Assembly (NCBI GenBank): GCA_029979265.1
Contig: JAPOHW010000004.1
Location: forward strand, 62,001-126,000
Origin: Actinomycetota bacterium
GTDB taxonomy: Bacteria > Actinomycetota > Acidimicrobiia > Acidimicrobiales > Aldehydirespiratoraceae
Reading direction: 5' to 3'
DNA length: 64,000 bases
Shown here one piece after another: positions 1 through 64,000 of the stretch. The first letter of the stretch is position 1, and each line of letters begins with the position of its first letter. The position numbers were made by a program, and so were the translations under genes. The notes beneath the pieces were generated by a model, which made no database searches, was not told where the DNA came from, and was given only the letters and a program-made list of their open reading frames with translations.

Positions 1-938
1 CTGGCATTGAGGTGCGGGAAGTCGCGAAGCGCATCGGCAACAGCCCGGGTGATGAACGGAAGATAGGTCAACGAGAAACCCTCTTCGGCTTTCCAGGCCG
101 CACTGCGCTGCTTTCGGACCTGTTCGACACGCTCGTAGTCGACCTCGATCGCTGTGAGCACGTGCGGCGAGGTCGCCTTCGACATCACCATGTGCTCGGC
201 AGTGCGCTTGCGGACGTTGTTGAGCGGAACGATCTGGTCTCCCGCAGCACGTGCCGGTTCGGGCGGCGTGGTGACGACTGGCGGGGCCGCCGCAGAGGGT
301 GCAACAACCGGCTCATCCACCGGCGGTACCGTCACCGGAGGCGCAACAACCGACTCATCAGCTGGCGTCGGTGGTACAGCAGGAACAGCGCTGGGCTTGG
401 CCTGAATGACGGCTTCGACATCGGCACGCGTGATCCTGCCGCCGAGCCCGGTACCGACGATCTGCGACACGTCGAGCGCGTTGTCACTGATGAGCCGCCG
501 CACCACCGGCGACAAGATCACACCGTCGGTGTTGACCTCGTGGACAACGTCGGGCTCGCTGACCGGAGACGTCGACTCTGGCGGGCTGGGTGGCGTGGGC
601 TGGGTGGCCACGGGCTCGGGCGACGGCATCGCAGCGGCCGGTTCTGGCGAATCCACGGCTCGGGGCTCGGAACCAACATCCGGCTCCGGCGCAACTGGCT
701 CGTCTGCGTCGCCCACCCGACAGAGGATCTGACCAACCTCGACGACGTCCCCTTCGGCGGCGAGTATTTCGGTCAACACGCCCGCAACCGGGGATGGCAC
801 CTCGGAGTCGACCTTGTCAGTGGAGACCTCGAACAGAATCTCGTCCATGGCGACCGAGTCACCAACGTTCTTGAACCACTGCGTGATCGTTCCTTCGGTG
901 ACCGTTTCACCCAACTGGGGCATCGTCACGTCTGCCAT
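1..938 (-). CDS. Dihydrolipoamide acyltransferase (E2) of a 2-oxoacid dehydrogenase complex, 3' end outside window
   Basis: The product transfers acyl groups from the E1 enzyme to CoA by a swinging lipoyl arm. The N-terminus is a biotinyl/lipoyl domain (about residues 1-75) with the lipoylation site VSTDKVDSE, Lys42. A Pro/Ala/Val-rich linker follows. Next is a peripheral-subunit-binding domain (about 130-175) with SPVVRRLI and GTGLGGRITRADV, then a second Pro-rich linker. The start of the catalytic domain (NNVRKRTAEHM) is present, and the frame runs off the window at residue 312. ATG at 938 gives the usual MxxVxMPQLGE start. lpdA lies 30 bp upstream on the same strand, so E3 and E2 probably form an operon. 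Substrate class (pyruvate, 2-oxoglutarate or branched-chain) cannot be decided from this part. Confidence 0.93.
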   Translation of the reverse strand, partial: MADVTMPQLGETVTEGTITQWFKNVGDSVAMDEILFEVSTDKVDSEVPSPVAGVLTEILAAEGDVVEVGQILCRVGDADEPVAPEPDVGSEPRAVDSPEPAAAMPSPEPVATQPTPPSPPESTSPVSEPDVVHEVNTDGVILSPVVRRLISDNALDVSQIVGTGLGGRITRADVEAVIQAKPSAVPAVPPTPADESVVAPPVTVPPVDEPVVAPSAAAPPVVTTPPEPARAAGDQIVPLNNVRKRTAEHMVMSKATSPHVLTAIEVDYERVEQVRKQRSAAWKAEEGFSLTYLPFITRAVADALRDFPHLNA

Positions 939-968
939 GGGGATCTCTTTTCTCTTCCGGATGCCGGA

Positions 969-2384
969 TCAGCCGTGGAGACCACGGCCGGTGAGCGACA
1001 GAACGGTCTCGCCGAACAGTTCGCTCATGGTCGGATGGGGTTGGATGAAGGCTGCGACCTCGTCGACGGTGGCCTCCCAGTTGACGGCAAGGTACCCCTG
1101 GCCGAGCTGCTCGGTCACCCACGGACCCACCATATGAACTCCGAGAATCGTCCCGGCCGAGCCGTCGGGACGTCGTTCGGCGATCACTTTCACGATGCCG
1201 TCGGTCTCGCCGACAATCTTTGCCCGCCCGTTGCCGACGAAGTGGTGCTGTGACGTGACGACGTCGTAGCCGGCGTCCACTGCGCCCTGTTCGGTGTACC
1301 CGGCGAACGCAACCTCGGGGTGGCAGTAGATGCACCACGGGGTGCCGTGGTGGCTGAGCGGAGGGGGCTCTTCACCGAGAATGTCGCGAATTGCGAGCAT
1401 TCCTTCGGCAAACGCGACATGGGCGAGTGCCGGCGTTGCGATGATGTCACCGACCGCCCAGACACCGGGCTCCGCAGTTCGACACCGGTCATCCACAACG
1501 ATGAACCCGCGTTCGTCGAGGCTGACGGCGGTGCCATCGAGGCCCAACAGGTCGGCGAATGGCCGCCTGCCCACCGAAACGACCACCGCCTCGACATCGA
1601 TCGATTCACCGTCGCCGAAGAACACGGTCGTACCCGAGCCGTCGGTCTTGGGTGAGTGCCCACTGACGTTGACGCCGGTCCTGGTGACGATGCCTCGCTT
1701 CTTGAACGAGCGCTGAACGACCTTTGTGGCGTCAGGATCGCAACCCATGAGGATTTGTGGCATCGCCTCGAGCACGGTGACGTCGACGCCGAGGTCGCCC
1801 ATCATCGAGGCGAATTCACACCCGATCGCCCCTCCCCCGATCACAACTGCAGACGACGGCAGCGTCGGCATGGAGAGCACCTCGTCCGACGTCATGACGA
1901 TCCGACCGTCGACCTCGAAGCCAGGGATCGTTCGGGTGACCGATCCGGCTGCCAGGATCACCGCCTTGCCCTGCACAGTCGTGGTGGCGCCGTCGGAGCC
2001 GGTGACCGTGACCACTCGGTCGGCGCCGAGGGCACCGGTGCCGTCGTACACAGTGACGGCCCGACGTTCGAGCAGGCCGCTCACGCCCTTGACGAGTTGA
2101 TCGATGATCGACTGCTTGCGTTGGAGGGTGACGCCCCAGTCGATCGTCGGCGCCGATGCGTTCACACCGAAGTCCGCTGCATGCCCGACGGTGCGAAAGA
2201 CGTGGGCGGTCTCCAGCAGTTCCTTGGCCGGTATGCAACCGACGTTGAGGCACGTACCACCCATCACATTGTTCTCGACGATGCCGATGTCGAGGCCGAT
2301 GCCGGCGCCGTAGAGCGCCGCTGCATAGCCGCCGGGACCGCCCCCGATGACGATCACGTCGTGGTGTGCGTCCGTCGCACTCAC
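969..2384 (-). CDS. lpdA: Dihydrolipoyl dehydrogenase (E3)
   Basis: FAD flavoprotein that reoxidises dihydrolipoamide of the E2 subunit with NAD+. The 471-residue length is typical. The N-terminal FAD-binding GGGPGG is at about 14-19. The redox disulfide motif GGTCLNVGCIPAK has Cys45 and Cys50. A second Rossmann motif, GGGAIGCEFA, binds NAD. The C-terminal dimerisation domain ends with HPTMSE, which carries the catalytic His-Glu pair. The E2 gene follows 30 bp downstream. The N-terminal start at 2384 places the FAD motif where the family has it. Confidence 0.96.
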   Translation of the reverse strand: MSATDAHHDVIVIGGGPGGYAAALYGAGIGLDIGIVENNVMGGTCLNVGCIPAKELLETAHVFRTVGHAADFGVNASAPTIDWGVTLQRKQSIIDQLVKGVSGLLERRAVTVYDGTGALGADRVVTVTGSDGATTTVQGKAVILAAGSVTRTIPGFEVDGRIVMTSDEVLSMPTLPSSAVVIGGGAIGCEFASMMGDLGVDVTVLEAMPQILMGCDPDATKVVQRSFKKRGIVTRTGVNVSGHSPKTDGSGTTVFFGDGESIDVEAVVVSVGRRPFADLLGLDGTAVSLDERGFIVVDDRCRTAEPGVWAVGDIIATPALAHVAFAEGMLAIRDILGEEPPPLSHHGTPWCIYCHPEVAFAGYTEQGAVDAGYDVVTSQHHFVGNGRAKIVGETDGIVKVIAERRPDGSAGTILGVHMVGPWVTEQLGQGYLAVNWEATVDEVAAFIQPHPTMSELFGETVLSLTGRGLHG

Positions 2385-2416
2385 CTCCTCAAGCTGTGAT
2401 CAATGGTATCCGGGTG

Positions 2417-2551
2417 TCACCAGAGAATGAGGGCCAGTTGGAAGGCACCGGCGAGGAGAATCACCAAGCCGCACACCAGCGCCAGGAAGATGAGTTGTCG
2501 AGTGCTCATGAGGGTCCGAGAGGAGGTTGCAGCATCGGCACGGTCGTCCAT
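2417..2551 (-). CDS. Small single-pass membrane protein, unknown function
   Basis: I do not recognise the family. From ATG 2551 it is 44 residues: an acidic N-terminus (MDDRADAAT) then one hydrophobic helix, LIFLALVCGLVILLAGAFQL, reaching almost to the C-terminus. An internal ATG at 2509 would give a 30-residue form that is nearly only the helix. It is divergent from the thioredoxin-like gene starting at 2585, leaving 33 bp for both promoters. A tail-anchored type membrane peptide is the simplest reading. Confidence 0.5.
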   Translation of the reverse strand: MDDRADAATSSRTLMSTRQLIFLALVCGLVILLAGAFQLALILW

Positions 2552-2584
2552 CAGTATGGACCTGTCACGGTCTACTCTGACGCT

Positions 2585-3202
2585 GTGCTGTCGACCTTGC
2601 GCCATGTCTCGATCGCCGCAGCGATCACCACGCTCGGGGTCGGATGTGGAGGGTCTTCATCTGTGGACGTGGCCACACCGGTCACGGTCGACACCGCTTC
2701 GAGCGAGCCCGTTGCGTCGGTGGTCGACGCCGGTGCAGTTGCCGACGAGGCAACAGCAACATCCGCCTCCTCGCCTGGTGACGACGTGTCCGCCGAGTGG
2801 GCTCACGGTTGGACGGGCGATCTCATCGGTGGGGGCCAGATCGACGCCAACGCACTTGCCGGCCAGGACATCGTCCTGTGGTTCTGGGCACCGTGGTGAA
2901 GCACATGCCGTCGTGAAGCCGGTGCGGTCGCACAGGTGCAGAAACAATTCGAAGGACAGGTCACCATCATCGGCGTCGCAGGCCGAGACGAGCCGAATGC
3001 CATGGCAGCCTTTGTCGACGATCTTGCGGTCGGCGCCTTTCCCCACATCGCCGACGAGGACCTGCAGATCTGGATGCAGTACGACATTCGGAGCCAGCCG
3101 TCGTTCGTGTTCATCGACGGAGATGGATCCCTCGAGACGGTGATCGGCGCCATGGGAGAGTCGGGCCTCTCGTCGAAGATCACTGATCTTCTTGCAACCT
3201 GA
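2585..3202 (+). CDS. Secreted thioredoxin-like selenoprotein (UxxC), MPT53/TlpA type; UGA at 2897-2899 read as Sec
   Basis: Predicted exported thiol-disulfide oxidoreductase. From GTG 2585 it is 205 residues with Sec105. A hydrophobic N-terminus ending LGVGC (possible but imperfect lipobox, Cys21) is followed by a Thr/Ser/Ala-rich linker. The thioredoxin fold begins with VLWFWAPW, the sequence that normally precedes CxxC. Here the next codons are TGA-AGC-ACA-TGC, giving UxxC (Sec105, Cys108). The same frame continues for 101 more codons with thioredoxin features: VTIIGVAGRDE, a cis-Pro segment QPSFVFIDGDG, and a natural stop at 3202. The resemblance is to the mycobacterial MPT53/DsbE-like family (from memory). 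A hairpin with a GGTC loop lies 27 nt after the UGA. The alternatives are a sequencing error (Cys TGC/TGT to TGA) or a pseudogene, but the conserved downstream half argues for readthrough. Confidence 0.85.
2918..2937 (+). promoter_or_regulatory. Candidate bacterial SECIS hairpin in the thioredoxin-like gene
   Basis: Bases 2922-2925 (GTGC) pair with 2930-2933 (GCAC) around the loop GGTC (2926-2929). Below a G/A mismatch (2921/2934), 2918-2920 can pair with 2935-2937 (one G-U). The loop begins 27 nt after the UGA and opens with G. Both features match the usual rule for bacterial SECIS elements (loop about 16-37 nt downstream, G among the first two loop bases). Confidence 0.55.
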
Positions 3203-3339
3203 CTCGACGATGATGCCTGCCGACACCGAAAGCACACAGCGTGAGCTATCCACTACACGGGGTGGTGTACTCTCGGATCGCATCTGCCGTCGAACTCCGG
3301 CAGGGATCGCTCGTGCTCGGAGGGGAGTGAGCCACCACC

Positions 3340-5046
3340 ATGGCTTTCCTGGCTGATTCGTCCGGACACTCCGAGGACGTCGTTCGTCCGCTCGACCGCA
3401 GTGCGCGAGCTGCGGCCACTGCTTTGGCGCGCGCCCTCGAGGTGTTCGATCGCCCTGCGGCTCGGCGCGCCGCCCTCCGCGCCTACCTCGCGGATCGGAT
3501 CGCATCCGCCGCCGGCATCCCGGTGCAGGATCGTGTTGATGCCATCATCGGGTCGATCCTCTCCGAGGTCGGCATCCTGCTGACCCACGCACGCCCTGTC
3601 GGCACTGTCGACATCGTCCCCGATCCGGCGAGCGCCGTGCTGTCGGCAACGTTGCTCGACCGTCTCCCCGGCCTCGAGGGCGCCTCCGACGCGGTACGCC
3701 ACCAGTTCGAACGCTGGGACGGCTCAGGCGGCCCGCACGGTGCGCGTGGACCCGACATTCCTCTGGCCGCCCGCTTGCTTGCCCTCGCGGCCACGCTGGT
3801 GGGACACCCGAACCCCGGGCAAGCACCGAACTGGACGGCGCGACGAGGCCGGGTCGACGATCTGCTGGGAACTGCGCTCGACCCCGAGCTCGGCGCCGCC
3901 GCAACCATCGTCCTCGACGGGGGTGACCCACTGCCGATCACCGTCGACCTCGACGACGTGCTCGACGGCCTCGATCGTTTCACCACCATCCAACGCGACT
4001 CGCCGGTGGAGGCACTCGTGTCCATCGGCGAAGTGGTGCGAGCCGCCGATCGTGTCGACGAGGTGCTCCTCGTCATCGCCGAGCAAGCAAAGCGCTCACT
4101 CGGGGCCACCACCGTGTCGATTTGCCGATTCGACCACGAGCAACCCGAAAACCAACGGGTGCAAACCCTGGTCAACGCCGGACCCGGACTCGAACGCTTT
4201 CCGGCTGAAGAATTCCACTCCGATGACGCCCGCCCCGGGCTCAGCAGCCTTCTCACCGGCCAGGGTTTCGCGCGGACGATCCACGACGGCCGAGCCGATG
4301 ATCGCGGCACCGTCTCGCTGCATCGTCGTGGACTCGGGTCCGAGGCAGCGTGGCCGATCATCATCGGTGACGCCATCTGGGGCATCGTCTGGGCCACAAC
4401 CCGCAACGACGAACCGGTGCTCGACCACGAGCACCTTTCGATGCTTCGACTCGTCTCGACCCATGTGGCAGCAGCCGTCACCCAAGCCCAGCGAATCGCA
4501 GAGTTCGAGGAACTTGCGCTGAGCGACCCGCTCACCGGGTTGGGCAACCGACGAGTGCTGGAGGAGAAGCTCGAATCGATCTTTCGACGATCCCCGATCG
4601 ATCGCCAGGATGTTGCGCTCATCATGTGCGATGTCGACGGCCTGAAACAGATCAACGACACCGAAGGTCACGCAGCGGGTGACCGCCTGCTCGTCGAGGC
4701 GGGTGAGGCGCTGCTCGATGCTGCCTCCCCTGTGTCCAGATCGACGGTGTGCCGGATCGGCGGGGACGAGTTCTGTGTCATCCTCGATGGCGGCGGCATG
4801 TTGTCGGCTGAGCCGGTCATGACACGTGCAACTCGACTCTTTGCCGAGTCGGGAGCGGGCCGCTCACTCTCGTGCGGAATCGCGTTCGCGACACCCGACA
4901 TCAGCTCACCGGTCGATCTCCTCCGCGTCGCAGACGAAGCGCAATACGAAGCGAAGCGAAGCCGGAAGGGCCTCCCACCCGATGCTCCATCGGTCGCCGA
5001 GCTTCCGGCCCTCGACCATCGTCGTCGCATGCACCGCGAACCCTAG
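3340..5046 (+). CDS. Diguanylate cyclase with degenerate HD-GYP-like and GAF domains
   Basis: 568-residue signalling protein predicted to make cyclic di-GMP. Residues about 1-200 look like an HD-GYP domain: RWDGSGGPHG resembles the HD-GYP ERWDGSGYPxG segment. The HD metal motif itself is not visible (the LHDIGK position reads LSEVGIL), so this part is probably not a phosphodiesterase. A GAF-type sensor follows (about 230-385), then a GGDEF domain with DPLTGLGNRR, DVDGLKQIND and an intact IGGDEF active site. The RxxD inhibitory site expected just before GGDEF reads RSTV, so product inhibition may be lost. ATG 3340 has a strong purine-rich ribosome site (GGAGGGGAG) about 10 nt upstream. Confidence 0.88.
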   Translation: MAFLADSSGHSEDVVRPLDRSARAAATALARALEVFDRPAARRAALRAYLADRIASAAGIPVQDRVDAIIGSILSEVGILLTHARPVGTVDIVPDPASAVLSATLLDRLPGLEGASDAVRHQFERWDGSGGPHGARGPDIPLAARLLALAATLVGHPNPGQAPNWTARRGRVDDLLGTALDPELGAAATIVLDGGDPLPITVDLDDVLDGLDRFTTIQRDSPVEALVSIGEVVRAADRVDEVLLVIAEQAKRSLGATTVSICRFDHEQPENQRVQTLVNAGPGLERFPAEEFHSDDARPGLSSLLTGQGFARTIHDGRADDRGTVSLHRRGLGSEAAWPIIIGDAIWGIVWATTRNDEPVLDHEHLSMLRLVSTHVAAAVTQAQRIAEFEELALSDPLTGLGNRRVLEEKLESIFRRSPIDRQDVALIMCDVDGLKQINDTEGHAAGDRLLVEAGEALLDAASPVSRSTVCRIGGDEFCVILDGGGMLSAEPVMTRATRLFAESGAGRSLSCGIAFATPDISSPVDLLRVADEAQYEAKRSRKGLPPDAPSVAELPALDHRRRMHREP

Positions 5047-5066
5047 GTCGGGAGACCGTTCACACG

Positions 5067-5318
5067 TCAGCGGCGACGTTTGCGCCGCCTGAGCAGCCAT
5101 CCCCCGAGTTCGCTCAGCACCACACCTGCTGCGGCCGCCGCCAGAATCACGATCCACAACGGTGCGGATCCGTCGAACACCAGCCATTGCACGGGTGTCG
5201 ACTCGGTGTTCTGCACGATGAACGCAACGAGCCCGACGGCAACCAACGCAGCCACGAGAAGCTTCGAGTTGTTGCCGGCCGGTCGCTCACCATCGCCTTC
5301 CAGCACGTCGTCGGTCAT
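5067..5318 (-). CDS. LapA-like (DUF1049) small membrane protein
   Basis: 83-residue protein with two hydrophobic helices (LLVAALVAVGLVAFIVQN and LWIVILAAAAAGVVLSELGGW) separated by TESTPVQWLVF, ending in a very basic tail RRRKRRR. The FIVQNTESTPVQWLVF segment is the hallmark of the LapA/DUF1049 family of inner-membrane proteins, whose role is poorly defined (lipopolysaccharide assembly in E. coli, but that cannot apply to an actinobacterium). ATG 5318 was chosen because the upstream extension is not conserved in character. It ends 20 bp from the diguanylate cyclase stop (convergent). Confidence 0.75.
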   Translation of the reverse strand: MTDDVLEGDGERPAGNNSKLLVAALVAVGLVAFIVQNTESTPVQWLVFDGSAPLWIVILAAAAAGVVLSELGGWLLRRRKRRR

Positions 5319-5379
5319 CGCTGCCCTCCTACATATCCTCGAACCTGAGCGATCGTAGATCGTGTGAAAGGCTCTGGTC

Positions 5380-6279
5380 ATGCGTGTACTCATCAGCGGA
5401 TCCACCGGCTTCATCGGCGAGGCTCTCGTCCACCGTCTGGCCGAGCTCGGCCATCAACCGGTTCGACTCGTCCGGTCGACGCCACCCGATGCGACGCCGT
5501 CGGTCAGCTGGGATCCGGCGGCGCGGTCCATCGATGCGGGCGCACTGGATGGCATCGACGCCGTGGTGCACCTTGCCGGTGAGAGCATTGCGTCCTCACG
5601 ATGGACCGATGCCCAGAAAGCACGGATCCTCGACAGTCGGATCGATGGCACCACCACGCTCGCCGACGCAATCACAGCCGCCGCCGATCCACCTGGGGTT
5701 TTTCTCAGCGGATCGGCGATCGGCCTGTACGGGGATCGGGGTGACGAGCGAATCGACGAGACGAGTTCGGCCGCCGACGACTTCGCCGCTGCCGTCTCGC
5801 AGGCCTGGGAGGCCGCAGCCCGCCCAGCGGACACCGACCGCACCCGGGTTGCCTACCTTCGAACCGGCATTGTCCTCGACCCTTCGGGCGGCGCCCTGCG
5901 CGAGCAGCTCCCGTTCTTTCGCCTCGGACTGGGAGGTCGGATCGGCTCGGGACGACAGTGGTTCAGCTGGATCTCGCTGCGCGACGAGGTCGACGCGATC
6001 GTGCATCTGCTCGAGGCCGACGACGTGGCCGGCCCGGTCAACCTCACGGCGCCGAATCCGGTCACGAATGCCGAGTTCACCAAGGCGCTCGGATCGGCAC
6101 TCGGTCGACCGACGATTCTCCCGACACCGCGCCTGGCGCTGTGGGCTCGGCTCGGTCGCGAACTGTCCCGTACCCTTCTCGAAGGCGGCGCCCACGTCTC
6201 GCCGAATGTGCTCCTGACCAGCGGCTATCAGTTTCAGGATCCCGAGATCGGACCGGCCCTCGACGCCATGCTCGGCTGA
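5380..6279 (+). CDS. TIGR01777-family NAD(P)-dependent epimerase (YfcH-like)
   Basis: 299-residue extended short-chain dehydrogenase. The Rossmann motif GSTGFIGEAL is at residues 7-16. HLAGESIASSRWT is typical of the YfcH/TIGR01777 subfamily, as is SGSAIGLYGDRGDE, which corresponds to the catalytic YxxxK region but lacks a clear lysine. The C-terminal DUF1731-type segment includes PTPRLALWARLG and ends VSPNVLLTSGYQFQDPEIGPAL, matching the family end. The physiological substrate of the family is not established. It is read divergently from the LapA-like gene, with 61 bp between. Confidence 0.87.
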   Translation: MRVLISGSTGFIGEALVHRLAELGHQPVRLVRSTPPDATPSVSWDPAARSIDAGALDGIDAVVHLAGESIASSRWTDAQKARILDSRIDGTTTLADAITAAADPPGVFLSGSAIGLYGDRGDERIDETSSAADDFAAAVSQAWEAAARPADTDRTRVAYLRTGIVLDPSGGALREQLPFFRLGLGGRIGSGRQWFSWISLRDEVDAIVHLLEADDVAGPVNLTAPNPVTNAEFTKALGSALGRPTILPTPRLALWARLGRELSRTLLEGGAHVSPNVLLTSGYQFQDPEIGPALDAMLG

Positions 6280-6282
6280 TCG

Positions 6283-7353
6283 TCAGGGGCTGACGATCCA
6301 CACGTCGTCGGGCATCGACTGCTCCAGCCGGGCGACGAGCGCTCCGGTCCGAGGCTCGTCGTGATCCCACACGACGATCGCCTCAGTCGCCACCGTGCGA
6401 AGCCAGCCGTTTCGTCGGTCGAGCGCCTGACCTGCGGCTCTGTTGTCTCTCGGTACCTTGTTCTCGAGCCGTACAACTGCTGACGCCGCGGACAGCAACT
6501 CGCGGAAACGTTGCTGCGTCGCTGCAGGCCACTTGATCTCGGGGTCGGGAAAGGGAAGGACGGCGACGTAGGGAAGCTCGGCCTCGGCCGCTGCCTCGGC
6601 CCCCAGTGTCTCGGCCCCAAGACGCAGACCGGTGAGAACGACGAGGTGGGGATCGAGTTCGGCCTTGGCGAGGAGGATCTCGCTCAGTTGTCGACGAACC
6701 CTGTCGGCGATGGGATTGGCCTCGTATCCACCGAGATGTGGAGGCTGTACGCCGGTGATCAGTACAGCCGAACCGCTCGGCTTCCATACGGATGAGTAGG
6801 TTCCGTCAGGACTCGGCGTTGCGACCACCGAAGGCGATGCGACCACCGAGGCCGACGGTGAACGGCCAGTGCGGGGGTCGACCTCGTCGGACGGGCCGAG
6901 TTCGTCAGGACGACCGACGCCGGTCCGACCGACACCGGTCTGGGCTGCTTCGACCGCGAGTCGGTCGGCGATGTCGTTGTATTCATCGCCAGCATGACCC
7001 TTCACCCACGTGAACTCAATCTGATCCTCCCGCCTGCGATACAGGTCGATCAGTGGTTCCCAGATGTCTCGGTTGGCCACCGGCTCCTTCTTGGCGTTCT
7101 TCCAGCCACGCCTGACCCAACCCTTCCACCAGTCGTCGCGAAAGCAGTTCACCACGTAGGTCGAGTCCGAGATCACCTCGACCGGACCGTCGAGCGTGCG
7201 CAACGCGTCGAGCACAGCCATCAGCTCCATGCGCTGGTTCGTGGTGTCGGGATCGAATCCGTTGGCCCACGGGCCGTCGGGTACGACCCATCCCCACCCT
7301 CCCGGGCCGGGATTGCCCCGGCAAGCCCCATCCGTGTAAACGACCGTCTTCAC
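6283..7353 (-). CDS. rnhA: Ribonuclease HI fused to a YpsA/DUF1273-like (SLOG) domain
   Basis: 356 residues from GTG 7353. Residues about 1-145 are RNase HI: YTDGACRGNPGPGGWG, the catalytic Glu in RMELMAVLDAL, SDSTYVVN with the second Asp, and HAGDEYNDIADRLA with the last His/Asp. It degrades the RNA strand of RNA-DNA hybrids. A low-complexity linker (GVGRTGVGRPDE... ASVVASPSVVATPSP, about 145-190) leads to a second domain of about 165 residues with LITGVQPPHLGGYE, RRQLSEIL, VVLTGLRLGAETLGAEAA and PYVAVLPFPDP. These fit the YpsA/DUF1273 branch of the SLOG nucleotide-binding superfamily. A fusion of this kind is uncommon. The gene is divergent from aceE with 35 bp between starts. Confidence 0.88.
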   Translation of the reverse strand: MKTVVYTDGACRGNPGPGGWGWVVPDGPWANGFDPDTTNQRMELMAVLDALRTLDGPVEVISDSTYVVNCFRDDWWKGWVRRGWKNAKKEPVANRDIWEPLIDLYRRREDQIEFTWVKGHAGDEYNDIADRLAVEAAQTGVGRTGVGRPDELGPSDEVDPRTGRSPSASVVASPSVVATPSPDGTYSSVWKPSGSAVLITGVQPPHLGGYEANPIADRVRRQLSEILLAKAELDPHLVVLTGLRLGAETLGAEAAAEAELPYVAVLPFPDPEIKWPAATQQRFRELLSAASAVVRLENKVPRDNRAAGQALDRRNGWLRTVATEAIVVWDHDEPRTGALVARLEQSMPDDVWIVSP

Positions 7354-7388
7354 CACGATTGCGACCCTACCCGTGGTTGAATGAAGCA

Positions 7389-10124
7389 ATGATCGATCAC
7401 TACTCGCGTCAGCTCCCTGACATCGACCCGTCGGAGACCAAGGAGTGGATCGATTCGCTCGATGCCGTGGTGGGAGCGAAGGGCGCTCCGCGAGCCCGCT
7501 ACATCCTGGCGAAGCTTTTGGAGCGCTCCAACGAGCTCCAGATCGGGGTGCCTCCCACCACGTCGACGCCCTACATCAATACGATTCCCGCCGAAGAACA
7601 GCCGTTTTTCCCAGGCAACGAGGACATCGAGCGGCGGATCCGTGCGTTCATCCGTTGGAACGCCGCTGCGATGGTCATCCGGGCCAACAAGTCTGCTGAC
7701 GGAATCGGCGGTCACCTGTCGACCTACGCATCCAGTGCCTCGCTCTACGAGGTCGGGTTCAACCATTTCTTCAAGGGCAAGGACGACGGACTCGCCGGTG
7801 ACCACGTCTACTACCAGGGCCATGCTGCGCCGGGCGTCTACGCACGTGCCTTCCTCGAGGGTCGCCTGAGCGAGGCCAATCTCGACAACTTCCGCATGGA
7901 GATCGGCGGAAACGGCCTGTCGAGCTACCCGCACCCGCGGCTCATGCCACATTTCTGGGAGTACCCCACCGTGTCGATGGGTCTCGGCCCCATCAACTCG
8001 ATCTATCACGCTCGGTTCAACAAGTACCTCCATCAGCGACGCATCGAAGACACCAGCCAGAGCCAGATCTGGTCCTTCCTCGGCGACGGAGAGTGCGACG
8101 AACCCGAAACGCTCGGCGCGATCTCGCTCGCCGGCCGCTCCGATCTCGGCAACCTCAATTGGGTCATCAACTGCAACCTGCAGCGTCTCGACGGTCCGGT
8201 GCGTGGTAACGGAAAGATCATCCAGGAACTCGAAGGCGTCTTTCGCGGTGCGGGTTGGAACGTCATCAAGGTCGTCTGGGGTTCGGCCTGGGACGAACTG
8301 CTTCATCGTGACGTCGACGGGGTTCTGCTCAACAAGATGAACCAGACGGTCGACGGAGAATTTCAGCGGTACGCAACCGAAGACGGTGCCTACATCCGGG
8401 AACACTTTTTCGGCCCCGATCCCCGCCTTCGCAAACTCGTCGACCACCTCAGCGACCGCGACATCGAGCATCTCCCTCGGGGAGGGCACGACTATCAGAA
8501 GGTGTACGCCGCCTTCAAACGAGCCTCCGAGATCACCGATCAACCGACGGTCATCCTCGCCAAAACGGTCAAGGGATGGACGCTCGGCGAAGGTTTCGAG
8601 GGTCGCAACGCCACCCATCAGATCAAGAAGATGACCAAAAACCAGTTGCTCGAGCTCCGAGAGCGACTGAACATGGAAGTCGAGATTCCCGAGGCGAGCC
8701 TCGAGGGCGGAATCCCACCCTATTTTCGGCCGTCGGAGGACTCCGAGGAGTACCGATACATGGTGCAGCGCCGCACTGCGCTCGACGGTTTCATTCCCAA
8801 GCGGATCGTTCGGGATCGCCGACCACTCAAGGCGCCGTCCGCCGGTCCGTTCCTCGAGTTGCAGAAGGGAAGCTCGGGCCGTGCGGTATCGACCACCATG
8901 GCATTCACATCACTGTTGCGCGATCTGCTGCGCGACCAGGAGTTCGGCGAGCGGGTGGTACCGATCGTTCCCGATGAGGCGCGCACGTTCGGCATGGACT
9001 CGCTCTTTCGGGAATTCAAGATCTACGCCCCCCGGGGTCAGCTCTACGAGCCCGTGGACCATGATCTCTTGCTCTCCTACTCCGAAGCGATCGATGGTCA
9101 GTTGCTCGAGGAGGGCATCACCGAAGCGGGCTCCATGGCTTCATGGATCGCCGCAGGTACGAGCTACGCCAACACCGGTGTCCCGATGGTGCCCTTTTAC
9201 ACCTTCTACTCCATGTTCGGCTTCCAGCGGATCGGCGATCTTGCATGGCTCGCGGCGGATGCTCGCACCCGCGGCTTCTTGATGGGGGCCACCTCAGGGC
9301 GAACCACGCTCCTCGGAGAGGGTCTCCAGCACCAGGACGGGCACAGCCTGCTGCTCGCCGCCACCATTCCGGCGTGCGAGGCCTACGACCCGGCCTTCGC
9401 CTACGAACTCGGCGCCATCGTCGAGGAGGGTCTCGATCGCATGTATCCCGACGGGTCGATCGACGGTGAGGATGTCTTCTATTACATCGCCATCTACAAC
9501 GAGAATTACGAGCAACCGCCGCGACCTGATCATGTCGACAACCTCGACATCACGTCGGGGCTCTACAAGTTCGATCATGGCCCCGACCTCGGTGACGATG
9601 CGCTGCGGGCCACGATCCTCTTCTCGGGTCCGTCGTACCTTGCGGCCAAGGATGCCCAGCACATCCTCGCGGAGCGCTATGGCGTCGGAGCCGAGCTCTG
9701 GAGCGTGACCTCGTACAAGCGGCTCCGGGAGGATGCCATCGACGTCCAACGTCGCAATCGACTCAACCCGTTGGGTGATCGTCTCGTTCCTCTGGTCACC
9801 CGCAAGCTCGAGGACAGTGATGGTCCGATCATCGCCGTGTCCGACTGGATGGGTGCCGTCGTCGGCCAGATAAACCGTTGGACACCGCGCCCCATGTCGG
9901 TGCTCGGGACCGACGGTTTCGGGCGTTCCGACACTCGTGAGGCACTCCGGTCGTTCTTCGAGGTCGACGCAGCGCACATCGTCGTCACCGTGCTCAACGC
10001 GCTTGCCCGCGACGGCGAGATCGAGCGATCGGTGGTCGCCGAGGCAATCGAGCACTTCGGGATCGATCCCGACCGTCCCGATCCGGCCCATCCCGACACC
10101 GGGGCCACCACCCTGGGCCGGTGA
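7389..10124 (+). CDS. aceE: Pyruvate dehydrogenase E1 component, homodimeric
   Basis: 911-residue thiamine-diphosphate enzyme that decarboxylates pyruvate and acetylates the lipoyl group of E2. Full length for the homodimeric AceE class. Landmarks: HLSTYASSASLYEVGFNHFFKG, YYQGHAAPGVYARAF, the ThDP/Mg motif GDGECDEPET...NLNWVINCNLQRLDGPVRGNG, and in the second half the transketolase-type region QLLEEGITEAGSMASW and GRTTLLGEGLQHQDGHS. ATG 7389 gives the standard N-terminus. The E3 and E2 genes needed for the complex are at 969-2384 and 1-938. The stop overlaps the next GTG by 4 nt. Confidence 0.97.
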   Translation: MIDHYSRQLPDIDPSETKEWIDSLDAVVGAKGAPRARYILAKLLERSNELQIGVPPTTSTPYINTIPAEEQPFFPGNEDIERRIRAFIRWNAAAMVIRANKSADGIGGHLSTYASSASLYEVGFNHFFKGKDDGLAGDHVYYQGHAAPGVYARAFLEGRLSEANLDNFRMEIGGNGLSSYPHPRLMPHFWEYPTVSMGLGPINSIYHARFNKYLHQRRIEDTSQSQIWSFLGDGECDEPETLGAISLAGRSDLGNLNWVINCNLQRLDGPVRGNGKIIQELEGVFRGAGWNVIKVVWGSAWDELLHRDVDGVLLNKMNQTVDGEFQRYATEDGAYIREHFFGPDPRLRKLVDHLSDRDIEHLPRGGHDYQKVYAAFKRASEITDQPTVILAKTVKGWTLGEGFEGRNATHQIKKMTKNQLLELRERLNMEVEIPEASLEGGIPPYFRPSEDSEEYRYMVQRRTALDGFIPKRIVRDRRPLKAPSAGPFLELQKGSSGRAVSTTMAFTSLLRDLLRDQEFGERVVPIVPDEARTFGMDSLFREFKIYAPRGQLYEPVDHDLLLSYSEAIDGQLLEEGITEAGSMASWIAAGTSYANTGVPMVPFYTFYSMFGFQRIGDLAWLAADARTRGFLMGATSGRTTLLGEGLQHQDGHSLLLAATIPACEAYDPAFAYELGAIVEEGLDRMYPDGSIDGEDVFYYIAIYNENYEQPPRPDHVDNLDITSGLYKFDHGPDLGDDALRATILFSGPSYLAAKDAQHILAERYGVGAELWSVTSYKRLREDAIDVQRRNRLNPLGDRLVPLVTRKLEDSDGPIIAVSDWMGAVVGQINRWTPRPMSVLGTDGFGRSDTREALRSFFEVDAAHIVVTVLNALARDGEIERSVVAEAIEHFGIDPDRPDPAHPDTGATTLGR

Positions 10125-10702
10125 GACCCGGCACGCTGTGGATCACGGCGGACCCTGAGGTCGACGGGCTCGTCAACTCCGACCCGCTGGCGTTGCTGAT
10201 CGGGATGTTGCTCGACCAGCAGATCGCGATCGAACTGGCCTTTCGCGGTCCACACCGTCTACGCGAGCGAATGGGCGTTCCCCTCGACGCAACGACGATT
10301 GCAACGTGGAACCCCGAGGATTTCGCAGCCCTGTGCGCCCGTCGACCTGCGATCCACCGCTTTCCTGCCGTCATGGCCGGACGTATTCAGGAGTTGTGCA
10401 GCCACGTGGCCGACGAGTACGGAGGCCGGCCGGAGCGGATCTGGCAACGCCGCCGCTCGGCCGAGACCGTTGCGGCCAACCTTCGCGCCGTTCCCGGTTT
10501 CGGTGATGAAAAGGTGCGTATCTTCCTCGCCGTTCTCGCCAAACGCTTCGGTGTTCGACCAGTCGGCTGGGAGACTGCAGCGGCTCCCTTCGGTGACGGA
10601 CTGCCCCGGTCGGTTGCCGACATGGGCAGCGCCGAGGATCGCCTCGCTGTGCGGGCGTGGAAGAAGGCCCAGAAGGCCGCCGGAAAAGCGAAGGACGACT
10701 AG
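10121..10702 (+). CDS. HhH-GPD family base-excision DNA glycosylase-like protein
   Basis: 193 residues from GTG 10121, whose GTGA overlaps the aceE stop. The LIGMLLDQQIAIELAF start is the first helix pair of HhH-GPD glycosylases. The helix-hairpin-helix is LRAVPGFGDEKVRIFLAVLAKRFG at about 128-150. The length and sequence fit the small actinobacterial HhH-GPD family known as TIGR03252. The C-terminus is Lys-rich (KKAQKAAGKAKDD). No Fe-S cysteine loop is present. The lesion substrate is unknown. It ends in a 4-nt convergent overlap with the alpha/beta hydrolase gene. Confidence 0.85.
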   Translation: MRPGTLWITADPEVDGLVNSDPLALLIGMLLDQQIAIELAFRGPHRLRERMGVPLDATTIATWNPEDFAALCARRPAIHRFPAVMAGRIQELCSHVADEYGGRPERIWQRRRSAETVAANLRAVPGFGDEKVRIFLAVLAKRFGVRPVGWETAAAPFGDGLPRSVADMGSAEDRLAVRAWKKAQKAAGKAKDD

Positions 10703-11466
10703 GCGACGCCGGACAGTGCCGCCCGCTGGCGGTCGAGCCAACCGAGCAGCACTGCGATCGCTCGGGGATCGTGCCGGAGATGGTGCCGGGCACCCTGCAC
10801 GATCCGGAGATCGGCGGCACCATGTGCGTCGGCGACTGCTCTCGCATCGAAAACCGGCACCGAATCGTCGTCGCTCCCGTGCACGACCAGCAGTTCACGA
10901 GGGGACAGACGCGCCGCTGCTTCAGCCGCTCGCACCGAGCGCAGACCCTCCGACCACGTCTCGAACGATGCCGGGAATCGTTCGTCTCGCACGACACCCA
11001 TTTCTCGGGCCAACAACAACAACTTGCGGGGGTTGCGAGCCCAGTCCTCGAAGTCGGCAGGCGCCGCAACGGCAGCCACCCCACGGATCGATGGATTGGA
11101 TGCGGCCGCCTCGATCGCCAGTGCTCCTCCCGTCCCGAAGCCCATCAAGAACACGGCATCGACATCGACCACGGACCGGAGATGTGCAACAGCCCCGTTC
11201 AAGTCTCGTAGCCAGCCGTTCAGCGAGAAATTTCCCTCCGACTCCCCCACACCACGACTCGAGAATGCGAGGGCAACCCAGTCGTGATTGGCCGCTGCGC
11301 GGTCGGCAAGTTCGGGAAACGTCGCCGTGGAGTTCGCCCCGCCGCCTGCCTCGGCCGGAAAACCGTGAGCGATCACCAACCCGGGCTGGGCACGCTGGCG
11401 GATCTCCGCCGGTACTGCGAGGTGGCAGGCGAGCTGGAGCCCGTCGACCGAGAAACGTTGTTCCAC
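10699..11466 (-). CDS. Alpha/beta-hydrolase-fold protein with atypical nucleophile elbow (GFGTG)
   Basis: 255 residues. The fold is shown by VIAHGFPAEAGGG (oxyanion-loop HG), VALAFSSRGVGESEG (a standard alpha/beta hydrolase strand-turn), LLVVHGSDDDSVPV with the acid, and a C-terminal GARHHLRHD with the histidine. The nucleophile elbow GxSxG reads GFGTGG (LMGFGTGGALAIEAA), so the catalytic Ser position is Gly. It may be a non-hydrolytic or re-wired member; Thr next to it is a possible but unproven substitute. The ATG at 11466 precedes strand 1 (EQRFSVDGLQLACHLAVP) as expected. Confidence 0.78.
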   Translation of the reverse strand: MEQRFSVDGLQLACHLAVPAEIRQRAQPGLVIAHGFPAEAGGGANSTATFPELADRAAANHDWVALAFSSRGVGESEGNFSLNGWLRDLNGAVAHLRSVVDVDAVFLMGFGTGGALAIEAAASNPSIRGVAAVAAPADFEDWARNPRKLLLLAREMGVVRDERFPASFETWSEGLRSVRAAEAAARLSPRELLVVHGSDDDSVPVFDARAVADAHGAADLRIVQGARHHLRHDPRAIAVLLGWLDRQRAALSGVA

Positions 11467-11473
11467 GCGGTGC

Positions 11474-11671
11474 TCAGTTGGCCGGTTTGTAGCCGCGGTT
11501 GCGGGCCTCGGCCAGCGTGTCGGGCCCGAAACTCATCGCGAACGGGCTCGAGGCGATCTCGTTGATCTTCTCGATCACGGCTTCGTCGGTCGCCTCGTCG
11601 ACGTCGTAGACGAGCTGCGTACGTTTGTCGCCGAGGTAGCGGAAGTGCTCGAAACGGTCGTGACGGTCCAT
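11474..11671 (-). CDS. Small conserved-looking hypothetical protein
   Basis: 65 residues from ATG 11671, no transmembrane helix or recognisable domain. It starts MDRHDRFEHFRYLGDKRTQLVYDVD and ends in EARNRGYKPAN. The charge-balanced composition and third-codon GC bias resemble those of its neighbours, so it is probably real. It lies 7 bp upstream of the alpha/beta hydrolase start on the same strand, consistent with a two-gene operon. Function not assigned. Confidence 0.55.
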   Translation of the reverse strand: MDRHDRFEHFRYLGDKRTQLVYDVDEATDEAVIEKINEIASSPFAMSFGPDTLAEARNRGYKPAN

Positions 11672-11693
11672 GGACCGGAGACTAGCGGGAACA

Positions 11694-11725
11694 CAACAGC
11701 CCGAGGCCGAAGCCCCGGGCTGTTG
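11694..11725 (-). terminator. Strong UUCG-capped hairpin, likely terminator or leader attenuator
   Basis: Bases 11694-11703 (CAACAGCCCG) are a perfect complement of 11716-11725 (CGGGCTGTTG). On the minus strand the 12 intervening bases read GGGCTTCGGCCT, which adds a G-U pair and GGC/GCC around a TTCG tetraloop, giving about 14 stacked pairs. The downstream T-run is weak on both strands. It lies just upstream of the 11671 start, so it could end transcripts from 12010-12477 or attenuate the 11474-11671 gene. Confidence 0.6.
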
Positions 11726-12009
11726 GTTTCGTTTGCTGGAGATCTCGGATCGCGGTCCTGCTGATGCAGGCGACTCGGGTGTGACAAGTTTCCGAACCAA
11801 CGACCCGAGGGTGGGTGGCTTGAATTCGCCAGGTTTCCAGCGGCTTGAGGCCTAGCGGCCAGCCACCTCCAAGGTCACAAAGGTACTACTAGGAATTTGG
11901 ACCACCTCCTCTCTCTTGGTCCCCCCAGTGAAGCACATCTCGGGCCCATGTGTGGTCAGTTTCTCCGCTGCGTCTGCTCTGGGGCCGGCAGCATCTGCCC
12001 GGTGAGGTG
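11726..12009. other. Gene-free stretch with two perfect Shine-Dalgarno-like motifs on the minus strand
   Basis: No convincing gene. Read on the minus strand it holds AGAGGAGGTGGTCC (near 11899-11912) and, about 40 nt later, TTGGAGGTGGCT (near 11862-11873). Both contain the ideal ribosome-binding core, but neither has a suitable ATG/GTG at normal spacing. The first is followed by ATT and a 14-codon frame ending at TAG. Short inverted repeats surround the second motif (GGTGGCT/AGCCACC on the plus strand). It may be a regulatory leader or small RNA for the genes below it. I see no tRNA or known riboswitch signature. Confidence 0.35.
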
Positions 12010-12477
12010 TCAGTCGTCGGTGCCGGGAGTTGCGCCCGGTTCGACCATCTCCCCGACTGCGCCGATCTCTTGCAGGTACCGCATCTGGAGGTCGAGCACG
12101 CACACGACGTCGAGCGCATCGATCGCCTCACCGGCCGACAGTGCCTTCGCCACGACCGCATCGACTGCGGCATCGTCCAGTGCGACCGATCCTTCACGCA
12201 CGACGTCGCCGCCGGCGATCGTTTCACCGTGCTCCGACGTTGCGCCGACCGAGGCAAACCAGTCGAGATGCCAACCGAGGATCTGCTCCAACTCGTCGAA
12301 CGACAGTCGAGCGGTGACCTCGTCGGGCAGTCGGGCCGCAATCCATTCCGATGCTGCGCGCAACTCGTACACCGCTGATGGACGCTCCGACTCGAGCTGC
12401 GACACCATTCGGCCCACGGCGTACAGCGCGATCGCCACCACGACGACAGCGCCCCCAACGAAGAACACCCAGGCCAT
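12010..12477 (-). CDS. Hypothetical protein with N-terminal membrane anchor
   Basis: 155 residues. One hydrophobic helix (WVFFVGGAVVVVAIALYAVG) at the N-terminus is followed by an acidic soluble domain containing YELRAASEWIAARLPDEVTARLSFDELEQILGWHLDWF and a C-terminal helix IDALDVVCVLDLQMRYLQEIGAVGEM. No enzyme motif is visible. An N-in membrane-anchored cytoplasmic domain is likely. It is monocistronic or first in a unit ending at the 11694-11725 hairpin. Function unknown. Confidence 0.7.
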   Translation of the reverse strand: MAWVFFVGGAVVVVAIALYAVGRMVSQLESERPSAVYELRAASEWIAARLPDEVTARLSFDELEQILGWHLDWFASVGATSEHGETIAGGDVVREGSVALDDAAVDAVVAKALSAGEAIDALDVVCVLDLQMRYLQEIGAVGEMVEPGATPGTDD

Positions 12478-12580
12478 ACACGCAAGCGTACGACCTGGGC
12501 GTCATCAGTTCTCAGTCGGGACGGTCTGGCCCGTCTCGCCCGGTCACCACCGCACTCGGCGGGGTCCTCGCACGGTTGGG

Positions 12581-13696
12581 TCAGATACCAATTCGCTGCG
12601 CAAGGAGCTCGCGATGGTAGGTGGGGTCGCCGAACAGCAGCTCGGAGCTCTTGGCTCGCTTGAAGTACAGGTGGGCCGGATGCTCCCACGTGAATCCGAT
12701 GCCACCATGGATCTGGATGTTTTCCGCTGCGGCATGGAAGTACGCCTCCGAGCAATAGCTCTTGGCCAGCGACGCGACCGAGGGCAGCTCGTCGTTCATC
12801 TCGTTGGCGCACCAGCCTGCGTAGTACGCGGCGGACTTGGCCGACTCGACCTCGAGCAACATGTCGGCGCACTTGTGCTTGATCGCTTGGAACGACCCGA
12901 TCGGACGACCGAACTGCACACGGACCTTGGCGTATTCGACCGACATGTCGAGACACATCTGGGCACCACCGACCTGTTCGGCGGCGAGCGCCACCGCGGC
13001 AAGATCGAGCACGGTGCTGAGCACGTCCCAACCACCACCGTCGGTGCCGATGAGGGTGCCGTTCGCTCCGTCGAGCACGACCTTGGCCTGCTTGCGGGTC
13101 TGGTCCATCGTCGAAAGCGCCGTGGTGGTCACACCGGCACCGGACGGATCGACGGCGAAGAGCGACACGCCGGCATCGGTGCGGGCCGCGACGATCATGA
13201 GGTTGGCGGTGTGACCGTCGAGCACATACATCTTCGTGCCCGAGATCGAGTAGCCGTCCCCCGAGGCGGCGGCCTGCGCCGTGATCCCCGACTCGTCCCA
13301 CTTTCCGTTCTCTTCGGTGAAGGCGAGCGTGGCCCGGGTCTCACCCGAGGCGATACCGGGAAGGTGCGCGCTCTTGGCATCGTCGTCGCCGCTGTGCAGC
13401 AGCGTGTTGGCCGCCAGCACACAGCTCGAGAAATAGGGGGCGCACAGCAGCGCTCGGCCCATCTCCTCGAGCACGACGACCTGTTCGATGAAGCCGAACC
13501 CTTGGCCGCCGTATTCCTCGGGAATGGCGAGAGCCTGCAAGCCCATCTGCTCGGCCATCTGGTTCCAGACGGCCTCGTCGAAGCCCTGTTCGGTGTCCAT
13601 CTGTTCCCGAACTGCCCCCTCGTCCGATTTGTCTTCGAGGAAGCTCCGAACGAAGTCGCGCAACTGGTCCTGTTCTTCAGAGAATGCGAAGTTCAT
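12581..13696 (-). CDS. Acyl-CoA dehydrogenase family protein
   Basis: 371-residue flavoprotein predicted to introduce an alpha,beta double bond into an acyl-CoA. From ATG 13696 it starts MNFAFSEEQDQLRDFVRSFLED, a typical acyl-CoA dehydrogenase N-terminal helix. Further landmarks are IPEEYGGQGFGFIEQVVVLEEMGRALL, LAFTEENGKWD (FAD-binding beta domain; the usual T-E-P is changed), YAKVRVQFGRPIGSFQAIKHKCADM and HGGIGFTWEHPAHLYFKRAKSSELLFGD at the C-terminus. The canonical catalytic Glu between those last motifs is not obvious, as in the FadE subunits that work as heteromers in actinobacteria. Heteromer formation is inference. Confidence 0.88.
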   Translation of the reverse strand: MNFAFSEEQDQLRDFVRSFLEDKSDEGAVREQMDTEQGFDEAVWNQMAEQMGLQALAIPEEYGGQGFGFIEQVVVLEEMGRALLCAPYFSSCVLAANTLLHSGDDDAKSAHLPGIASGETRATLAFTEENGKWDESGITAQAAASGDGYSISGTKMYVLDGHTANLMIVAARTDAGVSLFAVDPSGAGVTTTALSTMDQTRKQAKVVLDGANGTLIGTDGGGWDVLSTVLDLAAVALAAEQVGGAQMCLDMSVEYAKVRVQFGRPIGSFQAIKHKCADMLLEVESAKSAAYYAGWCANEMNDELPSVASLAKSYCSEAYFHAAAENIQIHGGIGFTWEHPAHLYFKRAKSSELLFGDPTYHRELLAQRIGI

Positions 13697-13738
13697 GGCC
13701 AGGAATCTAGCGACAGTCGGCAACGTTCGGAGCATGTA

Positions 13739-13760
13739 ATGTGTACGCGTATGTACACAT
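13739..13760. promoter_or_regulatory. 8-bp inverted repeat over the antitoxin start, likely autoregulatory operator
   Basis: ATGTGTAC (13739-13746) and GTACACAT (13753-13760) are exact complements separated by 6 bp. The antitoxin ATG is at 13751, inside the repeat. Toxin-antitoxin operons are commonly repressed by their own antitoxin at such palindromes, so binding here would block initiation directly. Confidence 0.6.
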
Positions 13761-14056
13761 CAGTCCGTCAGCTCGGCGTCCGGGAACTCAGGGCCGACCT
13801 GGCGACACACGTGCGTCGGGCACAGGTCGGTGAGCGCATCATCATCACCGTCGACGGCCACCCTGCGGCGCAACTCGTCCCCATCACGCCGGTCGGCGAA
13901 CCAACCATCGACGATTTGTCCGCTGCCGGACTCCTGCGGCGTCCCCTGCGCAACGACCGGCCCGACGCGCCGACCGATCTGCCCCTGCTTCCGATCGACA
14001 TCACAGCCGATGGGGTGCTCGCCGATCTGCGCGGCGACCCCGCACGACGGCGATGA
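13751..14056 (+). CDS. Phd/YefM-family antitoxin
   Basis: 101 residues. The N-terminal DNA-binding segment YTSVRQLGVRELRADLATHVRRAQVGERIIITVDGHPAAQLVPI is the classic Phd/YefM fold (a V-G-x-R-E-L-R...L pattern followed by the beta-hairpin VTVxGxPxAxLVP). The C-terminal 50 residues are Pro/Asp-rich and would wrap around the toxin. The stop overlaps the PIN toxin start by 4 nt (ATGA at 14053-14056), the standard arrangement for co-translation. The acyl-CoA dehydrogenase is divergent, 54 bp away. Confidence 0.88.
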   Translation: MYTSVRQLGVRELRADLATHVRRAQVGERIIITVDGHPAAQLVPITPVGEPTIDDLSAAGLLRRPLRNDRPDAPTDLPLLPIDITADGVLADLRGDPARRR

Positions 14057-14466
14057 TCCTCGCCCTCGATCCAAGTGCGCTGATCGAGCGGTACGCCGGC
14101 GGGCCGCACTGCGCCGTCGTGAACACGGCCATGGCCGCCGCCGACGAGTGGGTGATATCGGACCTGGCCCGGGCAGAGCTCTTGATGGCCCTCCACAGGC
14201 TGGCACCCGATCCCCACACCGCCGGCGAACTCACTGCTGCCGCACGAGCGGACATCGATGCGATGCTCGTCGTTCCGATCGATGATCGCGTCCTTGGTCG
14301 AGCAGTCGAGATCGGAACGCTCTACAGCCTCCGAACCGTCGATGCTGTGCACCTGGCGGCGCTCGATCGACTGCCTCGCCCTCTGGGCCTTGCAACACTC
14401 GATGCTCGTCAGATGTCGGCCGCCGTCTCTCTCGACATCGAAGTGGTGACACCGGTCGAGATCTGA
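14053..14466 (+). CDS. PIN-domain toxin, VapC type
   Basis: 137-residue PIN-fold ribonuclease. Acidic active-site positions are visible: LALDPSALIERY (first Asp), SDLARAELLMAL (Glu, in the usual S-x-x-x-x-E-L position), and the later pair in YSLRTVDAVHLAAL (the R-x-x-D-A-x-H-L-A signature). These coordinate Mg for RNA cleavage. It is translationally coupled to the antitoxin at 13751-14056. No sign of inactivation is visible. Confidence 0.9.
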   Translation: MILALDPSALIERYAGGPHCAVVNTAMAAADEWVISDLARAELLMALHRLAPDPHTAGELTAAARADIDAMLVVPIDDRVLGRAVEIGTLYSLRTVDAVHLAALDRLPRPLGLATLDARQMSAAVSLDIEVVTPVEI

Positions 14467-14499
14467 AGCCGAGCCGACCGACCCGACTACGGTCGCCCC

Positions 14500-14889
14500 A
14501 TGACCGAATCCGGCCCTGCCCTCCCGGCCCACAAACGGCCGTACGACGACACGCCGGTGCACACCGTCGATCTGCCGCCACTCCCGATCCGCGACCGGAA
14601 CATTCCGGCGGAGGCGTGGATCGAGGCGCCGCTCGCCCTGCTGCAGTCCGGCGACGACATCGGCTCGCCGCGCATTGCCTACAAACGCCGCATCGGGTCC
14701 TGGCTGCTCTGGCGGGCCGGTCCTGCCCGAAAGGCGAACTCGCGCTATGTCGCAATCCACGCCGACGACCTCAGCCGAGTGTTCTTCTTCCGTCTCTTCC
14801 CCGACGGCTCGGGGGAAGGGGTCGGCCCGCGCGGTGTCGCCCATGCGCGATTTCGGACCTGGAAGGAGGAATTGCACGAGACCCCCTGA
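14500..14889 (+). CDS. Hypothetical protein, 129 residues
   Basis: Not recognised. The sequence starts TESGPALPAHKRPYDDTPVHTVDLPPLPIRDRNIPAEAW and has a Trp/Arg-rich middle (RRIGSWLLWRAGPARKANSRYVAIHADDLSRVFFFRLFPDGSGEG). No signal peptide or membrane segment. The WLLWRAGPA and YVAIHADD segments suggest a compact beta-rich domain. It sits alone between the toxin and the amidase on the same strand (33 bp after, 78 bp before), so it could be co-transcribed with either. Confidence 0.6.
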   Translation: MTESGPALPAHKRPYDDTPVHTVDLPPLPIRDRNIPAEAWIEAPLALLQSGDDIGSPRIAYKRRIGSWLLWRAGPARKANSRYVAIHADDLSRVFFFRLFPDGSGEGVGPRGVAHARFRTWKEELHETP

Positions 14890-14967
14890 CCGGTCGCCAC
14901 GACGGGCAGGGATCGAACGCACTGCTCCCCGGCCGGCCGGTCCCAACCCACGGGCTACTGTCGGCCC

Positions 14968-16350
14968 ATGAACGAACCACCGTGGCAGGGGGATGTCGTC
15001 GGTCTCGTCGAGGCCTTCCGGTCAGGTGAGCGATCACCGATCGAAGAGCTGGAAGCGACGCTCACGGCGGTCGACGCCAGTGAGCTCAACGCGGTGTGCC
15101 ATATCGATGCCGACGCCGCTCGGCGCGCTGCGGCGATGGCCGACGTCTCGCTCCCGTATGGCGGTGTGCCGCTGGCGGTGAAGGAGCTGCTGGCCGTCGG
15201 CGGGTGGCCCGCCACCGAGGGATCGATTCCGCTCAAGGACGAGGTGTTCGACGAGGACAGCATCTCCGTGCAACGGCTGAAAGCAGCCGGAGCCATCCCC
15301 GCCGTGCAGACGACGTCGAGTGAGTTCGGTGCCACCAACCAGACCACGACCAAACTCCACGGCGCCACTCGCAATCCGTGGCACCTCGAACGCACGCCCG
15401 GCGGAAGCTCCGGCGGATCGGCAGCAGGCGTCGCCGGTGGCCTGTTTGCGCTGGCCACTGCCAGTGATGGTGGCGGCTCGATCCGGATCCCAGCCGGCTT
15501 CTGCGGTTTGATCGGTCTGAAGTCGACCTTCGGTCGAATCCCCCGGGGGCCTGGCGCGATTTTGGGAAACGCCACCTCGGTCGAGGGAACCGTCAGTCGC
15601 AGCGTTCGGGATGCAGCCCGGTATCTCGATGTCACGAACGGGTTCGACGGGCGCGACCCGCGATCGCTTCCTCGGGTGGAGGGCTACGAGGCCGGCCTCG
15701 GCACTCACGTCGACGACATCGGTTCCCTCCGCGTCGCCATCATTCCCGACCTCAGCTGTGCCGTGATCGGACCCGAGACCGAAGCAGTGGTGGCAGCGGC
15801 AGCCGAGGAACTGGTTGCACTGGCCGGGATGCGACGAGTGGATCTCGAGCTCCGACTCCCGAGCATCATGGGCGTGTGGGGCGCCACTGGCGGAGTGGGA
15901 ATCCGCAAGTCGCTCGGCGATCGCTGGCCGGGCTGTGCGTCCGAACTCGGGGGCGTCGAACGCTACGGCCAGTTCGCGGCCGACACACGGTTCACGATCG
16001 ACGCGATGGCGCGGGCCGAGACCAGGCGCGCTGCATTCAACGATGCCATGGCTGCGATGTTCGTCGAGGTCGACATCGTGCTTGCAGCCACCAACCCGGC
16101 GCCTGCCTTCGACGCCGAGGGCCGTATCCCTCACGTGTTCGAAGGAAGAGAGTCCACCCCTGGCAACAACGGTGCGCTCACGGCGCCTGCCAACATCTAC
16201 GGCAACCCGGCGATCGCGCTCCCCGCCGGTCGTGCAAGCGACGGGTTACCGATCAGTCTTCAGGTGATGGCTCCCCACTTTCGCGAGGATCTGCTCCTCG
16301 ATCTTGCCCTGATCTGGGAACGCGAACATCCGGTCGAACTGGCGGTCTAA
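14968..16350 (+). CDS. Amidase (amidase signature family)
   Basis: 460-residue enzyme of the amidase-signature family, which hydrolyses amides by a Ser-cisSer-Lys triad. The Lys is in LAVKELLAVGG. The signature region is TPGGSSGGSAAGVAGGLFALATASDGGGSIRIPAGFCGL with both serines and the Gly-rich loop. The C-terminal NIYGNPAIALPAG...GLPISLQVMAP matches the family end. The substrate is not predictable; it is a stand-alone enzyme rather than GatA, since no gatB/gatC neighbours exist. Its stop codon is directly at the start of the SUF operator palindrome. Confidence 0.9.
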   Translation: MNEPPWQGDVVGLVEAFRSGERSPIEELEATLTAVDASELNAVCHIDADAARRAAAMADVSLPYGGVPLAVKELLAVGGWPATEGSIPLKDEVFDEDSISVQRLKAAGAIPAVQTTSSEFGATNQTTTKLHGATRNPWHLERTPGGSSGGSAAGVAGGLFALATASDGGGSIRIPAGFCGLIGLKSTFGRIPRGPGAILGNATSVEGTVSRSVRDAARYLDVTNGFDGRDPRSLPRVEGYEAGLGTHVDDIGSLRVAIIPDLSCAVIGPETEAVVAAAAEELVALAGMRRVDLELRLPSIMGVWGATGGVGIRKSLGDRWPGCASELGGVERYGQFAADTRFTIDAMARAETRRAAFNDAMAAMFVEVDIVLAATNPAPAFDAEGRIPHVFEGRESTPGNNGALTAPANIYGNPAIALPAGRASDGLPISLQVMAPHFREDLLLDLALIWEREHPVELAV

Positions 16351-16375
16351 TTAGCACTACGTGCGTAGTGTTAAT
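16350..16375 (+). promoter_or_regulatory. SUF-associated 26-bp palindrome (copy 1), upstream of sufC-sufS-sufU
   Basis: ATTAGCACTACG-TG-CGTAGTGTTAAT: 12-bp arms with a single mismatch around a 2-bp centre. TAGTGT at 16366-16371 in the right arm fits the actinobacterial -10 pattern TAnnnT. The same 26-bp layout, with weaker right arms, occurs before sufD (24878-24903) and sufB (26905-26930). An Fe-S responsive repressor (Rrf2 type such as SufR/IscR) is the likely ligand; the regulator gene is not in this window. Confidence 0.65.
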
Positions 16376-16402
16376 CATGGCCGGAGGCATAGACTTTCGG
16401 TC

Positions 16403-17161
16403 ATGTCCGCTCCCCTGTTCGAAATCGAAGGCCTCCACGCCGCCACCGCAGAAGGCGACATCGAGATCCTGCGGGGTGTCGATCTCACCGTCCATGACGG
16501 CGAGATCCACGCCCTGATGGGGCCCAATGGTTCGGGCAAGTCGACCCTCGCCAGTGTCCTGCTCGGCAGCCCGGAGTACGAGATCACGGCCGGCACCATC
16601 CGGTTCCGCGGCGAGGACATCAGCGAGTGGGATCCGGACCTGCGGGGCAAGGCCGGCATCTTTCTTGCCTTCCAGTACCCCCAGGAGATCCCGGGTGTCT
16701 CCGTCATCAACTTCCTGCGGCAGGCGCTGTCAGCCCGCAAGGGAATCGATCTCTCCGTCCTCGAACTTCGCCTCGCGATCATGGAGTGGATGGAACGTCT
16801 CGAAATCGACCCGTCGTTCGGCGAGCGCTACCTCAACGAAGGCTTTTCCGGCGGTGAGAAGAAACGCAACGAGATTCTTCAGATGGCCATCCTCGAGCCC
16901 GAGATGGCCATTCTCGACGAGACCGACTCAGGCCTCGACATCGACGCCCTGCGCATCGTGTCGAACGGCGTCCAGGAGGTTCGAAAGGACCGTCGCCACA
17001 TGGGCGTCCTCGCCATCACCCACTATCAGCGACTGCTCGACGAATTACGCCCCGATCACGTCCACGTGATCGTCGACGGACGCATCGTCGAATCCGGCGG
17101 GATGGAGTTGGCCGAAGAACTCGAGCAGCACGGCTACGAACGGTTCGAGGTGTCAGCGTGA
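16403..17161 (+). CDS. sufC: SufC, ATPase of the SUF iron-sulfur scaffold (first paralog)
   Basis: 252-residue ABC-type ATPase that works with SufB and SufD in building [4Fe-4S] clusters. Walker A GPNGSGKST, Q-loop AFQYPQEIPGV, signature FSGGEKKRNEILQM, Walker B AILDETDSGLDIDAL (with SufC-type D-E-T/L-D-S-G-L-D) and switch H in LAITHYQRLL are all intact. ATG 16403 was chosen because it starts SAPLFEIEGLHA. A second SufC is at 22479-23264. The gene is first in the sufC-sufS-sufU unit and overlaps the sufS GTG by 4 nt. Confidence 0.95.
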   Translation: MSAPLFEIEGLHAATAEGDIEILRGVDLTVHDGEIHALMGPNGSGKSTLASVLLGSPEYEITAGTIRFRGEDISEWDPDLRGKAGIFLAFQYPQEIPGVSVINFLRQALSARKGIDLSVLELRLAIMEWMERLEIDPSFGERYLNEGFSGGEKKRNEILQMAILEPEMAILDETDSGLDIDALRIVSNGVQEVRKDRRHMGVLAITHYQRLLDELRPDHVHVIVDGRIVESGGMELAEELEQHGYERFEVSA

Positions 17162-18402
17162 GCGGCATCCCGACCGACATCAAAAACGATTTCCCGGTCC
17201 TGCACCAGCAGGTCCACGGCAAACCGCTGATCTACCTCGACTCCGGCAACACGTCACAGAAACCACGGGCCGTGATCGACGCCATGAGCGACTACTACGA
17301 AACGATCAACGCGAACGTTCACCGCGGGTCGTACGAGATCGCCGTGAGAGCCACCGATGCGCTCGAGGGCGCCCGGGCCAAGGTCGCCCGCTTCATCAAC
17401 GCACCGGCGGTCAACGAGGTCGTCCTCACCAAAAACGCCACCGAGGCGATGAATCTGCTCGCTCGGAGTTGGGGGGCTGCGAACCTCGGACCAGGTGACG
17501 CAGTCGTCATCTCCGAGATGGAACACCACGCCAACATCGTGCCGTGGCACATGCTCGCCGCCGAAAAAGGGTTCGAGCTGCGATGGATCCCCGTGACCGC
17601 CGACGGCCATCTCGATCTCACCACCCTCGACACGCTGCTCGACGGCGCCAAACTGCTCTCGATCACGGCGATGTCGAATGTGCTCGGCACCCTCAACGAC
17701 ATTCCCCGTCTGGCCGAAGCCGCCCATGCCAACGGTGCGCTGGTGGCCGTCGACGGCAGCCAGTACGTGCCGCACGTCCACACCGATGTCCAGGCGATGG
17801 GAGCCGACTTCTTGGTGTTCACCGGACACAAGATGTTGGGTCCGACGGGGATTGGCGTCCTGTGGGCCCGTGCCGAGCTTCTGGACGCGATGCCGCCGTT
17901 TCTCGGGGGCGGCGAGATGATCCTCAACGTCACGAAAGAGGGCTTCACCACCACCGACATTCCCTGGAAGTTCGAGGCGGGAACACCGATGGTCGCCGAA
18001 GCGGTCGGCCTCGGCGCTGCGGTCGACTACCTCGTCGGACTCGGTATGGAGCACGTCCGTCGTCACGAGATCGAACTCACTGCGTATGCGCTTCGAACCC
18101 TCACCGAGCGCTTCGGCGACACGATCGTCATCCATGGTCCGTCAGAGCCGGCGGAACGAGGCGGTGTGCTGTCGTTCGTGTACGGCGAGCCCGACGCCCG
18201 AGTGCATCCCCACGACATCGCCCAGGTACTCGATCAGGCAGGCGTGTGCGTTCGCGCCGGCCATCACTGCGCCAAGCCGCTGCTGCAAACGATGCGAGTA
18301 CCGGCAACGAGCCGTGCGTCGCTCTACGTCTACAACGACGAATCCGACATCGATGCCCTCGCCGATGCCCTCGAGGCATCGAGCGACATCTTCGCCTTCT
18401 AG
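17158..18402 (+). CDS. sufS: SufS cysteine desulfurase
   Basis: 414-residue PLP enzyme that takes sulfur from cysteine for Fe-S assembly. The PLP lysine is in VFTGHKMLGPTG. The persulfide-forming Cys lies in RAGHHCAKPLLQ, the short-loop class II arrangement. The N-terminus YLDSGNTSQKPRAVIDAM is typical of SufS. GTG 17158 overlaps the sufC stop. The immediate sufU downstream suggests SufU accepts the persulfide. Class II desulfurases can also act as selenocysteine lyases (family knowledge), which could matter in a Sec-using cell, but nothing here shows that role. Confidence 0.96.
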   Translation: MSGIPTDIKNDFPVLHQQVHGKPLIYLDSGNTSQKPRAVIDAMSDYYETINANVHRGSYEIAVRATDALEGARAKVARFINAPAVNEVVLTKNATEAMNLLARSWGAANLGPGDAVVISEMEHHANIVPWHMLAAEKGFELRWIPVTADGHLDLTTLDTLLDGAKLLSITAMSNVLGTLNDIPRLAEAAHANGALVAVDGSQYVPHVHTDVQAMGADFLVFTGHKMLGPTGIGVLWARAELLDAMPPFLGGGEMILNVTKEGFTTTDIPWKFEAGTPMVAEAVGLGAAVDYLVGLGMEHVRRHEIELTAYALRTLTERFGDTIVIHGPSEPAERGGVLSFVYGEPDARVHPHDIAQVLDQAGVCVRAGHHCAKPLLQTMRVPATSRASLYVYNDESDIDALADALEASSDIFAF

Positions 18403-18427
18403 GCTGAGCAACGCTAGGACCACCCTG

Positions 18428-18925
18428 ATGCCCGGACTCGACGACCTGTACCGAGAAGTCATTCTCGACCACTATCGCTCGCCCAGAAACCGCGGTGAGC
18501 TCGAGACGCCACCCGCCGTGCGCGCCGAGGGTTTCAACCCGCTGTGTGGCGACGAAATCATCGTTTTCATCGATGTCGACGATGCCGGAGTGATCGCCGA
18601 CATCGCCATCGGTGGTCAGGGTTGTTCGATCTCACAGGCGGCTGCATCCATGATGTCGGCGGCGGTGAAGGGCAAGACCATCGCCGATGCGCGTCGCTAC
18701 ATCGCTGCGTTCAAGGGCCTGATGAGTATCCACGAAGGGGAGATCGGTGGCGATGGCTCGGAAGCCGAGATCGGCATCACCGCCGACGTCGGTGACAGCC
18801 ACGGCGTCGAACTCGGCGATCTCGAGGCACTCAAGGGTGTGGTGAAGTTTCCGGTCCGCATCAAATGCGCCACGCTCAGTTGGAACACCCTCGCTGAGGC
18901 ACTGGCCGAGGCCGAGGCGTCCTGA
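18428..18925 (+). CDS. sufU: SufU, zinc-dependent sulfurtransferase partner of SufS
   Basis: 165-residue member of the NifU-N/IscU-like family, SufU branch. Metal-ligand residues are in place: NPLCGDEI (Cys40, Asp42), GGQGCSISQAAASMM (second Cys) and RIKCATLSWNTL (third Cys). The insertion between the second and third Cys (KGLMSIHEGEI...) is typical of SufU rather than IscU. In Gram-positive organisms SufU relays sulfur from SufS to the SufBCD scaffold. It is last gene of the unit, 25 bp after sufS. Confidence 0.93.
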   Translation: MPGLDDLYREVILDHYRSPRNRGELETPPAVRAEGFNPLCGDEIIVFIDVDDAGVIADIAIGGQGCSISQAAASMMSAAVKGKTIADARRYIAAFKGLMSIHEGEIGGDGSEAEIGITADVGDSHGVELGDLEALKGVVKFPVRIKCATLSWNTLAEALAEAEAS

Positions 18926-19012
18926 GCGACGAAGCAGCTGGGTGCACCGGCACATCATCGCAAACGGCAGCACCCTGATCCTCGGCCCGGTCGCTGGACT
19001 ACCGTCACCGCC

Positions 19013-19981
19013 GTGACGACTCCGGCGGCTGGTTGGTACGACGACCCCGAGAGTCCCACCCACCATCGGTTCTGGGACGGGACGAACTGGACAGATCATC
19101 GCTCACCCAAGAACGCTGATCCCCCGATCGAAGCGGCGGTGTCGAGTTCGGCGTGGAACATCTTTCCCGCAACGTTCGATGCGATCGGATCGACGTGGCG
19201 TCAGCTTCTGATCGTCTCGATCCCCAACCTGGTGATGGGGGCGGCTGCGCTGATCCTTGTGTACACGACCAACGAGTCCCTGTTCGACAGGGACATCGCC
19301 ACGCTGCTCGATCGTGTGGGCGACGACCCCCGGTCGGTCGACGACGGTGGGGACATCGACCATCTCGACACATCGTTCCCGGCCTCGATGGTGTGGATCT
19401 CGATCGTGGTCGTCGCAGTCTGGTTTGTCATCGGGACGCTCGTGTCGACGACGCTCCAGCGATTGTTGGCAGCATCGATGCAGGGCAACTCGGTCCATCG
19501 GCACGACGCACTCGTCGAGGCGTGGCGGCGCCTCGCCCGGGTTGTTGGCTGGTCGTTGGTGACAGTGGCGACGGTCGGGGGCATGATCGCGCTGGCCCGA
19601 TTCTCTGCGATCGGATTTCTTGTGTGCCTCCCGGCGGTCCTCGTTGCGACCCCGTACGCCATGGCTTCCTACCCCGCGATCGCAATCGCTCCCCGAGGAC
19701 GAAGTCCGATCGCGCAGGCGCGCAAGGTGCTGAACGGGCAATGGCTGGCGGTGACCCGACGATGCCTCGTCTATTTGGTGCTGTGGTTCGTGACGCTGTT
19801 CACCGGGCTCCTCGTCGTCCAGTTCATCGCCGACGACATTCGCCTCACCGCTGTCGGTCTCACCCTCACGATCCTGATGCAGAACGTCGTGTGGTCCGCA
19901 GGACTGGTTGCACTCTGGGTCGAGTCCGGAGGTCCGCTCGATCCTGTGCTCACACCCGACCCGACCGAAGGCCCAACCTAG
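19013..19981 (+). CDS. DUF2510 multi-pass membrane protein (first of two)
   Basis: 322 residues from GTG 19013. The N-terminal DUF2510 domain, about residues 7-32, has GWYDDPESPTHHRFWDGTNW (W-Y-x-D-P, R-x-W-D-G-x-x-W-T). After a linker come about five hydrophobic segments, including LLIVSIPNLVMGAAALILVY, WISIVVVAVWFVIGTLVSTT and YLVLWFVTLFTGLLVV. The family has no known activity. The paralog at 21474-22448 has the same architecture, which points to an old local duplication. Overlaps the following convergent gene by 4 nt. Confidence 0.85.
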   Translation: MTTPAAGWYDDPESPTHHRFWDGTNWTDHRSPKNADPPIEAAVSSSAWNIFPATFDAIGSTWRQLLIVSIPNLVMGAAALILVYTTNESLFDRDIATLLDRVGDDPRSVDDGGDIDHLDTSFPASMVWISIVVVAVWFVIGTLVSTTLQRLLAASMQGNSVHRHDALVEAWRRLARVVGWSLVTVATVGGMIALARFSAIGFLVCLPAVLVATPYAMASYPAIAIAPRGRSPIAQARKVLNGQWLAVTRRCLVYLVLWFVTLFTGLLVVQFIADDIRLTAVGLTLTILMQNVVWSAGLVALWVESGGPLDPVLTPDPTEGPT

Positions 19982-20640
19982 GACGGCGCATCGTCGAGCC
20001 GTCGACGGATCGCAACGGCAACTTCCGGTCCGACGACGGCGACGAGTTCGTCCACCAGATGCTCGGCGGTGGCGTGTTCACCGCTGTAGGCCTCGGGCTC
20101 CTCGGTACAACACCATGCCATCGTTGCGTCATCGCCCCAATCACGGCGAGCCCATCGGCGAAGGGTGCGCCTGCCGTCGTCGTCACGATCGACGCGCAGC
20201 GGGAGCTGAGAGCACACGAAGGGCTTCACATCGAGCGGTCGATCGCCGTCGGCAAGTGCTTGCAGATGCAACGCACAACCGGCACCACCCGAGAACCCAG
20301 GCCGATTCAAGAAGATGCACGCGCCATCGGCAAGCGCAGTGAAGCGACGATCCTCTCGAAAGATCCCGCTCGCTCGGGCCTGGTCCACGAACTGAAACCG
20401 GTCAGGATCGATCACGGCCGCAAGTGCCGAGATGAGCATCGCTTCCTCTTCGTCGACGAGTTCGACGCCAACCGAGCAGCAGCCCTGCTGCAACTCTTCG
20501 GCGGGTTCGTCGAGAATGCCCTTGCAGCCGTCACCCCAGATGCACCGCCATCGCGACCCGAGAAAGCCGAGATCGACCCGCCAGCGTGTCCCGTCGACCG
20601 GATCGACGAACTCCTCGAAGTGTTCTGACGGCACGACCAC
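19978..20640 (-). CDS. Uncharacterised cysteine-rich protein
   Basis: 220 residues, not assigned to a named family. The Cys/His pattern suggests metal binding: WRCIWGDGCKGI and QQGCCSVGVEL in the N-terminal third, a Cys-His element GCALHLQALADG and VCSQLPLRVD in the middle, and MAWCCTEEPEAYSG near the C-terminus. The overall pattern recalls the zinc/iron-binding YkgJ or DUF3109-type proteins, but I cannot confirm membership. It lies between the two DUF2510 genes, on the opposite strand. Confidence 0.7.
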   Translation of the reverse strand: MVVPSEHFEEFVDPVDGTRWRVDLGFLGSRWRCIWGDGCKGILDEPAEELQQGCCSVGVELVDEEEAMLISALAAVIDPDRFQFVDQARASGIFREDRRFTALADGACIFLNRPGFSGGAGCALHLQALADGDRPLDVKPFVCSQLPLRVDRDDDGRRTLRRWARRDWGDDATMAWCCTEEPEAYSGEHATAEHLVDELVAVVGPEVAVAIRRRLDDAPS

Positions 20641-20672
20641 GGTTCGAGCCTAAGCCGGTACGGTTCCGAGCC

Positions 20673-21434
20673 GTGCAGCTCATCGACACCGGGACCCACC
20701 CCATCGCAACAGACGAGTACCGCTCGAGATGTCGCGCCGCCTTGCGACAGCACGGTGCGCTGGTACTCGAACAGTTCTTCTCCCCCGAGATGATCGAACG
20801 ATCGCTTGCAGATGCCGTCGAGCGGGAGTCCTTGGCGTTTTTCGCCGACTCGACCCACAACGTGTGGCTCACGCCGCCCGATCCGTCACGCTCCGAGGGC
20901 CACTCCTCCAACCGCCAGGTCGTCAGTTCCAAGGGTCTGATCGCCGACGATCAGGTCCCGACCGACTCGCCCCTGCGCAATGTCTACGGCGACGATGCCT
21001 TTCGGGCATTTCTGTGCGCCGTCCTGGACATCGACGAGATCCACCCGTACGCCGATGACCTCTCGTCGATCAACGTCCACTACGCGCCCGAAGGCCGAGA
21101 ACTCGGCTGGCACTTCGACAATTCATCGTTCGCAGTGACGATGCTCTTGCAGGCTCCAGTTGCCGGTGGCCGGTTCGAATATGTTCCGAACGTCCGAACC
21201 GATCCGGCGGTCCACGACCGCATCGACTCGATCCTCGACGGGTCGGTCGCTGTCGAGTCCCTCGCGTTCGCCCCCGGTGACCTTGTCCTCTTCCGAGGCC
21301 ACGATGCGTTGCATCGCGTCACGCCGACCGAGGGGACGACAACACGCGTGCTCGTCGTCTTCGCCTACAACGATCGACCGGGTGTTGGCCTCTCGACATC
21401 GGCGCTTCAGACCTTCTACGGCCGGGTCGACTGA
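20673..21434 (+). CDS. 2-oxoglutarate/Fe(II)-dependent oxygenase family protein
   Basis: 253 residues from GTG 20673. The iron facial triad is visible as GWHFDNSSFAVTMLLQ (His-x-Asp) and GHDALHRVTPTEGTTTRVLVVFAY, with the distal His and an Arg that would bind 2-oxoglutarate. N-terminal part: ALRQHGALVLEQFFSPEMIE, typical of phytanoyl-like or HalD-like oxygenases. Substrate unknown. The GTG was chosen because the upstream extension is Arg-rich non-coding sequence and overlaps the promoter region of the divergent gene. Confidence 0.82.
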   Translation: MQLIDTGTHPIATDEYRSRCRAALRQHGALVLEQFFSPEMIERSLADAVERESLAFFADSTHNVWLTPPDPSRSEGHSSNRQVVSSKGLIADDQVPTDSPLRNVYGDDAFRAFLCAVLDIDEIHPYADDLSSINVHYAPEGRELGWHFDNSSFAVTMLLQAPVAGGRFEYVPNVRTDPAVHDRIDSILDGSVAVESLAFAPGDLVLFRGHDALHRVTPTEGTTTRVLVVFAYNDRPGVGLSTSALQTFYGRVD

Positions 21435-21473
21435 CGCAGCCTCGATGGCGAGCAGCACTACGCTCGAAGCGAC

Positions 21474-22448
21474 ATGCACGACGTTCCTGCGGCCTGGTAC
21501 GACGACCCCGACGATCCGTCCCGGTACCGCTACTGGGACGGCTCGTCCTGGACCGAACATCGAGCCCCGAAATTCGAAAGCTCTGCGTCGAGTGCTCACC
21601 GAAGCGTCGTACGAGCGACCTGGCAGCTCGGTTCACGCGCGGTGGGGCCGCTGCTCGGCATCGGGTTGCTCTACCTGCTTGCGCTCCTGCCCGCACTCAT
21701 CGTCGTGGCGATCGGTGTCGTGCAGTCGCTCGAACCCGGGTTCGGCGCAATCGTCGACGAGTTGACGGCAGACACCTGGAATCCCGGATCCGACCCGAGC
21801 GACGAGGCGTTTCTCGAATCCATTCGCTGGCGCCCGACGTCGTTGTTCTGGATCACGACAATCGCCGCGGCACTGTACGCGTTCCCCGTCTCGGTCCTGG
21901 CCCACAGCGTCGCAATCATCCTGATGGCGAACCGGCACCGGGGCGGCTCGATGCAGTTTGCGGGAGCCTGGGCGATCGGCGTCAAGCGATTCACGCGCCA
22001 CGTAGCCATCAGTCTGTTGTGGATCGCCTGCTCGCTGACGGTCGTCGCAGCACTCGTTGCCCTTTGGCTCCTTGCGGTGGTCGTGACGCCCGTGCTGTAC
22101 GCCGTTGCGGTTCCGCTCACCATCGCCGTCGTCGTCTACCTCTACCCATTGCTGTGGCTTGCGCTCACCTCGCTGTACGCCGGACCGACTGGTCGGCCGC
22201 CGTGGCGAACCATGACGGCGCTCGTCAAGCCGCAGTGGACAGCCGTTGCCGGCCCCGTGCTCGTGATCAACCTGGTGATCTTGGGGATCAATCTTGTCAG
22301 CTCGTTCCTGGCCCTGATCCCGATTCTTGGCGTCGTGATCAGTCTTGCCGGCAGTGTTGCGCAGTGGATCACACAGCACGGATCCGGGGTCGTGATCTGG
22401 GATCAGGTGGGCGGGGATTTCGATCCCGAGATCACCGACCCGACATAG
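21474..22448 (+). CDS. DUF2510 multi-pass membrane protein (second of two)
   Basis: 324 residues. The DUF2510 motif AAWYDDPDDPSRYRYWDGSSW is at about 6-26, more canonical than in its paralog at 19013-19981. Membrane segments follow: PLLGIGLLYLLALLPALIVVAIGVV, FWITTIAAALYAFPVSVLAHSVAIIL, WIACSLTVVAALVALWLLAVVVTPVLYAVAVPLTIAVVVYLY and LVINLVILGINLVSSFLALIPILGVVI. It ends with an amphipathic C-terminus similar to the paralog. Role unknown. Confidence 0.85.
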   Translation: MHDVPAAWYDDPDDPSRYRYWDGSSWTEHRAPKFESSASSAHRSVVRATWQLGSRAVGPLLGIGLLYLLALLPALIVVAIGVVQSLEPGFGAIVDELTADTWNPGSDPSDEAFLESIRWRPTSLFWITTIAAALYAFPVSVLAHSVAIILMANRHRGGSMQFAGAWAIGVKRFTRHVAISLLWIACSLTVVAALVALWLLAVVVTPVLYAVAVPLTIAVVVYLYPLLWLALTSLYAGPTGRPPWRTMTALVKPQWTAVAGPVLVINLVILGINLVSSFLALIPILGVVISLAGSVAQWITQHGSGVVIWDQVGGDFDPEITDPT

Positions 22449-22478
22449 CCATCGACGCTCGCTGGCTCCCGACCCGGC

Positions 22479-23264
22479 CTACAGCAACGGGTCGGCAAAG
22501 GGGTCGTCAGCCAACCCTGCACTGCCGCTCGGCGCGGGCGCAGTGGCCCAACGCTCGTAGCCGGTTTCTTCGAGTTCGTCGGCCAGAGTTGCCCCGCCCG
22601 ATTCCTGGATCTTGCCGTCGGCGAACACATGGACCGTGTCGGGCTGGAGTTGCTCGAACAGTCGGCTGTAGTGCGTGATTGCGAGCACGCCGAGCCCATC
22701 CTCCGACGTCGCTTCCTCGACCCGCTGACTGACCTGGCGAAGGGCATCGACGTCGAGCCCCGAATCGAGTTCGTCGAGAATCGCAAAAGCGGGACGCAGC
22801 ACCCCGAGTTGCAGTGTCTCGTTGCGCTTCTTCTCGCCACCGGAGAGATCGACATTGAGCGGCCGTTCGAGAAACTGGGCCCCGAACCCGATGCGCTCGG
22901 CCTCGACCCGCATCAGTTCCCCGATGTCGCTCCAGTCGTCGGACGTGCACACCGACGCGGCAAGCATGTCACGCAGGGCGACTCCGGGGACTTCGGTCGG
23001 ATATTGCATCGCAAGGAACAAGCCGGCTTCGGCCCGTTGCCATGTCGGCTTGTCGAGCAGCTCCACATCGTCGATCCGAACCGACCCTGCGATCACCTCG
23101 TAGCCGGGGCGACCAACGATGACGTGAGACAGCGTGGACTTTCCAGAGCCGTTGGGCCCCATGATCGCATGGACCTCTCCAGAACCGACGACGAGGTCAA
23201 CCCCTTTCAGGATCTCCTGGCCGTCGACGGCAGCACGCAGCCCTTCGATGATCAACTGACTCAT
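22479..23264 (-). CDS. sufC: SufC, second paralog, with C-terminal tail
   Basis: 261 residues. The ABC ATPase motifs are complete: Walker A GPNGSGKST, Q-loop AMQYPTEVPGV, signature LSGGEKKRNETLQ, Walker B AILDELDSGLDVDAL, and H in LAITHYSRLF. It carries a 20-residue Ala/Pro/Asp-rich C-terminal tail absent from the copy at 16403. ATG 23264 overlaps the Rieske stop by 4 nt. The sufD-Rieske-sufC2 order suggests this copy pairs with the SufD here and SufB at 25450-26853, while the other copy serves the SufS/SufU unit; that division is inference. Confidence 0.94.
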   Translation of the reverse strand: MSQLIIEGLRAAVDGQEILKGVDLVVGSGEVHAIMGPNGSGKSTLSHVIVGRPGYEVIAGSVRIDDVELLDKPTWQRAEAGLFLAMQYPTEVPGVALRDMLAASVCTSDDWSDIGELMRVEAERIGFGAQFLERPLNVDLSGGEKKRNETLQLGVLRPAFAILDELDSGLDVDALRQVSQRVEEATSEDGLGVLAITHYSRLFEQLQPDTVHVFADGKIQESGGATLADELEETGYERWATAPAPSGSAGLADDPFADPLL

Positions 23265-23590
23265 TCGTCCGCCTCCTCGTCGATGGTGAGGATCACCTCG
23301 CCGTCGACCACGACAACGTCGTAGCTCGGCACCGGCCGCACAGCAGGCAACGACAGCGGTTCGCCGGTCCTGAGATCGAAGAGAGCGCCATGGCGCTCGC
23401 ATTCGATAGCGCACTCGTCGGGCTCGACGAAGCCCTCGGACAGGGACACGTCGGCGTGACTGCACGTATCACCGATGGCGTACACGTCGTCGTCGAGACG
23501 AACGAGGGCGATCTGGCGGCCGTCGACCGTGACCTTGCGGGCCGTTCCCGGCTCGATCGCGTCGAGAGCGAAAAGGTTGTGGGTCGTCAT
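23261..23590 (-). CDS. Rieske [2Fe-2S] ferredoxin of the SUF cluster
   Basis: 109 residues. Rieske motifs CSHADVSLSEG (Cys-x-His) and CERHGALFDLRTG (Cys-x-x-His) ligate a [2Fe-2S] cluster. It is a stand-alone ferredoxin with no oxygenase domain. In actinobacterial suf operons a Rieske ferredoxin commonly follows sufD, and it may supply electrons for cluster assembly. It overlaps both neighbours by 4 nt, showing tight translational coupling. Confidence 0.93.
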   Translation of the reverse strand: MTTHNLFALDAIEPGTARKVTVDGRQIALVRLDDDVYAIGDTCSHADVSLSEGFVEPDECAIECERHGALFDLRTGEPLSLPAVRPVPSYDVVVVDGEVILTIDEEADE

Positions 23591-24873
23591 GCAACGATCT
23601 CCATCGCCGCCGGCTCGAGATCGCGCTGTCGGGCGAGCTTCTCAGCGATCGCGAGCTTGAGCGCAGGAGCAGCGGACGGTACCGGAATCTTTGCCAGTAC
23701 CTCGCCGAGGAAGCCAGCAACGATGAGACGATCGGCTTCGCCCGTCGGCACGCCGCGGGACTCGAGATAGAACCGCTGCTCCTCGTCGACCGGACCGACA
23801 GTTGACGCGTGGCTGCACTTGACGTCGTTGTTCTCGATCTCGAGGTTGGGCACCGACTCGGCCCACGCCGTGTCGCTGAGCTTCAGGTTGCGGTTGGTCT
23901 GGAAGGCGTTGGTGCCGCGAGCGTCGGGGCGCACCCGAATGAGCCCGGTGTAGATGCTGCGAGCCGAACCGGCGACGACACCCTTGTACAGCAGATTCGA
24001 GGTCGTGTCGGGCGCAACATGGTCCTGGTAGGTGCGGAAGTCGAGGGTCTGCTCGGCTTCGCCGAAGTAGATCGCCATCAGATCGCCGTGGGCGCCGCGC
24101 CCGACAAGACGGGTGTCTGCACGCGTGCGGGCGTAGTGCCCGCCGAACGCCGCTGTCGCCGCAGAGATGGTGGCGTCCCGGTCAGCACGCGCCAGCACCG
24201 ACCCGAACTGCCAGGTGTTCGCGCCCTGCTCCTGCACTTTCAGGTACCCGAGTCGCCCTGCTGCTGCGACATCGAGTTCGACGACCGGGCACATCAGAAT
24301 GTGATCATCAGCTTCGGAGGTATGCAGATCCATCACGTCGACGTGCGCGTTCTCACCGACCCGTACGACGAGGCGCGGAAATGCTGCGCCCCCATCGCCG
24401 GCTGCGTGATGGGTGACGACGATCGGGCGATCGATGACGACACCTCGTGGAATGTCGATGAGCAGCGGCGAGTCCATGAAGGCGTCGTTGAGGAGTGTGA
24501 AGTAATCACCGGCGTCGTCTGCCACCGAACCGAGGCGGGCAGCGCCGTTCTCGTCATCGGCCAGCGGGCCGATGCGAACGCCGAGATCGGTCAGTTCCTG
24601 CTCGACGTCGGTGTACATGACACGGCCATTGACGCAACGGACGATGGCTGCAGGTTCGACATCGAGTCGAGCCATCGGAGCATCGCCGAACTGAGTCGCC
24701 GGTGCGAACGCGTCGAGGTCGAGGTCGCCGATTCGGCTGTAGCGCCACTCCTCGGCCGAGACGTCGGGACGTGGCGTGGCCTCGAAGGTTTCGGCTGCAG
24801 CGACCCGACGATCGATCAGCCACTGTGGGCCATCGAGCGCGCCCGCTGCAGCAGGGGAAAAGACAGGGGACAC
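23587..24873 (-). CDS. sufD: SufD, Fe-S cluster scaffold subunit
   Basis: 428 residues from GTG 24873. The C-terminal SufBD beta-helix is clear: LLYKGVVAGSARSIYTGLIRVRPDARGTNAFQTNRNLKLSD, ENNDVKCSHASTVGPVDEEQRFYLESRG and EADRLIVAGFLGEVL. The HASTVGPVDE segment is the SufD/B partner region. SufD forms the SufBC2D complex. The operator palindrome (24878-24903) ends 5 bp before the GTG and contains a -10-like TAGGAT. A ribosome-binding site therefore cannot be fitted easily and the mRNA may be leaderless. Confidence 0.95.
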   Translation of the reverse strand: MSPVFSPAAAGALDGPQWLIDRRVAAAETFEATPRPDVSAEEWRYSRIGDLDLDAFAPATQFGDAPMARLDVEPAAIVRCVNGRVMYTDVEQELTDLGVRIGPLADDENGAARLGSVADDAGDYFTLLNDAFMDSPLLIDIPRGVVIDRPIVVTHHAAGDGGAAFPRLVVRVGENAHVDVMDLHTSEADDHILMCPVVELDVAAAGRLGYLKVQEQGANTWQFGSVLARADRDATISAATAAFGGHYARTRADTRLVGRGAHGDLMAIYFGEAEQTLDFRTYQDHVAPDTTSNLLYKGVVAGSARSIYTGLIRVRPDARGTNAFQTNRNLKLSDTAWAESVPNLEIENNDVKCSHASTVGPVDEEQRFYLESRGVPTGEADRLIVAGFLGEVLAKIPVPSAAPALKLAIAEKLARQRDLEPAAMEIVA

Positions 24874-24877
24874 GGGG

Positions 24878-24903
24878 ATTTATCCTACCGCCGTAGTGCT
24901 AAT
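24878..24903 (-). promoter_or_regulatory. SUF-associated palindrome (copy 2), upstream of sufD
   Basis: Minus-strand reading ATTAGCACTACG-GC-GGTAGGATAAAT. The left arm is identical to copy 1 at 16350; the right arm is imperfect. TAGGAT (24882-24887) is a good -10 hexamer and ends 8 nt from the sufD GTG, so a repressor here would cover the core promoter. Confidence 0.6.
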
Positions 24904-24925
24904 CAGCGGTGCGGCGCAACAACGC

Positions 24926-25366
24926 TCAGTTGCCCTCGCGATAGCGGCGCTTGAGCTTGTCGGAGAAGCGCTCTTTCGGCGCCTTGGGCTTGCGACCGAA
25001 GCGCCGACGCTCTCCGCTGTTCGATCGCTTCCGTCCACCGACACCCTTCTTTGCCTGCCGGTGCCGTGCCTGCTCGAGGTCGGCCAGAACACCAGGGGCA
25101 GCATCGTTGATGATGTCCTCTGCTGCATCGAGCAGTGCGCCAATCGAGTCGTCGTGACCGAGGCTCGACGGCTCTTTCGGCGTCTCGGGGGTGACGAGGC
25201 TCCCGTGCGCCCAATTCACATCTGCCATCCGCCGGACGAACTTCGGGCAGTCGTCGGGGCACCGCCACGGTGCTTCGGGGGCGAGATCGAGATCACACTT
25301 CCGGACCGTGTCGCCGTTGGCGTAGGTGCGGGACTCGAAGTACTTGCAGTCTTGGCGCATCGGCAT
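24926..25366 (-). CDS. Hypothetical protein with N-terminal Cys pairs and basic C-terminus
   Basis: 146 residues from ATG 25366 (ATG 25360 and 25375 are also possible). The N-terminus has four Cys: RQDCKYFESRTY, VRKCDLDLAPEAPWRC and PDDCPKF, plausibly a zinc site. A middle acidic helix (LLDAAEDIINDAAPGVLADLEQARHRQ) leads to a strongly basic tail (KKGVGGRKRSNSGERRRFGRKPKAPKERFSDKLKRRYREGN) of the sort that binds nucleic acid. It sits between sufD and sufB on the same strand. I do not know its role; Fe-S biogenesis is only suggested by location. Confidence 0.68.
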   Translation of the reverse strand: MPMRQDCKYFESRTYANGDTVRKCDLDLAPEAPWRCPDDCPKFVRRMADVNWAHGSLVTPETPKEPSSLGHDDSIGALLDAAEDIINDAAPGVLADLEQARHRQAKKGVGGRKRSNSGERRRFGRKPKAPKERFSDKLKRRYREGN

Positions 25367-25449
25367 GGCGACCATTGTGGCCCATCCAGACACGCTTCAG
25401 CTCCGCACCCTGCGACGTGATGGCGCAACCACTGCGCCTCCCGCACCCG

Positions 25450-26853
25450 TCAGCCGACAGAGCCCTCCATCTGGAGCTCGATCAGACGGGACCATTCGAC
25501 TGCGTACTCCATCGGGAGCGTGCGGGTGACGGGCTCGATGAACCCGTTGACGATCATGCCCATCGCCTGCTCCTCGGTGAGGCCACGAGACTGCAGGTAG
25601 AACAGCTGCTCGTCCGCGACCCTCGAGACGGTGGCCTCGTGGCCGATGACAGCATCACCGGAACCGACCTCCATGTAGGGGTAGGTGTCCGAGATCGACT
25701 CGTCGTCGAGGATGAGCGCATCGCATTGGACATGCGACTTGCAGCCGTAGGCATCGTCTTCGACCCGAACCAGGCCGCGGTAGCTGGTGCGACCGCCGTC
25801 TTTGGAGATCGACTTGGAGACGATCTTCGAGGTGGTCTCGGGCGCAGCGTGAATCATCTTGGCGCCGGTGTCCTGGTGCTGGTTGGGACCCGCATAGGCC
25901 ACCGACAGCACCTCTCCCGATGCCTTCGGGCCGGCGAGCACGACAGCCGGGTACTTCATGGTGAGCTTCGAGCCGATGTTGCCATCGATCCACTCCATAT
26001 GACCTTCTGCTTCGACGTAGGCCCGCTTCGTGACCAGGTTGAAGACGTTGTCGGACCAGTTCTGGATCGTGGTGTAGGTGACTCGGGCCGACGGCTTCAC
26101 GACGATCTCGACGACAGCGGAGTGCAGCGAGTCGGAGGTGTAGGTCGGCGCCGAGCACCCCTCGATGTAATGCACCTTCGATCCTTCGTCGGCGATGATC
26201 AGGGTTCGCTCGAACTGACCCATGTTTTCCGCATTGATGCGGAAATAGGCCTGCAGTGGCATCTCGACCTCGACGCCGGGCGGGACGTAGATGAACGAGC
26301 CGCCCGACCACGCGGCGGAGTTGAGCGCTGAGTACTTGTTGTCGTTGGGCGGAATGATCTTGCCGAAGTAGTCCTTGACGAGTTGCGGGTACTCCTTGAC
26401 GGCGGTGTCCATGTCGCAGAAGAGCACCCCTTGGGCCTCGAGGTCTTCGCGGTTGCGGTGGTACACGACCTCGGACTCGTACTGGGCGGTGACGCCCGCC
26501 AGGTACTTTCGTTCGGCCTCGGGGATGCCCAGCTTCTCGTACGTGTTCTTGATCGACTCGGGGACCTCGTCCCAGTCGTCACTGAGATTGCCCTTGGGCT
26601 TGATGTAGTAGTAGATGTCGTCGAAGTCGAGGTCGGACGTGTCGCCACCCCAGCTCGGCCGGGGGCGGCGCTCGAATCGCTGGTGGGACTTCAGACGGAA
26701 ATCCAGCATCCAGTCGGGCTCGCCCTTGAGCCACGACATTTCTCGGAGGATTTCTTCGTTCAGGCCCTTCTTCGGCTTGAAGACGTAGTCCTCTTCGTCA
26801 GCCCAGCCGAGCTGATACTTGCCGAGGTCGATGCCGATGTCGGTGGATGCCAT
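25450..26853 (-). CDS. sufB: SufB, Fe-S cluster scaffold subunit
   Basis: 467 residues, the length typical of SufB. Landmarks: [114 protein letters not shown] (central Cys region), GQRT-like [27 protein letters not shown] with conserved Cys, and [21 protein letters not shown]. It starts at ATG 26853. It forms its own unit, 84 bp upstream of the hypothetical gene at 24926, and is preceded by the third palindrome copy. Confidence 0.97.
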
Positions 26854-26904
26854 GGGGTGGGCTCCTGCAGATTCAGCACACTGCGCCGCAGTGTGGAGAG
26901 GGGA

Positions 26905-26930
26905 ATTTCTCCTACGCAGATAGTAACAAC
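26905..26930 (-). promoter_or_regulatory. SUF-associated palindrome (copy 3), upstream of sufB
   Basis: Minus-strand reading GTTGTTACTATCTGCGTAGGAGAAAT. It is the weakest match of the three copies but keeps the central ACTA, TGCGTAG and terminal AAAT at the same spacing. A TAGGAG -10-like element occupies the same place. The sufB ATG is 52 bp downstream, with a small hairpin (CACTGC/GCAGTG, 26879-26893) in the leader. Confidence 0.45.
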
Positions 26931-27044
26931 TCCAGGGGCCCTTCGGACCGTCGGTCTGGGCCGAGTGCCACTCGGTCGGACTCGACGTCGGTCGCTACGA
27001 GAAGGGCATTGTCGACGGGAACAACACGCGCAGTCGTCGGATCC

Positions 27045-27599
27045 CTACGGAAACAGTGCTTCGAGGAGTTCACCCGAGAGTCCGGCGAGGCGAAGGGCCG
27101 TCGCTCGGTTGACGTCCAGGGACTCACCGAATGGATCATCGATCTCGTCAGGGCCGGTCCCGACCAAATCATCAGCGGACCTCGCCTTGCTGGCCGCTGC
27201 GATGCGCATCCGCGGATCAACGATGTCGGTGTCGACCGCGCGCAAGAGGTCGATCGCAGTGACAAGCGTGAACACCTTGCCCCGATCGTTCGTCATCGGC
27301 GCGATGTCGCGACCGTGACGGCGTTCCATCGTGACGACGAGATCGGCAGCACGCACGATCTTGGGAGTCGTGATGCGAGAACGGTGGTCCCCGACGTCAT
27401 GGCCCAGTTCGGCAAGGACGGCCGACGCCGCCTCGGACGCCCTGTCCCCGTTGGTGAGGAACCCCGACGACGACACCGCGACCGGAAGGTGTCGCTTGGC
27501 GGCTTCGGCCAGCAGCGCGGTGTGCATCATCACCGAGCGACAGATGTTGGCGGTGCACACCACCAAGATGGCGACGTCTCGAGTGTCGGTCGTGTTCAC
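27045..27599 (-). CDS. Low-molecular-weight protein-tyrosine phosphatase family
   Basis: 184 residues from GTG 27599. The P-loop VCTANICRSVM (Cys-x5-Arg-Ser) lies near the N-terminus, preceded by a hydrophobic strand (VAILVV). The general-acid Asp is in IDDPFGES. The length is slightly above the classical 150-160 because of a 30-residue insertion around KARSADDLVGTGPDE. Family members dephosphorylate proteins or, as ArsC relatives, reduce arsenate; the DPFG and NxCRS features favour the phosphatase. It starts 1 bp after the gamma carbonic anhydrase stop on the same strand. Confidence 0.87.
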   Translation of the reverse strand: MNTTDTRDVAILVVCTANICRSVMMHTALLAEAAKRHLPVAVSSSGFLTNGDRASEAASAVLAELGHDVGDHRSRITTPKIVRAADLVVTMERRHGRDIAPMTNDRGKVFTLVTAIDLLRAVDTDIVDPRMRIAAASKARSADDLVGTGPDEIDDPFGESLDVNRATALRLAGLSGELLEALFP

Positions 27600-27600
27600 G

Positions 27601-28119
27601 TCAGTTGAGACGGCGGAGTTCCGTGCGGAACTGCTCACCTCGATGCACGTAAGCCTCGACATTCATTCGAGCATGGAACTCGTCGAGCACGCCCTCACGA
27701 ATCTTGGCCGGCACGCCGAGTGCCATCGAGCAGCGCGGCACCTCCACGCCGCCGGGCACCATGGCAGCACCTCCCACGAGTGCGTGCTCATGCACGATGG
27801 CGTTGTGCAGAACGATCGAACCCGAACCGACCAGCGCCCAGTCGTGGACGATGCATCCTTCGAGGTGGGCCAGATGGCCGACCGTGACGAAGTTGCCGAT
27901 CTGCGTGGGCGTGAACTGGGTGGTGTGGATTACTGCCCCGTCTTGGATCGAGGTCCCCTCCCCGATCGTGATCGGACCGTCATCCCCTCGGATCACTGCC
28001 TGCGGCCATACCGACGACGTTGCGCCGATCGTGACATTGCCGATGATGGTGGCATCCGGGTGGACATACGCAGTCGGGTGGATGTCGGGCGCAAGGTCGC
28101 CCAGTGCATAGATCGCCAT
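27601..28119 (-). CDS. Gamma carbonic anhydrase family protein
   Basis: 172-residue left-handed beta-helix protein. The hexapeptide repeats are visible: YVHPDATIIGNVTIGATSSVWPQAVIRGD, TIGEGTSIQDGAVIH and IGNFVTVGHLAHLEGCIVHDWALVGSGS. The metal histidines are in VIHTT and GHLAHLEG (His-x3-x-His pattern). The fold includes enzymes (YrdA/Cam) that hydrate CO2 and others that are inactive. It ends 1 bp before the phosphatase gene start; the flavin reductase is 25 bp upstream. Confidence 0.9.
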   Translation of the reverse strand: MAIYALGDLAPDIHPTAYVHPDATIIGNVTIGATSSVWPQAVIRGDDGPITIGEGTSIQDGAVIHTTQFTPTQIGNFVTVGHLAHLEGCIVHDWALVGSGSIVLHNAIVHEHALVGGAAMVPGGVEVPRCSMALGVPAKIREGVLDEFHARMNVEAYVHRGEQFRTELRRLN

Positions 28120-28144
28120 GCCGTGAACCTAGTGCCGCGTCGGC

Positions 28145-28624
28145 CTAGAGACCCTCGAAGCGTCCGTAGCCGCCCTGGAAGAACAGCAACGGTCCCTGAC
28201 CCCCGGTGACCGCTAGTGATCTGACGAGACCGATGACGATGTCGTGATCCCCTCCATCGAGAATCGCATGGATGTCGCAATCGATGTGCCCGACACAGCC
28301 GGGCAGGACCGGGGAACCGGTGGCATCGGTGGTCCAGTCGATACCCGCGAACCGATCGTCGGACGGCATGGCGAAGATTCCGCACACGTCTTTTTGATCG
28401 TCACCGAGGATGTTTGCGCAAAAGGAACCCGTCTCCCGTATCGCGTGCCAGGTCCCAGAATCCTTCCCCGGGCAGAACATCACGAGCGGCGGATCAAGGG
28501 AAACGCTCGCAAAGGAGCCGATCGCCATGCCCGCAGGCCCATCCTCACCGGCCCCGGTCACGACGGTGACACCGGTCGGAAAATGACCGAGCACTCGCCG
28601 AAAATCGCCAGGGTCGATCGTCAT
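28145..28624 (-). CDS. Flavin reductase-like FMN-binding protein
   Basis: 159 residues. Starts MTIDPGDFRRVLGHFPTGVTVVTG, the standard beginning of the flavin reductase domain. It then has GMAIGSFASVSLDPPLVMFCPGKDSGTW, which binds the FMN/NAD(P)H region, and ends HDIVIGLVRSLAVTGGQGPLLFFQGGYGRF. It supplies reduced flavin to a partner oxygenase (HpaC/DszD type) or acts alone. Translation is coupled: its start overlaps the MBL-fold gene stop by 4 nt. Confidence 0.9.
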   Translation of the reverse strand: MTIDPGDFRRVLGHFPTGVTVVTGAGEDGPAGMAIGSFASVSLDPPLVMFCPGKDSGTWHAIRETGSFCANILGDDQKDVCGIFAMPSDDRFAGIDWTTDATGSPVLPGCVGHIDCDIHAILDGGDHDIVIGLVRSLAVTGGQGPLLFFQGGYGRFEGL

Positions 28625-29499
28625 GTCTGGGCTCCAGTCGGGGTGGGAACGGTGAGCTTCAGTCCTTCGAGGGCGGCAACGACAGTGATGCCGTCGGCCG
28701 CCGCATGTCGACGCGTCTGCTCGCAGATGACATCGACCGCCTCGTCATCATGACTCGGATCATGATGGAAGAGCACGAGGGTTTTCGCACCGGACTGCCG
28801 AGCCACCTCGAGCGCGTAGTCCGGGGTGCTGTGGCCCCAATGCGCCTTCGCAGTGAACTCGGTAGCTGTGAGTTGGGCGTCGTGGATCAACACGTCGACG
28901 CCACGGCACAGTTCGAGCGCACCGGGGGCGACAAAGGTCTTGTCGTCGAGCGGTTCTTGATGGTCGGGCAGATACGCAATCGACACGCCGTTGCGCTCGA
29001 TACGAAAACCTGCCGTCGGCCCGGTGTGCGGGACCGATCGAGCCATGACCGAGGTCTCCCCGATCGAGAAGTCGGCATCGAGTGCATCGACGAAGGTGAC
29101 GGAGGCAGGCAGATCGCTGGCCGTGATCGGGAAGAACGGCGGCGCCATGAACCGAGCCATGCAGTCGGCGAGCGACTCCGCCGAGCCGTCACCAGGCCCG
29201 TACACGGTGAGCGACGAGTCGGCGTGGTGGAGAGGGGCGAAGAACGGCAGCCCCTGGACGTGATCCCAGTGAAGGTGCGTGAGCAGCGCATGGGCAGTCA
29301 TCTCGCCGCCGTCACGACCGGTGCCGAAACTGCGAAGGCCGGTGCCGAGGTCGAAGATGATCGGATCCTGGCCTTCGGCCTCGACCGAGACGCAGCTCGT
29401 GTTCCCGCCATAGCGGGCGAGGGTCGGGCAGCTGCAGGGTGTCGAACCTCGGACCCCGTGGAAGGTGACGACCACATCTGCCTGCGCATGAGCCCTCAT
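28621..29499 (-). CDS. Metallo-beta-lactamase-fold hydrolase
   Basis: 292 residues from ATG 29499. The metal motif THLHWDHVQGLPFF (H-x-H-x-D-H) is intact, with a later His in ARSVPHTGPTAGF and Asp in LPDHQEP/LIHDAQL. The start VTFHGVRGSTPCSCPTLARYGGNTSCV matches the phosphoribosyl 1,2-cyclic phosphate / MBL-fold GSTP subfamily. The end YALEVARQSGAKTLVLFHHDPSHDDEAVD fits the same. Substrate unknown. Next to it, facing away, is the UGSC locus A (starts at 29599). Confidence 0.88.
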   Translation of the reverse strand: MRAHAQADVVVTFHGVRGSTPCSCPTLARYGGNTSCVSVEAEGQDPIIFDLGTGLRSFGTGRDGGEMTAHALLTHLHWDHVQGLPFFAPLHHADSSLTVYGPGDGSAESLADCMARFMAPPFFPITASDLPASVTFVDALDADFSIGETSVMARSVPHTGPTAGFRIERNGVSIAYLPDHQEPLDDKTFVAPGALELCRGVDVLIHDAQLTATEFTAKAHWGHSTPDYALEVARQSGAKTLVLFHHDPSHDDEAVDVICEQTRRHAAADGITVVAALEGLKLTVPTPTGAQT

Positions 29500-29547
29500 G
29501 GTCCGGTCACGGTAGAACACTGCAGCGCAGCCCGAACAGGCCGAGTG

Positions 29548-29566
29548 ACCGATGTCTCACATCGGT
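29548..29566. promoter_or_regulatory. 19-bp palindrome upstream of UGSC locus A
   Basis: ACCGATGT (29548-29555) and ACATCGGT (29559-29566) are exact complements around CTC. The element lies between two divergent starts (29499 and 29599), so it could be an operator for one or both. A hairpin role is possible, but a 3-nt loop and no T-run argue against a terminator. Confidence 0.5.
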
Positions 29567-29598
29567 GAGTGGGCTCGGGTTGTGTCAGGATGCCCGGC

Positions 29599-31038
29599 AT
29601 GCCTTCGTCAGTTCCGCTTCCCGACGGGCTGGTTGCGGTCGTCAAAGAGGACTGCCCGACCTGCGTGCTCGTCGCGCCAGTGCTCGTCGATCTTGCCGAT
29701 CGATCGTCGATGGTCACCATCACCCAGGACGATCCGACGTTTCCTGCCGACGCCGACTGGGTCGTCCACGATGCCGACCTGTCGTTGTCGTGGCACAACG
29801 ACATCGTCACGGTGCCGACCCTCCTCAGGGTCGAAAACGGCACTCCCGTGGACCGCACGGAAGGGTGGGATCGCAAGGCATGGGAAGCCTTCACCGGCGT
29901 GACCGATCTCGGCCCCGGGCTTCGCGACTGGCAGCCCGGATGCGGCTCGCTCTCGGTCGACCCGAACCTGGCTGACGAACTCGCTGTTCGCTTCTCCGGG
30001 TCGGCGATGACGAGTCGTCGGGTGGAGATCGCAGCGCTGGAGGACGAGTGGGAGGCGATGCACGACCGCGACTGGTCCGACGGTCTCCCGGTCGTACCAC
30101 CCACCGAAGCCCGAGTCCTTCGCATGCTCGAAGGCACCTCCCGAGATCCCGGGGACGTCGTCGCGATCGCTCCACCCGACCTCGTCGAGTGCACGGTGGA
30201 GAAGATCGCCATCAATGCCGTCATGGCCGGCTGCCGACCCGAGTACCTCCCGGTCGTGATCGCCGCCGTCGAAGCGGTCTGCTCCGACGAGTTCAACATG
30301 CACGGAGTGCTGGCAACCACGATGGATGTCGGGCCGATCCTGATCGTGAACGGACCGATCCGCAACGAAATCGAGATGAACTCGGGTGGCAACGTGCTCG
30401 GCCAGGGCAACCGGGCAAACGCCACCATCGGCCGTGCCGTCCAACTGGTGATCCGTAACATCGGTGGCGGGAAGCCGGGAGGCGTCGATCGCTCGGCCCA
30501 TGGCAGCCCCCACAAGTTGGGCCTTGCCTTCGCCGAGGACGAGGAAGGGTCGCCGTGGGAGTCGTTCGCGCAGAGCCGCGGCTTCAGCGCTGAACAGTCG
30601 ACGGTCACTGCCTGGTGTGGCGGTGGTCCGACGATCATGGTCGATCAACTGTCACGCACGCCCGATTCGCTCGTGCGACACTTCGCCAAATCACTCCTCA
30701 CGTCCGTTGCGCCCCGGATGGCGCTGATGGAGACGGTTCTGGTCATCGGCCCAGAACACATGAGCCGCTTCCGTGATGCCGGGTGGGATCGAGCCCGGTT
30801 CGTGGAGGAGCTCGAGACCCATCTGGTGATCCAGACCGACGACATCGTGCGGGGTGTCGACGGTATCGACGAGGGGGCAGCACCGGAGATGGCCGGCAAC
30901 GTGATCTCGAAGTTCTGGCCCGGTGGCATTCACGTCGTGCACGCCGGAGGCCAGACCGGGCTGTTCTCGATGGCATTCGGTGGCTGGATCCCGCCTCCGA
31001 AAGGTAGCGTCTGCACGACGAAGGAGATCACCCGATGA
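29599..31038 (+). CDS. UGSC-partner protein with N-terminal thioredoxin-like domain
   Basis: 479 residues from ATG 29599 (ATG 29590 also possible). Residues about 1-110 are a thioredoxin-like domain: Cys19-Pro-Thr-Cys22 redox motif and a cis-Pro V-P-T at 72-74. Residues about 135-479 are an uncharacterised domain shared with the gene at 57409-58419. Shared landmarks are DGLPVVPPTEARV, CTVEKIAINAVMAGCRPEY, IVNGPIR, GNRANATIGRAVQLV, FAEDEEGSPW and a C-terminal HAGGQTGLFS. I do not know the activity; invariant Cys in CTVEK and MAGC could form a cluster or redox pair. The stop overlaps the UGSC start by 4 nt, so the two are translated together. Confidence 0.72.
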   Translation: MPSSVPLPDGLVAVVKEDCPTCVLVAPVLVDLADRSSMVTITQDDPTFPADADWVVHDADLSLSWHNDIVTVPTLLRVENGTPVDRTEGWDRKAWEAFTGVTDLGPGLRDWQPGCGSLSVDPNLADELAVRFSGSAMTSRRVEIAALEDEWEAMHDRDWSDGLPVVPPTEARVLRMLEGTSRDPGDVVAIAPPDLVECTVEKIAINAVMAGCRPEYLPVVIAAVEAVCSDEFNMHGVLATTMDVGPILIVNGPIRNEIEMNSGGNVLGQGNRANATIGRAVQLVIRNIGGGKPGGVDRSAHGSPHKLGLAFAEDEEGSPWESFAQSRGFSAEQSTVTAWCGGGPTIMVDQLSRTPDSLVRHFAKSLLTSVAPRMALMETVLVIGPEHMSRFRDAGWDRARFVEELETHLVIQTDDIVRGVDGIDEGAAPEMAGNVISKFWPGGIHVVHAGGQTGLFSMAFGGWIPPPKGSVCTTKEITR

Positions 31039-31553
31039 CCACCGTCCTCGATCCAACCAGCGAGTCCCGTGCCGAGCAGCGCGAACTCGTCATCCGACCC
31101 GAATCGCTCGACGGTCTCACGATCGGGCTACTCGACATCTCCAAACCGCGCGGCGATGTCTTCCTCGATCGCATCGAGGAACGTCTCACCTCCATGGGTG
31201 CGTCGGTCAACCGGTACATGAAGCCGACATTCGCAAAGCCCGCTCCCGTCGACCTTCGACATGAGATCGCCACATCGTGCGATGCGGTCATCGAAGCACT
31301 CGCCGATTGAGGCAGCTGCACGACGTGCAGTGTGCACGACATCAGCGACCTTGAACGACGCGGTGTTCCTGGTGTTTTCGTGGCCTCCGAAGGCTTCGTC
31401 GACGCCGCTGAGACCCAGGCCCGAGCGCTGGGCCACCCGAGCGCTCGCGTGTTCACCCCCCATCCCATCCAGGACCGCACCGACGACGAGATGCGAGACA
31501 TCGCCGACGCCACCGTCGACGCCCTGATCGCAAAGCTGACCGGTCCTCAGTAG
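31035..31553 (+). CDS. UGSC-motif selenoprotein A; UGA at 31308-31310 read as Sec
   Basis: 172 residues with Sec92. In-frame TGA-GGC-AGC-TGC gives UGSC, then TTC, so the motif is U-G-S-C-T-T-C, i.e. UxxCxxC (Cys95, Cys98). Before it is a Rossmann-like half (LTIGLLDISKPRGDVFLDRI, EIATSCDAVIEALAD). After it come DLERRGVPGVFVASEGF and FTPHPIQDR, and a natural stop at 31553. UGSC-motif proteins are a known but uncharacterised selenoprotein family from marine metagenomes (from memory). A candidate SECIS loop is 20 nt after the UGA. ATG 31035 has an AAGGAG ribosome site. The second copy at 58416-58946 aligns on both sides of the UGA, which excludes a random frame. Confidence 0.88.
31324..31338 (+). 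promoter_or_regulatory. Candidate SECIS hairpin in UGSC gene A
   Basis: CGTGCA (31324-31329) pairs perfectly with TGCACG (31333-31338) around the loop GTG (31330-31332). The loop G is 20 nt after the UGA. A competing hairpin (31316-31321 with 31325-31330) has its loop only 12 nt from the UGA, so the first is favoured. Confidence 0.6.
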
Positions 31554-31570
31554 CTGCCCGGGCCCTGCCC

Positions 31571-32434
31571 TCACGGCAGGCGGAGTTTTCGGCCGTCTTC
31601 GACGGCCAGCCCATCGCGCACCAGCCCTGCGACCACGCGCCGAGCCCGCTCTGCGGGGACATCGAGCGTCTGTGGGACCGCAGTCATGGCAACCGGTGCC
31701 GCCCGCAACGCGTCCACGAGTTGGCCGCGAAGCTGTCGATCACTGCCCGCGAACGGTGCTTGGGGCGCCGACACCCCCGCAGATCCGACCGCCGGGTCGG
31801 CCCCGCTACCCCGCCAGCGGCAGCTCGCTGCGATCGGGCACAGCTCACAGGCGGGTGCCCGCTTCGTGCACACCTGCGCACCGAGTTCCATGAGCGACTG
31901 GTTCCACAACCACACCGGCTGCGCTGCGGCGAGCACGTCGGCTCGTTCCTGCGCTTCGCCGGGGCTCAGGGTGACGTTGTCGAGGCGAGCCAGAACCCGA
32001 CCGATGTTCGTGTCGACAACGGCCGCCGGCAACTCGAAGGCAAAGGCTCGAACGGCGCGGGCCGTGTACGGCCCGATCCCCGGAAGTGCCAAGAGTGCCC
32101 CGAGGTCGGACGGCACCTCACCGTCATGGTCTGCCGCCATGGCGACGGCGGCTCGGTGCAGGTTGAGTGCCCGACGGTTGTACCCGAGCCCGGCCCATTC
32201 CTCGACGACGTGACCGGCGGACGCCGCCGCACAGGCCGACGGGGTCGGAAACCGAGCGAGAAAGCGAGGTAGGCGATCGACGATCCGCGCCACCTGGGTC
32301 TGCTGCAACATGACCTCGCTGACGAGGATCGTCCATGGGTCGCGGGTGCGCCTCCACGGAAGGTCGCGAAGATTTGCTCGACCCCAGGCCACGAGCTCGA
32401 CCTGGATTGCCCGATCCCGTCGCTGTGTCGGCAC
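31571..32434 (-). CDS. mutY: A/G-specific adenine glycosylase MutY
   Basis: 287 residues from GTG 32434. The HhH-GPD fold has SEVMLQQTQVARIVDRL with the catalytic Glu, the helix-hairpin-helix LPGIGPYTARAVRAFAF and the catalytic Asp in VVDTNIGRVLARL. The iron-sulfur loop is Cys-x6-Cys-x2-Cys-x5-Cys (CTKRAPACELCPIAASC), matching MutY/EndoIII. It removes A mispaired with 8-oxoG. The C-terminal 8-oxoG recognition domain is short and divergent, as in small actinobacterial MutY. It converges on UGSC gene A with 17 bp between stops. Confidence 0.92.
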   Translation of the reverse strand: MPTQRRDRAIQVELVAWGRANLRDLPWRRTRDPWTILVSEVMLQQTQVARIVDRLPRFLARFPTPSACAAASAGHVVEEWAGLGYNRRALNLHRAAVAMAADHDGEVPSDLGALLALPGIGPYTARAVRAFAFELPAAVVDTNIGRVLARLDNVTLSPGEAQERADVLAAAQPVWLWNQSLMELGAQVCTKRAPACELCPIAASCRWRGSGADPAVGSAGVSAPQAPFAGSDRQLRGQLVDALRAAPVAMTAVPQTLDVPAERARRVVAGLVRDGLAVEDGRKLRLP

Positions 32435-32602
32435 AGGGGAAGACTGTACGACACCGCACCGTTGCTCCTCTGGGCGATCGACACCACCCGACCCACAATC
32501 GCTGCTGCGCACGGGCGGTGCTGCAGACGCTGGCATCCACGCAACCCTCCTGGCCAACCCCGGACTTCGGCCGTGCTGCAGCGGCAACCTAACCTGCACC
32601 AC

Positions 32603-34180
32603 ATGAACGCCCCGATCCTCGCCGACGCTCGAGCTGCCACCGATGTCATGCAGCAGGTGATCGACAGCGCCCTGTCGAAGCTCTCCTCCGTCGACGACCT
32701 CGACGCCCACCAGGTCATCGCCTACGACATTGCCCACGCCGCCGCCGCTGTCGCATCAGCGGCGAACCTGCTCGCCTACGGCGCCCACGGACCACGCGAG
32801 GAAGCAGTCACCGTCGCCTTCGTCGCCGACGTGGCCCACGATCTCGCCACTCGGCTGCTGGGTCGCGAAGCGGAGTGGGGCTGTGCGACAGGTGTGCTCG
32901 ACGAGATCCACGAGTTCCTGGCTGCGGGCCGCGCCCCGGCGTTCGTTGCATCGCTCGTCGACGGAGCACCCAGCCATCTCGACGAAGACATGACCCTGGT
33001 TGCAGAGACGTTCCGGCGCTTCGCCGAAGAACAGATCGCGCCGCGGGCCGAACACGTCCATCGCGCCAACACCGATGTTCCCGAGGACATCATCACCGGA
33101 CTCGCCGAACTCGGCGTGTTCGGACTGTCGGCGCCCGTGGAGTACGGCGGCTTCGCCGAAGGTGGGGTGAACGACTATCTCGGCATGGTCGTTGCCACCG
33201 AGGAGCTGTCGCGTGGCTCGCTCGGTATCGGCGGCTCGCTCATCACTCGCCCGGAGATCCTGACCCGGGCCCTCATCGCAGGCGGCACGGAGGACCAGAA
33301 GCAGACCTGGCTCCCCCGACTGGCCAGCGGTGAGGTCATGGCTGCCGTCGCCGTCACCGAGCCCGACTACGGCAGTGACGCAGCCAGGGTTCGGGTGGCG
33401 GCCACTCCCGGCCCCGACGGAGGTTGGCTCATCAATGGCGTCAAGACCTGGTGCACCTTCGCAGGGCGAGCCGACGTCCTCATGGTGCTCGCCCGCACCG
33501 AGGCCGGCTCGAACGATCATCGCGGCCTCAGTGTGCTGATCGTCGAGAAGCCACGCGGCGACGGCCACGGTTTCGAGCATGTGCAGGACCAGGGCGGGAA
33601 GATGACAGGCCGGGCCATCGACACGCTCGGCTACCGCGGCATGCACAGCTATGAGATTGCGTTCGAGGACTGGTGGGTGCCGACCGAGAACCTCATCGGA
33701 GAAGATGCCGGCCGAGGCCGGGGCTTCTACTACCAGATGCAGGGTTTCGAGAACGGCCGTCTGCAAACGGCAGCCCGAGCGGTCGGCGTCATGCAGGCCG
33801 CCTACGAGGCTGCTCGTGCGTACGCCGATGAGCGAGTCGTCTTCGATCAACCGATCGCCCAGTACCAGCTCACCCGGGCAAAGTTGGGACGGATGGCCGT
33901 GATCATCCAGGCAGCACGGCAACTGTCGCTCCATGTCGCCGAACTCATGGGCAAGGGCGAGGGCGCGCTCGAGGCGTCGATGGCCAAGGCGTACGTCTGT
34001 CGGGCTGCGGAGTGGGTGACCCGCGAGGCGATGCAGATACACGGCGGTATGGGGTACGCCGAGGAGTACGACGTGAGCCGCTACTACGTCGACGCCAGGG
34101 TGCTGTCGATCTTCGAGGGCGCCGACGAGACCCTTGCGCTCAAGGTGATCATTCGTCGGTTGCTGGCAGAACGGAGCTAG
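32603..34180 (+). CDS. Acyl-CoA dehydrogenase with a long N-terminal extension (methylsuccinyl-CoA dehydrogenase-like)
   Basis: 525 residues, 140 longer than usual for the family. The extra N-terminal part is all-helical (AHAAAAVASAANLLAYG, ATRLLGREAEWG...DEIHEFLAAG). The dehydrogenase core follows: FAEEQIAPRAEHVHR, LSAPVEYGGFAEGG, AVTEPDYGSD for the FAD/substrate site, GYRGMHSYEIAFEDWWVP, GRGFYYQMQGFENGRLQTAARAVG and AMQIHGGMGYAEEYDVSRYYVDARV. The extension and GYRGM element recall the (2S)-methylsuccinyl-CoA dehydrogenase of the ethylmalonyl-CoA pathway. I cannot confirm this without structural alignment, and no other genes of that pathway are in the window. Confidence 0.82.
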   Translation: MNAPILADARAATDVMQQVIDSALSKLSSVDDLDAHQVIAYDIAHAAAAVASAANLLAYGAHGPREEAVTVAFVADVAHDLATRLLGREAEWGCATGVLDEIHEFLAAGRAPAFVASLVDGAPSHLDEDMTLVAETFRRFAEEQIAPRAEHVHRANTDVPEDIITGLAELGVFGLSAPVEYGGFAEGGVNDYLGMVVATEELSRGSLGIGGSLITRPEILTRALIAGGTEDQKQTWLPRLASGEVMAAVAVTEPDYGSDAARVRVAATPGPDGGWLINGVKTWCTFAGRADVLMVLARTEAGSNDHRGLSVLIVEKPRGDGHGFEHVQDQGGKMTGRAIDTLGYRGMHSYEIAFEDWWVPTENLIGEDAGRGRGFYYQMQGFENGRLQTAARAVGVMQAAYEAARAYADERVVFDQPIAQYQLTRAKLGRMAVIIQAARQLSLHVAELMGKGEGALEASMAKAYVCRAAEWVTREAMQIHGGMGYAEEYDVSRYYVDARVLSIFEGADETLALKVIIRRLLAERS

Positions 34181-35417
34181 CACCGGGTTCGAGACCGAAG
34201 CCGATGGTGAGACCGTCGGCCTCGGTCAGGCGACTGCTCACCACTGCGAGTGTCCGGTCGTAGCTGCTCTCGAGAATTGCTGCGGTCGCGTCGGGCACAT
34301 CGGTTCGACCGGGCTCGGAAAGACGAATGACGTAGCCGTCACCTCGGTCCACCCACGTCGGGATGTAGTGAACGCCGATCGCTTCGATCTCCCCTGCGTC
34401 GTTCTCGCGCAGTTCGATCGTTGCGATCATGCCGTCCTGGCTCGCAGCAACACAGCAGTTGGCCGACTGATTCGACAGGAAGTTGCCGACGCCGAACACC
34501 ACCCACTCGTCGCCAACCTTGTCGATCGGCTGCACGACGTGCGCATGATGCCCGACCACGAGGTCGACCTCCTCGGTCGGAAGGATCGCGTCGAGCCAAT
34601 CGATCTGCGACTGGATCGGCTCGTGGCGATACTCCGCCCCCCAGTGCAACGAGACCACCACAAACTCCGCGCCTGCCTCCTTGGCGATGCGGGCTTCCTC
34701 GACGATCGCCACCGGGTCGATCAGGTCGACGAGATACTGACGATCGGCGGGCATCTGAAAGCCGTTGAGCGAGTAGGTGGCCGAGATGTGGGCGATCACG
34801 ATGTCGTTCACCCGGTAGAGCACCGGCGCGAGATCTTCCTCCTCACTGGCAGCCTGGCCGGCGTACGGCAGGCCGATCTCTCGCATCACCGTGATGGTGT
34901 TGATCGCCCCCTGTGCTCCCCGGTCGAAACTGTGATTCGACGCCAGGGAGCAACCGTCGTAGCCGACGTCGCGGGCCGCCTCGGCAAACGCGCGTGGCGC
35001 GTTGAACATCGGATAGCCGGAGAGATTGGAGTCGTCGATCGAGATCGGCGTCTCGAGGTGACAGATGGCGAGGTCGGCACCCTCGATGAGGGGTCTGACC
35101 TCGGCGAACAGCGGCGTGAAGTCCCATCCCGGATCGGCATGTTCGGCACCGGCACGCTGCACCGCTCCGTGGGGAAGCAAGTCGCCGGTGAAGAGCAGGC
35201 GGGCCGTGCGCAGAGGAGGCACGGTCGTCGTCGTGGTCGTGGTGGTCGTCGTCGTGGTCGAACTGGTCGTCGTGGTGCTGCTGCTGGTGCTGCTCGGGGT
35301 CACCACGAGCGCAGCGTCGACCTCGGAAGCGTCGCTGCGCCAACGCACCTGGACCGACGCGCCGACAACGAAGGCCACGACACACGCAAGGAGGAACGCG
35401 CCCCGGCGTCGACTCAT
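34149..35417 (-). CDS. CapA-family exported protein with Thr-rich linker
   Basis: 422 residues. An N-terminal signal/anchor (RRRGAFLLACVVAFVVGASVQV) is followed by an extracellular Ser/Thr tract (35218-35303) and a CapA-type metallophosphatase domain. The motifs are LLFTGDLLPHGAVQ, ADLAICHLETPI, YDGCSLASNHSFDRG (N-H dyad), VVSLHWGAEY and LVVGHHAHVVQPID. CapA/PgsA proteins are linked to polyglutamate capsule synthesis, but many actinobacterial members have unknown roles. The 3' end overlaps the acyl-CoA dehydrogenase end by 32 nt (convergent). Confidence 0.87.
   Translation of the reverse strand: MSRRRGAFLLACVVAFVVGASVQVRWRSDASEVDAALVVTPSSTSSSTTTTSSTTTTTTTTTTTTVPPLRTARLLFTGDLLPHGAVQRAGAEHADPGWDFTPLFAEVRPLIEGADLAICHLETPISIDDSNLSGYPMFNAPRAFAEAARDVGYDGCSLASNHSFDRGAQGAINTITVMREIGLPYAGQAASEEEDLAPVLYRVNDIVIAHISATYSLNGFQMPADRQYLVDLIDPVAIVEEARIAKEAGAEFVVVSLHWGAEYRHEPIQSQIDWLDAILPTEEVDLVVGHHAHVVQPIDKVGDEWVVFGVGNFLSNQSANCCVAASQDGMIATIELRENDAGEIEAIGVHYIPTWVDRGDGYVIRLSEPGRTDVPDATAAILESSYDRTLAVVSSRLTEADGLTIGFGLEPGASSVLPATDE
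35218..35303 (-). repeat. Low-complexity GTC/GTG tract encoding the Thr/Ser-rich linker of the CapA protein
   Basis: A trinucleotide-like tract of GTCGTGGTC units on the plus strand (ACC/ACG on the coding strand) codes for an almost pure Thr/Ser stretch. It is an unstable-looking sequence likely to vary in length between strains, and separates the membrane anchor from the catalytic domain. Confidence 0.8.
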
Positions 35418-36202
35418 CTGAAGAGCTCCAGGGCGACAGGGCAGTCGGTGCGAAACCTTGCCTCGGCGGCAGGGATCGGTCCCCCGGGTCCGATCACCGA
35501 CGTCATCAGTTCGACCGGCACAACCTCGAACAGGTCATCCCACGGCTCGTCACTGATGACCATGTCGCGCAGCGCCTCCCACATGCGCTGAGGGAGGCAT
35601 CGTCCGACCCCGGCAACCAGCCAGACCGGGATGCCGGCTGCATTCGCCACCGCTGCTGCCTGAAGCGACCCGATGGCGCACAGTGCGGAGTCCGGGCCCA
35701 GTGCATCGGTCTCGAGCAGCACGAGGTCGGCGTGCAGCACCGCCTGACCGAGGCCTGCGAGCGGAACGTCGACTGCGAGACGATCAGCGGCGTCGAGTCG
35801 GTACACCAACCCGCCCCCGTCGCCGACGGTGTCGGCGACGAACACCTCGATGTCACCTCGAGCGAGGAGCGCCGCACCCACCAGTTCACCAGCACCGACG
35901 ACAACGATCCCAGTGTCGCCGGCAAGGGCATGGGTCACCTCGCGGCCGGTCTTGTCGCGCGCGATCGCCTCCGCCGCGTCCCACGCCTCCGATCCCGGAT
36001 CCGGGCCGGTGAGCATGCGCGCGGCAAGCCACACGAGCGGCCCCGACGACGGTCGATGCTCGATCAATTGACGGCAGGCGAGAACGAGTTCGGACCGATC
36101 GTGGGCGACGGCCCCGAGCGCTATGGCAGCTTCGTGGACGAGCGACGCAGTTCCGACATCGCCCGCCCGAGCCATGTACCGCAGTCGCTCGATCGGGTGC
36201 AC
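35414..36202 (-). CDS. eIF2B-like family protein
   Basis: 262 residues from GTG 36202. N-terminal VHPIERLRYMARAG and the C-terminal half (VVVGAGELVGAALLARG, LDAADRLAVDVPLAG, ADLVLLETDALGPDSALCAIGSLQAAAVANAAGIPVWLVAGVGR) resemble the eIF2B-alpha/MtnA Rossmann-like fold. The fold includes methylthioribose-1-phosphate isomerase and ribose-1,5-bisphosphate isomerase. Catalytic residues were not resolved here. The 4-nt overlap with the CapA gene suggests coupling. Function unknown. Confidence 0.72.
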   Translation of the reverse strand: MHPIERLRYMARAGDVGTASLVHEAAIALGAVAHDRSELVLACRQLIEHRPSSGPLVWLAARMLTGPDPGSEAWDAAEAIARDKTGREVTHALAGDTGIVVVGAGELVGAALLARGDIEVFVADTVGDGGGLVYRLDAADRLAVDVPLAGLGQAVLHADLVLLETDALGPDSALCAIGSLQAAAVANAAGIPVWLVAGVGRCLPQRMWEALRDMVISDEPWDDLFEVVPVELMTSVIGPGGPIPAAEARFRTDCPVALELFR

Positions 36203-36272
36203 GAACGGCGATCGTACCCACCGCCGACCCGATGCGAGGGACCGGCTGCAAGCTGCGCTAGCTTTCCCCCTC

Positions 36273-36755
36273 GTGGCAACCGATCTCGATCTCGAACTGA
36301 CGCCGCTCGAGGGGGAATCCCGCACCCTCGGTGACTTCATGACCACGTTCCCACTGGTGCCCGTCGTGCTCGATCCCTACACGAACGAGAGCGCCTGGAT
36401 CCTCGACACCGCCCATCGAGTGCTTTCCCATTTCCGGGGCGCCGGTTGTCGACCGTGCTGGATCGTCACCTGTGCCCTCGACGATGCCAAGGACTATCTG
36501 GGTCCCTACGCCGACGAGTTCCTGAGCTTCGCCGACCCTTCGCGCAGCGCAGTCCGGGCGCTCGGCGTCGAGCAGGCTCCTGCCCTCCTGCTGGTCCGCC
36601 AGGACGGCGAGGTCACCGCCAAGGCCGAGGGTTGGAGCAGCGACGATTGGCGAGCGGTCACCGAGGCCATCGCCGAACTCTCGCACTGGAGTCGTCCTGC
36701 CATGCCGGCCCCCGGCGATCCTGGCACCTACTCGGGCACCCCGATCTCGGTCTGA
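36273..36755 (+). CDS. Thioredoxin-like protein with CRPC motif
   Basis: 160 residues from GTG 36273. The active-site motif is GAGCRPCWIV (Cys59-Arg-Pro-Cys62), preceded by a beta strand and about 50 residues of N-terminal extension that contain no signal peptide. The later part, VEQAPALLLVRQDGEVTAKAEGW, fits the cis-Pro strand and the G-x-x-x-G-W end of thioredoxins. It is a cytoplasmic oxidoreductase candidate with ordinary Cys, in contrast to the UxxC protein at 2585-3202. The last 28 bp overlap the convergent gene at 36728. Confidence 0.75.
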   Translation: MATDLDLELTPLEGESRTLGDFMTTFPLVPVVLDPYTNESAWILDTAHRVLSHFRGAGCRPCWIVTCALDDAKDYLGPYADEFLSFADPSRSAVRALGVEQAPALLLVRQDGEVTAKAEGWSSDDWRAVTEAIAELSHWSRPAMPAPGDPGTYSGTPISV

Positions 36756-37000
36756 GCAGCCCGCCAGTCGCGCCACGCGACTCGCAACAGCACCGGCACG
36801 ATGACGGCCACCCCGGCGCCGTGCAGAAGCACCAGCCCCCATTCGGCGGTCGAGTCAGCGACGAGCGCACGCTGGACGACCGTCACGGCGAGCACGACGG
36901 GCAGCAGCACCGACGCAATCACCAGTGAACGCTTCTTCCACTGGCTGCAATCGAGCGCATGGGCGATCCTGCCGATCGCGTGCTCGGGGTCTCCGCTCAT
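36728..37000 (-). CDS. Small two-helix membrane protein, hypothetical
   Basis: 90 residues from ATG 37000. After an N-terminal [24 protein letters not shown] come two hydrophobic helices, [21 protein letters not shown] and [21 protein letters not shown], then [15 protein letters not shown]. No known family. The fumarase gene starts 33 bp away in the other direction. Confidence 0.6.
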
Positions 37001-37033
37001 GGGCCGGACCCTACCGGCGGGTACCGTGAGCCC

Positions 37034-38668
37034 ATGACCGAGTTCGCCTACTCCGATCTCCTGCCAACCGGACCCGACACCACCACGTACCGCCTCGTCA
37101 CCACCGACGGTGTCTCGACGTTCGACGCCGAGGGGCAGACGTTCCTGAGGATCGAACCATCGGCGATCCGGGAGCTCACCCGAGAGGCGATGCACGACAT
37201 TGCGCACTATCTGCGAACCGAGCACCTCGAGCAGCTCGCGTCGATTCTCGACGATCCGGAAGCGTCACCGAACGACATGTTCGTGGCCACGGAACTGCTC
37301 CGCAATGCCAACATCGCAGCAGCCGGTGTGCTTCCCATGTGCCAAGACACCGGCACTGCGATCGTCATGGGCAAGAAAGGTGAGCGGGTCGTGACCTTCG
37401 CCGACGATGCGGAGGCGATCAGTCGCGGGGTCTTCGACACCTATACCGAGACCAACCTCCGGTACTCCCAACTTGCGCCGCTCTCGATGTTCGACGAGCA
37501 GAACACCGGGAACAACCTCCCGGCTCAGATCGAGCTCTACTCGAAGCCCGGCGACAGCTACGAGTTCCTGTTCATGGCCAAGGGCGGTGGCTCGGCCAAC
37601 AAGTCGTTCCTGTTCCAAAAGACGAAAGCGTTACTCAACGAGGCCTCGATGATCGACTTCCTCGACGAGTCGCTTCGCTCGATCGGCACGTCGGCCTGCC
37701 CGCCGTATCATCTCGCCCTCGTCGTCGGCGGCACGTCGGCCGAGTTCGCGTTGAAGACGGCGAAGTACGCGTCGGCCCACTACCTCGATTCGCTCCCGAC
37801 CGCCGGCGATGCTGCAACCGGTCATGGCTTCCGCGACCTCGAGTGGGAACAGCGCATCCTCGACCAGACCCGCGGGTTCGGGATCGGTGCCCAGTTCGGG
37901 GGAAAGTACTTCTGTCATGACGTTCGCGTGATCCGGCTGCCTCGGCACGGCGCGTCCAATCCGGTGGCACTCGCCGTGAGCTGCTCGGCCGATCGTCAGG
38001 CCCGGGCAAAGATCACCGCCGAGGGCGTCTTCCTCGAGCAACTCGAGACCGATCCGGCCCGCTTCCTTCCCGAAGCAGCCGAGGACGAACTGAGCGGCGA
38101 GGTTGTCGCCATCGATCTGAATCAGCCCATGGATGCGATCCGCAACCAGTTGAGCCGCTACCCGGTCAAAACCCGGCTGAGCCTCACCGGCACGCTCGTC
38201 GTCGGCCGAGACATTGCCCATGCCAAGATCAAGGAACGACTCGACGCCGGCGAACCGATGCCGCAGTACCTTCGCGATCACGCCATCTATTACGCCGGTC
38301 CGGCCAAGACGCCGGAGGGCTACGCATCGGGGTCGTTCGGGCCGACGACCGCAGGACGAATGGACTCCTACGTCGAGCAGTTCCAGGCGGCGGGGGGATC
38401 GTTCGTGATGCTCGCAAAGGGCAATCGCTCCCGGCAGGTCACCGAGGCGTGTGCCACACACGGCGGCTTCTACCTCGGCTCGATCGGCGGACCGGCCGCC
38501 CGACTCGCCAAAGACTCCATCCGTAACGTCGACGTCCTCGAGTTTCCCGAGCTCGGCATGGAGGCGGTGTGGAAGATCGAGGTCGAGGATTTCCCAGCGT
38601 TCATCGTGGTCGACGACAAAGGCAACGATTTCTACGCCGAAGTCACCACCCCGGTGAAGCTTCGCTGA
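37034..38668 (+). CDS. Class I (iron-sulfur) fumarate hydratase
   Basis: 544 residues, the single-chain FumA/FumB size. It dehydrates malate and hydrates fumarate in the TCA cycle using an oxygen-labile [4Fe-4S] cluster. Landmarks: [16 protein letters not shown] (first ligand Cys), [57 protein letters not shown] (second Cys) and AVSCSADRQ. The C-terminal beta domain has [28 protein letters not shown] and [20 protein letters not shown]. Requires the SUF system described above. Confidence 0.94.
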
Positions 38669-38781
38669 GCGCAGCAGGCACCGACTGCGCAGCCCCGATC
38701 GGCACCGATGACCCCAGCACAGCACGGTCGGTGCACGTCCCACGTGGATGCGCATCGAGAGGCTGTGCCAAGGTCTGCCCC

Positions 38782-39696
38782 GTGAAGATCCGAATCGGCT
38801 ACGGACTCGGGGCGGTACCGTCGCTGTACCCCTCGGCAAAGAACGACCTTGGCGGCCTCGGTGGCGTGGTCGACGACCTCGACCGGCTCGGATTCGACAG
38901 CCTGTGGTTTCCCGAGCGCATCAACGCAGCGCAACTCGATCCCATCGTGGCCATGGCCTACGTGGCCGGTCGAAGCGAGCGCCTCAAGTTCGGTCCGGCC
39001 GTCTCGGTGATCCCCGGTCGCAATCCAGTCCTGATGGCCAAGATGCTTGCCAGTCTCGACGTCGTCAGTGGGGGCCGTTGCCTCCCGGCGTTCGGTCTCG
39101 GCATCGCCAACACTGCCGAGCATCAAGCCTTCATGGTCGATCGCACGGATCGAGGACCATGGCTGAACGAGGCGCTGCCACTCATGCGTCGGCTCTGGAC
39201 CGAAGATGTCGTCGACCATGTCGGCGAGCGTTTCTCGTTCACGGGAGCTCGCGTGCTTCCCAAGCCGATCCAATCGCCCTTCGAGGTGTGGCTCGGCGGC
39301 CAGGCACCGTCGGAGCTCCGGCGAACCGGTCGCCTCGCCGACGGCTGGCTTGCCAGCTTCGCAACACCGATGAGCGTGGCCACCGGTATCGAGGTGATCG
39401 AGAACGCAGCCGCCGACGCCGGGCGTGCAATGGACCGCGGGCACATCGGTGTGCTGATCCCCTACGTTCCGTCCGGCTCCACTCTGCCGACCGCCGCAGT
39501 GGAGCGGGTTGCGGCCCGTCAGCCCGATGCCAAACCCGAGGACATCATTGCCACGAGCCATCAGGCCTTGGCCGACATGGTCGACGCCTTCATCGATGTC
39601 GGAGCGAGCAAGTTCGTGCTGCTCCCGTTCGCCGAACCTGCCGACTGGCACGCCGAGCTCGAACAGCTGGCCCCGATCCTCGACAAGCAGACCTGA
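38782..39696 (+). CDS. LLM-class (luciferase-like) oxidoreductase, F420-type
   Basis: 304 residues from GTG 38782. The TIM-barrel motifs are LGFDSLWFPERINAAQLDPIVAMAYVAG, GPAVSVIPGRNPVLMAKMLASLDVVSGGR and VWLGGQAPSELRRTGRLADGW. These correspond to the F420/FMN-binding bacterial luciferase-like family common in actinobacteria. The substrate is not predictable; the sequence lacks the F420-dependent glucose-6-phosphate dehydrogenase specific residues I would expect. It is convergent with the DUF1501 gene, 45 bp between stops. Confidence 0.87.
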   Translation: MKIRIGYGLGAVPSLYPSAKNDLGGLGGVVDDLDRLGFDSLWFPERINAAQLDPIVAMAYVAGRSERLKFGPAVSVIPGRNPVLMAKMLASLDVVSGGRCLPAFGLGIANTAEHQAFMVDRTDRGPWLNEALPLMRRLWTEDVVDHVGERFSFTGARVLPKPIQSPFEVWLGGQAPSELRRTGRLADGWLASFATPMSVATGIEVIENAAADAGRAMDRGHIGVLIPYVPSGSTLPTAAVERVAARQPDAKPEDIIATSHQALADMVDAFIDVGASKFVLLPFAEPADWHAELEQLAPILDKQT

Positions 39697-39741
39697 GTCC
39701 GAACCACTGACCAACGCCTGTCGAGAACGCTGTGGTGGCGA

Positions 39742-41067
39742 TCAGACGGCCAGGAACGCAGGCGCATTCTCGAACACGCCGTCGGCCGCACCGTCGCCAC
39801 CCAACCATTCCAGCGCTGCCCCGTAGACCGATCGGGTGTCGATCGCGAGCGGGATGTCTCCGTTGTCGAGGGAGTCGAGCTCGTAGCCTCCGTGCACCAC
39901 GCCGCCGTTCACCGCCGGTCCGAACACGAACTGCAGACCACCGTTGCCATGATCGGTTCCCCCCGATCCGTTCTCGCGAACCCGGCGACCGAACTCACTG
40001 GTGGTGACGACCATGACTCGGTCGCGATCGCCCGATTCGTCGAGTCGGGTGAAGAACTGTTCGAGCGCTGTCCCGATGTCGCGAAGCAGTGCATCGTGGT
40101 TGTCGAGCTGACCGGCGTGGGTGTCGAAGCCGCTTACACCGACGGTCAGCACTCGCGTGCCGATGTCCATACCGATGATCCTGGCTGCGGTGTCCAGAAG
40201 CTCGACGGCCGACCGACCTGCGCCAGGCGTGTTGCTCTCATAGCCGAGATCGTCGGTGCCCGACGATGTGGCGGCCAGGAGGGCGACGGCATCGAGCGTG
40301 CCTGGGATCGCCTGCTGAGCTGCGGCGAGTGTCGGTTCGGTGACGAGGGGTGCGGAGGTGGCCAGAAATGCTGCGACGAGGGCGTCGGTGTCGGTCCCCG
40401 GCTGGGTCATGAGGTTGAAATCGGCCGGGTTCCGGATCGCGGTTGCCATCGTCTCCAACCCGACCAACGCCGGGCTTCCGCCGCCCAGCGCAATGGCGCG
40501 CAAGGGGTCCGGGACGCCGTTGCGTTCGGCATCGACGGTCAGGTCGAGCCACCGTCCGAGCCAGCCGGTCTGTGACGGCGATCCCGGCACACCAGACCAC
40601 CAGGTGTCCATCGCCTGGAAGTGCGAACGCGATTGCTGCGGCATTGCGACCCCGGCGATTGCACTCATCGTCCGGTCGTCCCAGAAGCCGACAAGTCCAC
40701 CGAGGGCGGGGTGGAGGCGGTAGTCGGTCCCGCCGAGAACCACGAGTTCGCCATCGTCGATGGCCAACTGCGGACGCGCATCGTGGTAGCCCCCGACCGG
40801 CGGAACGAGTGTGTTGAGGGCGTCGTTGCCCCCGCCCATCTCGAGCACGACCAGCACCCGATCGGTCACCGACACGCCGGCACCCGTCGCCACCGTGGTT
40901 TCGGTACCCGCCACCGTGGTCGTGGTCACGAGGGACGTCGTCGGAACCGCTGCTGCGGGACGGGTCGCGTCGATGCTGTCGCCCAGCAGCATCGCCCAGG
41001 CACCGCCACCGACCGCAGCGGCGCCAGCAGCACCGCCCAGAAAGGCTCTCCGAGAGATCGGCATCAT
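39742..41067 (-). CDS. DUF1501 protein with Tat signal
   Basis: 441 residues. The Tat signal is at the start: ISRRAFLGGAAGAAAVGGGAWAMLL (twin Arg followed by a hydrophobic stretch), so the folded protein would be exported. Body: VLVVLEMGGGNDALNTLVP, VGFWDDRTMSAIAGVAMPQQSRSHFQAMDTWW, GVSGFDTHAGQLDNHDALLRDIG and TTSEFGRRVRENGSGGTDHG. This is the DUF1501 sulfatase-like fold of unknown function. It pairs with the DUF1800 gene 6 bp upstream, the usual arrangement for the two families. Confidence 0.92.
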   Translation of the reverse strand: MMPISRRAFLGGAAGAAAVGGGAWAMLLGDSIDATRPAAAVPTTSLVTTTTVAGTETTVATGAGVSVTDRVLVVLEMGGGNDALNTLVPPVGGYHDARPQLAIDDGELVVLGGTDYRLHPALGGLVGFWDDRTMSAIAGVAMPQQSRSHFQAMDTWWSGVPGSPSQTGWLGRWLDLTVDAERNGVPDPLRAIALGGGSPALVGLETMATAIRNPADFNLMTQPGTDTDALVAAFLATSAPLVTEPTLAAAQQAIPGTLDAVALLAATSSGTDDLGYESNTPGAGRSAVELLDTAARIIGMDIGTRVLTVGVSGFDTHAGQLDNHDALLRDIGTALEQFFTRLDESGDRDRVMVVTTSEFGRRVRENGSGGTDHGNGGLQFVFGPAVNGGVVHGGYELDSLDNGDIPLAIDTRSVYGAALEWLGGDGAADGVFENAPAFLAV

Positions 41068-41073
41068 CGACTC

Positions 41074-42360
41074 CTAGGCGATCAGCAGGTCGGGTGACGC
41101 AAGGGCGAGGGCGAGTGCCCCCTCCCCCGGTCGAACGGTCACGGAACGATCGAGATCGGCCAATGCAGCCAGCGTCGGTGCAGAGAACCCGCCGGGGCGA
41201 AGAAGCAGGTCGGCCAAACGGGCCCAGTCGCCCTCTCGAGCTGCGACCAGGGCAGGAGCATCGGCGGGAGTTCGCCTGGCCAGATCGGTTGCAACGGAAA
41301 AACGGGCGGCGGTCGCCGACGAGCCCAGCCAGGTCGATGCCCCCGGATACCCACCGACGTTGGGCGGGTTCGCCGGAAGCTGACCGAGGAGGCGAAGGGC
41401 CCGGATGAGCGCAGCGGTCTCGACGCGAGCCCCGGTACTTGCGATCGACTGCAACAACCAGGGAAGTGGCGCAGCCACAGTGGGGCTCGCATGACCGGCA
41501 ACGCCGGTCGTGAGGATCGCCCGTGCGAGGGCGGAGACGTCGAGGTCGGCAGCCTCGAACACCGAGCCGAGATCGAAGATCGTTGTCGTGTCGATGTTGC
41601 CGAGAAGGTAGCGGCCGAGTTTCGAGGCGATGAAGACGGGACAGGCAGGACTCGACGTGACTGCGGCGATCGTCGTGTCGACATCGTGCACGCCATCGAC
41701 CCCGAGCAAAGTCTGCGGCGTGTCGTCATGACGACGGGGCACGAAGCGGGCCTGGTAACCGGAACGGGGCCGAACCACCCAACCGGTCAGCGCAACCGTG
41801 GCGGCCCTTACGTCGGCCTCGGTGAAGTTGTTGATCCCAACGGTGTAGAGCTCGAGGAGTTCACGCCCGAAGTTCTCGTTGGGCGACTCGCCGGTACTCG
41901 TTGCACCGTCGAGAAACACGAGCATCGCCGGGTCGGTCGTGACCTTCCGAATCAGCTCCCGAACGTCGCCTCGGCCGAGCGCTCGACAGAGTTCGAGGTG
42001 GTCGAGCATCGCCGGCAGGTACCGAACGACTTGAAACGACACCGCAAAGTGGTCATGCCAGAACCAGGCGAGCTGATGGTCGAGCGGACGATCGGTGGTC
42101 TGCAGTCGGGTCATCCATCGATCGAAGGCCTCGAGGGTCTGGGCCCGGGAGGCCTCTCGATCCGAGCGGTCGTAGGTGAAGTCCCAGTCGGCCCACGCCG
42201 ACGCCTCTTCTGCGATGCCAACGGCGGAGGGGTCGACGAGCCGATCGATCGTCCCTGCGACGCCGAGCGCTTCGAGTTCGTCGAGCGCTCCGGGGGCCAG
42301 ACCCCAGGTCGCTCGGCGAGCCAGGAACGCAACCGCTTCACGGGTGGAGTCGAACTGCAT
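41074..42360 (-). CDS. DUF1800 protein
   Basis: 428 residues from ATG 42360 (GTG 42369 also possible). Motifs: AVAFLARRATWGLAPGALDELEALG, LAWFWHDHFAVSFQV, ENFGRELLELYTVGI, FTEADVRAATVALTGW and CPVFIASKLGRYLLG. DUF1800 proteins occur next to DUF1501 proteins in many environmental bacteria; the joint function is unknown. There is no obvious signal peptide, unlike its partner. Confidence 0.92.
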   Translation of the reverse strand: MQFDSTREAVAFLARRATWGLAPGALDELEALGVAGTIDRLVDPSAVGIAEEASAWADWDFTYDRSDREASRAQTLEAFDRWMTRLQTTDRPLDHQLAWFWHDHFAVSFQVVRYLPAMLDHLELCRALGRGDVRELIRKVTTDPAMLVFLDGATSTGESPNENFGRELLELYTVGINNFTEADVRAATVALTGWVVRPRSGYQARFVPRRHDDTPQTLLGVDGVHDVDTTIAAVTSSPACPVFIASKLGRYLLGNIDTTTIFDLGSVFEAADLDVSALARAILTTGVAGHASPTVAAPLPWLLQSIASTGARVETAALIRALRLLGQLPANPPNVGGYPGASTWLGSSATAARFSVATDLARRTPADAPALVAAREGDWARLADLLLRPGGFSAPTLAALADLDRSVTVRPGEGALALALASPDLLIA

Positions 42361-42408
42361 CACACGCACAGTGTCGGCTGCGAGTGTGATGATTGTGTGA
42401 CGACCCGA

Positions 42409-43575
42409 CTAGAGACGTTCGAGTGCCGACCCGAGGTCGTCGATCAGATCCTGCGCCGACTCGATGCCCACGCTGAGCCGCACGAGATCAGCTGGTACTT
42501 CGAGTTCGGACCCGGCGGCGGACGCGTGGGTCATCACGCCGGGATGCTCGATCAGCGATTCGACGGCACCGAGTGACTCGGCGAGCGAGAAGACTTGTGT
42601 CGTGGTGGTGAGACGCATCGCCGCCTCTGCACCGCCGGCGACCCGGAACGACACCATGCCCCCGAAGTCGTTCATCTGTCGGCTTGCGACCTCGTGGCCG
42701 CGATGCTCGGGCAGCCCCGGATACAGCACATGGGTGACCTTGTCGCTATCGAGGAGGAGCTCGACGATCGCCCGAGCGTTTTCGCAGTGCCGATCCATGC
42801 GCACAGCCAGGGTTTTGAGGCCTCGCAGCGTGAGGTAATTGTCGAACGGTGACCCCACCGCCCCGATTGCGTTCTGCAGATAGGCGAGGCGTTCGGCGAG
42901 TTCGGTGTCGTTCGTTGCGATGAAGCCACCGACGACGTCGGAGTGACCACCGCAGTACTTCGTCGTCGAATGGACCACCACATCAGCACCTTGGCCGAGC
43001 GGCTGTTGCAGATAGGGCGTTGCGAAGGTGTTGTCGACGACGAGCTTGGCGCCACCGCCATGTGCGACCTCGGCGACGGCAGCGATGTCGACAACGTTCA
43101 ACAACGGGTTGGTCGGCGTCTCGACCCACACGATCTTTGTCTGGGGACGCAGCGCAGCGCGAAGTTCCTCGGGGTCGGTGAGGTCGGCTGCCGACCACTC
43201 GATGCCCGCCGGTGCCAGGATCGCAGAGATGAGGCGAAACGTGCCGCCGTAGGCATCGTTGCCGAGGACGACATGATCACCGGGGGCCAAGGTGCGCAAC
43301 AGCGTGTCCTCGGCCGCCATCCCCGACGCGAAGGCCAGTCCGTGGGAGGCCCCCTCGAGCGATGCGAGACATTCTTGGAGCGCTTGGCGGGTCGGGTTGT
43401 TCGTCCGCGAATACTCGTACCCGCGATGCACGCCGGGTTGCTCCTGCACGAACGTCGTGGCGAGCGAGATCGGGGTGACGACTGCACCACTCGCCGGGTC
43501 GTGTCGTTGTCCGGCGCGGATGGCGCGGGTTTCGAATCCGAATGCGTTCGCGTCGGCGAAGATGTCGTCAGCCAT
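42409..43575 (-). CDS. metB: Cystathionine gamma-synthase/gamma-lyase (Cys/Met metabolism PLP enzyme)
   Basis: 388-residue PLP enzyme. Motifs: TRAIRAGQRHDPASGAVVTPI, YEYSRTNNPTRQALQECLASLE and the PLP lysine in VVVHSTTKYCGGHSD. The C-terminal RLSVGIES fits the substrate-binding Arg. It either makes cystathionine from O-acyl-homoserine or cleaves cystathionine to cysteine; sequence alone does not decide. With the beta-synthase immediately upstream (5 bp gap), a reverse-transsulfuration role is attractive. Confidence 0.92.
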   Translation of the reverse strand: MADDIFADANAFGFETRAIRAGQRHDPASGAVVTPISLATTFVQEQPGVHRGYEYSRTNNPTRQALQECLASLEGASHGLAFASGMAAEDTLLRTLAPGDHVVLGNDAYGGTFRLISAILAPAGIEWSAADLTDPEELRAALRPQTKIVWVETPTNPLLNVVDIAAVAEVAHGGGAKLVVDNTFATPYLQQPLGQGADVVVHSTTKYCGGHSDVVGGFIATNDTELAERLAYLQNAIGAVGSPFDNYLTLRGLKTLAVRMDRHCENARAIVELLLDSDKVTHVLYPGLPEHRGHEVASRQMNDFGGMVSFRVAGGAEAAMRLTTTTQVFSLAESLGAVESLIEHPGVMTHASAAGSELEVPADLVRLSVGIESAQDLIDDLGSALERL

Positions 43576-43580
43576 GATGA

Positions 43581-44951
43581 TCAGCCCTCCTGGGCCGAGG
43601 AGAGGAAGTTCAAGACGTCACTCGACGAGATGACCGCGCAGGGTCGACCACCATCGAGTACCAGCATTGCCGAGCAGGATTCGAGCATCTCCACCGCGAG
43701 GGCAACCGGTTCGCCGGCGCCGATGGTCGGGAGGGCCGGAGCCATGATGTCCTCAACGGTCTTGTCGAGCACCGCATCGGTGTCGAAGGCGAGTTCCATC
43801 AGCCGCAGCTCGCTGACCGAACCTGCGATCTCGGCGGCAGCGAGCGGCATCTCACCCTTCCCGACCGGGAGTTGGCTGACACCATGCTCGTGCATCATCG
43901 ACACTGCGTCGCGCACGAGCTGGTGGGGCTGGACATAGAGCAGATCGGGAACCCCGCTCGACCTGCTTTCGATCACGTCGGCCACCACCGGTCCATCGGC
44001 TCGGAGGAAGCCGAAGCCGGCCATCCACTGATCGTTGAACACCTTCGACAGATAGCCACGCCCCGAGTCGGGGGTGAGTACGACGATGAGATCCTCGGGC
44101 CCACAACCGTCGGCGACCTGCAGCGCCGCAGCAACGGCGGTACCGCACGAACCTCCGATGAGGAGGCCCTCTTCTCGACTGACCCGCCGAGCCATCCGGA
44201 ACGAGTCGGCGTCGCTGATCGGAATGACGTGGTCGATCAGATCGCCGTGGTAGGTGTCGGGCCAGAAGTCCTCGCCGACGCCCTCGACGAGATACGGACG
44301 GCCGGAGCCACCGGAGTACACCGATCCCTCCGGGTCTGCTGCGATCACCTGGATCGCCGGATTCTGTTCCTTCAGGTAGCGACTAACTCCTGAGAGCGTC
44401 CCGCCGGTGCCGGCGCCGGCGACGAAATGAGTGACGGTGCCGTCGGTTTGCCGCCAGATCTCCGGTCCCGTTGTCTCGTAGTGCGACAGCGGATTGGTCT
44501 GGTTGTGGTACTGGTTCGGCCGGTACGCACCTGGGATCTCGTTCATCAGACGTTCGGCGGTCGAGTAGTACGACTGCGGGTCGTCGGGGGCCACCGCAAC
44601 CGGGCACACCACGACCTCGGCCCCGTAGGCCCGTAGGAGGTCAACCTTCTCGGGTGCGACCTTGTCGGTCATCACGAACACACACGAGTAGCCCCGCTGG
44701 GCTGCAACGATGGCGAGTCCGACGCCGGTGTTTCCCGATGTCGGCTCGACGATCGTGCCGCCGGGTTTGATCAGACCCTCCCGTTCTGCGTGGTCGATCA
44801 TCGTCACCGCCGGCCTGTCCTTGGACGAGCCACCGGGGTTCATCATCTCGGCCTTCACGACGACGCGACACGGTTTGTCGGCGGCCACCTGTTTGAGATT
44901 GACCAACGGGGTATTCCCGATCATGTCGAGAACCGAGTCGAAGATCTCCAT
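43581..44951 (-). CDS. cbs: Cystathionine beta-synthase with two CBS domains
   Basis: 456 residues from ATG 44951. The PLP domain has MNPGGSSKDRPAVTMI with the Schiff-base Lys, PTSGNTGVGLAIVAAQRGY and VAGAGTGGTLSGVSRYLKE. The C-terminal regulatory region has two CBS motifs (VQPHQLVRDAVSMMHEHGVSQLPV and VEDIMAPALPTIGAGEPVALAVEMLE), normally a site for adenosyl ligands such as S-adenosylmethionine. It condenses serine and homocysteine to cystathionine, feeding cysteine to SufS. The upstream region shares 100 bp with the CoA-transferase gene promoter. Confidence 0.94.
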   Translation of the reverse strand: MEIFDSVLDMIGNTPLVNLKQVAADKPCRVVVKAEMMNPGGSSKDRPAVTMIDHAEREGLIKPGGTIVEPTSGNTGVGLAIVAAQRGYSCVFVMTDKVAPEKVDLLRAYGAEVVVCPVAVAPDDPQSYYSTAERLMNEIPGAYRPNQYHNQTNPLSHYETTGPEIWRQTDGTVTHFVAGAGTGGTLSGVSRYLKEQNPAIQVIAADPEGSVYSGGSGRPYLVEGVGEDFWPDTYHGDLIDHVIPISDADSFRMARRVSREEGLLIGGSCGTAVAAALQVADGCGPEDLIVVLTPDSGRGYLSKVFNDQWMAGFGFLRADGPVVADVIESRSSGVPDLLYVQPHQLVRDAVSMMHEHGVSQLPVGKGEMPLAAAEIAGSVSELRLMELAFDTDAVLDKTVEDIMAPALPTIGAGEPVALAVEMLESCSAMLVLDGGRPCAVISSSDVLNFLSSAQEG

Positions 44952-45014
44952 GCCCACAGTCTCCCTTCCTGATCGACCAACCAGAACGTGCCAGCGGGCA
45001 TTCCGTCCGAGTAG

Positions 45015-45035
45015 TTTCTGACGGTCCGTCAGGAA
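45015..45035. promoter_or_regulatory. Near-perfect 21-bp palindrome (TetR-type operator candidate)
   Basis: Core CTGACGG-T-CCGTCAG (45018-45032) is perfect; the flanks add two more pairs after one mismatch. It lies between the divergent cbs and CoA-transferase starts, 17 bp before the latter. TetR regulators that control acyl-CoA catabolism genes often bind such sequences. The regulator is not in the window. Confidence 0.55.
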
Positions 45036-45051
45036 CTGGTTGGAGGACCCG

Positions 45052-46299
45052 ATGTCGGAAGCCGCTGCGTCGCCCGCAACAGGACTCCTCAGCAACATCC
45101 GAGTGATCGAATCGAGTCTGCTCGGCCCCGGACATGTTGCCACCTTCTTCGCCGACCTGGGAGCCGATGTCATCAAGGTCGAATCGCCCCAAGGGGACTA
45201 CATCCGGCAGATGACCTGGCCGATCATCGACGGCGTGTCGCTGCTGCACCTGCACACCCATCGCGGAAAGCGCAGCATCACCTTGAATCTCAAGACCGAA
45301 GAAGGCGTCGAGCTCTACAAGGAGTTGGTCCGTGGCGCCGACGTCGTGGTCGAGGCCCAGAAACCGGGCGCACTCGCAAGCTTCGGGCTGGGTTACGACG
45401 TACTCAAGCAGATCAACCCGAAATTGGTGTTCGCCACGCTCTCGGGCTACGGCTCCACCGGCCCCTACCGAGACATGCCCAGCCACGGAATCGCCTACGA
45501 CACCTGGGCCGGCATCGTGCAGCCGGTCATCGACGACGAGGGCTTCTGCCGGATCCCTCCGACGATGCCCAACGTCGGGATCAACGTCGGTCCCATGGTC
45601 GCTGCGATGGGCATCCTCGCCGGGATCATCAAGGCACGCGAGACCGGGGAGGGCTGCGAGATGGAGTTCGCGCAGTCCGATGCGGCGGCCTACATGGACT
45701 GGTACCGCATCGAGTCGGAACGGGCCTACCTCCGTCCCGAAAACGAAGTGACCGGCAATCCGGCCGACAATTTCGAGCGACGCCCTGCCGGGCTGGCGGG
45801 CATGTGGGAAGGCGTTCGCTACCAGATGTACGAAGCCGAGGACGGCCACGTGCTGTTCATGGCCAGCGAGCAGGCGTTCTGGCGGAACTTCTGCAAGGGC
45901 GTCGATCGGATGGATCTGTTCGAGCGCTGGCCAGGCGCGAAGTACGCCGACCACGCCAAGGGGAACACCGAACTACAACGGGAACTGCAGGCGATCTTCA
46001 GGACGAAAACCTGCCAGGAGTGGCTGGCCTTCTCCGAGGAGCACATCACCACCATCGCCCCGGTCAACACGCCGGCCAACATCGGTGATGATCCCCAGTT
46101 CAGGCACCGGATGGGCTTCTACCCGATCGAGTCGTTGGGTTGCGAACAGTTGCCTCTGCCTGCCTTCGTCAACGGCGAACCACTCCCCTGCCCGACGAAG
46201 GCGCCGACGGTCGGCGAGCACACCGACGAGGTCATGGCCGAGATCGGCAAGTCCGACGCCGAGATCGCCGCACTGCGGGACGGCGGTGCGTTCGGCTGA
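45052..46299 (+). CDS. CaiB/BaiF-family CoA-transferase
   Basis: 415 residues from ATG 45052 with GGAGG ahead. It belongs to family III CoA-transferases, which exchange CoA between carboxylates. Motifs: RVIESSLLGPGHVATFFADLGADVIKVESPQGDYIRQMTW, NLKTEEGVELYKELVRGADVVVEAQKPG and FATLSGYGSTGPYRDMPSHGIAYDTWAG (the catalytic Asp region). The C-terminus PTVGEHTDEVMAEIG is typical. Specific acid substrate not known; this region is rich in acyl-CoA genes. Confidence 0.9.
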   Translation: MSEAAASPATGLLSNIRVIESSLLGPGHVATFFADLGADVIKVESPQGDYIRQMTWPIIDGVSLLHLHTHRGKRSITLNLKTEEGVELYKELVRGADVVVEAQKPGALASFGLGYDVLKQINPKLVFATLSGYGSTGPYRDMPSHGIAYDTWAGIVQPVIDDEGFCRIPPTMPNVGINVGPMVAAMGILAGIIKARETGEGCEMEFAQSDAAAYMDWYRIESERAYLRPENEVTGNPADNFERRPAGLAGMWEGVRYQMYEAEDGHVLFMASEQAFWRNFCKGVDRMDLFERWPGAKYADHAKGNTELQRELQAIFRTKTCQEWLAFSEEHITTIAPVNTPANIGDDPQFRHRMGFYPIESLGCEQLPLPAFVNGEPLPCPTKAPTVGEHTDEVMAEIGKSDAEIAALRDGGAFG

Positions 46300-46335
46300 A
46301 GCCGGCATCGTCGCACCCGCCCCGGGAGGCAGGCG

Positions 46336-47943
46336 TCAGGTCCGAACGAAACCGCGGTAATTGTCGGCGACGACCTGGTCGCACACGGCCCGATACTCGG
46401 GAAAGCCCGGGAGCGGCATGAAGACCCGTGGCTTGCCCGGCACGTTCGCGCCCAGGTACCAGCTGCTGCAGCCGTGAAAGAGGGTGTGGTTCGCCACCTC
46501 GTTGACGTACCCGACCCATTCGGTCTGCGCCTCGTCGGTCGGCTCGATCGTGTGCAGACCGCCGTCGTCGAGGGCCGCAACGGCCGCCGCGATCCATTCC
46601 ACGTGCTGTTCGATCGACACGATCATGTTGGTCAACACGCTGGGACTCCCCGGTCCAGTGACGGTGAAGAGATTGGGGAAGCCAGCGATCTGCAGACCGA
46701 GGTAGGTCAACGGGCCCGCCGACCAGACGTCGCGCAGCGTTCGTCCCCCGCGCCCCTCGATGGCAATCCGATCGAGCGCACCAGTCATGGCGTCGAAGCC
46801 AGTTGCGAAGACGATGTCGTCGACCTCGTAGACCACCCCACCGACGACAGGCCCGGCCTCGTCGATTCGATCGATCGGATCGGACGAGACATCGATCAGC
46901 CGGACGTTGGGTCGGTTGTAGGTGGCGTAGTACCCGGTGTCGACACAGAGACGCTTGCACCCCACGATCGTGTCCGGACTGAGAAGCGCTGCCGTTTCGG
47001 GGTCGTCGACCTGCTCGGCGATTTTGCGGCGGATGTACTCGGCGGCAGTGGCATTGGCTCGTTCGTCGAGCAACAGATCCTCGTAGGCACGCAAGAAACT
47101 CAGACCACCGACCGCCCACCGTTCGTCGTACTGCGCTGCGAGTTCGGCCTCGTCGGCATCGAGCGCGCTGACGTCTCGCCTCGGCTGGTGACCCCCGAAC
47201 GCGCTGGACGAATCGCGAGCGCGACGTCGCCAACCGGCATAGTCGGCTTTGATCTCGGCCACCGCAGCCGGCTCCAACGGTTCGTTGTGGGCGGGAACCG
47301 CCCAGGTCGCGGTGCGCTGGAAGACGGTGACATGCTCGGCTTCCGCTGCGATGAGCGGAATCGACTGCACCGCCGAGCTGCCGGTGCCGATCACGGCCAC
47401 GCGCCGATCTGCGAAATCGACCCCCTCGTGCGGCCAACGTCCGGTGTGAAATGTTCGACCGGCGAAGGCGTCACGGCCCTCGATGTCGGGGACGTTGGCG
47501 GCCGACAGGCAGCCGGTCGCCATCACGACGAAGCGGCAACTGCGTTCGACCCCGTCGCTCGCAGTGACCGACCATCGGTTGGTCGATTCGTCGAAGCGGG
47601 TCGCCGACACCGTGGTCGAGAGGGTGATGTCGGCGTGCAGGTCGAATCGGTCGGCGACATGCTCGATGTAGGCGAGGATCTCGGCCTGGGTCGCGTATTT
47701 CTCGGTCCACTCCCACTCCTGTTCGAGTCGGTGATCGAACCCCAGGGAGTACTCCATGCTCGGCACGTCGCACCGGGCTCCCGGGTAGCGATTCCAGTAC
47801 CAGGTGCCGCCAACCCCGTCACCGCGCTCGATCACTTCGGCACGCAATCCAAGTTCGTTCGCCTTGTGCAGCATGTAGAGCCCGGCGAAACCGGCTCCCA
47901 CGATGACCATGTCGAGTTCGCGGCGCAACGCAGCGGGAGTCAT
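46336..47943 (-). CDS. FAD-dependent Baeyer-Villiger-type monooxygenase
   Basis: 535 residues from ATG 47943. It has both fingerprints of class B flavin monooxygenases: the FAD site VIVGAGFAGLYMLHKANELG and the BVMO signature FAGRTFHTGRWP (F-x-G-x-x-x-H-x-x-x-W-P). NADPH-binding GTGSSAVQSIPLIAAEAEHVTVFQR is also present. The FATGFDAMTGALDRI and SPSVLTNMIVSIEQHVEWI segments fit the cyclohexanone/steroid monooxygenase group. The substrate is likely a cyclic or steroidal ketone, but this is only family-level. Confidence 0.9.
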   Translation of the reverse strand: MTPAALRRELDMVIVGAGFAGLYMLHKANELGLRAEVIERGDGVGGTWYWNRYPGARCDVPSMEYSLGFDHRLEQEWEWTEKYATQAEILAYIEHVADRFDLHADITLSTTVSATRFDESTNRWSVTASDGVERSCRFVVMATGCLSAANVPDIEGRDAFAGRTFHTGRWPHEGVDFADRRVAVIGTGSSAVQSIPLIAAEAEHVTVFQRTATWAVPAHNEPLEPAAVAEIKADYAGWRRRARDSSSAFGGHQPRRDVSALDADEAELAAQYDERWAVGGLSFLRAYEDLLLDERANATAAEYIRRKIAEQVDDPETAALLSPDTIVGCKRLCVDTGYYATYNRPNVRLIDVSSDPIDRIDEAGPVVGGVVYEVDDIVFATGFDAMTGALDRIAIEGRGGRTLRDVWSAGPLTYLGLQIAGFPNLFTVTGPGSPSVLTNMIVSIEQHVEWIAAAVAALDDGGLHTIEPTDEAQTEWVGYVNEVANHTLFHGCSSWYLGANVPGKPRVFMPLPGFPEYRAVCDQVVADNYRGFVRT

Positions 47944-47996
47944 GGTCAGACCCTGCCACTTGGCGCGAGCTCCGACCAACTGCAATCGTTTCGCCC

Positions 47997-48890
47997 ATGG
48001 CAGAGCAGCATCGCCGTTCCGACCAACTCGACTCGTTCGGTGTCTGGCAGTTCACCGACGGTATCAGCGGTGCCGAGGCCGCCTCGATGGCTCAGCGGAT
48101 CGAGTCACTCGGCTATTCGGCGCTCTGGATTCCCGAGGCGGTGGGCAGGCACGCCTTCGTCAACTCGGCGAATCTCCTGCTGGCGACCGACGATCTCGTG
48201 ATCGCCACGGGCATCGCCGGCATCCACAACCGCCCGGCATGGAGCACCAAGATGGCGGCAACCGAGCTCGACGAACTGTCCGGGGGGCGCTTCGTCCTCG
48301 GTCTCGGCGTCAGCCACGCCCCGATGGTGACACTGCGAGGGCTCGACTACAGCAAGCCACTCTCGGCCATGCGCGACTACCTCGACGCCATCGATCAGGC
48401 GATCACCATGACGCCAGGTGAGATGCCTCCGGTCGTGCTCGCCGCGCTCGGCCCGAAGATGCTCGAGCTTGCGGGCACCCGGACAGCCGGCGCCCATCCC
48501 TACTGGACGACACCCGAGCACACCGCCGAAGCTCGAGCGATCATGGGACCCGATGCCTGGCTCTGTGTCGAGCAGAAGTGCATCCTCACCACCGACCGCG
48601 ACATCGCCCATGCGCGTGCCAACGAACAACTCGAGATGTACATCAGCCTTCCGAACTACCGCAACAATTGGATCCGCCTCGGCTTCACCGAGGACGAGAT
48701 TGACGGGCGCGCCGCTCGATTCGTCGACGCCGTTGTCGCCTGGGGTGACGACGACGCGATCGCTGCCCGCCTGCAAGCACACGTCGATGCCGGCGCGAGC
48801 CATGTGTGCATCCAGGCAGTGGACGTGAGTGGCGATCGCAGTCGTCCCGATTGGAACCTGCTGGAAACGTTCGCACCGAAGGGCGCATGA
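47997..48890 (+). CDS. LLM-class F420-dependent oxidoreductase
   Basis: 297 residues. Luciferase-like TIM barrel: FGVWQFTDGISGAEAASMAQRIESLGYSALWIPEAVGR, LATDDLVIATGIAGIHNRPAWSTKMAATELDELSGGRFVLGLGVSHAPM and PPVVLAALGPKMLELAGTRTAGAHPYW. It resembles the TIGR03620 probable F420-dependent group. Divergent from the BVMO gene with 53 bp between. The stop overlaps the phosphotransferase ATG by 4 nt, making these two a unit. Confidence 0.88.
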   Translation: MAEQHRRSDQLDSFGVWQFTDGISGAEAASMAQRIESLGYSALWIPEAVGRHAFVNSANLLLATDDLVIATGIAGIHNRPAWSTKMAATELDELSGGRFVLGLGVSHAPMVTLRGLDYSKPLSAMRDYLDAIDQAITMTPGEMPPVVLAALGPKMLELAGTRTAGAHPYWTTPEHTAEARAIMGPDAWLCVEQKCILTTDRDIAHARANEQLEMYISLPNYRNNWIRLGFTEDEIDGRAARFVDAVVAWGDDDAIAARLQAHVDAGASHVCIQAVDVSGDRSRPDWNLLETFAPKGA

Positions 48891-49918
48891 TGTCGGCTGT
48901 TCCCACCGGTATCGACGCCGGGCCGGTCACCGCCTGGATGACGACCTGCATCCCGACGCTCGTCCCACCGCTGAGCTTCGAACTGATCACCGGTGGGGCC
49001 AGCAACCTCACCTTCCTGGTGACCGACGCCGAGGGTGGCCGCTGGGTTCTTCGACGACCGCCGACCGGCCACGTGCTGGCGAGCGCCCACGACATGGCGC
49101 GTGAACACCGCATCATTGCCGCCCTCGCTGACACACCGGTTCCGGTGCCTCCTGCCATTGGCCTGTGTCAGGACGAGGCGGTCAACGGCGCCGACTTCTA
49201 CGTCATGGGCTTTGTCGAAGGTGAGATCGTCTTCGACCGAAGCGACGGCGAGGCGTACGACCCGAGCAAACGACAGGGTCTCGCTGCGTCACTGGTCGAC
49301 ACGCTCGTCGATCTGCACGCACTCGAACCCGCAGCTGTGGGCCTCGGTGATCTCGGCCGCACCGAGGACTACTGCGCCCGGCAGTTGCGCCGTTGGAAAC
49401 GCCAGGTCGACGAGGGCTCCGATCGCGATCTTCCATTGTTCCAGGAACTCCACACCCGGTTGGTCGACGGCGTGCCGCCCCAGCAGGGCGCCGGCATCGT
49501 GCACGGCGACTATCGCCTCGATAACTGCATGGCCGGGTTCGACGGAACGATCGCCGCCGTACTCGACTGGGAGCTGTGCACGCTCGGCGACGTGCTGGCC
49601 GACCTTGCCGGCATGGTCATGTGGTGGGGTGACGATCCCGAGGCACGGGGTCGGTTGGGTGACGTGCCGACCAAGGCAGACGGCTTCGGTACCGCCGACG
49701 ACGTCATTGCCCGCTACGCAGCGCGCAGCGACCGCAACCTCTCGGACCTGCCGTGGTACGTCGCATTCCAGCATTGGCGACTCGCAGCGATCAGTGAAGG
49801 TGTTCGGGTGCGTTACGCAGCCGGCGCGATGGGCGACCAGGAACGCGACAACGACGAGCAGTCGGACGGGATCGACTACCTGTTGTCGGGGGCCGAGGCC
49901 TGGCTCGCCAAGACGTGA
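48887..49918 (+). CDS. Aminoglycoside phosphotransferase-like kinase family (ACAD10-type)
   Basis: 343 residues from ATG 48887. Motifs: ITGGASNLTFLVTDAEGGRWVLRRPP (Gly-rich, ATP-binding), the catalytic loop IVHGDYRLDNCMAG and the metal Asp in VLDWELCTLGDVLADLA. These match the APH domain found N-terminal in ACAD10/11 and as separate proteins in actinobacterial fatty acid and steroid degradation loci. The physiological substrate is probably a hydroxyacyl-CoA (family inference); no antibiotic role is implied. Confidence 0.9.
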   Translation: MMSAVPTGIDAGPVTAWMTTCIPTLVPPLSFELITGGASNLTFLVTDAEGGRWVLRRPPTGHVLASAHDMAREHRIIAALADTPVPVPPAIGLCQDEAVNGADFYVMGFVEGEIVFDRSDGEAYDPSKRQGLAASLVDTLVDLHALEPAAVGLGDLGRTEDYCARQLRRWKRQVDEGSDRDLPLFQELHTRLVDGVPPQQGAGIVHGDYRLDNCMAGFDGTIAAVLDWELCTLGDVLADLAGMVMWWGDDPEARGRLGDVPTKADGFGTADDVIARYAARSDRNLSDLPWYVAFQHWRLAAISEGVRVRYAAGAMGDQERDNDEQSDGIDYLLSGAEAWLAKT

Positions 49919-49939
49919 GGGCGGCGAGCCGGCGGCGCC

Positions 49940-50452
49940 TCAGCCGAGCGCTGCGATCGCAGCGTCGTAGTCCGGTTCCTCGGTGAGTTCCGTCACCAAC
50001 TCGGTGTGCACGACGACACCGTCCCGGTCGAGGACCACGACCGCCCGGGCCGCCAGTGCAGCCATCACGCCGTCGGTCATCAGTACGCCGTAGGTCCGCA
50101 GCAGGTCCGGACTCCGAAAGGTCGAGCCGGTGATGACATTGTCGATCCCCTCTGCCCCGCAGAAGCGGGCGGCCGCCGGGGGAAGGTCGGCCGAGACGCA
50201 CACGACGATGGTGTTGTCGAGCGCGGCAGCACGTTCGTTGAACGCACGTACCGACTTCTGACACGTTCGGGTGTCGATCGACGGGAAGATGTTGAGAATG
50301 ACCCTTTGGCCGGCCAGGTCACCCTTGTGGAGCGGACTCCAGTCGGCCTTGGTGAGGGTGAAGTCGGGGGCGCTGGTCCCGACCGAGGGGAGGTCGCCGT
50401 CAACTTGGATGGGGTTGCCGCGAAGCGTGATCTCTGGCACGTGGGGCAGCAT
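49940..50452 (-). CDS. tpx: Thiol peroxidase (Tpx-type peroxiredoxin)
   Basis: 170 residues from ATG 50452. Typical atypical-2-Cys layout: peroxidatic Cys64 in FPSIDTRTCQKSVRAFN and resolving Cys98 in ARFCGAEGIDNV. The C-terminal end is VVVLDRDGVVVHTELVTELTEEPDYDAAIAAL. It reduces peroxides with thioredoxin. The peroxidatic residue is Cys, not Sec, unlike the neighbouring SelW-like gene. Divergent from ybaK with 6 bp between starts. Confidence 0.94.
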   Translation of the reverse strand: MLPHVPEITLRGNPIQVDGDLPSVGTSAPDFTLTKADWSPLHKGDLAGQRVILNIFPSIDTRTCQKSVRAFNERAAALDNTIVVCVSADLPPAAARFCGAEGIDNVITGSTFRSPDLLRTYGVLMTDGVMAALAARAVVVLDRDGVVVHTELVTELTEEPDYDAAIAALG

Positions 50453-50458
50453 AGGACG

Positions 50459-50950
50459 ATGACACCTGCTGTTGAACTGCTGCGCAGCCTCGGGATCGAC
50501 CACCGCATCGTCGAGTACGACCACGATCCGAGTCACCGGTCGTTCGGCGAGGAGGCGGTCGAGGCGCTCGGTGTCGATCCCGATCATGTCTTCAAGACCT
50601 TGATGGTCACCCTCGACGACGGCACCCACGCGATCGGCGTCATCCCGGTCACCACCCGACTCGATCTCAAAGCGATCGCCGCCGCCGCGGGCAGCAAGCG
50701 GGCGACCATGACCGATCCGACACAGGCCGAACGACGGTCGGGCTATGTGGTCGGTGGCATCAGCCCATTCGGCCAGCGGCAGATGAGCGCGACCTTCGTC
50801 GACGAATCGGCGCGCGGGCACGACGAGATCTATTGCAGCGCCGGCCGCCGGGGGGTCGAGATCGTTGTCGCCCCCGAGGCGTTCGAGCACGCACTCGATG
50901 CGACCTTCGCGCCGATCTCGACGTCGGGGCTGGCTAGAGTCGAACCATGA
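50459..50950 (+). CDS. ybaK: YbaK/EbsC-type aminoacyl-tRNA deacylase
   Basis: 163 residues. YbaK hydrolyses Cys-tRNA(Pro) to correct misacylation by prolyl-tRNA synthetase. Motifs: FGEEAVEALGVDPDHVFKTLMVTLDDG (conserved Lys), RLDLKAIAAAAGSKRATMTDPTQAERRSGYVVGGISPFGQ and FVDESARGHDEIYCSAGRRGVEI. The end of the coding sequence overlaps the SelW-like start by ATGA (50947-50950), so the two are co-translated. Confidence 0.93.
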   Translation: MTPAVELLRSLGIDHRIVEYDHDPSHRSFGEEAVEALGVDPDHVFKTLMVTLDDGTHAIGVIPVTTRLDLKAIAAAAGSKRATMTDPTQAERRSGYVVGGISPFGQRQMSATFVDESARGHDEIYCSAGRRGVEIVVAPEAFEHALDATFAPISTSGLARVEP

Positions 50951-51210
50951 GCCACCGGATCGAGATCACCTACTGCGTCCCTTGAGACTATTCGGCCCGC
51001 GCCGTGAGCGCGGTTTCGGATCTGCTCACCAACTACCAGCACGTCATCACCGACCTTCGTCTCATCACGGGTGGAAGTGGGGTGTTCGACGTGACCGTCG
51101 ACGGCGAGATGCTCTACTCGAAGAAGGCGACAGGTCGCCATGCCGAGGACGGTGAGGTGCTCTCACTGTTCACCGAGTTGGTCGGCGACATCAAACGTTA
51201 CGGCGAGTGA
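50947..51210 (+). CDS. SelW/Rdx-family selenoprotein; UGA at 50983-50985 read as Sec
   Basis: 87 residues with Sec13. The N-terminus gives the thioredoxin-like CxxU motif of the SelT/SelW/SelH family: ITYC-V-P-U (Cys10, Sec13). The rest, GGSGVFDVTVDGEMLYSKKATGRHAED, is highly typical of SelW (the F-x-V-x-V-x-G-x-L-x-x-S-K-K pattern), ending TELVGDIKRYGE. Translation would stop after 12 codons otherwise. A perfect 6-bp hairpin follows the UGA at 18 nt. Start ATG overlaps the ybaK stop and its stop overlaps the next GTG, so it sits in a coupled three-gene unit. Proposed role: thiol-based redox protein, as for SelW (family knowledge). Confidence 0.9.
50997..51013 (+). promoter_or_regulatory. Candidate SECIS hairpin in the SelW-like gene
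   Basis: CCGCGC (50997-51002) pairs perfectly with GCGCGG (51008-51013) around a five-base loop CGTGA. The loop begins 18 nt after the UGA and its second base is G, meeting the bacterial SECIS rule. It is the cleanest of the four candidates. Confidence 0.7.
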
Positions 51211-52601
51211 CCGACCCGCTCGATCTCGACGAGTTCCGCCGCAACGGGCACGCACTCATCGACTGGATTGCCGAGTATCTCGGCAGCCTTGAGGAACGGC
51301 CGGTCATCGAGCCGGTCTCGCCGGGCGACGTGCGGTCGAAGCTGCCGGCGGAACCTCCGCTGACGGCCGAGCCGTTCGCAGCCATGCTGGCCGACCTCGA
51401 CGACGTCGTGGTCCCCGGGCTCACCCACTGGCAGCATCCGCACTGGTTCTCCTTCTTCCCTGCCATGTCGTCCCCACCTGCGATCCTCGGCGAACTGGCG
51501 GCCGCCGGTCTCGGGGTTCAAGGGATGCTCTGGTCGACCTCGCCGGCCGCGACCGAGATCGAGTCTCATGTGCTCGACTGGCTCGTCGATCTCATGGGTG
51601 TCCCCGAGCGCTGGAAGACGACCGGCCCCGGTGGCGGAGTGCTGCAGATGTCGGCCAGCGATTCGACGCACACGGCGCTGGTGGTTGCGCGCGAAGTCTG
51701 TCGCCAACGCACCGGCGCACCGGCCGAATCCATGGTCGCCTACACGTCCAGCCAGGCCCACTCATCGATCGAGAAAGGTGGGAACGTGGCGGGCTATGGC
51801 CATGTCAGGCTCCTCGAGGTCGACGACCGGTTCGCAGTGACACCCGCCACGCTGCGAGATGCAATCGCCACCGACCTTGCCGACGGGCTCACACCGGCGT
51901 TCGTCTGCGCTGCCGTCGGCTCGACCGGCACCACCGCAGTCGACCCGGTCCGGGCGATCGGCGAGATCGCCCGCGAGCACGACCTGTGGCTCCATGTCGA
52001 CGCCGCCTATGCCGGCTCGGCGATGATCTGTGAGGAGTTTCGCGATCATCAGGATGGTCTCGAGTTGGCCGACAGCTACACGTTCAACGCCCACAAGTGG
52101 CTGGCGACGAACTTCGACTGCTCGATCTTTTGGGTTGCGGACCGGCGCCCGTTGATCGACACCCTCAGCATCGTGCCGCCCTACCTTCGCAACGCGGCAT
52201 CCGACGCCGGTGAGGTCATCGACTACCGGGACTGGCACGTCCCGCTCGGCCGCCGCTTCCGGGCGCTCAAACTCTGGTGGGTGCTGCGCTCGTTCGGTGT
52301 CGAAGGGCTCCAAGCCATGATCCGACGCCACGTTGCGGCCGCACAAGGCCTCGACTCGTGGCTGCGCGCCGACGATCGGTTCGAGGTCATCGCACCGACC
52401 CTCTTCGGGCTCGTCTCGTTCCGCCACGTCGACGGCGACGGTGCCACCGACGCACTGGTGACCGGACTCAACGAGGCGGGCTTTGCGATCGCCGGATCGG
52501 TTGCGAACGACCGTCACTTCATCCGAGTGTCGATCGGCTCCACCTGGACCGAAGACCGTCATGTCGACGCGCTGCGCTCGGCGATCGACCGGCTTGCCTG
52601 A
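51207..52601 (+). CDS. PLP-dependent aromatic-L-amino-acid decarboxylase-type enzyme
   Basis: 464 residues from GTG 51207, coupled to the SelW-like stop. Group II decarboxylase fold: THWQHPHWFSFFPAMSSPPAILGELAAAGLGVQGMLWSTSPAATEIESHVLDWL, LWLHVDAAYAGSAMICEEFRDH with the PLP Asp, and the Schiff-base Lys in YTFNAHKWLATNFDC. The P-A-x-T-E-L/I-E signature points to aromatic amino acid or tyrosine/tryptophan substrates. No partner transporter gene nearby. A biosynthetic reason for coupling to a SelW protein is not evident. Confidence 0.92.
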   Translation: MTDPLDLDEFRRNGHALIDWIAEYLGSLEERPVIEPVSPGDVRSKLPAEPPLTAEPFAAMLADLDDVVVPGLTHWQHPHWFSFFPAMSSPPAILGELAAAGLGVQGMLWSTSPAATEIESHVLDWLVDLMGVPERWKTTGPGGGVLQMSASDSTHTALVVAREVCRQRTGAPAESMVAYTSSQAHSSIEKGGNVAGYGHVRLLEVDDRFAVTPATLRDAIATDLADGLTPAFVCAAVGSTGTTAVDPVRAIGEIAREHDLWLHVDAAYAGSAMICEEFRDHQDGLELADSYTFNAHKWLATNFDCSIFWVADRRPLIDTLSIVPPYLRNAASDAGEVIDYRDWHVPLGRRFRALKLWWVLRSFGVEGLQAMIRRHVAAAQGLDSWLRADDRFEVIAPTLFGLVSFRHVDGDGATDALVTGLNEAGFAIAGSVANDRHFIRVSIGSTWTEDRHVDALRSAIDRLA

Positions 52602-52651
52602 ACGCACCGTCGGTCTCCCCGCACGCCTTCGCGCCACCTAGCCTCTCGTTC

Positions 52652-53905
52652 ATGCCTCACATGCGCCTCGGCGACGTCGCCAACGCTGCACACGCCACAA
52701 CGCCGAAGCCGTTGGCCGGGATCCGTGTTCTCGCCATCGAACAGATGGCTGCATTGCCGTTCGGCACCCAGCTGTTGGCTCGACTCGGTGCCGATGTGGT
52801 GAAGATCGAGGCGCCGGGCACCGGGGACAGCGGGCGCGGGTCGCTCCCTGCAGTGACCGACCCGACGGGGCGACAGGTTGGAGCGACCTTCCTGCGCAAC
52901 AACCTCAACAAACGCTCGGTGGCGGTCAACCTGAAAGATCCCGCCGGTGTCGAACTCGTGCTCGAACTGGCTGCGGGCTTCGACATCGTCTGCGAGAACT
53001 TCAAGGCCGGCACGGCCGACCGGCTCGGCATCGGGTACGAGGCAGTCCGTGCCGTGCATCCCGGGGTCGTCTACCTCTCGGTCTCCGGGTTCGGGAACGA
53101 CCCCGCCTCGCCCCACATGCACCGAGCTGCCTACGCCGCCATCGTCGAGGGCATGTCGGGCATCTACGAGTACAAGCGTCTCCCCGATCGCCCCCCGATC
53201 GTGAACCCGGTCGGTGCGCTCGGTGACATCAGTTCGGCGTTGTTCGGGGTGATCGGCGTGCTGTCGGCGCTGCGACACCGAGATGCAACGGGAAACGGGC
53301 AGCGGGTTGACATCGCGATGATGGACGCAACCGTGGCGATGACCGACCTGGTGACGAACTTCTACTCGATGGGGATCTCGGGCGAGGCCGACAGCGCCGT
53401 CGGCATCATCGAGACCTTCGCAGCCGGCACCGGTCATTTCATCGTCCAGGTCGTTCGTGAACACCAGTGGGAGAAGCTCGCCGAGCTCACCGACAACCCG
53501 CAGTGGCTCTCCGACGAACGGCTCGCCTCTCGGGAAGGTTGGCGCGATCACCTGAACTCGGTCATCCGTCCCGGGATCGAGCGGTGGGCGTCCCCGATGA
53601 CCAATACACAAGCCGTCGAGGCGCTGGCCGCCGAAGGAATCGCTGCCGGCGAGAGTTACACGAGTGCGGACATCGTTGCCGACCCCCACGTGTCGGCTCG
53701 GCACATGCTCGTCGAGATGGACGACCCGCAGGGCGGCGATCCGGTGCTCGTCCCTGGCAATCCCGTCAAACTGAGCCGCATGGCCGAAGGTCCTGAGACC
53801 CGGGTGCCGTGGCTCGGGGAACACACGGACGAGGTGCTCACCACCGAGCTCGGGCTCGATGCCGACACGATCGGCGAGCTCCGTCGCCGCGGCGTGATCG
53901 AGTAG
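52652..53905 (+). CDS. CaiB/BaiF-family CoA-transferase
   Basis: 417 residues from ATG 52652. Motifs: LAGIRVLAIEQMAALPFGTQLLARLGADVVKIEAPGTGDSGR, RNNLNKRSVAVNLKDPAGVELVLELAAGFDIVCENFKAGTADRLG and VYLSVSGFGNDPASPHMHRAAYAAIVEGMSG. Catalytic Asp/His elements of the family are present in the last segment. It is not closely similar to the copy at 45052-46299, so the two probably act on different acids. The phosphotransferase gene follows 83 bp downstream. Confidence 0.9.
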   Translation: MPHMRLGDVANAAHATTPKPLAGIRVLAIEQMAALPFGTQLLARLGADVVKIEAPGTGDSGRGSLPAVTDPTGRQVGATFLRNNLNKRSVAVNLKDPAGVELVLELAAGFDIVCENFKAGTADRLGIGYEAVRAVHPGVVYLSVSGFGNDPASPHMHRAAYAAIVEGMSGIYEYKRLPDRPPIVNPVGALGDISSALFGVIGVLSALRHRDATGNGQRVDIAMMDATVAMTDLVTNFYSMGISGEADSAVGIIETFAAGTGHFIVQVVREHQWEKLAELTDNPQWLSDERLASREGWRDHLNSVIRPGIERWASPMTNTQAVEALAAEGIAAGESYTSADIVADPHVSARHMLVEMDDPQGGDPVLVPGNPVKLSRMAEGPETRVPWLGEHTDEVLTTELGLDADTIGELRRRGVIE

Positions 53906-53988
53906 CTGGTCGATCCACCCACGGGACCGGCGTGAGTGGGTCGCCTGCGTGCCGACGGGTCACTGCTGCATCGGTAACGTCGCGTCCC

Positions 53989-54966
53989 ATGCGCTACGCC
54001 GACGCAAGCCGCCGTACCCAGGTTCGCCGCATCGGTGAGGCGACTCGGCGCGCGCTCGCAGACTACGGCATGGAGGACGCAGCACTCCGACTGCTGTGCC
54101 ACGAGTTCAACACGACCTTCCGGGTGACCACGTCGGACGGCCGGCGAGCGGCCCTGCGTGTGAACGTCAACTCCACGCACGATGTCGCCGGGGTGACCGC
54201 CGAGGCCGAGTGGGTCGCCGCCATCGCTACCGAGACAGCGGTGCGGGTCGCCGAACCGGTCCTCACGCTCGACGGTCGCCTGGCAACCTCCACCACCTGT
54301 GAGGGCATCGACCGTCCGCTCGCGATGGTGATGTATCGGTGGCTCGAGGGTCGAGATCTCGGCAACACGCCGACCCGCCGGCAGTTGGAGGAACTCGGCG
54401 CCGCCATGGCTCAGCTCCACGACCACACTCGCGACTGGCCAAGCGAGCGCATCGGCGACCGACCGATCATCGGGGCACCGCTGATGGGCGAGCCTGATCT
54501 GATCGTCGACAACCCCCGGCTCACCGCCCCGCAGCGATCGGTGATCGCCGCAGCTCGGGCCCAGATCGACGAGGCGACGACCTCGATCTTCGCCGGGACG
54601 CAGCAGCTCATCCACGCCGATCTTCACGCCTGGAACGCTCGGTGGCACAACCAGACACTGACCGTCTTCGACTTCGACGACTGTGGTGTCGGTACAGCGC
54701 TGCAAGATCTTGCGATTGCGGCGTACTACCTGCGCGACAACGCCGACCACGAGGCGGCACTGCATCGCGGCTACGAGACGGTTCGACCACTCCCCGACCA
54801 TGATCCGGCGCAGTACGAGGCGCTTGTCGCCGAGCGCAACATCGTGCTGCTCCTCAGCGTGATCGACAGCAACAACGCCGCCATACGTGAGTTCCTCCCC
54901 GACTACGCAGAGAAGACGGTGCGGCGCCTCCGGCGCTATCTGCGCTGCGGTCGCTTCGAACTTTGA
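53989..54966 (+). CDS. Phosphotransferase-family protein (APH fold)
   Basis: 325 residues from ATG 53989. Motifs: FNTTFRVTTSDGRRAALRVN (ATP-binding strand pair), AMVMYRWLEGRDL, the catalytic loop LIHADLHAWNARWH and the metal Asp in LTVFDFDDCGVGTALQDLAIAAYYLR. It is the second APH-fold gene in this region, more like homoserine-kinase-like or fructosamine-kinase-type members. Substrate unknown. Confidence 0.87.
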   Translation: MRYADASRRTQVRRIGEATRRALADYGMEDAALRLLCHEFNTTFRVTTSDGRRAALRVNVNSTHDVAGVTAEAEWVAAIATETAVRVAEPVLTLDGRLATSTTCEGIDRPLAMVMYRWLEGRDLGNTPTRRQLEELGAAMAQLHDHTRDWPSERIGDRPIIGAPLMGEPDLIVDNPRLTAPQRSVIAAARAQIDEATTSIFAGTQQLIHADLHAWNARWHNQTLTVFDFDDCGVGTALQDLAIAAYYLRDNADHEAALHRGYETVRPLPDHDPAQYEALVAERNIVLLLSVIDSNNAAIREFLPDYAEKTVRRLRRYLRCGRFEL

Positions 54967-54975
54967 CACCGCGGC

Positions 54976-56094
54976 TCACGACGCTGCAATCGAACGGCCG
55001 AGTCGTTCGAGGTGCTCCTCACCGTTTCCGAGCGTCAGCTCGATCTGTCGGGCCAACAAGAAGTGGCGGTGGAGCGGATAGTCACGGTCGACGCCCACGC
55101 CTCCGTGTACGTGGGTCGCGGCGTGCACGACACGGAACCCGCCCTCGGCCGCCCAGTAGGCGGCCATGTGGATCTGATCATCGGCTGGGAGACCTTGGTC
55201 GAGCCGCCATGCGGCCTGCCATGCCGTGAGGGTGATCGCCTCGGTGTCGATGTAGCTGTCGCCGGCCCGGTTCGACACCGTCTGGAACGAGGCGATCGAT
55301 CGATCGAACTGCTGTCGTTCTTTGGTATACGCCGCCGCGAGATGGATGGCCGAACGTGCCGCCCCCGCCATCTGCATGCACATGGCGACAATGGCTCGAC
55401 GAGCGATCCAATGGACGATCTCGGCGCCATCGGCCGATCCCTCGCCCAGCAGTGCGTCGGCACCAACCTCGACCTCCGACATGGTGAGGTGGGCTTGGGG
55501 GCGGCCAGTGGTCACCTCCACTCGTCGGCACGTGATCCCCTCGGTCGGGCATGGCACCAGAAAGACCCCCACCGACCCGTCATCGAGACGGGCGGGAACG
55601 AGGAGCAGGCCGGCCTGCAGACCGCCGTCCACCATAGGCTTGTCGCCGTCGAGGACGTAGCCGGCACCGTTGGACCGAGCAGTCGTCAGCGGCGTCGCCG
55701 GTGTGGTGCCTGCCTCGTACAGCGCCGTCGCAGTGAGCAGCGAGCCATCGGCGATGGCAGGAAGCCAGGCGGTCCGCTGTGCCGCTGTTCCGAATGCTCC
55801 GATCGGCATCGCACCCATCACCGATGTCGACAGCAGCGGCACCGGCGACCCATGGGAGGCCGCCACCTGAATCGCCATGGCCGTGGCGAGGTAGCCGAGC
55901 CCGAGGCCGCCATGCTCCTCCGGAATGGCGGCACCGACCACGCCAGCTGCGGCCAACGCAGCCCATGCCTCACGGTCGACATGATCGTCGGCCGCGGCGA
56001 GCTGCTTCAGCCGTTCGTGCTCGCTGTGATCGGCGAGGATCTGTTCGGCGAGGTCATGGATCGCCTGCTCCTCGTCGTCGAGCGTGAAGTCCAT
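54976..56094 (-). CDS. Acyl-CoA dehydrogenase family protein (second subunit of a pair)
   Basis: 372 residues from ATG 56094. N-terminus MDFTLDDEEQAIHDLAEQILADHSEHERLK, then AAIPEEHGGLGLGYLATAMAIQ, YTKERQQFDRSIASFQTVSNRAGD and VHAATHVHGGVGVDRDYPLHRHFLLARQIE. The Arg of the family FAD motif is conserved in KERQQFDR. It is 8 bp from the acyl-CoA dehydrogenase at 56103-57314, so the two may form an alpha2beta2 heteromer, as actinobacterial FadE pairs do (inference). Confidence 0.89.
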   Translation of the reverse strand: MDFTLDDEEQAIHDLAEQILADHSEHERLKQLAAADDHVDREAWAALAAAGVVGAAIPEEHGGLGLGYLATAMAIQVAASHGSPVPLLSTSVMGAMPIGAFGTAAQRTAWLPAIADGSLLTATALYEAGTTPATPLTTARSNGAGYVLDGDKPMVDGGLQAGLLLVPARLDDGSVGVFLVPCPTEGITCRRVEVTTGRPQAHLTMSEVEVGADALLGEGSADGAEIVHWIARRAIVAMCMQMAGAARSAIHLAAAYTKERQQFDRSIASFQTVSNRAGDSYIDTEAITLTAWQAAWRLDQGLPADDQIHMAAYWAAEGGFRVVHAATHVHGGVGVDRDYPLHRHFLLARQIELTLGNGEEHLERLGRSIAAS

Positions 56095-56102
56095 GGCGCC
56101 GC

Positions 56103-57314
56103 CTACCTGTCGGCCTTCGGGTAGCCGAGCCCGAATTGCGCGATCAGGTCTCGCTGCATCTCGTTGGTCCCACCGCCGAAGGTGAGGATGAGCGCCGAGC
56201 GATACTGCATCTCGAGCCGGGTCAGGTGACCGATCGACCCGGCTGCAATCGTCGCCTGCGGTCCGTAGATCTCCATCATCTGCCGGTAGGCCCGCAGGAA
56301 GAACTCCGTGCCATAGACCTTCACCGACGAGGAGTCGGCGATGAAGGTCGTCATGTCGTTCATGTCGAGCTCGTCGGGAGCCCTGCCGTCGATCGCCGTC
56401 GCCACGTGCCAGGCGACCTTCCAGTTCATGAGTCGCAGAAATTCGACGCCGGCATGGACTTCGGCGAGGTTTCGCTGCACCCATGGCTTGTCGATGAGCC
56501 GCGAACCATCGGCGAGTTCGGTGCGCTTGGCGAATTCCACCGTCTCTTCCAGTGCCTTGGTCACCATGCCGCTGGAGCAGATCGTGACCCGTTCCCGGTT
56601 CAGCTGGGAGGTGATGAGCCCCCAACCCCCGTTCTCGTCACCGACAAGGGTCGAGGCCGGGACCCGCACGTCGTCGAAGAACGTGTGGTTGATGTTGTGA
56701 CTCGACAGCAGATCGAGCGGTTCGATCGACAATCCCGGCGTGTCCATCGGGATACAGAACAGCGAGATCCCCTTGTGCTTTTTCACGTTGGGGTTCGTGC
56801 GGGCAGCGAGCCAGATGTAATCGGCGTCACGGGCAAGCGACGTCCACGTCTTCTGGCCGTTGATGACGTATTCGTCACCGTCGCGAACCGCCCGAGTTTG
56901 CAGCGAGGCCAGATCGGTGCCGGCATCGGGCTCGCTGTATCCCACACAGAACGTGATCTCGCCGTTGGAGATCTTCGGCAGAAAGAAGTCCCGCTGTTCC
57001 TCGGTCCCGAACTGCATGATCGTCGGTCCGACCGTGTTGACCGTGAGCATCGGAATCGGTGCGCCGATCGCAACCGATTCGTCGAACATCACGAACTGTT
57101 CGACGGCGCTGTAGCCCCTTCCGCCGTATGCTTCGGGCCACCCGACTGTCAGATAGCCGTCCCGTCCCATGCGGCCGACGATCTCGCGATGGACCGGCCC
57201 GCATCCCTGCTCTGCGGCCAACTGCTCCTTGATCTGCGGGGTCAGAAGGTCGGCGTAGTACTCGCGAAGCTCGTGGCGCAGGGCTTCCTGCTGCTCGTCG
57301 TATCCGATGTACAT
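56103..57314 (-). CDS. Acyl-CoA dehydrogenase family protein (first subunit of a pair)
   Basis: 403 residues. N-terminus MYIGYDEQQEALRHELREYYADLLTP, VGWPEAYGGRGYSAVEQFVMFDESVAIG, FCVGYSEPDAGTDLASLQTRAVRDGDEYVINGQKTWTSLARDADYIWLAARTN (substrate and FAD region), LRMEYRSALIL-like and GGGTNEMQRDLIAQFGLGYP at the end. Typical medium-chain length. Downstream is the UGSC-partner gene 94 bp upstream on the same strand. Confidence 0.91.
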   Translation of the reverse strand: MYIGYDEQQEALRHELREYYADLLTPQIKEQLAAEQGCGPVHREIVGRMGRDGYLTVGWPEAYGGRGYSAVEQFVMFDESVAIGAPIPMLTVNTVGPTIMQFGTEEQRDFFLPKISNGEITFCVGYSEPDAGTDLASLQTRAVRDGDEYVINGQKTWTSLARDADYIWLAARTNPNVKKHKGISLFCIPMDTPGLSIEPLDLLSSHNINHTFFDDVRVPASTLVGDENGGWGLITSQLNRERVTICSSGMVTKALEETVEFAKRTELADGSRLIDKPWVQRNLAEVHAGVEFLRLMNWKVAWHVATAIDGRAPDELDMNDMTTFIADSSSVKVYGTEFFLRAYRQMMEIYGPQATIAAGSIGHLTRLEMQYRSALILTFGGGTNEMQRDLIAQFGLGYPKADR

Positions 57315-57408
57315 GACGAACGGTCTAGCGCTTCGGCGCCGCCGAGGTCAGATCGCCGCAACCCTCGCCCGGCCGCTCCCGCAGCGGCTCGACATGTGCC
57401 TGTCGAAC

Positions 57409-58419
57409 TCAGGCGCCGGGAATGGCGCAGGCTTGCCCGACGGCCACCTCCCGACTGACGGCGCGGTTGCGATGGCCACCCGCACACCAGGTCGGGAACA
57501 CGTACGAGTAAAGACCGGCCCCACCGGCGGCGACGACGATGACGTCGTCGGCCGAGCCGAATGCCGGTCGACCGTCTCGGGTCTGCGCCCTCGCGGCGAT
57601 CGCGGTGGCGATCGAGCTGCGGTCGTGGCCGGCCGACGCCAGCTCGCCGGCATGGTCGGGGGTGATCACCACCACGGCCTGGCCCCCACCGAGCCAGGCA
57701 TTGTTGGTGCCGGGAGCGGCGAGGGAACCGGCAATGGTGTCGAGCAATCGATTCGATGACTCGGCGACATCGGAACCGGCGGTGTGCGCAACCGACTGGG
57801 GAGGTTCTGTGCCGATCACGGTCACGACTGAGTCGGACATACCGAAACCACGGCTGACATGGAGAGGCAGGAACGGGCTGTGTTCTTCGTCCTCGGCGAG
57901 GCACTGGCCGAACTTGCCACCGTGCCCCAGCAGCGCCATGTCGGAGGTCCCAGGGCGGGCGCCGCCGACATTGACCATGGCGAGGCGGATCGCTCGACCG
58001 ATCGACGCATTCGCCCGATGGCCCGGCCCGAGCGCGCCGTAGCCCGACGCAACGCCACACATCGTGCGAGCGGGCCCGTTCACGATGATCAGCGGGGCGG
58101 TGGCGTGCGTCGTCCCCTGCATCTCGGCGAGGTCGAACGCTGGGTCCATGATCGCCAGTGCCGCCGCGACCACGATGGGCATGTGGTCGGGCAGACAGCC
58201 CGCCATCACCGCGGCAACGGCAAGCTTTTCGACGGTGCAAACGCCGTTGAGTGGACCCATCTCTCCCAACACGACCTCGGCGTCATGACCGACGGCGAGG
58301 ACCATGCGAGCCACTCGCTCCGGTGTGGGGATGACGACGGGAAGACCGTCGGTGCAGCCGAGTTCGTGCAGTCGTTCGAGCGCGGCAGCCTCGTCGTCTG
58401 CCTCGAGCAGGTCGCTCAT
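57409..58419 (-). CDS. UGSC-partner protein (locus B, no thioredoxin domain)
   Basis: 336 residues, the stand-alone form of the domain at 29599-31038. Conserved landmarks: DGLPVVIPTPERV, CTVEKLAVAAVMAGCLPDHMP, LIIVNGPART, GPGHRANASIGRAIRLAMVNVGGARPG, GKFGQCLAEDEEHSPF, and the C-terminal VVAAGGAGLYSYVF. Conserved Cys occur in CTVEK, MAGC and (here only) CGVASG and GQCLAEDEE. No catalytic motif is recognisable. ATG 58419 overlaps the UGSC stop by 4 nt, so UGSC comes first here, the reverse order of locus A. Confidence 0.78.
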   Translation of the reverse strand: MSDLLEADDEAAALERLHELGCTDGLPVVIPTPERVARMVLAVGHDAEVVLGEMGPLNGVCTVEKLAVAAVMAGCLPDHMPIVVAAALAIMDPAFDLAEMQGTTHATAPLIIVNGPARTMCGVASGYGALGPGHRANASIGRAIRLAMVNVGGARPGTSDMALLGHGGKFGQCLAEDEEHSPFLPLHVSRGFGMSDSVVTVIGTEPPQSVAHTAGSDVAESSNRLLDTIAGSLAAPGTNNAWLGGGQAVVVITPDHAGELASAGHDRSSIATAIAARAQTRDGRPAFGSADDVIVVAAGGAGLYSYVFPTWCAGGHRNRAVSREVAVGQACAIPGA

Positions 58420-58946
58420 CGACCCGTCTCGAGTGCCTCGACGATCTCCATCGCCACCTTCTCGGCCACGATGCGATGGTTCTCGGCCCCGGTGCCTGCG
58501 ATGGGATGTGGGAGCCGCACCCGCGGCACGTCGGGCATCCCGAACGAGGTCGCGATGAAGTCTCCCTGAGCCCAGAACTCGTCGGTGACGAGCGCGACGG
58601 CAGGACGTCCTCGCAGGGCCAGGTTGATTGCGTCACGCACGGTGCCGGTGGTGCAACTGCCTCAATGCCCGTACGCCGCGACGACCGCCGAACATGAGCG
58701 TTCGATCTCGCCGAGCATGGCGTCGGAAGCGATCGCCGACGCGTCACCTTTGTCGTAACGACTGAAGCTCACCTCGGGCCGTAGCGCCGCGATGGCATCG
58801 CCGACTGCATCCAGGAACGCCACCGAGTCGGGGAATCCGTTGGCCAACAGCCCCACACTCGTGTCTGCCTCCAGGGCGACGGAGTGGTCGTAGTGGTGCG
58901 GTTCGACTGCGGACCTGCCGCGGGGATCGATGAACTGGACGGCCAT
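58416..58946 (-). CDS. UGSC-motif selenoprotein B; UGA at 58662-58664 read as Sec
   Basis: 176 residues with Sec95 followed by GSC (Cys98) and then T-T-G, so the third Cys of locus A is absent. Upstream: DTSVGLLANGFPDSVAFL and GEIERSCSAVVAAYGH; downstream: RDAINLALRGRPAVALVTDEFWAQG and LPHPIAGTG. Paralog A shares the GLL, SC-AV, U-G-S-C-T-T, RG-P and PHPI elements on both sides of the UGA. The match across the UGA and across two loci is the main reason to read the codon as Sec. The upstream sulfatase gene is 46 bp away on the same strand. Confidence 0.87.
58629..58639 (-). promoter_or_regulatory. Candidate SECIS hairpin in UGSC gene B
   Basis: On the minus strand TGCG-TGA-CGCA: four pairs around a TGA loop that starts 27 nt after the UGA, with G as second loop base. 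The stem is short. An alternative, GCAC (8-11 nt after the UGA) with GTGC (22-25 nt), has a 10-nt loop starting 12 nt after the UGA. This is the weakest of the four candidates. Confidence 0.4.
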
Positions 58947-58992
58947 CGGGCGATGCTACGACGACTTCGGGTCCGGCCGCTATGCAACGGCA

Positions 58993-61305
58993 TCACTCGT
59001 ACTTCGTCCCCAGCTCCTTGAGCATCTGCAGGTACTGGCCGCCGTTGTCCGGCGCAAGCTCACCCGGGGTGTAGGTCACGCAATGGATCGTCCCGGTGAA
59101 GCGGGCCGGGCCCTTGCGTTCGTACAGGTCCCAGTTGACCGGTGACCGGCGATCGATCCCGATGTCGATGCCTTCGAACGGTGCCATGGCCATCAGGCGA
59201 GGCACGGGTCCGGCCGCGCCTACCTCGACTGCGTCGACGAGGACACGCGGCTCCCAGGTGACATCGCCGACGTCGGTGACGTCGAGGGTGATGGTGTGGC
59301 GGCCCGGTTCGACCGGACCGCAATCGACCAGGGTCATCTCGCCGTAGCCGTTGTGGCTGTGAACGAGACGTCCGTCGTCGATGGCCAGCGAGTAGCCGCC
59401 ACCCTGATCGCCGTGGGCGACCAGGACACCGTCGTCGTCGACGGCGATGTCGACGTCGATGTCGACTCGGAAGCTTCGACTCGAGATCAATTGCAACGAA
59501 CGCCAGCGCTCGACGGTGGGCATGCCCGGTCGAAACACCGCCGGCTCAGCCAGTGCAGCGTTCCATGGTGGCTGCTGCATCATCTTCACGTAGTTGCCTT
59601 CGTCGAGCGGAAAGACCTGGTTGGCCCAGGCCGCCTGCTCCCACGCCTCCTGCAACTCCACCAGCTTGTCGGGATGTTCGGCGGCAAGGTCCACGGTCTC
59701 GGTGGGGTCGTCGTCGAGGTTGTGCAATTCCCAGGTTTCGGTGGCGAACGAACGTCGGGGTTGGCGACACGTCACCGCCGACCAACCGTTGCGATAGAAG
59801 CCCCGATGGCCGATCTGTTCGTAGTACTGCTCCGGATGGGTGGTGGGGGCATCGGCGTCGTGCAGCGTCGACACCATCGACGAGCCGGCCGGGGCGGGAA
59901 CGGCCTGCCCTCGCTTGCTGGTCGGCACGGTCACCCCGCAGAGTTCGGCGAGCGTCGGCAGCAGGTCGGTGACGTGCTGGTATTGCCTGCGCACTTCACC
60001 AGGGGTGGTGATCCCGTCGGGCCAGTGCACGATCAACGGCACTTGGTGGCCGCCCTGATGGGTGTTGATCTTGTAGAGCCGGAAGGGGGTGCTCGACACC
60101 ATGGCCCATCCCATCGGGTAGTGGGGCAGCGTGGTCGGGCCGCCCATGGTGTCGAGCTTGGGGAGGTCGAGGTCGACCGAGTCGAGGCTGTCCGCACGGG
60201 TCTGGCTGACGAGGGTTCGGAAGTAGGCCGAGGTCCCAAGCTCCTGTCCCTCTCGGGAACCGCCGTTGTCGGACGTGAAGACGATGATGGTGTTGTCCCA
60301 CTCGCCCAGCGCCTCGAGGTGAGCCCGCAGGCGACCGACGTTCTGGTCGATGTTGTCGACCATCCCGGCAAAGATTTCCATGTAGCGGGCGAACACGAGC
60401 TTTTCGTCGTCGGTCAACTCGTCCCACGGCCCGACTGCATGACCGGCCTCGTCGTTTCGGGGCGGGAGTCGGGTGTGGGGTGGGACCACGCCGAGTTCGA
60501 GCTGGCGTTCGAACCGTCGCCGGCGGATCTCGTCCCACCCGGCGTCGTACATGCCGCGGTACTTCTCGATGTCGTGGGCTTTGGCCTGCAGCGGTGCATG
60601 GACGGCGCCGTGCGAGAAGTAGAGAAAGAACGGTTTGGTCGGGTGCGACGCTCGAACCTCGTCGATCATGTGCAACGCCTGGTCGGTGAGATCGTCGGTG
60701 AAGTAGTAGTCGTCGGGGTACTGGTCGATCGGGAGGTGATGGTTGTCCTCGTAGAGCCGATGGGGCTGGTGGAAGTTGGTGAAGCCGTCGAGGATCCCGT
60801 AGTACCGTTCGAAGCCCTTTTGCAGCGGCCAGCTGTGGCGGGGGCCGGCGTCGGACAGGTGGGCGTCTTTGCAGAGGTGCCACTTCCCGACCATGAGCGA
60901 CGCCCACCCGTTGTCACGGAACACCTCGGCCATCGTGACAGCGTCGTCACGCAACTCATGCGCATACCCCGGGAACCCGGGATCACTGTGGGCGACATGC
61001 CCCATGCCGGCCATGTGGTGGTTGAGCCCGGTCAGCATCGACGCCCTCGTCGGTGAGCACATGGGATTCACGTGGAAGTTGGTGTACCGGACGCCACTGG
61101 CTGCGATCGCGTCGAGGTTGGGTGTGTCGATCTCGGAGCCGTAGCACGCAAGGTCGGCAAAGCCGAGGTCGTCGGCGAGCATCACGATCACGTTCGGGGC
61201 ACCCTCGGGTGCGGTCGGCACTGCGGGCCAGGACGGCTCGGAGGTCGAGAAGATCCGGCCGACGTCGCCGCCGAATCCGTCGTATGCCTTCGGCGTGTCA
61301 CTCAC
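58993..61305 (-). CDS. Arylsulfatase-type sulfatase
   Basis: 770 residues from GTG 61305. Sulfatase signature Cys-x-Pro-x-Arg is MCSPTRASMLTG, where Cys is oxidised to formylglycine. Metal site: NVIVMLADDLGFADLACYGSEIDTPNLD and DNGGSREGQELG. The long C-terminus includes a beta-sandwich (SLAIDDGRLVHSHNGYGEMTLVD...GRHTITLDV). The N-terminus lacks a signal peptide, so it may act in the cytoplasm. It is the first gene of a same-strand run with UGSC B and its partner, which may connect organosulfur breakdown to the selenoprotein pair. Confidence 0.93.
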   Translation of the reverse strand: MSDTPKAYDGFGGDVGRIFSTSEPSWPAVPTAPEGAPNVIVMLADDLGFADLACYGSEIDTPNLDAIAASGVRYTNFHVNPMCSPTRASMLTGLNHHMAGMGHVAHSDPGFPGYAHELRDDAVTMAEVFRDNGWASLMVGKWHLCKDAHLSDAGPRHSWPLQKGFERYYGILDGFTNFHQPHRLYEDNHHLPIDQYPDDYYFTDDLTDQALHMIDEVRASHPTKPFFLYFSHGAVHAPLQAKAHDIEKYRGMYDAGWDEIRRRRFERQLELGVVPPHTRLPPRNDEAGHAVGPWDELTDDEKLVFARYMEIFAGMVDNIDQNVGRLRAHLEALGEWDNTIIVFTSDNGGSREGQELGTSAYFRTLVSQTRADSLDSVDLDLPKLDTMGGPTTLPHYPMGWAMVSSTPFRLYKINTHQGGHQVPLIVHWPDGITTPGEVRRQYQHVTDLLPTLAELCGVTVPTSKRGQAVPAPAGSSMVSTLHDADAPTTHPEQYYEQIGHRGFYRNGWSAVTCRQPRRSFATETWELHNLDDDPTETVDLAAEHPDKLVELQEAWEQAAWANQVFPLDEGNYVKMMQQPPWNAALAEPAVFRPGMPTVERWRSLQLISSRSFRVDIDVDIAVDDDGVLVAHGDQGGGYSLAIDDGRLVHSHNGYGEMTLVDCGPVEPGRHTITLDVTDVGDVTWEPRVLVDAVEVGAAGPVPRLMAMAPFEGIDIGIDRRSPVNWDLYERKGPARFTGTIHCVTYTPGELAPDNGGQYLQMLKELGTKYE

Positions 61306-61366
61306 GATCCGAGAGTCTGCCGGGAGACGCGACGACGGCGCCACCTCGTGGGGCAGCACCGCCGTC

Positions 61367-61388
61367 GTCCGAATCCCCCAATTCGGAC
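61367..61388. promoter_or_regulatory. 8-bp inverted repeat upstream of the sulfatase
   Basis: GTCCGAAT (61367-61374) and ATTCGGAC (61381-61388) are exact complements separated by six bases, CCCCCA. It lies 62 bp upstream of the sulfatase GTG and 128 bp past the gap stop. An operator for the sulfatase unit is more likely than a terminator because no T-run follows. Confidence 0.4.
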
Positions 61389-61515
61389 AACTCTTGCGAG
61401 GATATTGGGGGGTCGGGCGACCGGCTACCTTTCGACGGCTTTTCGTTTCGGCCCGCAACGAGCCGTCTCGGCTGCTGCGCGCCGGCCGGGAGGTGTCCGA
61501 TCAGAAGGCAGCCGC

Positions 61516-62535
61516 TCAGGATGCGATGCGAGCGGCGAGATCGACGAGCCGGTTGCTGTAGCCCCACTCGTTGTCGTACCAGCCTGCGATCTTGACGGTG
61601 TCGCCCATCACCATGGTGAGGTCGGCATCGAAGACGCAGGATGCAGGGGAGCCGACGATGTCGGACGAGACGATCGGTGCCTCTTGGTAGTCGAGCACCG
61701 ACGCCAGCGGACCGGACGCTGCTGCGGCCCGGAATGCATCGTTGACGGCCGCGACATCGATCTCACCGTGCACCTTGGCCACGAGATCGGTGACCGAACC
61801 ACTCGGCACGGGAACGCGCATCGCAAGGCCGTCGAGCTTGCCTGCGAGGTGCGGCAGCACGAGGCCGATGGCGCGAGCGGCTCCGGTGGTGGTCGGTACG
61901 ACGTTGACGGCAGCGGCGCGAGCGCGACGCAGGTCCCGGTGGGGGCTGTCGACGAGCGCCTGATCGCCGGTGTAGGCGTGGACCGTGGTGATCATTCCCT
62001 GCTCGAGCCCGAAGGCATCGTCGAGGACCTTCACCATCGGGGCAAGGCAGTTGGTGGTGCATGATGCGTTCGACACCACATGATGAGACGTCGGGTCGAA
62101 CGCATCGTCGTTCACGCCGATCACGAACGTGGCGTCGGCCCCCGCCGATGGGGCCGACACGATCGTGCGACGAGCTCCCGCTTCTAGATGCAACGCAGCA
62201 TCGTCACGGGCGGTGAACACACCGGTCGACTCGATGACCAGGTCGACACCGAGGTCTGCCCACGGAAGTTCGGAGGGGTTGCGCTCCGCGAACACCGACA
62301 CCTTTCGGCCGTCGATGTCGAGCACGCCGTCGTGTACGTCGACGTTCCAGCCCGCAGGGCCGTGCACCGAGTCGTGGCGAAGCAGATGGGCGAGTGTCTC
62401 GATGTCGCCGAGGTCGTTGACGGCGACGAGTTCGAGTGAGGCGTCGACGGTGCCGGCGTGCTGGCGCTCGACGAATGAGCGAACGAAGTTGCGGCCGATG
62501 CGACCGAAACCGTTGACGGCAATACGTGCAGGCAT
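61516..62535 (-). CDS. gap: Glyceraldehyde-3-phosphate dehydrogenase
   Basis: 339 residues. Oxidises glyceraldehyde 3-phosphate to 1,3-bisphosphoglycerate in glycolysis. NAD-binding AVNGFGRIGRNFVRSF, catalytic SNASCTTNCLAPMVKV with the nucleophilic Cys, and C-terminal WYDNEWGYSNRLVDL. ATG 62535 gives the exact family start. Its promoter region contains twin LacI-type operators, so it is a likely target of the LacI-family regulator divergently encoded at 62653. A possible terminator-like hairpin follows the stop (61434-61467) without a T-run. Confidence 0.96.
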   Translation of the reverse strand: MPARIAVNGFGRIGRNFVRSFVERQHAGTVDASLELVAVNDLGDIETLAHLLRHDSVHGPAGWNVDVHDGVLDIDGRKVSVFAERNPSELPWADLGVDLVIESTGVFTARDDAALHLEAGARRTIVSAPSAGADATFVIGVNDDAFDPTSHHVVSNASCTTNCLAPMVKVLDDAFGLEQGMITTVHAYTGDQALVDSPHRDLRRARAAAVNVVPTTTGAARAIGLVLPHLAGKLDGLAMRVPVPSGSVTDLVAKVHGEIDVAAVNDAFRAAAASGPLASVLDYQEAPIVSSDIVGSPASCVFDADLTMVMGDTVKIAGWYDNEWGYSNRLVDLAARIAS

Positions 62536-62587
62536 AGAGGGACTTTCCGAGCGATGTGCGAAACGAGTGTGTGACACTCGACCAATG

Positions 62588-62601
62588 TGACAACGTTGTC
62601 A
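62588..62601. promoter_or_regulatory. LacI-type operator 1
   Basis: TGACAACGTTGTCA is a perfect 14-bp palindrome with the central CpG typical of LacI/GalR operators. It lies 53 bp from the gap start and 52 bp from the lacI-like start, in the divergent promoter region. Confidence 0.8.
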
Positions 62602-62618
62602 GCTAGCGTATCTGCGGA

Positions 62619-62632
62619 TGACAACGTTGTCT
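62619..62632. promoter_or_regulatory. LacI-type operator 2
   Basis: TGACAACGTTGTCT repeats operator 1 with one changed terminal base. The centres are 31 bp apart, about three helical turns, so two dimers could bind on the same face and cooperate. It lies 21 bp before the lacI-like start and would repress it. Confidence 0.75.
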
Positions 62633-62652
62633 ACCTTGCTACAGTGCCTTGC

Positions 62653-63669
62653 ATGTCGAATCGGCCGACGCTCAAAGACGTCGCCGCCCAGGCGGGCGTG
62701 AGCTTCAAGACCGTCTCGCGGGTGGTCAACGACGAGCCCGGAGTCTCCTCCGGGGTGGCCGAGCGGGTCCGCAGTGCTGTCGCCGAGCTCGGCTACCGCC
62801 GGAACCACTCGGCCCAGGTCCTTCGCCGATCCGATGCCCGGCTCCACACCGTTGCCATCGTCCATGCCGATGCGACCAACCCCTTCGCTGCCGCAGTCCA
62901 CTCCGCATTCGAGCGACACCTTCGCACTGCGGCCGACACCTTGGTCGTGAGCGCGTCGTCACATGGGGATGCCGGCGAGCACGACCGCCTCGTCGACCTG
63001 TTCACCGAACGCCGAGTCGACGGTCTTGCGGTGATCCCCGTCGGCGACTCCCCCGGCCCGGCCCTGCGCCGAGAACTGGACCGCAACACCCCCATCGTGT
63101 TCATCGACCGCGAGCCCGGGATCGATGCCGATGTTGTCGCAAGCGACCATCACGGCGGCGCGTGCGCGGCAACTCGCCATCTCCTTTCCCACGGGCACCG
63201 GCGGGTCGGGTTCCTCGGGTCGCGAGAGCAGAGCGAGTCGATTCGACAGCGCCACGCCGGGTTCACCGACGCAGTCGAGGAGTCCGGCGCCGAGCCTGTC
63301 GTGCGTTTCGGCCTCACGACTCCGGATCTCGCCGACGCAGCGGTCACCGAACTGCTGTCCGGGGCCGATGCGCCGACCGCATTGTTCGCAGCCCAGAACC
63401 TGGCTGCCGTCGGTGCGGTGCGGGCACTTCACCGGCTCGGCCGCCAACGCGAGATCGCCCTCGTTGCCTTCGATCACCTCGAGATTGCCGACCTCGTCGA
63501 GCCGGCGATCACCACCGCCCCACAGAACGCCGAAGCGCTTGGGCGGGCTGCCGCAGAGGTTCTTCTTCGTCGCATCGATGGCGACGCGAGCGAGCCGACC
63601 CGCTTCGTGGTGCCTGTCGAGCTCATCCCCCGTGGAAGCGGCGAGCTCGTGCCCGTCCGGGGTGCCTAG
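62653..63669 (+). CDS. LacI-family transcriptional regulator
   Basis: 338 residues from ATG 62653. The N-terminal HTH is PTLKDVAAQAGVSFKTVSRVVN followed by the hinge EPGVSSGVAERVRSAVAELGYRRN. The effector domain is a periplasmic-binding-protein fold (TVAIVHADATNPFAAAVHSAF...DRRVDGLAVIPVGDS... HHGGACAATRHLLSHGHRRVGFLG). Operators next to it suggest it controls gap and itself, linking a sugar-type signal to glycolysis. The effector is unknown. Confidence 0.92.
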   Translation: MSNRPTLKDVAAQAGVSFKTVSRVVNDEPGVSSGVAERVRSAVAELGYRRNHSAQVLRRSDARLHTVAIVHADATNPFAAAVHSAFERHLRTAADTLVVSASSHGDAGEHDRLVDLFTERRVDGLAVIPVGDSPGPALRRELDRNTPIVFIDREPGIDADVVASDHHGGACAATRHLLSHGHRRVGFLGSREQSESIRQRHAGFTDAVEESGAEPVVRFGLTTPDLADAAVTELLSGADAPTALFAAQNLAAVGAVRALHRLGRQREIALVAFDHLEIADLVEPAITTAPQNAEALGRAAAEVLLRRIDGDASEPTRFVVPVELIPRGSGELVPVRGA

Positions 63670-64000
63670 GCCTTGAAGAAGGCGGGGCTGGTCGCTCCCG
63701 CAGGAATGGCGTCGAGCGGCACCTTGACCTCGTCGACGGTCGGACCATGTTGGGCGGCGATCGGGGCCAAGGCGTCGAGATCGAACGAGTACACCGCTGC
63801 CGCGTTCTCGCTCAGGATCTGCCGTAGCTCCGTCTCCTCCCAGTCGTGAAAGGCTCGGCGGAGTGACTCGGTACTGAACGGATAGGTGCCTTCGTGGTGC
63901 GGGTAGTCCGAGCCCCACATGATCTTGTGGGTACCGAGCACCCGCATCGCCGCGGCTTCACCCGGCGACGGAAACGACGCACCGATCCAAACATTTCGAT
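63666..64000 (-). CDS. Amidohydrolase family protein, 5' end outside window
   Basis: Only the C-terminal 111 residues are here, reading in from 63998. MWGSDYPHHEGTYPFSTESLRRAFHDW is the typical end of the amidohydrolase-2 / decarboxylase-like family (the G-S-D-Y-P-H-x-E-G motif provides a metal Asp). It ends with IPAGATSPAFFKA. The 3' end overlaps the lacI-like stop by 4 nt (convergent). Substrate cannot be inferred from this fragment. Confidence 0.88.
   Translation of the reverse strand, partial: RNVWIGASFPSPGEAAAMRVLGTHKIMWGSDYPHHEGTYPFSTESLRRAFHDWEETELRQILSENAAAVYSFDLDALAPIAAQHGPTVDEVKVPLDAIPAGATSPAFFKA

Follow-up and report, generated by a model that had tools for sequence, protein, structure and literature searches.

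The selenocysteine-containing proteins GrdB, GrdF and GrdH (TIGR01917, TIGR01918, PF07355) have around 431 residues and the motif U-G-[ST]-C/G-T-x-C, which is followed by a helix and a 'GIP' strand. PrdB, the small subunit of D-proline reductase, carries its selenocysteine in a UxxC motif, and its activity needs a dithiol. The gene clusters of glycine, sarcosine and betaine reductases contain trxB and trxA (PMC6778437, PMC4517662). UGSC proteins were described from marine metagenomes in a 2008 survey, which gives no function for the family, regards a thioredoxin fold as probable and notes a fusion of UGSC with a domain called Unknown_1 (PMC2398784). UGSC genes and a UAG-reading tRNASec have also been reported from Geodermatophilaceae (PMC5330540).

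The window, the whole stretch of 64,000 nucleotides that was analysed, contains two UGSC genes, each overlapping the gene of a partner protein (Table 1). The product of the first is a member of the UGSC family (NF041046, PF24696), with which it shares the profile score, the Sec motif and the UGA codon. When the UGA is read through, the protein matches PF24696 over positions 1-171/172 (E 3e-46, 158.1 bits against a cut-off of 25) and NF041046 over positions 1-146/147 (156.8 bits against a curated cut-off of 125). These matches span the whole protein, and thus the homology extends to both sides of the UGA, as an earlier note on this DNA had read from the translation. The frame holds a single in-frame TGA, within ALADUGSCTTCSVHD, and ends with TAG at 31551-31553. 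The partner gene starts with ATG at 29599 (alternatively GTG at 29569) and ends with TGA at 31036-31038, which gives the ATGA overlap described in the same note. This module stands alone, with a flavin reductase/MBL pair on one side and an HhH-GPD DNA glycosylase on the other. The UGSC family was previously known without a function, and the earlier listing (PMC2398784) is extended here by a near-obligate partner family, a predicted flavodoxin-like fold, an RNA element and a separate thioredoxin supply. A hitherto anonymous selenoprotein can thereby be tested as an enzyme.

Table 1. Features of the two UGSC modules in the window
Feature	Position	Strand	Evidence
Partner gene, 479 aa, N-terminal thioredoxin domain and UGSC-partner domain	29599..31038	+	AF2 model, pLDDT 92.4; homologues
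Thioredoxin-like domain, partner residues 1-101	29599..29901	+	Fold Z 8.7, E 2e-4, CxTC and cis-Pro
CPTC motif, Cys19 and Cys22 of partner	29653..29664	+	C19, T21 and C22 invariant in 56/56 domain-bearing homologues
UGSC-partner domain, no named family	30019..31032	+	Invariant E201, C212, R272, R279, N287, D297, K306, E313, H387
ATGA overlap, partner stop/UGSC start (ATG 31035)	31035..31038	+	
UGSC selenoprotein gene, 172 aa	31035..31553	+	Translation; PF24696 and NF041046 profiles; AF2 model
In-frame UGA, predicted Sec92	31308..31310	+	Translation; UGA in nearly all homologues, UAG in Blastococcus
Cys95 to Cys98	31317..31328	+	Cys95 in nearly all homologues; Cys98 marks the thioredoxin-linked branch
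Bacterial-SECIS-like hairpin inside the coding sequence	31322..31340	+	Synonymous-codon constraint
Partner of second UGSC, 336 aa, without thioredoxin domain, overlaps UGSC stop	57409..58419	-	
Second UGSC selenoprotein, paralogue, UGSCTTG	58416..58946	-	UGA at 58664-58662

Selenocysteine at UGA codon 92 is well supported by sequence comparison. The source genome encodes SelB (283 bits over cut-off) and a tRNASec (64 bits, anticodon TCA, that is UCA), and almost all UGSC matches in related genomes contain exactly one TGA. In Blastococcus the Sec codon is TAG, for example at 11287-11289 of locus L049 from Blastococcus massiliensis, which fits the UAG-reading tRNASec reported for Geodermatophilaceae (PMC5330540). 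A sequencing error or a pseudogene was rejected because the UGA is kept in nearly all homologues, the codons behind it are frozen and Blastococcus uses UAG.

Across 72 orthologues from several phyla, the choice among synonymous codons departs from near-background levels only at positions +4 to +10 behind the UGA. The fixed or nearly fixed codons of this stretch are ACG (54/65), TCG (63/65), AGT (62/62, against a background frequency of 6%), GTG (46/46) and GAC (68/71). The constrained bases form a hairpin whose apical loop, GUG, starts 19 nt after the UGA; 95% of the pair cells are formed in 40 sequences, and the lower stem of the copy at 31322-31340 contains a single mismatch. Covariation is weak: both bases change in a single pair only, and of 500 shuffles 58 reach the score. 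The claim of an RNA element therefore rests on the codon constraint. The bacterial SECIS element is a stem-loop just 3' of the UGA with a G in its apical loop, and the hairpin has both features. An Rfam scan of the module region returned nothing relevant.

Of 80 loci, 7 have selA and selB immediately next to the module; two arrangements occur, and the loci come from both Actinomycetota and Pseudomonadota. Such neighbours would suit a selenium-handling factor, for example one that delivers reduced selenium to selenophosphate synthesis, a role made very improbable by the Cys forms of UGSC on haloarchaeal plasmids and by the several paralogues per genome that lie inside catabolic clusters. Public annotation splits a Paracoccus UGSC gene at the UGA (L208, 6381-6950), and the same split is seen on an Acidovorax IncP plasmid (L212, 6464 onward), where a UGSC-partner fusion is unannotated past the UGA.

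The earlier note had described the two genes as a module, and their distribution bears this out. In the order sample both families occur in 87 of 149 relatives, neither in 59 and one alone in 3, and the copy numbers correlate among carriers (r 0.94). The phylum sample of 396 genomes gives carrier sets of 28 and 29, with 27 genomes common to both. A partner gene lies within 400 nt of 125 of the 136 UGSC matches, and the five partner-fetched loci that lack a neighbouring UGSC belong to genomes with UGSC at another place. The linkage is therefore near-obligate and the gene pair is a module; the earlier note had named UGSC genes lacking any such linkage as one observation that would count against its reading, and a near-universal linkage was found instead.

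The source genome holds four modules, at 29599-31553 and 57409-58946 (minus strand) of the window and on contigs C83 and C25. In the C83 module an aminomethyltransferase-like gene of the GcvT/DmdA type is placed between partner and UGSC (L005, 4679-8163), an arrangement also present in loci L170 and L171, while in the C25 module UGSC and partner are one polypeptide. Natural fusions of the two are also found on Acidovorax, Variovorax, Vibrio and Sporomusa plasmids. The Unknown_1 domain named in the 2008 survey (PMC2398784) may be the same partner. A type-1 module is also present in Pseudonocardia bannensis DSM 45300 (L073), and Natrinema zhouii has a Cys form. Haloarchaeal plasmids (L206, L216, L217, L221) carry partner-UGSC-partner triplets, in which one Cys-type UGSC lies between two diverged partner genes, a hint that the partner may be heteromeric. 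No partner homologue was found in phage records.

The first 101 residues of the partner have the thioredoxin fold (best Z 8.7 in structure comparison of the model, 85 aligned residues, 2.8 Å), and a PDB sequence search with the partner matches thioredoxins only (E 2e-4). CxTC is present in 56/56 homologues that keep this domain and cis-proline in 57/57 that cover its position, so fold, CxxC and cis-Pro are all those of thioredoxin. The domain differs from thioredoxin in its D-C-P-T-C sequence without the usual Trp, and in being fused to or encoded beside the partner. The remaining 340 residues have no Pfam or NCBIfam match in the window protein, its paralogues or 60 homologues, in agreement with the earlier description of a CPTC thioredoxin-like domain joined to an unassigned conserved one. 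Searches with the full-length partner model gave no convincing fold match for the C-terminal domain; the top Foldseek match, to class I fumarase (E 4e-3, TM 0.22, rmsd 17 Å), was taken as chance. Profile comparison does not relate the partner to GrdE or GrdB, the GrdE profile aligning over 41 columns with a probability of 8%. Its large set of invariant polar residues is as expected of a substrate-binding enzyme.

The AF2 model of UGSC (pLDDT 93, pTM 0.87) is made of five alternating β-α units and does not have the βαβαββα order of the thioredoxin fold. A (βα)5 flavodoxin-like fold is thus predicted, instead of the thioredoxin-like fold suggested in the 2008 survey (PMC2398784). In the model Sec92 opens the helix after strand 3, and the conserved residues Lys37, Lys63 and His143 come after strands 1, 2 and 5. 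The ends after these three strands are the usual active edge of flavodoxin-like sheets. The structural neighbours, namely a chain of the methyl-coenzyme M reductase activation complex (Z 12.5), flavodoxins and receiver domains, were set aside as sharing the common fold only, and a PDB sequence search with UGSC gave no match.

The relationship to GrdB is probable and distant, the resemblance being weak but consistent and centred on the Sec motif, and it does not amount to membership. TIGR01917 (GrdB) is matched by 40 of 52 UGSC members (best E 3e-6), the GrdF model by 39 and the wider GrdB/PrdB subfamily by 21 of the same 52. For the window protein the GrdB match is local, covering residues 78-125 around the Sec motif, and its 18.8 bits are far below the cut-off of 602.2. 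Profile alignment with hhalign pairs C/U92 of UGSC with the Sec of acidimicrobial GrdB, and the same helix and 'GIP' strand follow; local profile tests on shallow alignments (E 0.01-1) are weaker than the curated NCBIfam model. TIGR04483 (PrdB) is weakly matched by 2/52 members, below its cut-off (best E 0.036), and no pyruvoyl proprotein partner was recognised at UGSC, although UGSC shares with PrdB the UxxC Sec motif and a small size. The predicted UGSC fold is compatible with the C-terminal domain of GrdB; a fold unrelated to reductase Sec subunits, with no interface between the two proteins, was the second observation that the earlier note had named against its reading. The tie to reductase Sec subunits suspected in the earlier note is therefore retained as a distant one, Sec on Sec, while UGSC lies outside the GrdB and PrdB families and its partner is unrelated to GrdE. 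The source genome also has short PF07355 (GrdB/PrdB-like) matches at G000:C18:277982-278389 and C26:25301-25516, and loci L166-L169 of related genomes encode short proteins resembling PrdB, whose Sec motif is UPVC.

The UxxCxxC motif, in turn, holds only in part. UxxC with Sec is well supported, while the third Cys is restricted to a thioredoxin-linked branch and is not general to UGSC, paralogues reading UGSCTSW, UGSCTTG and UGSCTPA. It is present where a thioredoxin is fused to or encoded in the module; otherwise the position is occupied by Trp, Gly, Ala, Tyr, Phe or Ser. In the tree the third Cys appears at three separate places: a thioredoxin-fused clade of 29 rows from several phyla (support 100/99), Arthrobacter and Roseovarius. 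The Arthrobacter plasmid has the order trxB-trxA-partner-UGSC and the Roseovarius plasmid partner-UGSC-trxB, and in loci L044, L068 and L113 a separate thioredoxin gene lies just upstream of the partner. Variovorax SRS16 is an exception, with trxB upstream of or near the module, yet Ala in place of the third Cys. These trxB and trxA genes mirror the glycine reductase clusters (PMC6778437). Thioredoxin, the probable electron source, is thus found in fused, separate and operon forms, so that the fusion in the window is no longer the sole clue to it. Cys98 may communicate directly with thioredoxin.

A thioredoxin domain would also serve a peroxidase or repair reductase that depends on a thiol or selenol. 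Sec92 and Cys95 would then act on peroxides or oxidised metabolites as the reductant, with the partner as a dedicated adaptor or a second redox subunit. The mostly stand-alone position of the type-1 loci, without catabolic neighbours, and the presumed aerobic hosts are in line with this role, but the fold predicted for UGSC is not that of a peroxiredoxin or glutathione peroxidase, the invariant polar set of the partner is as expected of a substrate-binding enzyme, and paralogues have acyl-CoA dehydrogenase, enoyl-CoA hydratase, SDR, amidohydrolase or RidA genes as neighbours in catabolic clusters. Such a role is consequently regarded as unlikely.

The near-constant partner and the module's own thioredoxin suggest instead a widespread thioredoxin-powered selenium enzyme. 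By analogy with glycine and D-proline reductases, UGSC and its partner are probably the two subunits of a selenoenzyme reductase that receives its electrons from thioredoxin. Support comes from the pairing, the recurrent thioredoxin, the third Cys that tracks thioredoxin genes, the Sec evidence and the resemblance to GrdB. In this reductase the partner domain would bind the substrate through its invariant residues, E201 to H387 with C212 among them (Table 1), and Sec92 would attack the bound substrate at a carbon-heteroatom or heteroatom-heteroatom bond. Cys95 would resolve the adduct as a selenylsulfide; in the thioredoxin-linked branch Cys98 would relay the oxidation to the fused thioredoxin at its CPTC motif, and thioredoxin reductase would recharge this thioredoxin from NADPH. 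Of the thioredoxin-fed selenoenzyme first proposed for this locus, the module, the Sec site, the thioredoxin source and a distant tie to GrdB-type Sec subunits are supported, while binding of the two proteins and a reductive reaction are predicted.

Paralogous modules sit with genes of short-chain dehydrogenases, enoyl-CoA hydratases, acyl-CoA dehydrogenases and GcvT-like proteins, and further with amidohydrolase, RidA, Rieske oxygenase and CoA-transferase genes, a setting that suggests one chemistry in several versions, each specific for its own substrate. Those without the thioredoxin domain or third Cys may act on other substrates in catabolic clusters with a general reductant. A wider proposal, advanced only tentatively, is that UGSC and partner are a separate class of two-subunit thioredoxin-driven selenoenzyme. 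In mostly aerobic bacteria this class would correspond to the glycine and D-proline reductases of clostridia, and it would have an unnamed family of substrate-binding subunits and several substrate-specific paralogous modules per genome. If they are reductases, selenium-dependent reductive cleavage would be far commoner outside anaerobic clostridia than thought and would sit in catabolic clusters, some of them on conjugative plasmids. The reductase interpretation is weakened by the weak GrdB similarity, by Variovorax SRS16, by certain fusions that lack the motif and by the hosts: most carriers are presumed aerobes, and glycine-reductase-type chemistry is not usual in aerobes.

The fusions in question, from Vibrio (L209, 6365-8050) and Sporomusa (L214, 7320-9044), have MGTS in place of UGSC and adjoin genes for aconitase X and DUF126. 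The redox pair is therefore not needed there, and the fusions, apparently a branch that lost its redox residues, argue for caution. Together with the weak fumarase match (E 4e-3), they would agree with a partner domain that itself catalyses a non-redox reaction, as a lyase, transferase or isomerase, and with UGSC as a binding or regulatory subunit whose Sec or Cys is used only sometimes. This is rather improbable: an alignment of 52 orthologues shows U/C-G-S-C without exception, nearly all sampled bacteria retain Sec although it costs them the Sec machinery, and thioredoxin genes recur at module loci. Haloarchaea, which are not known to use Sec, carry Cys forms of UGSC on plasmids, and some of these forms are flanked by partner genes on both sides. 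The Acidovorax copy (L212) lies near IS1071 on a conjugative plasmid.
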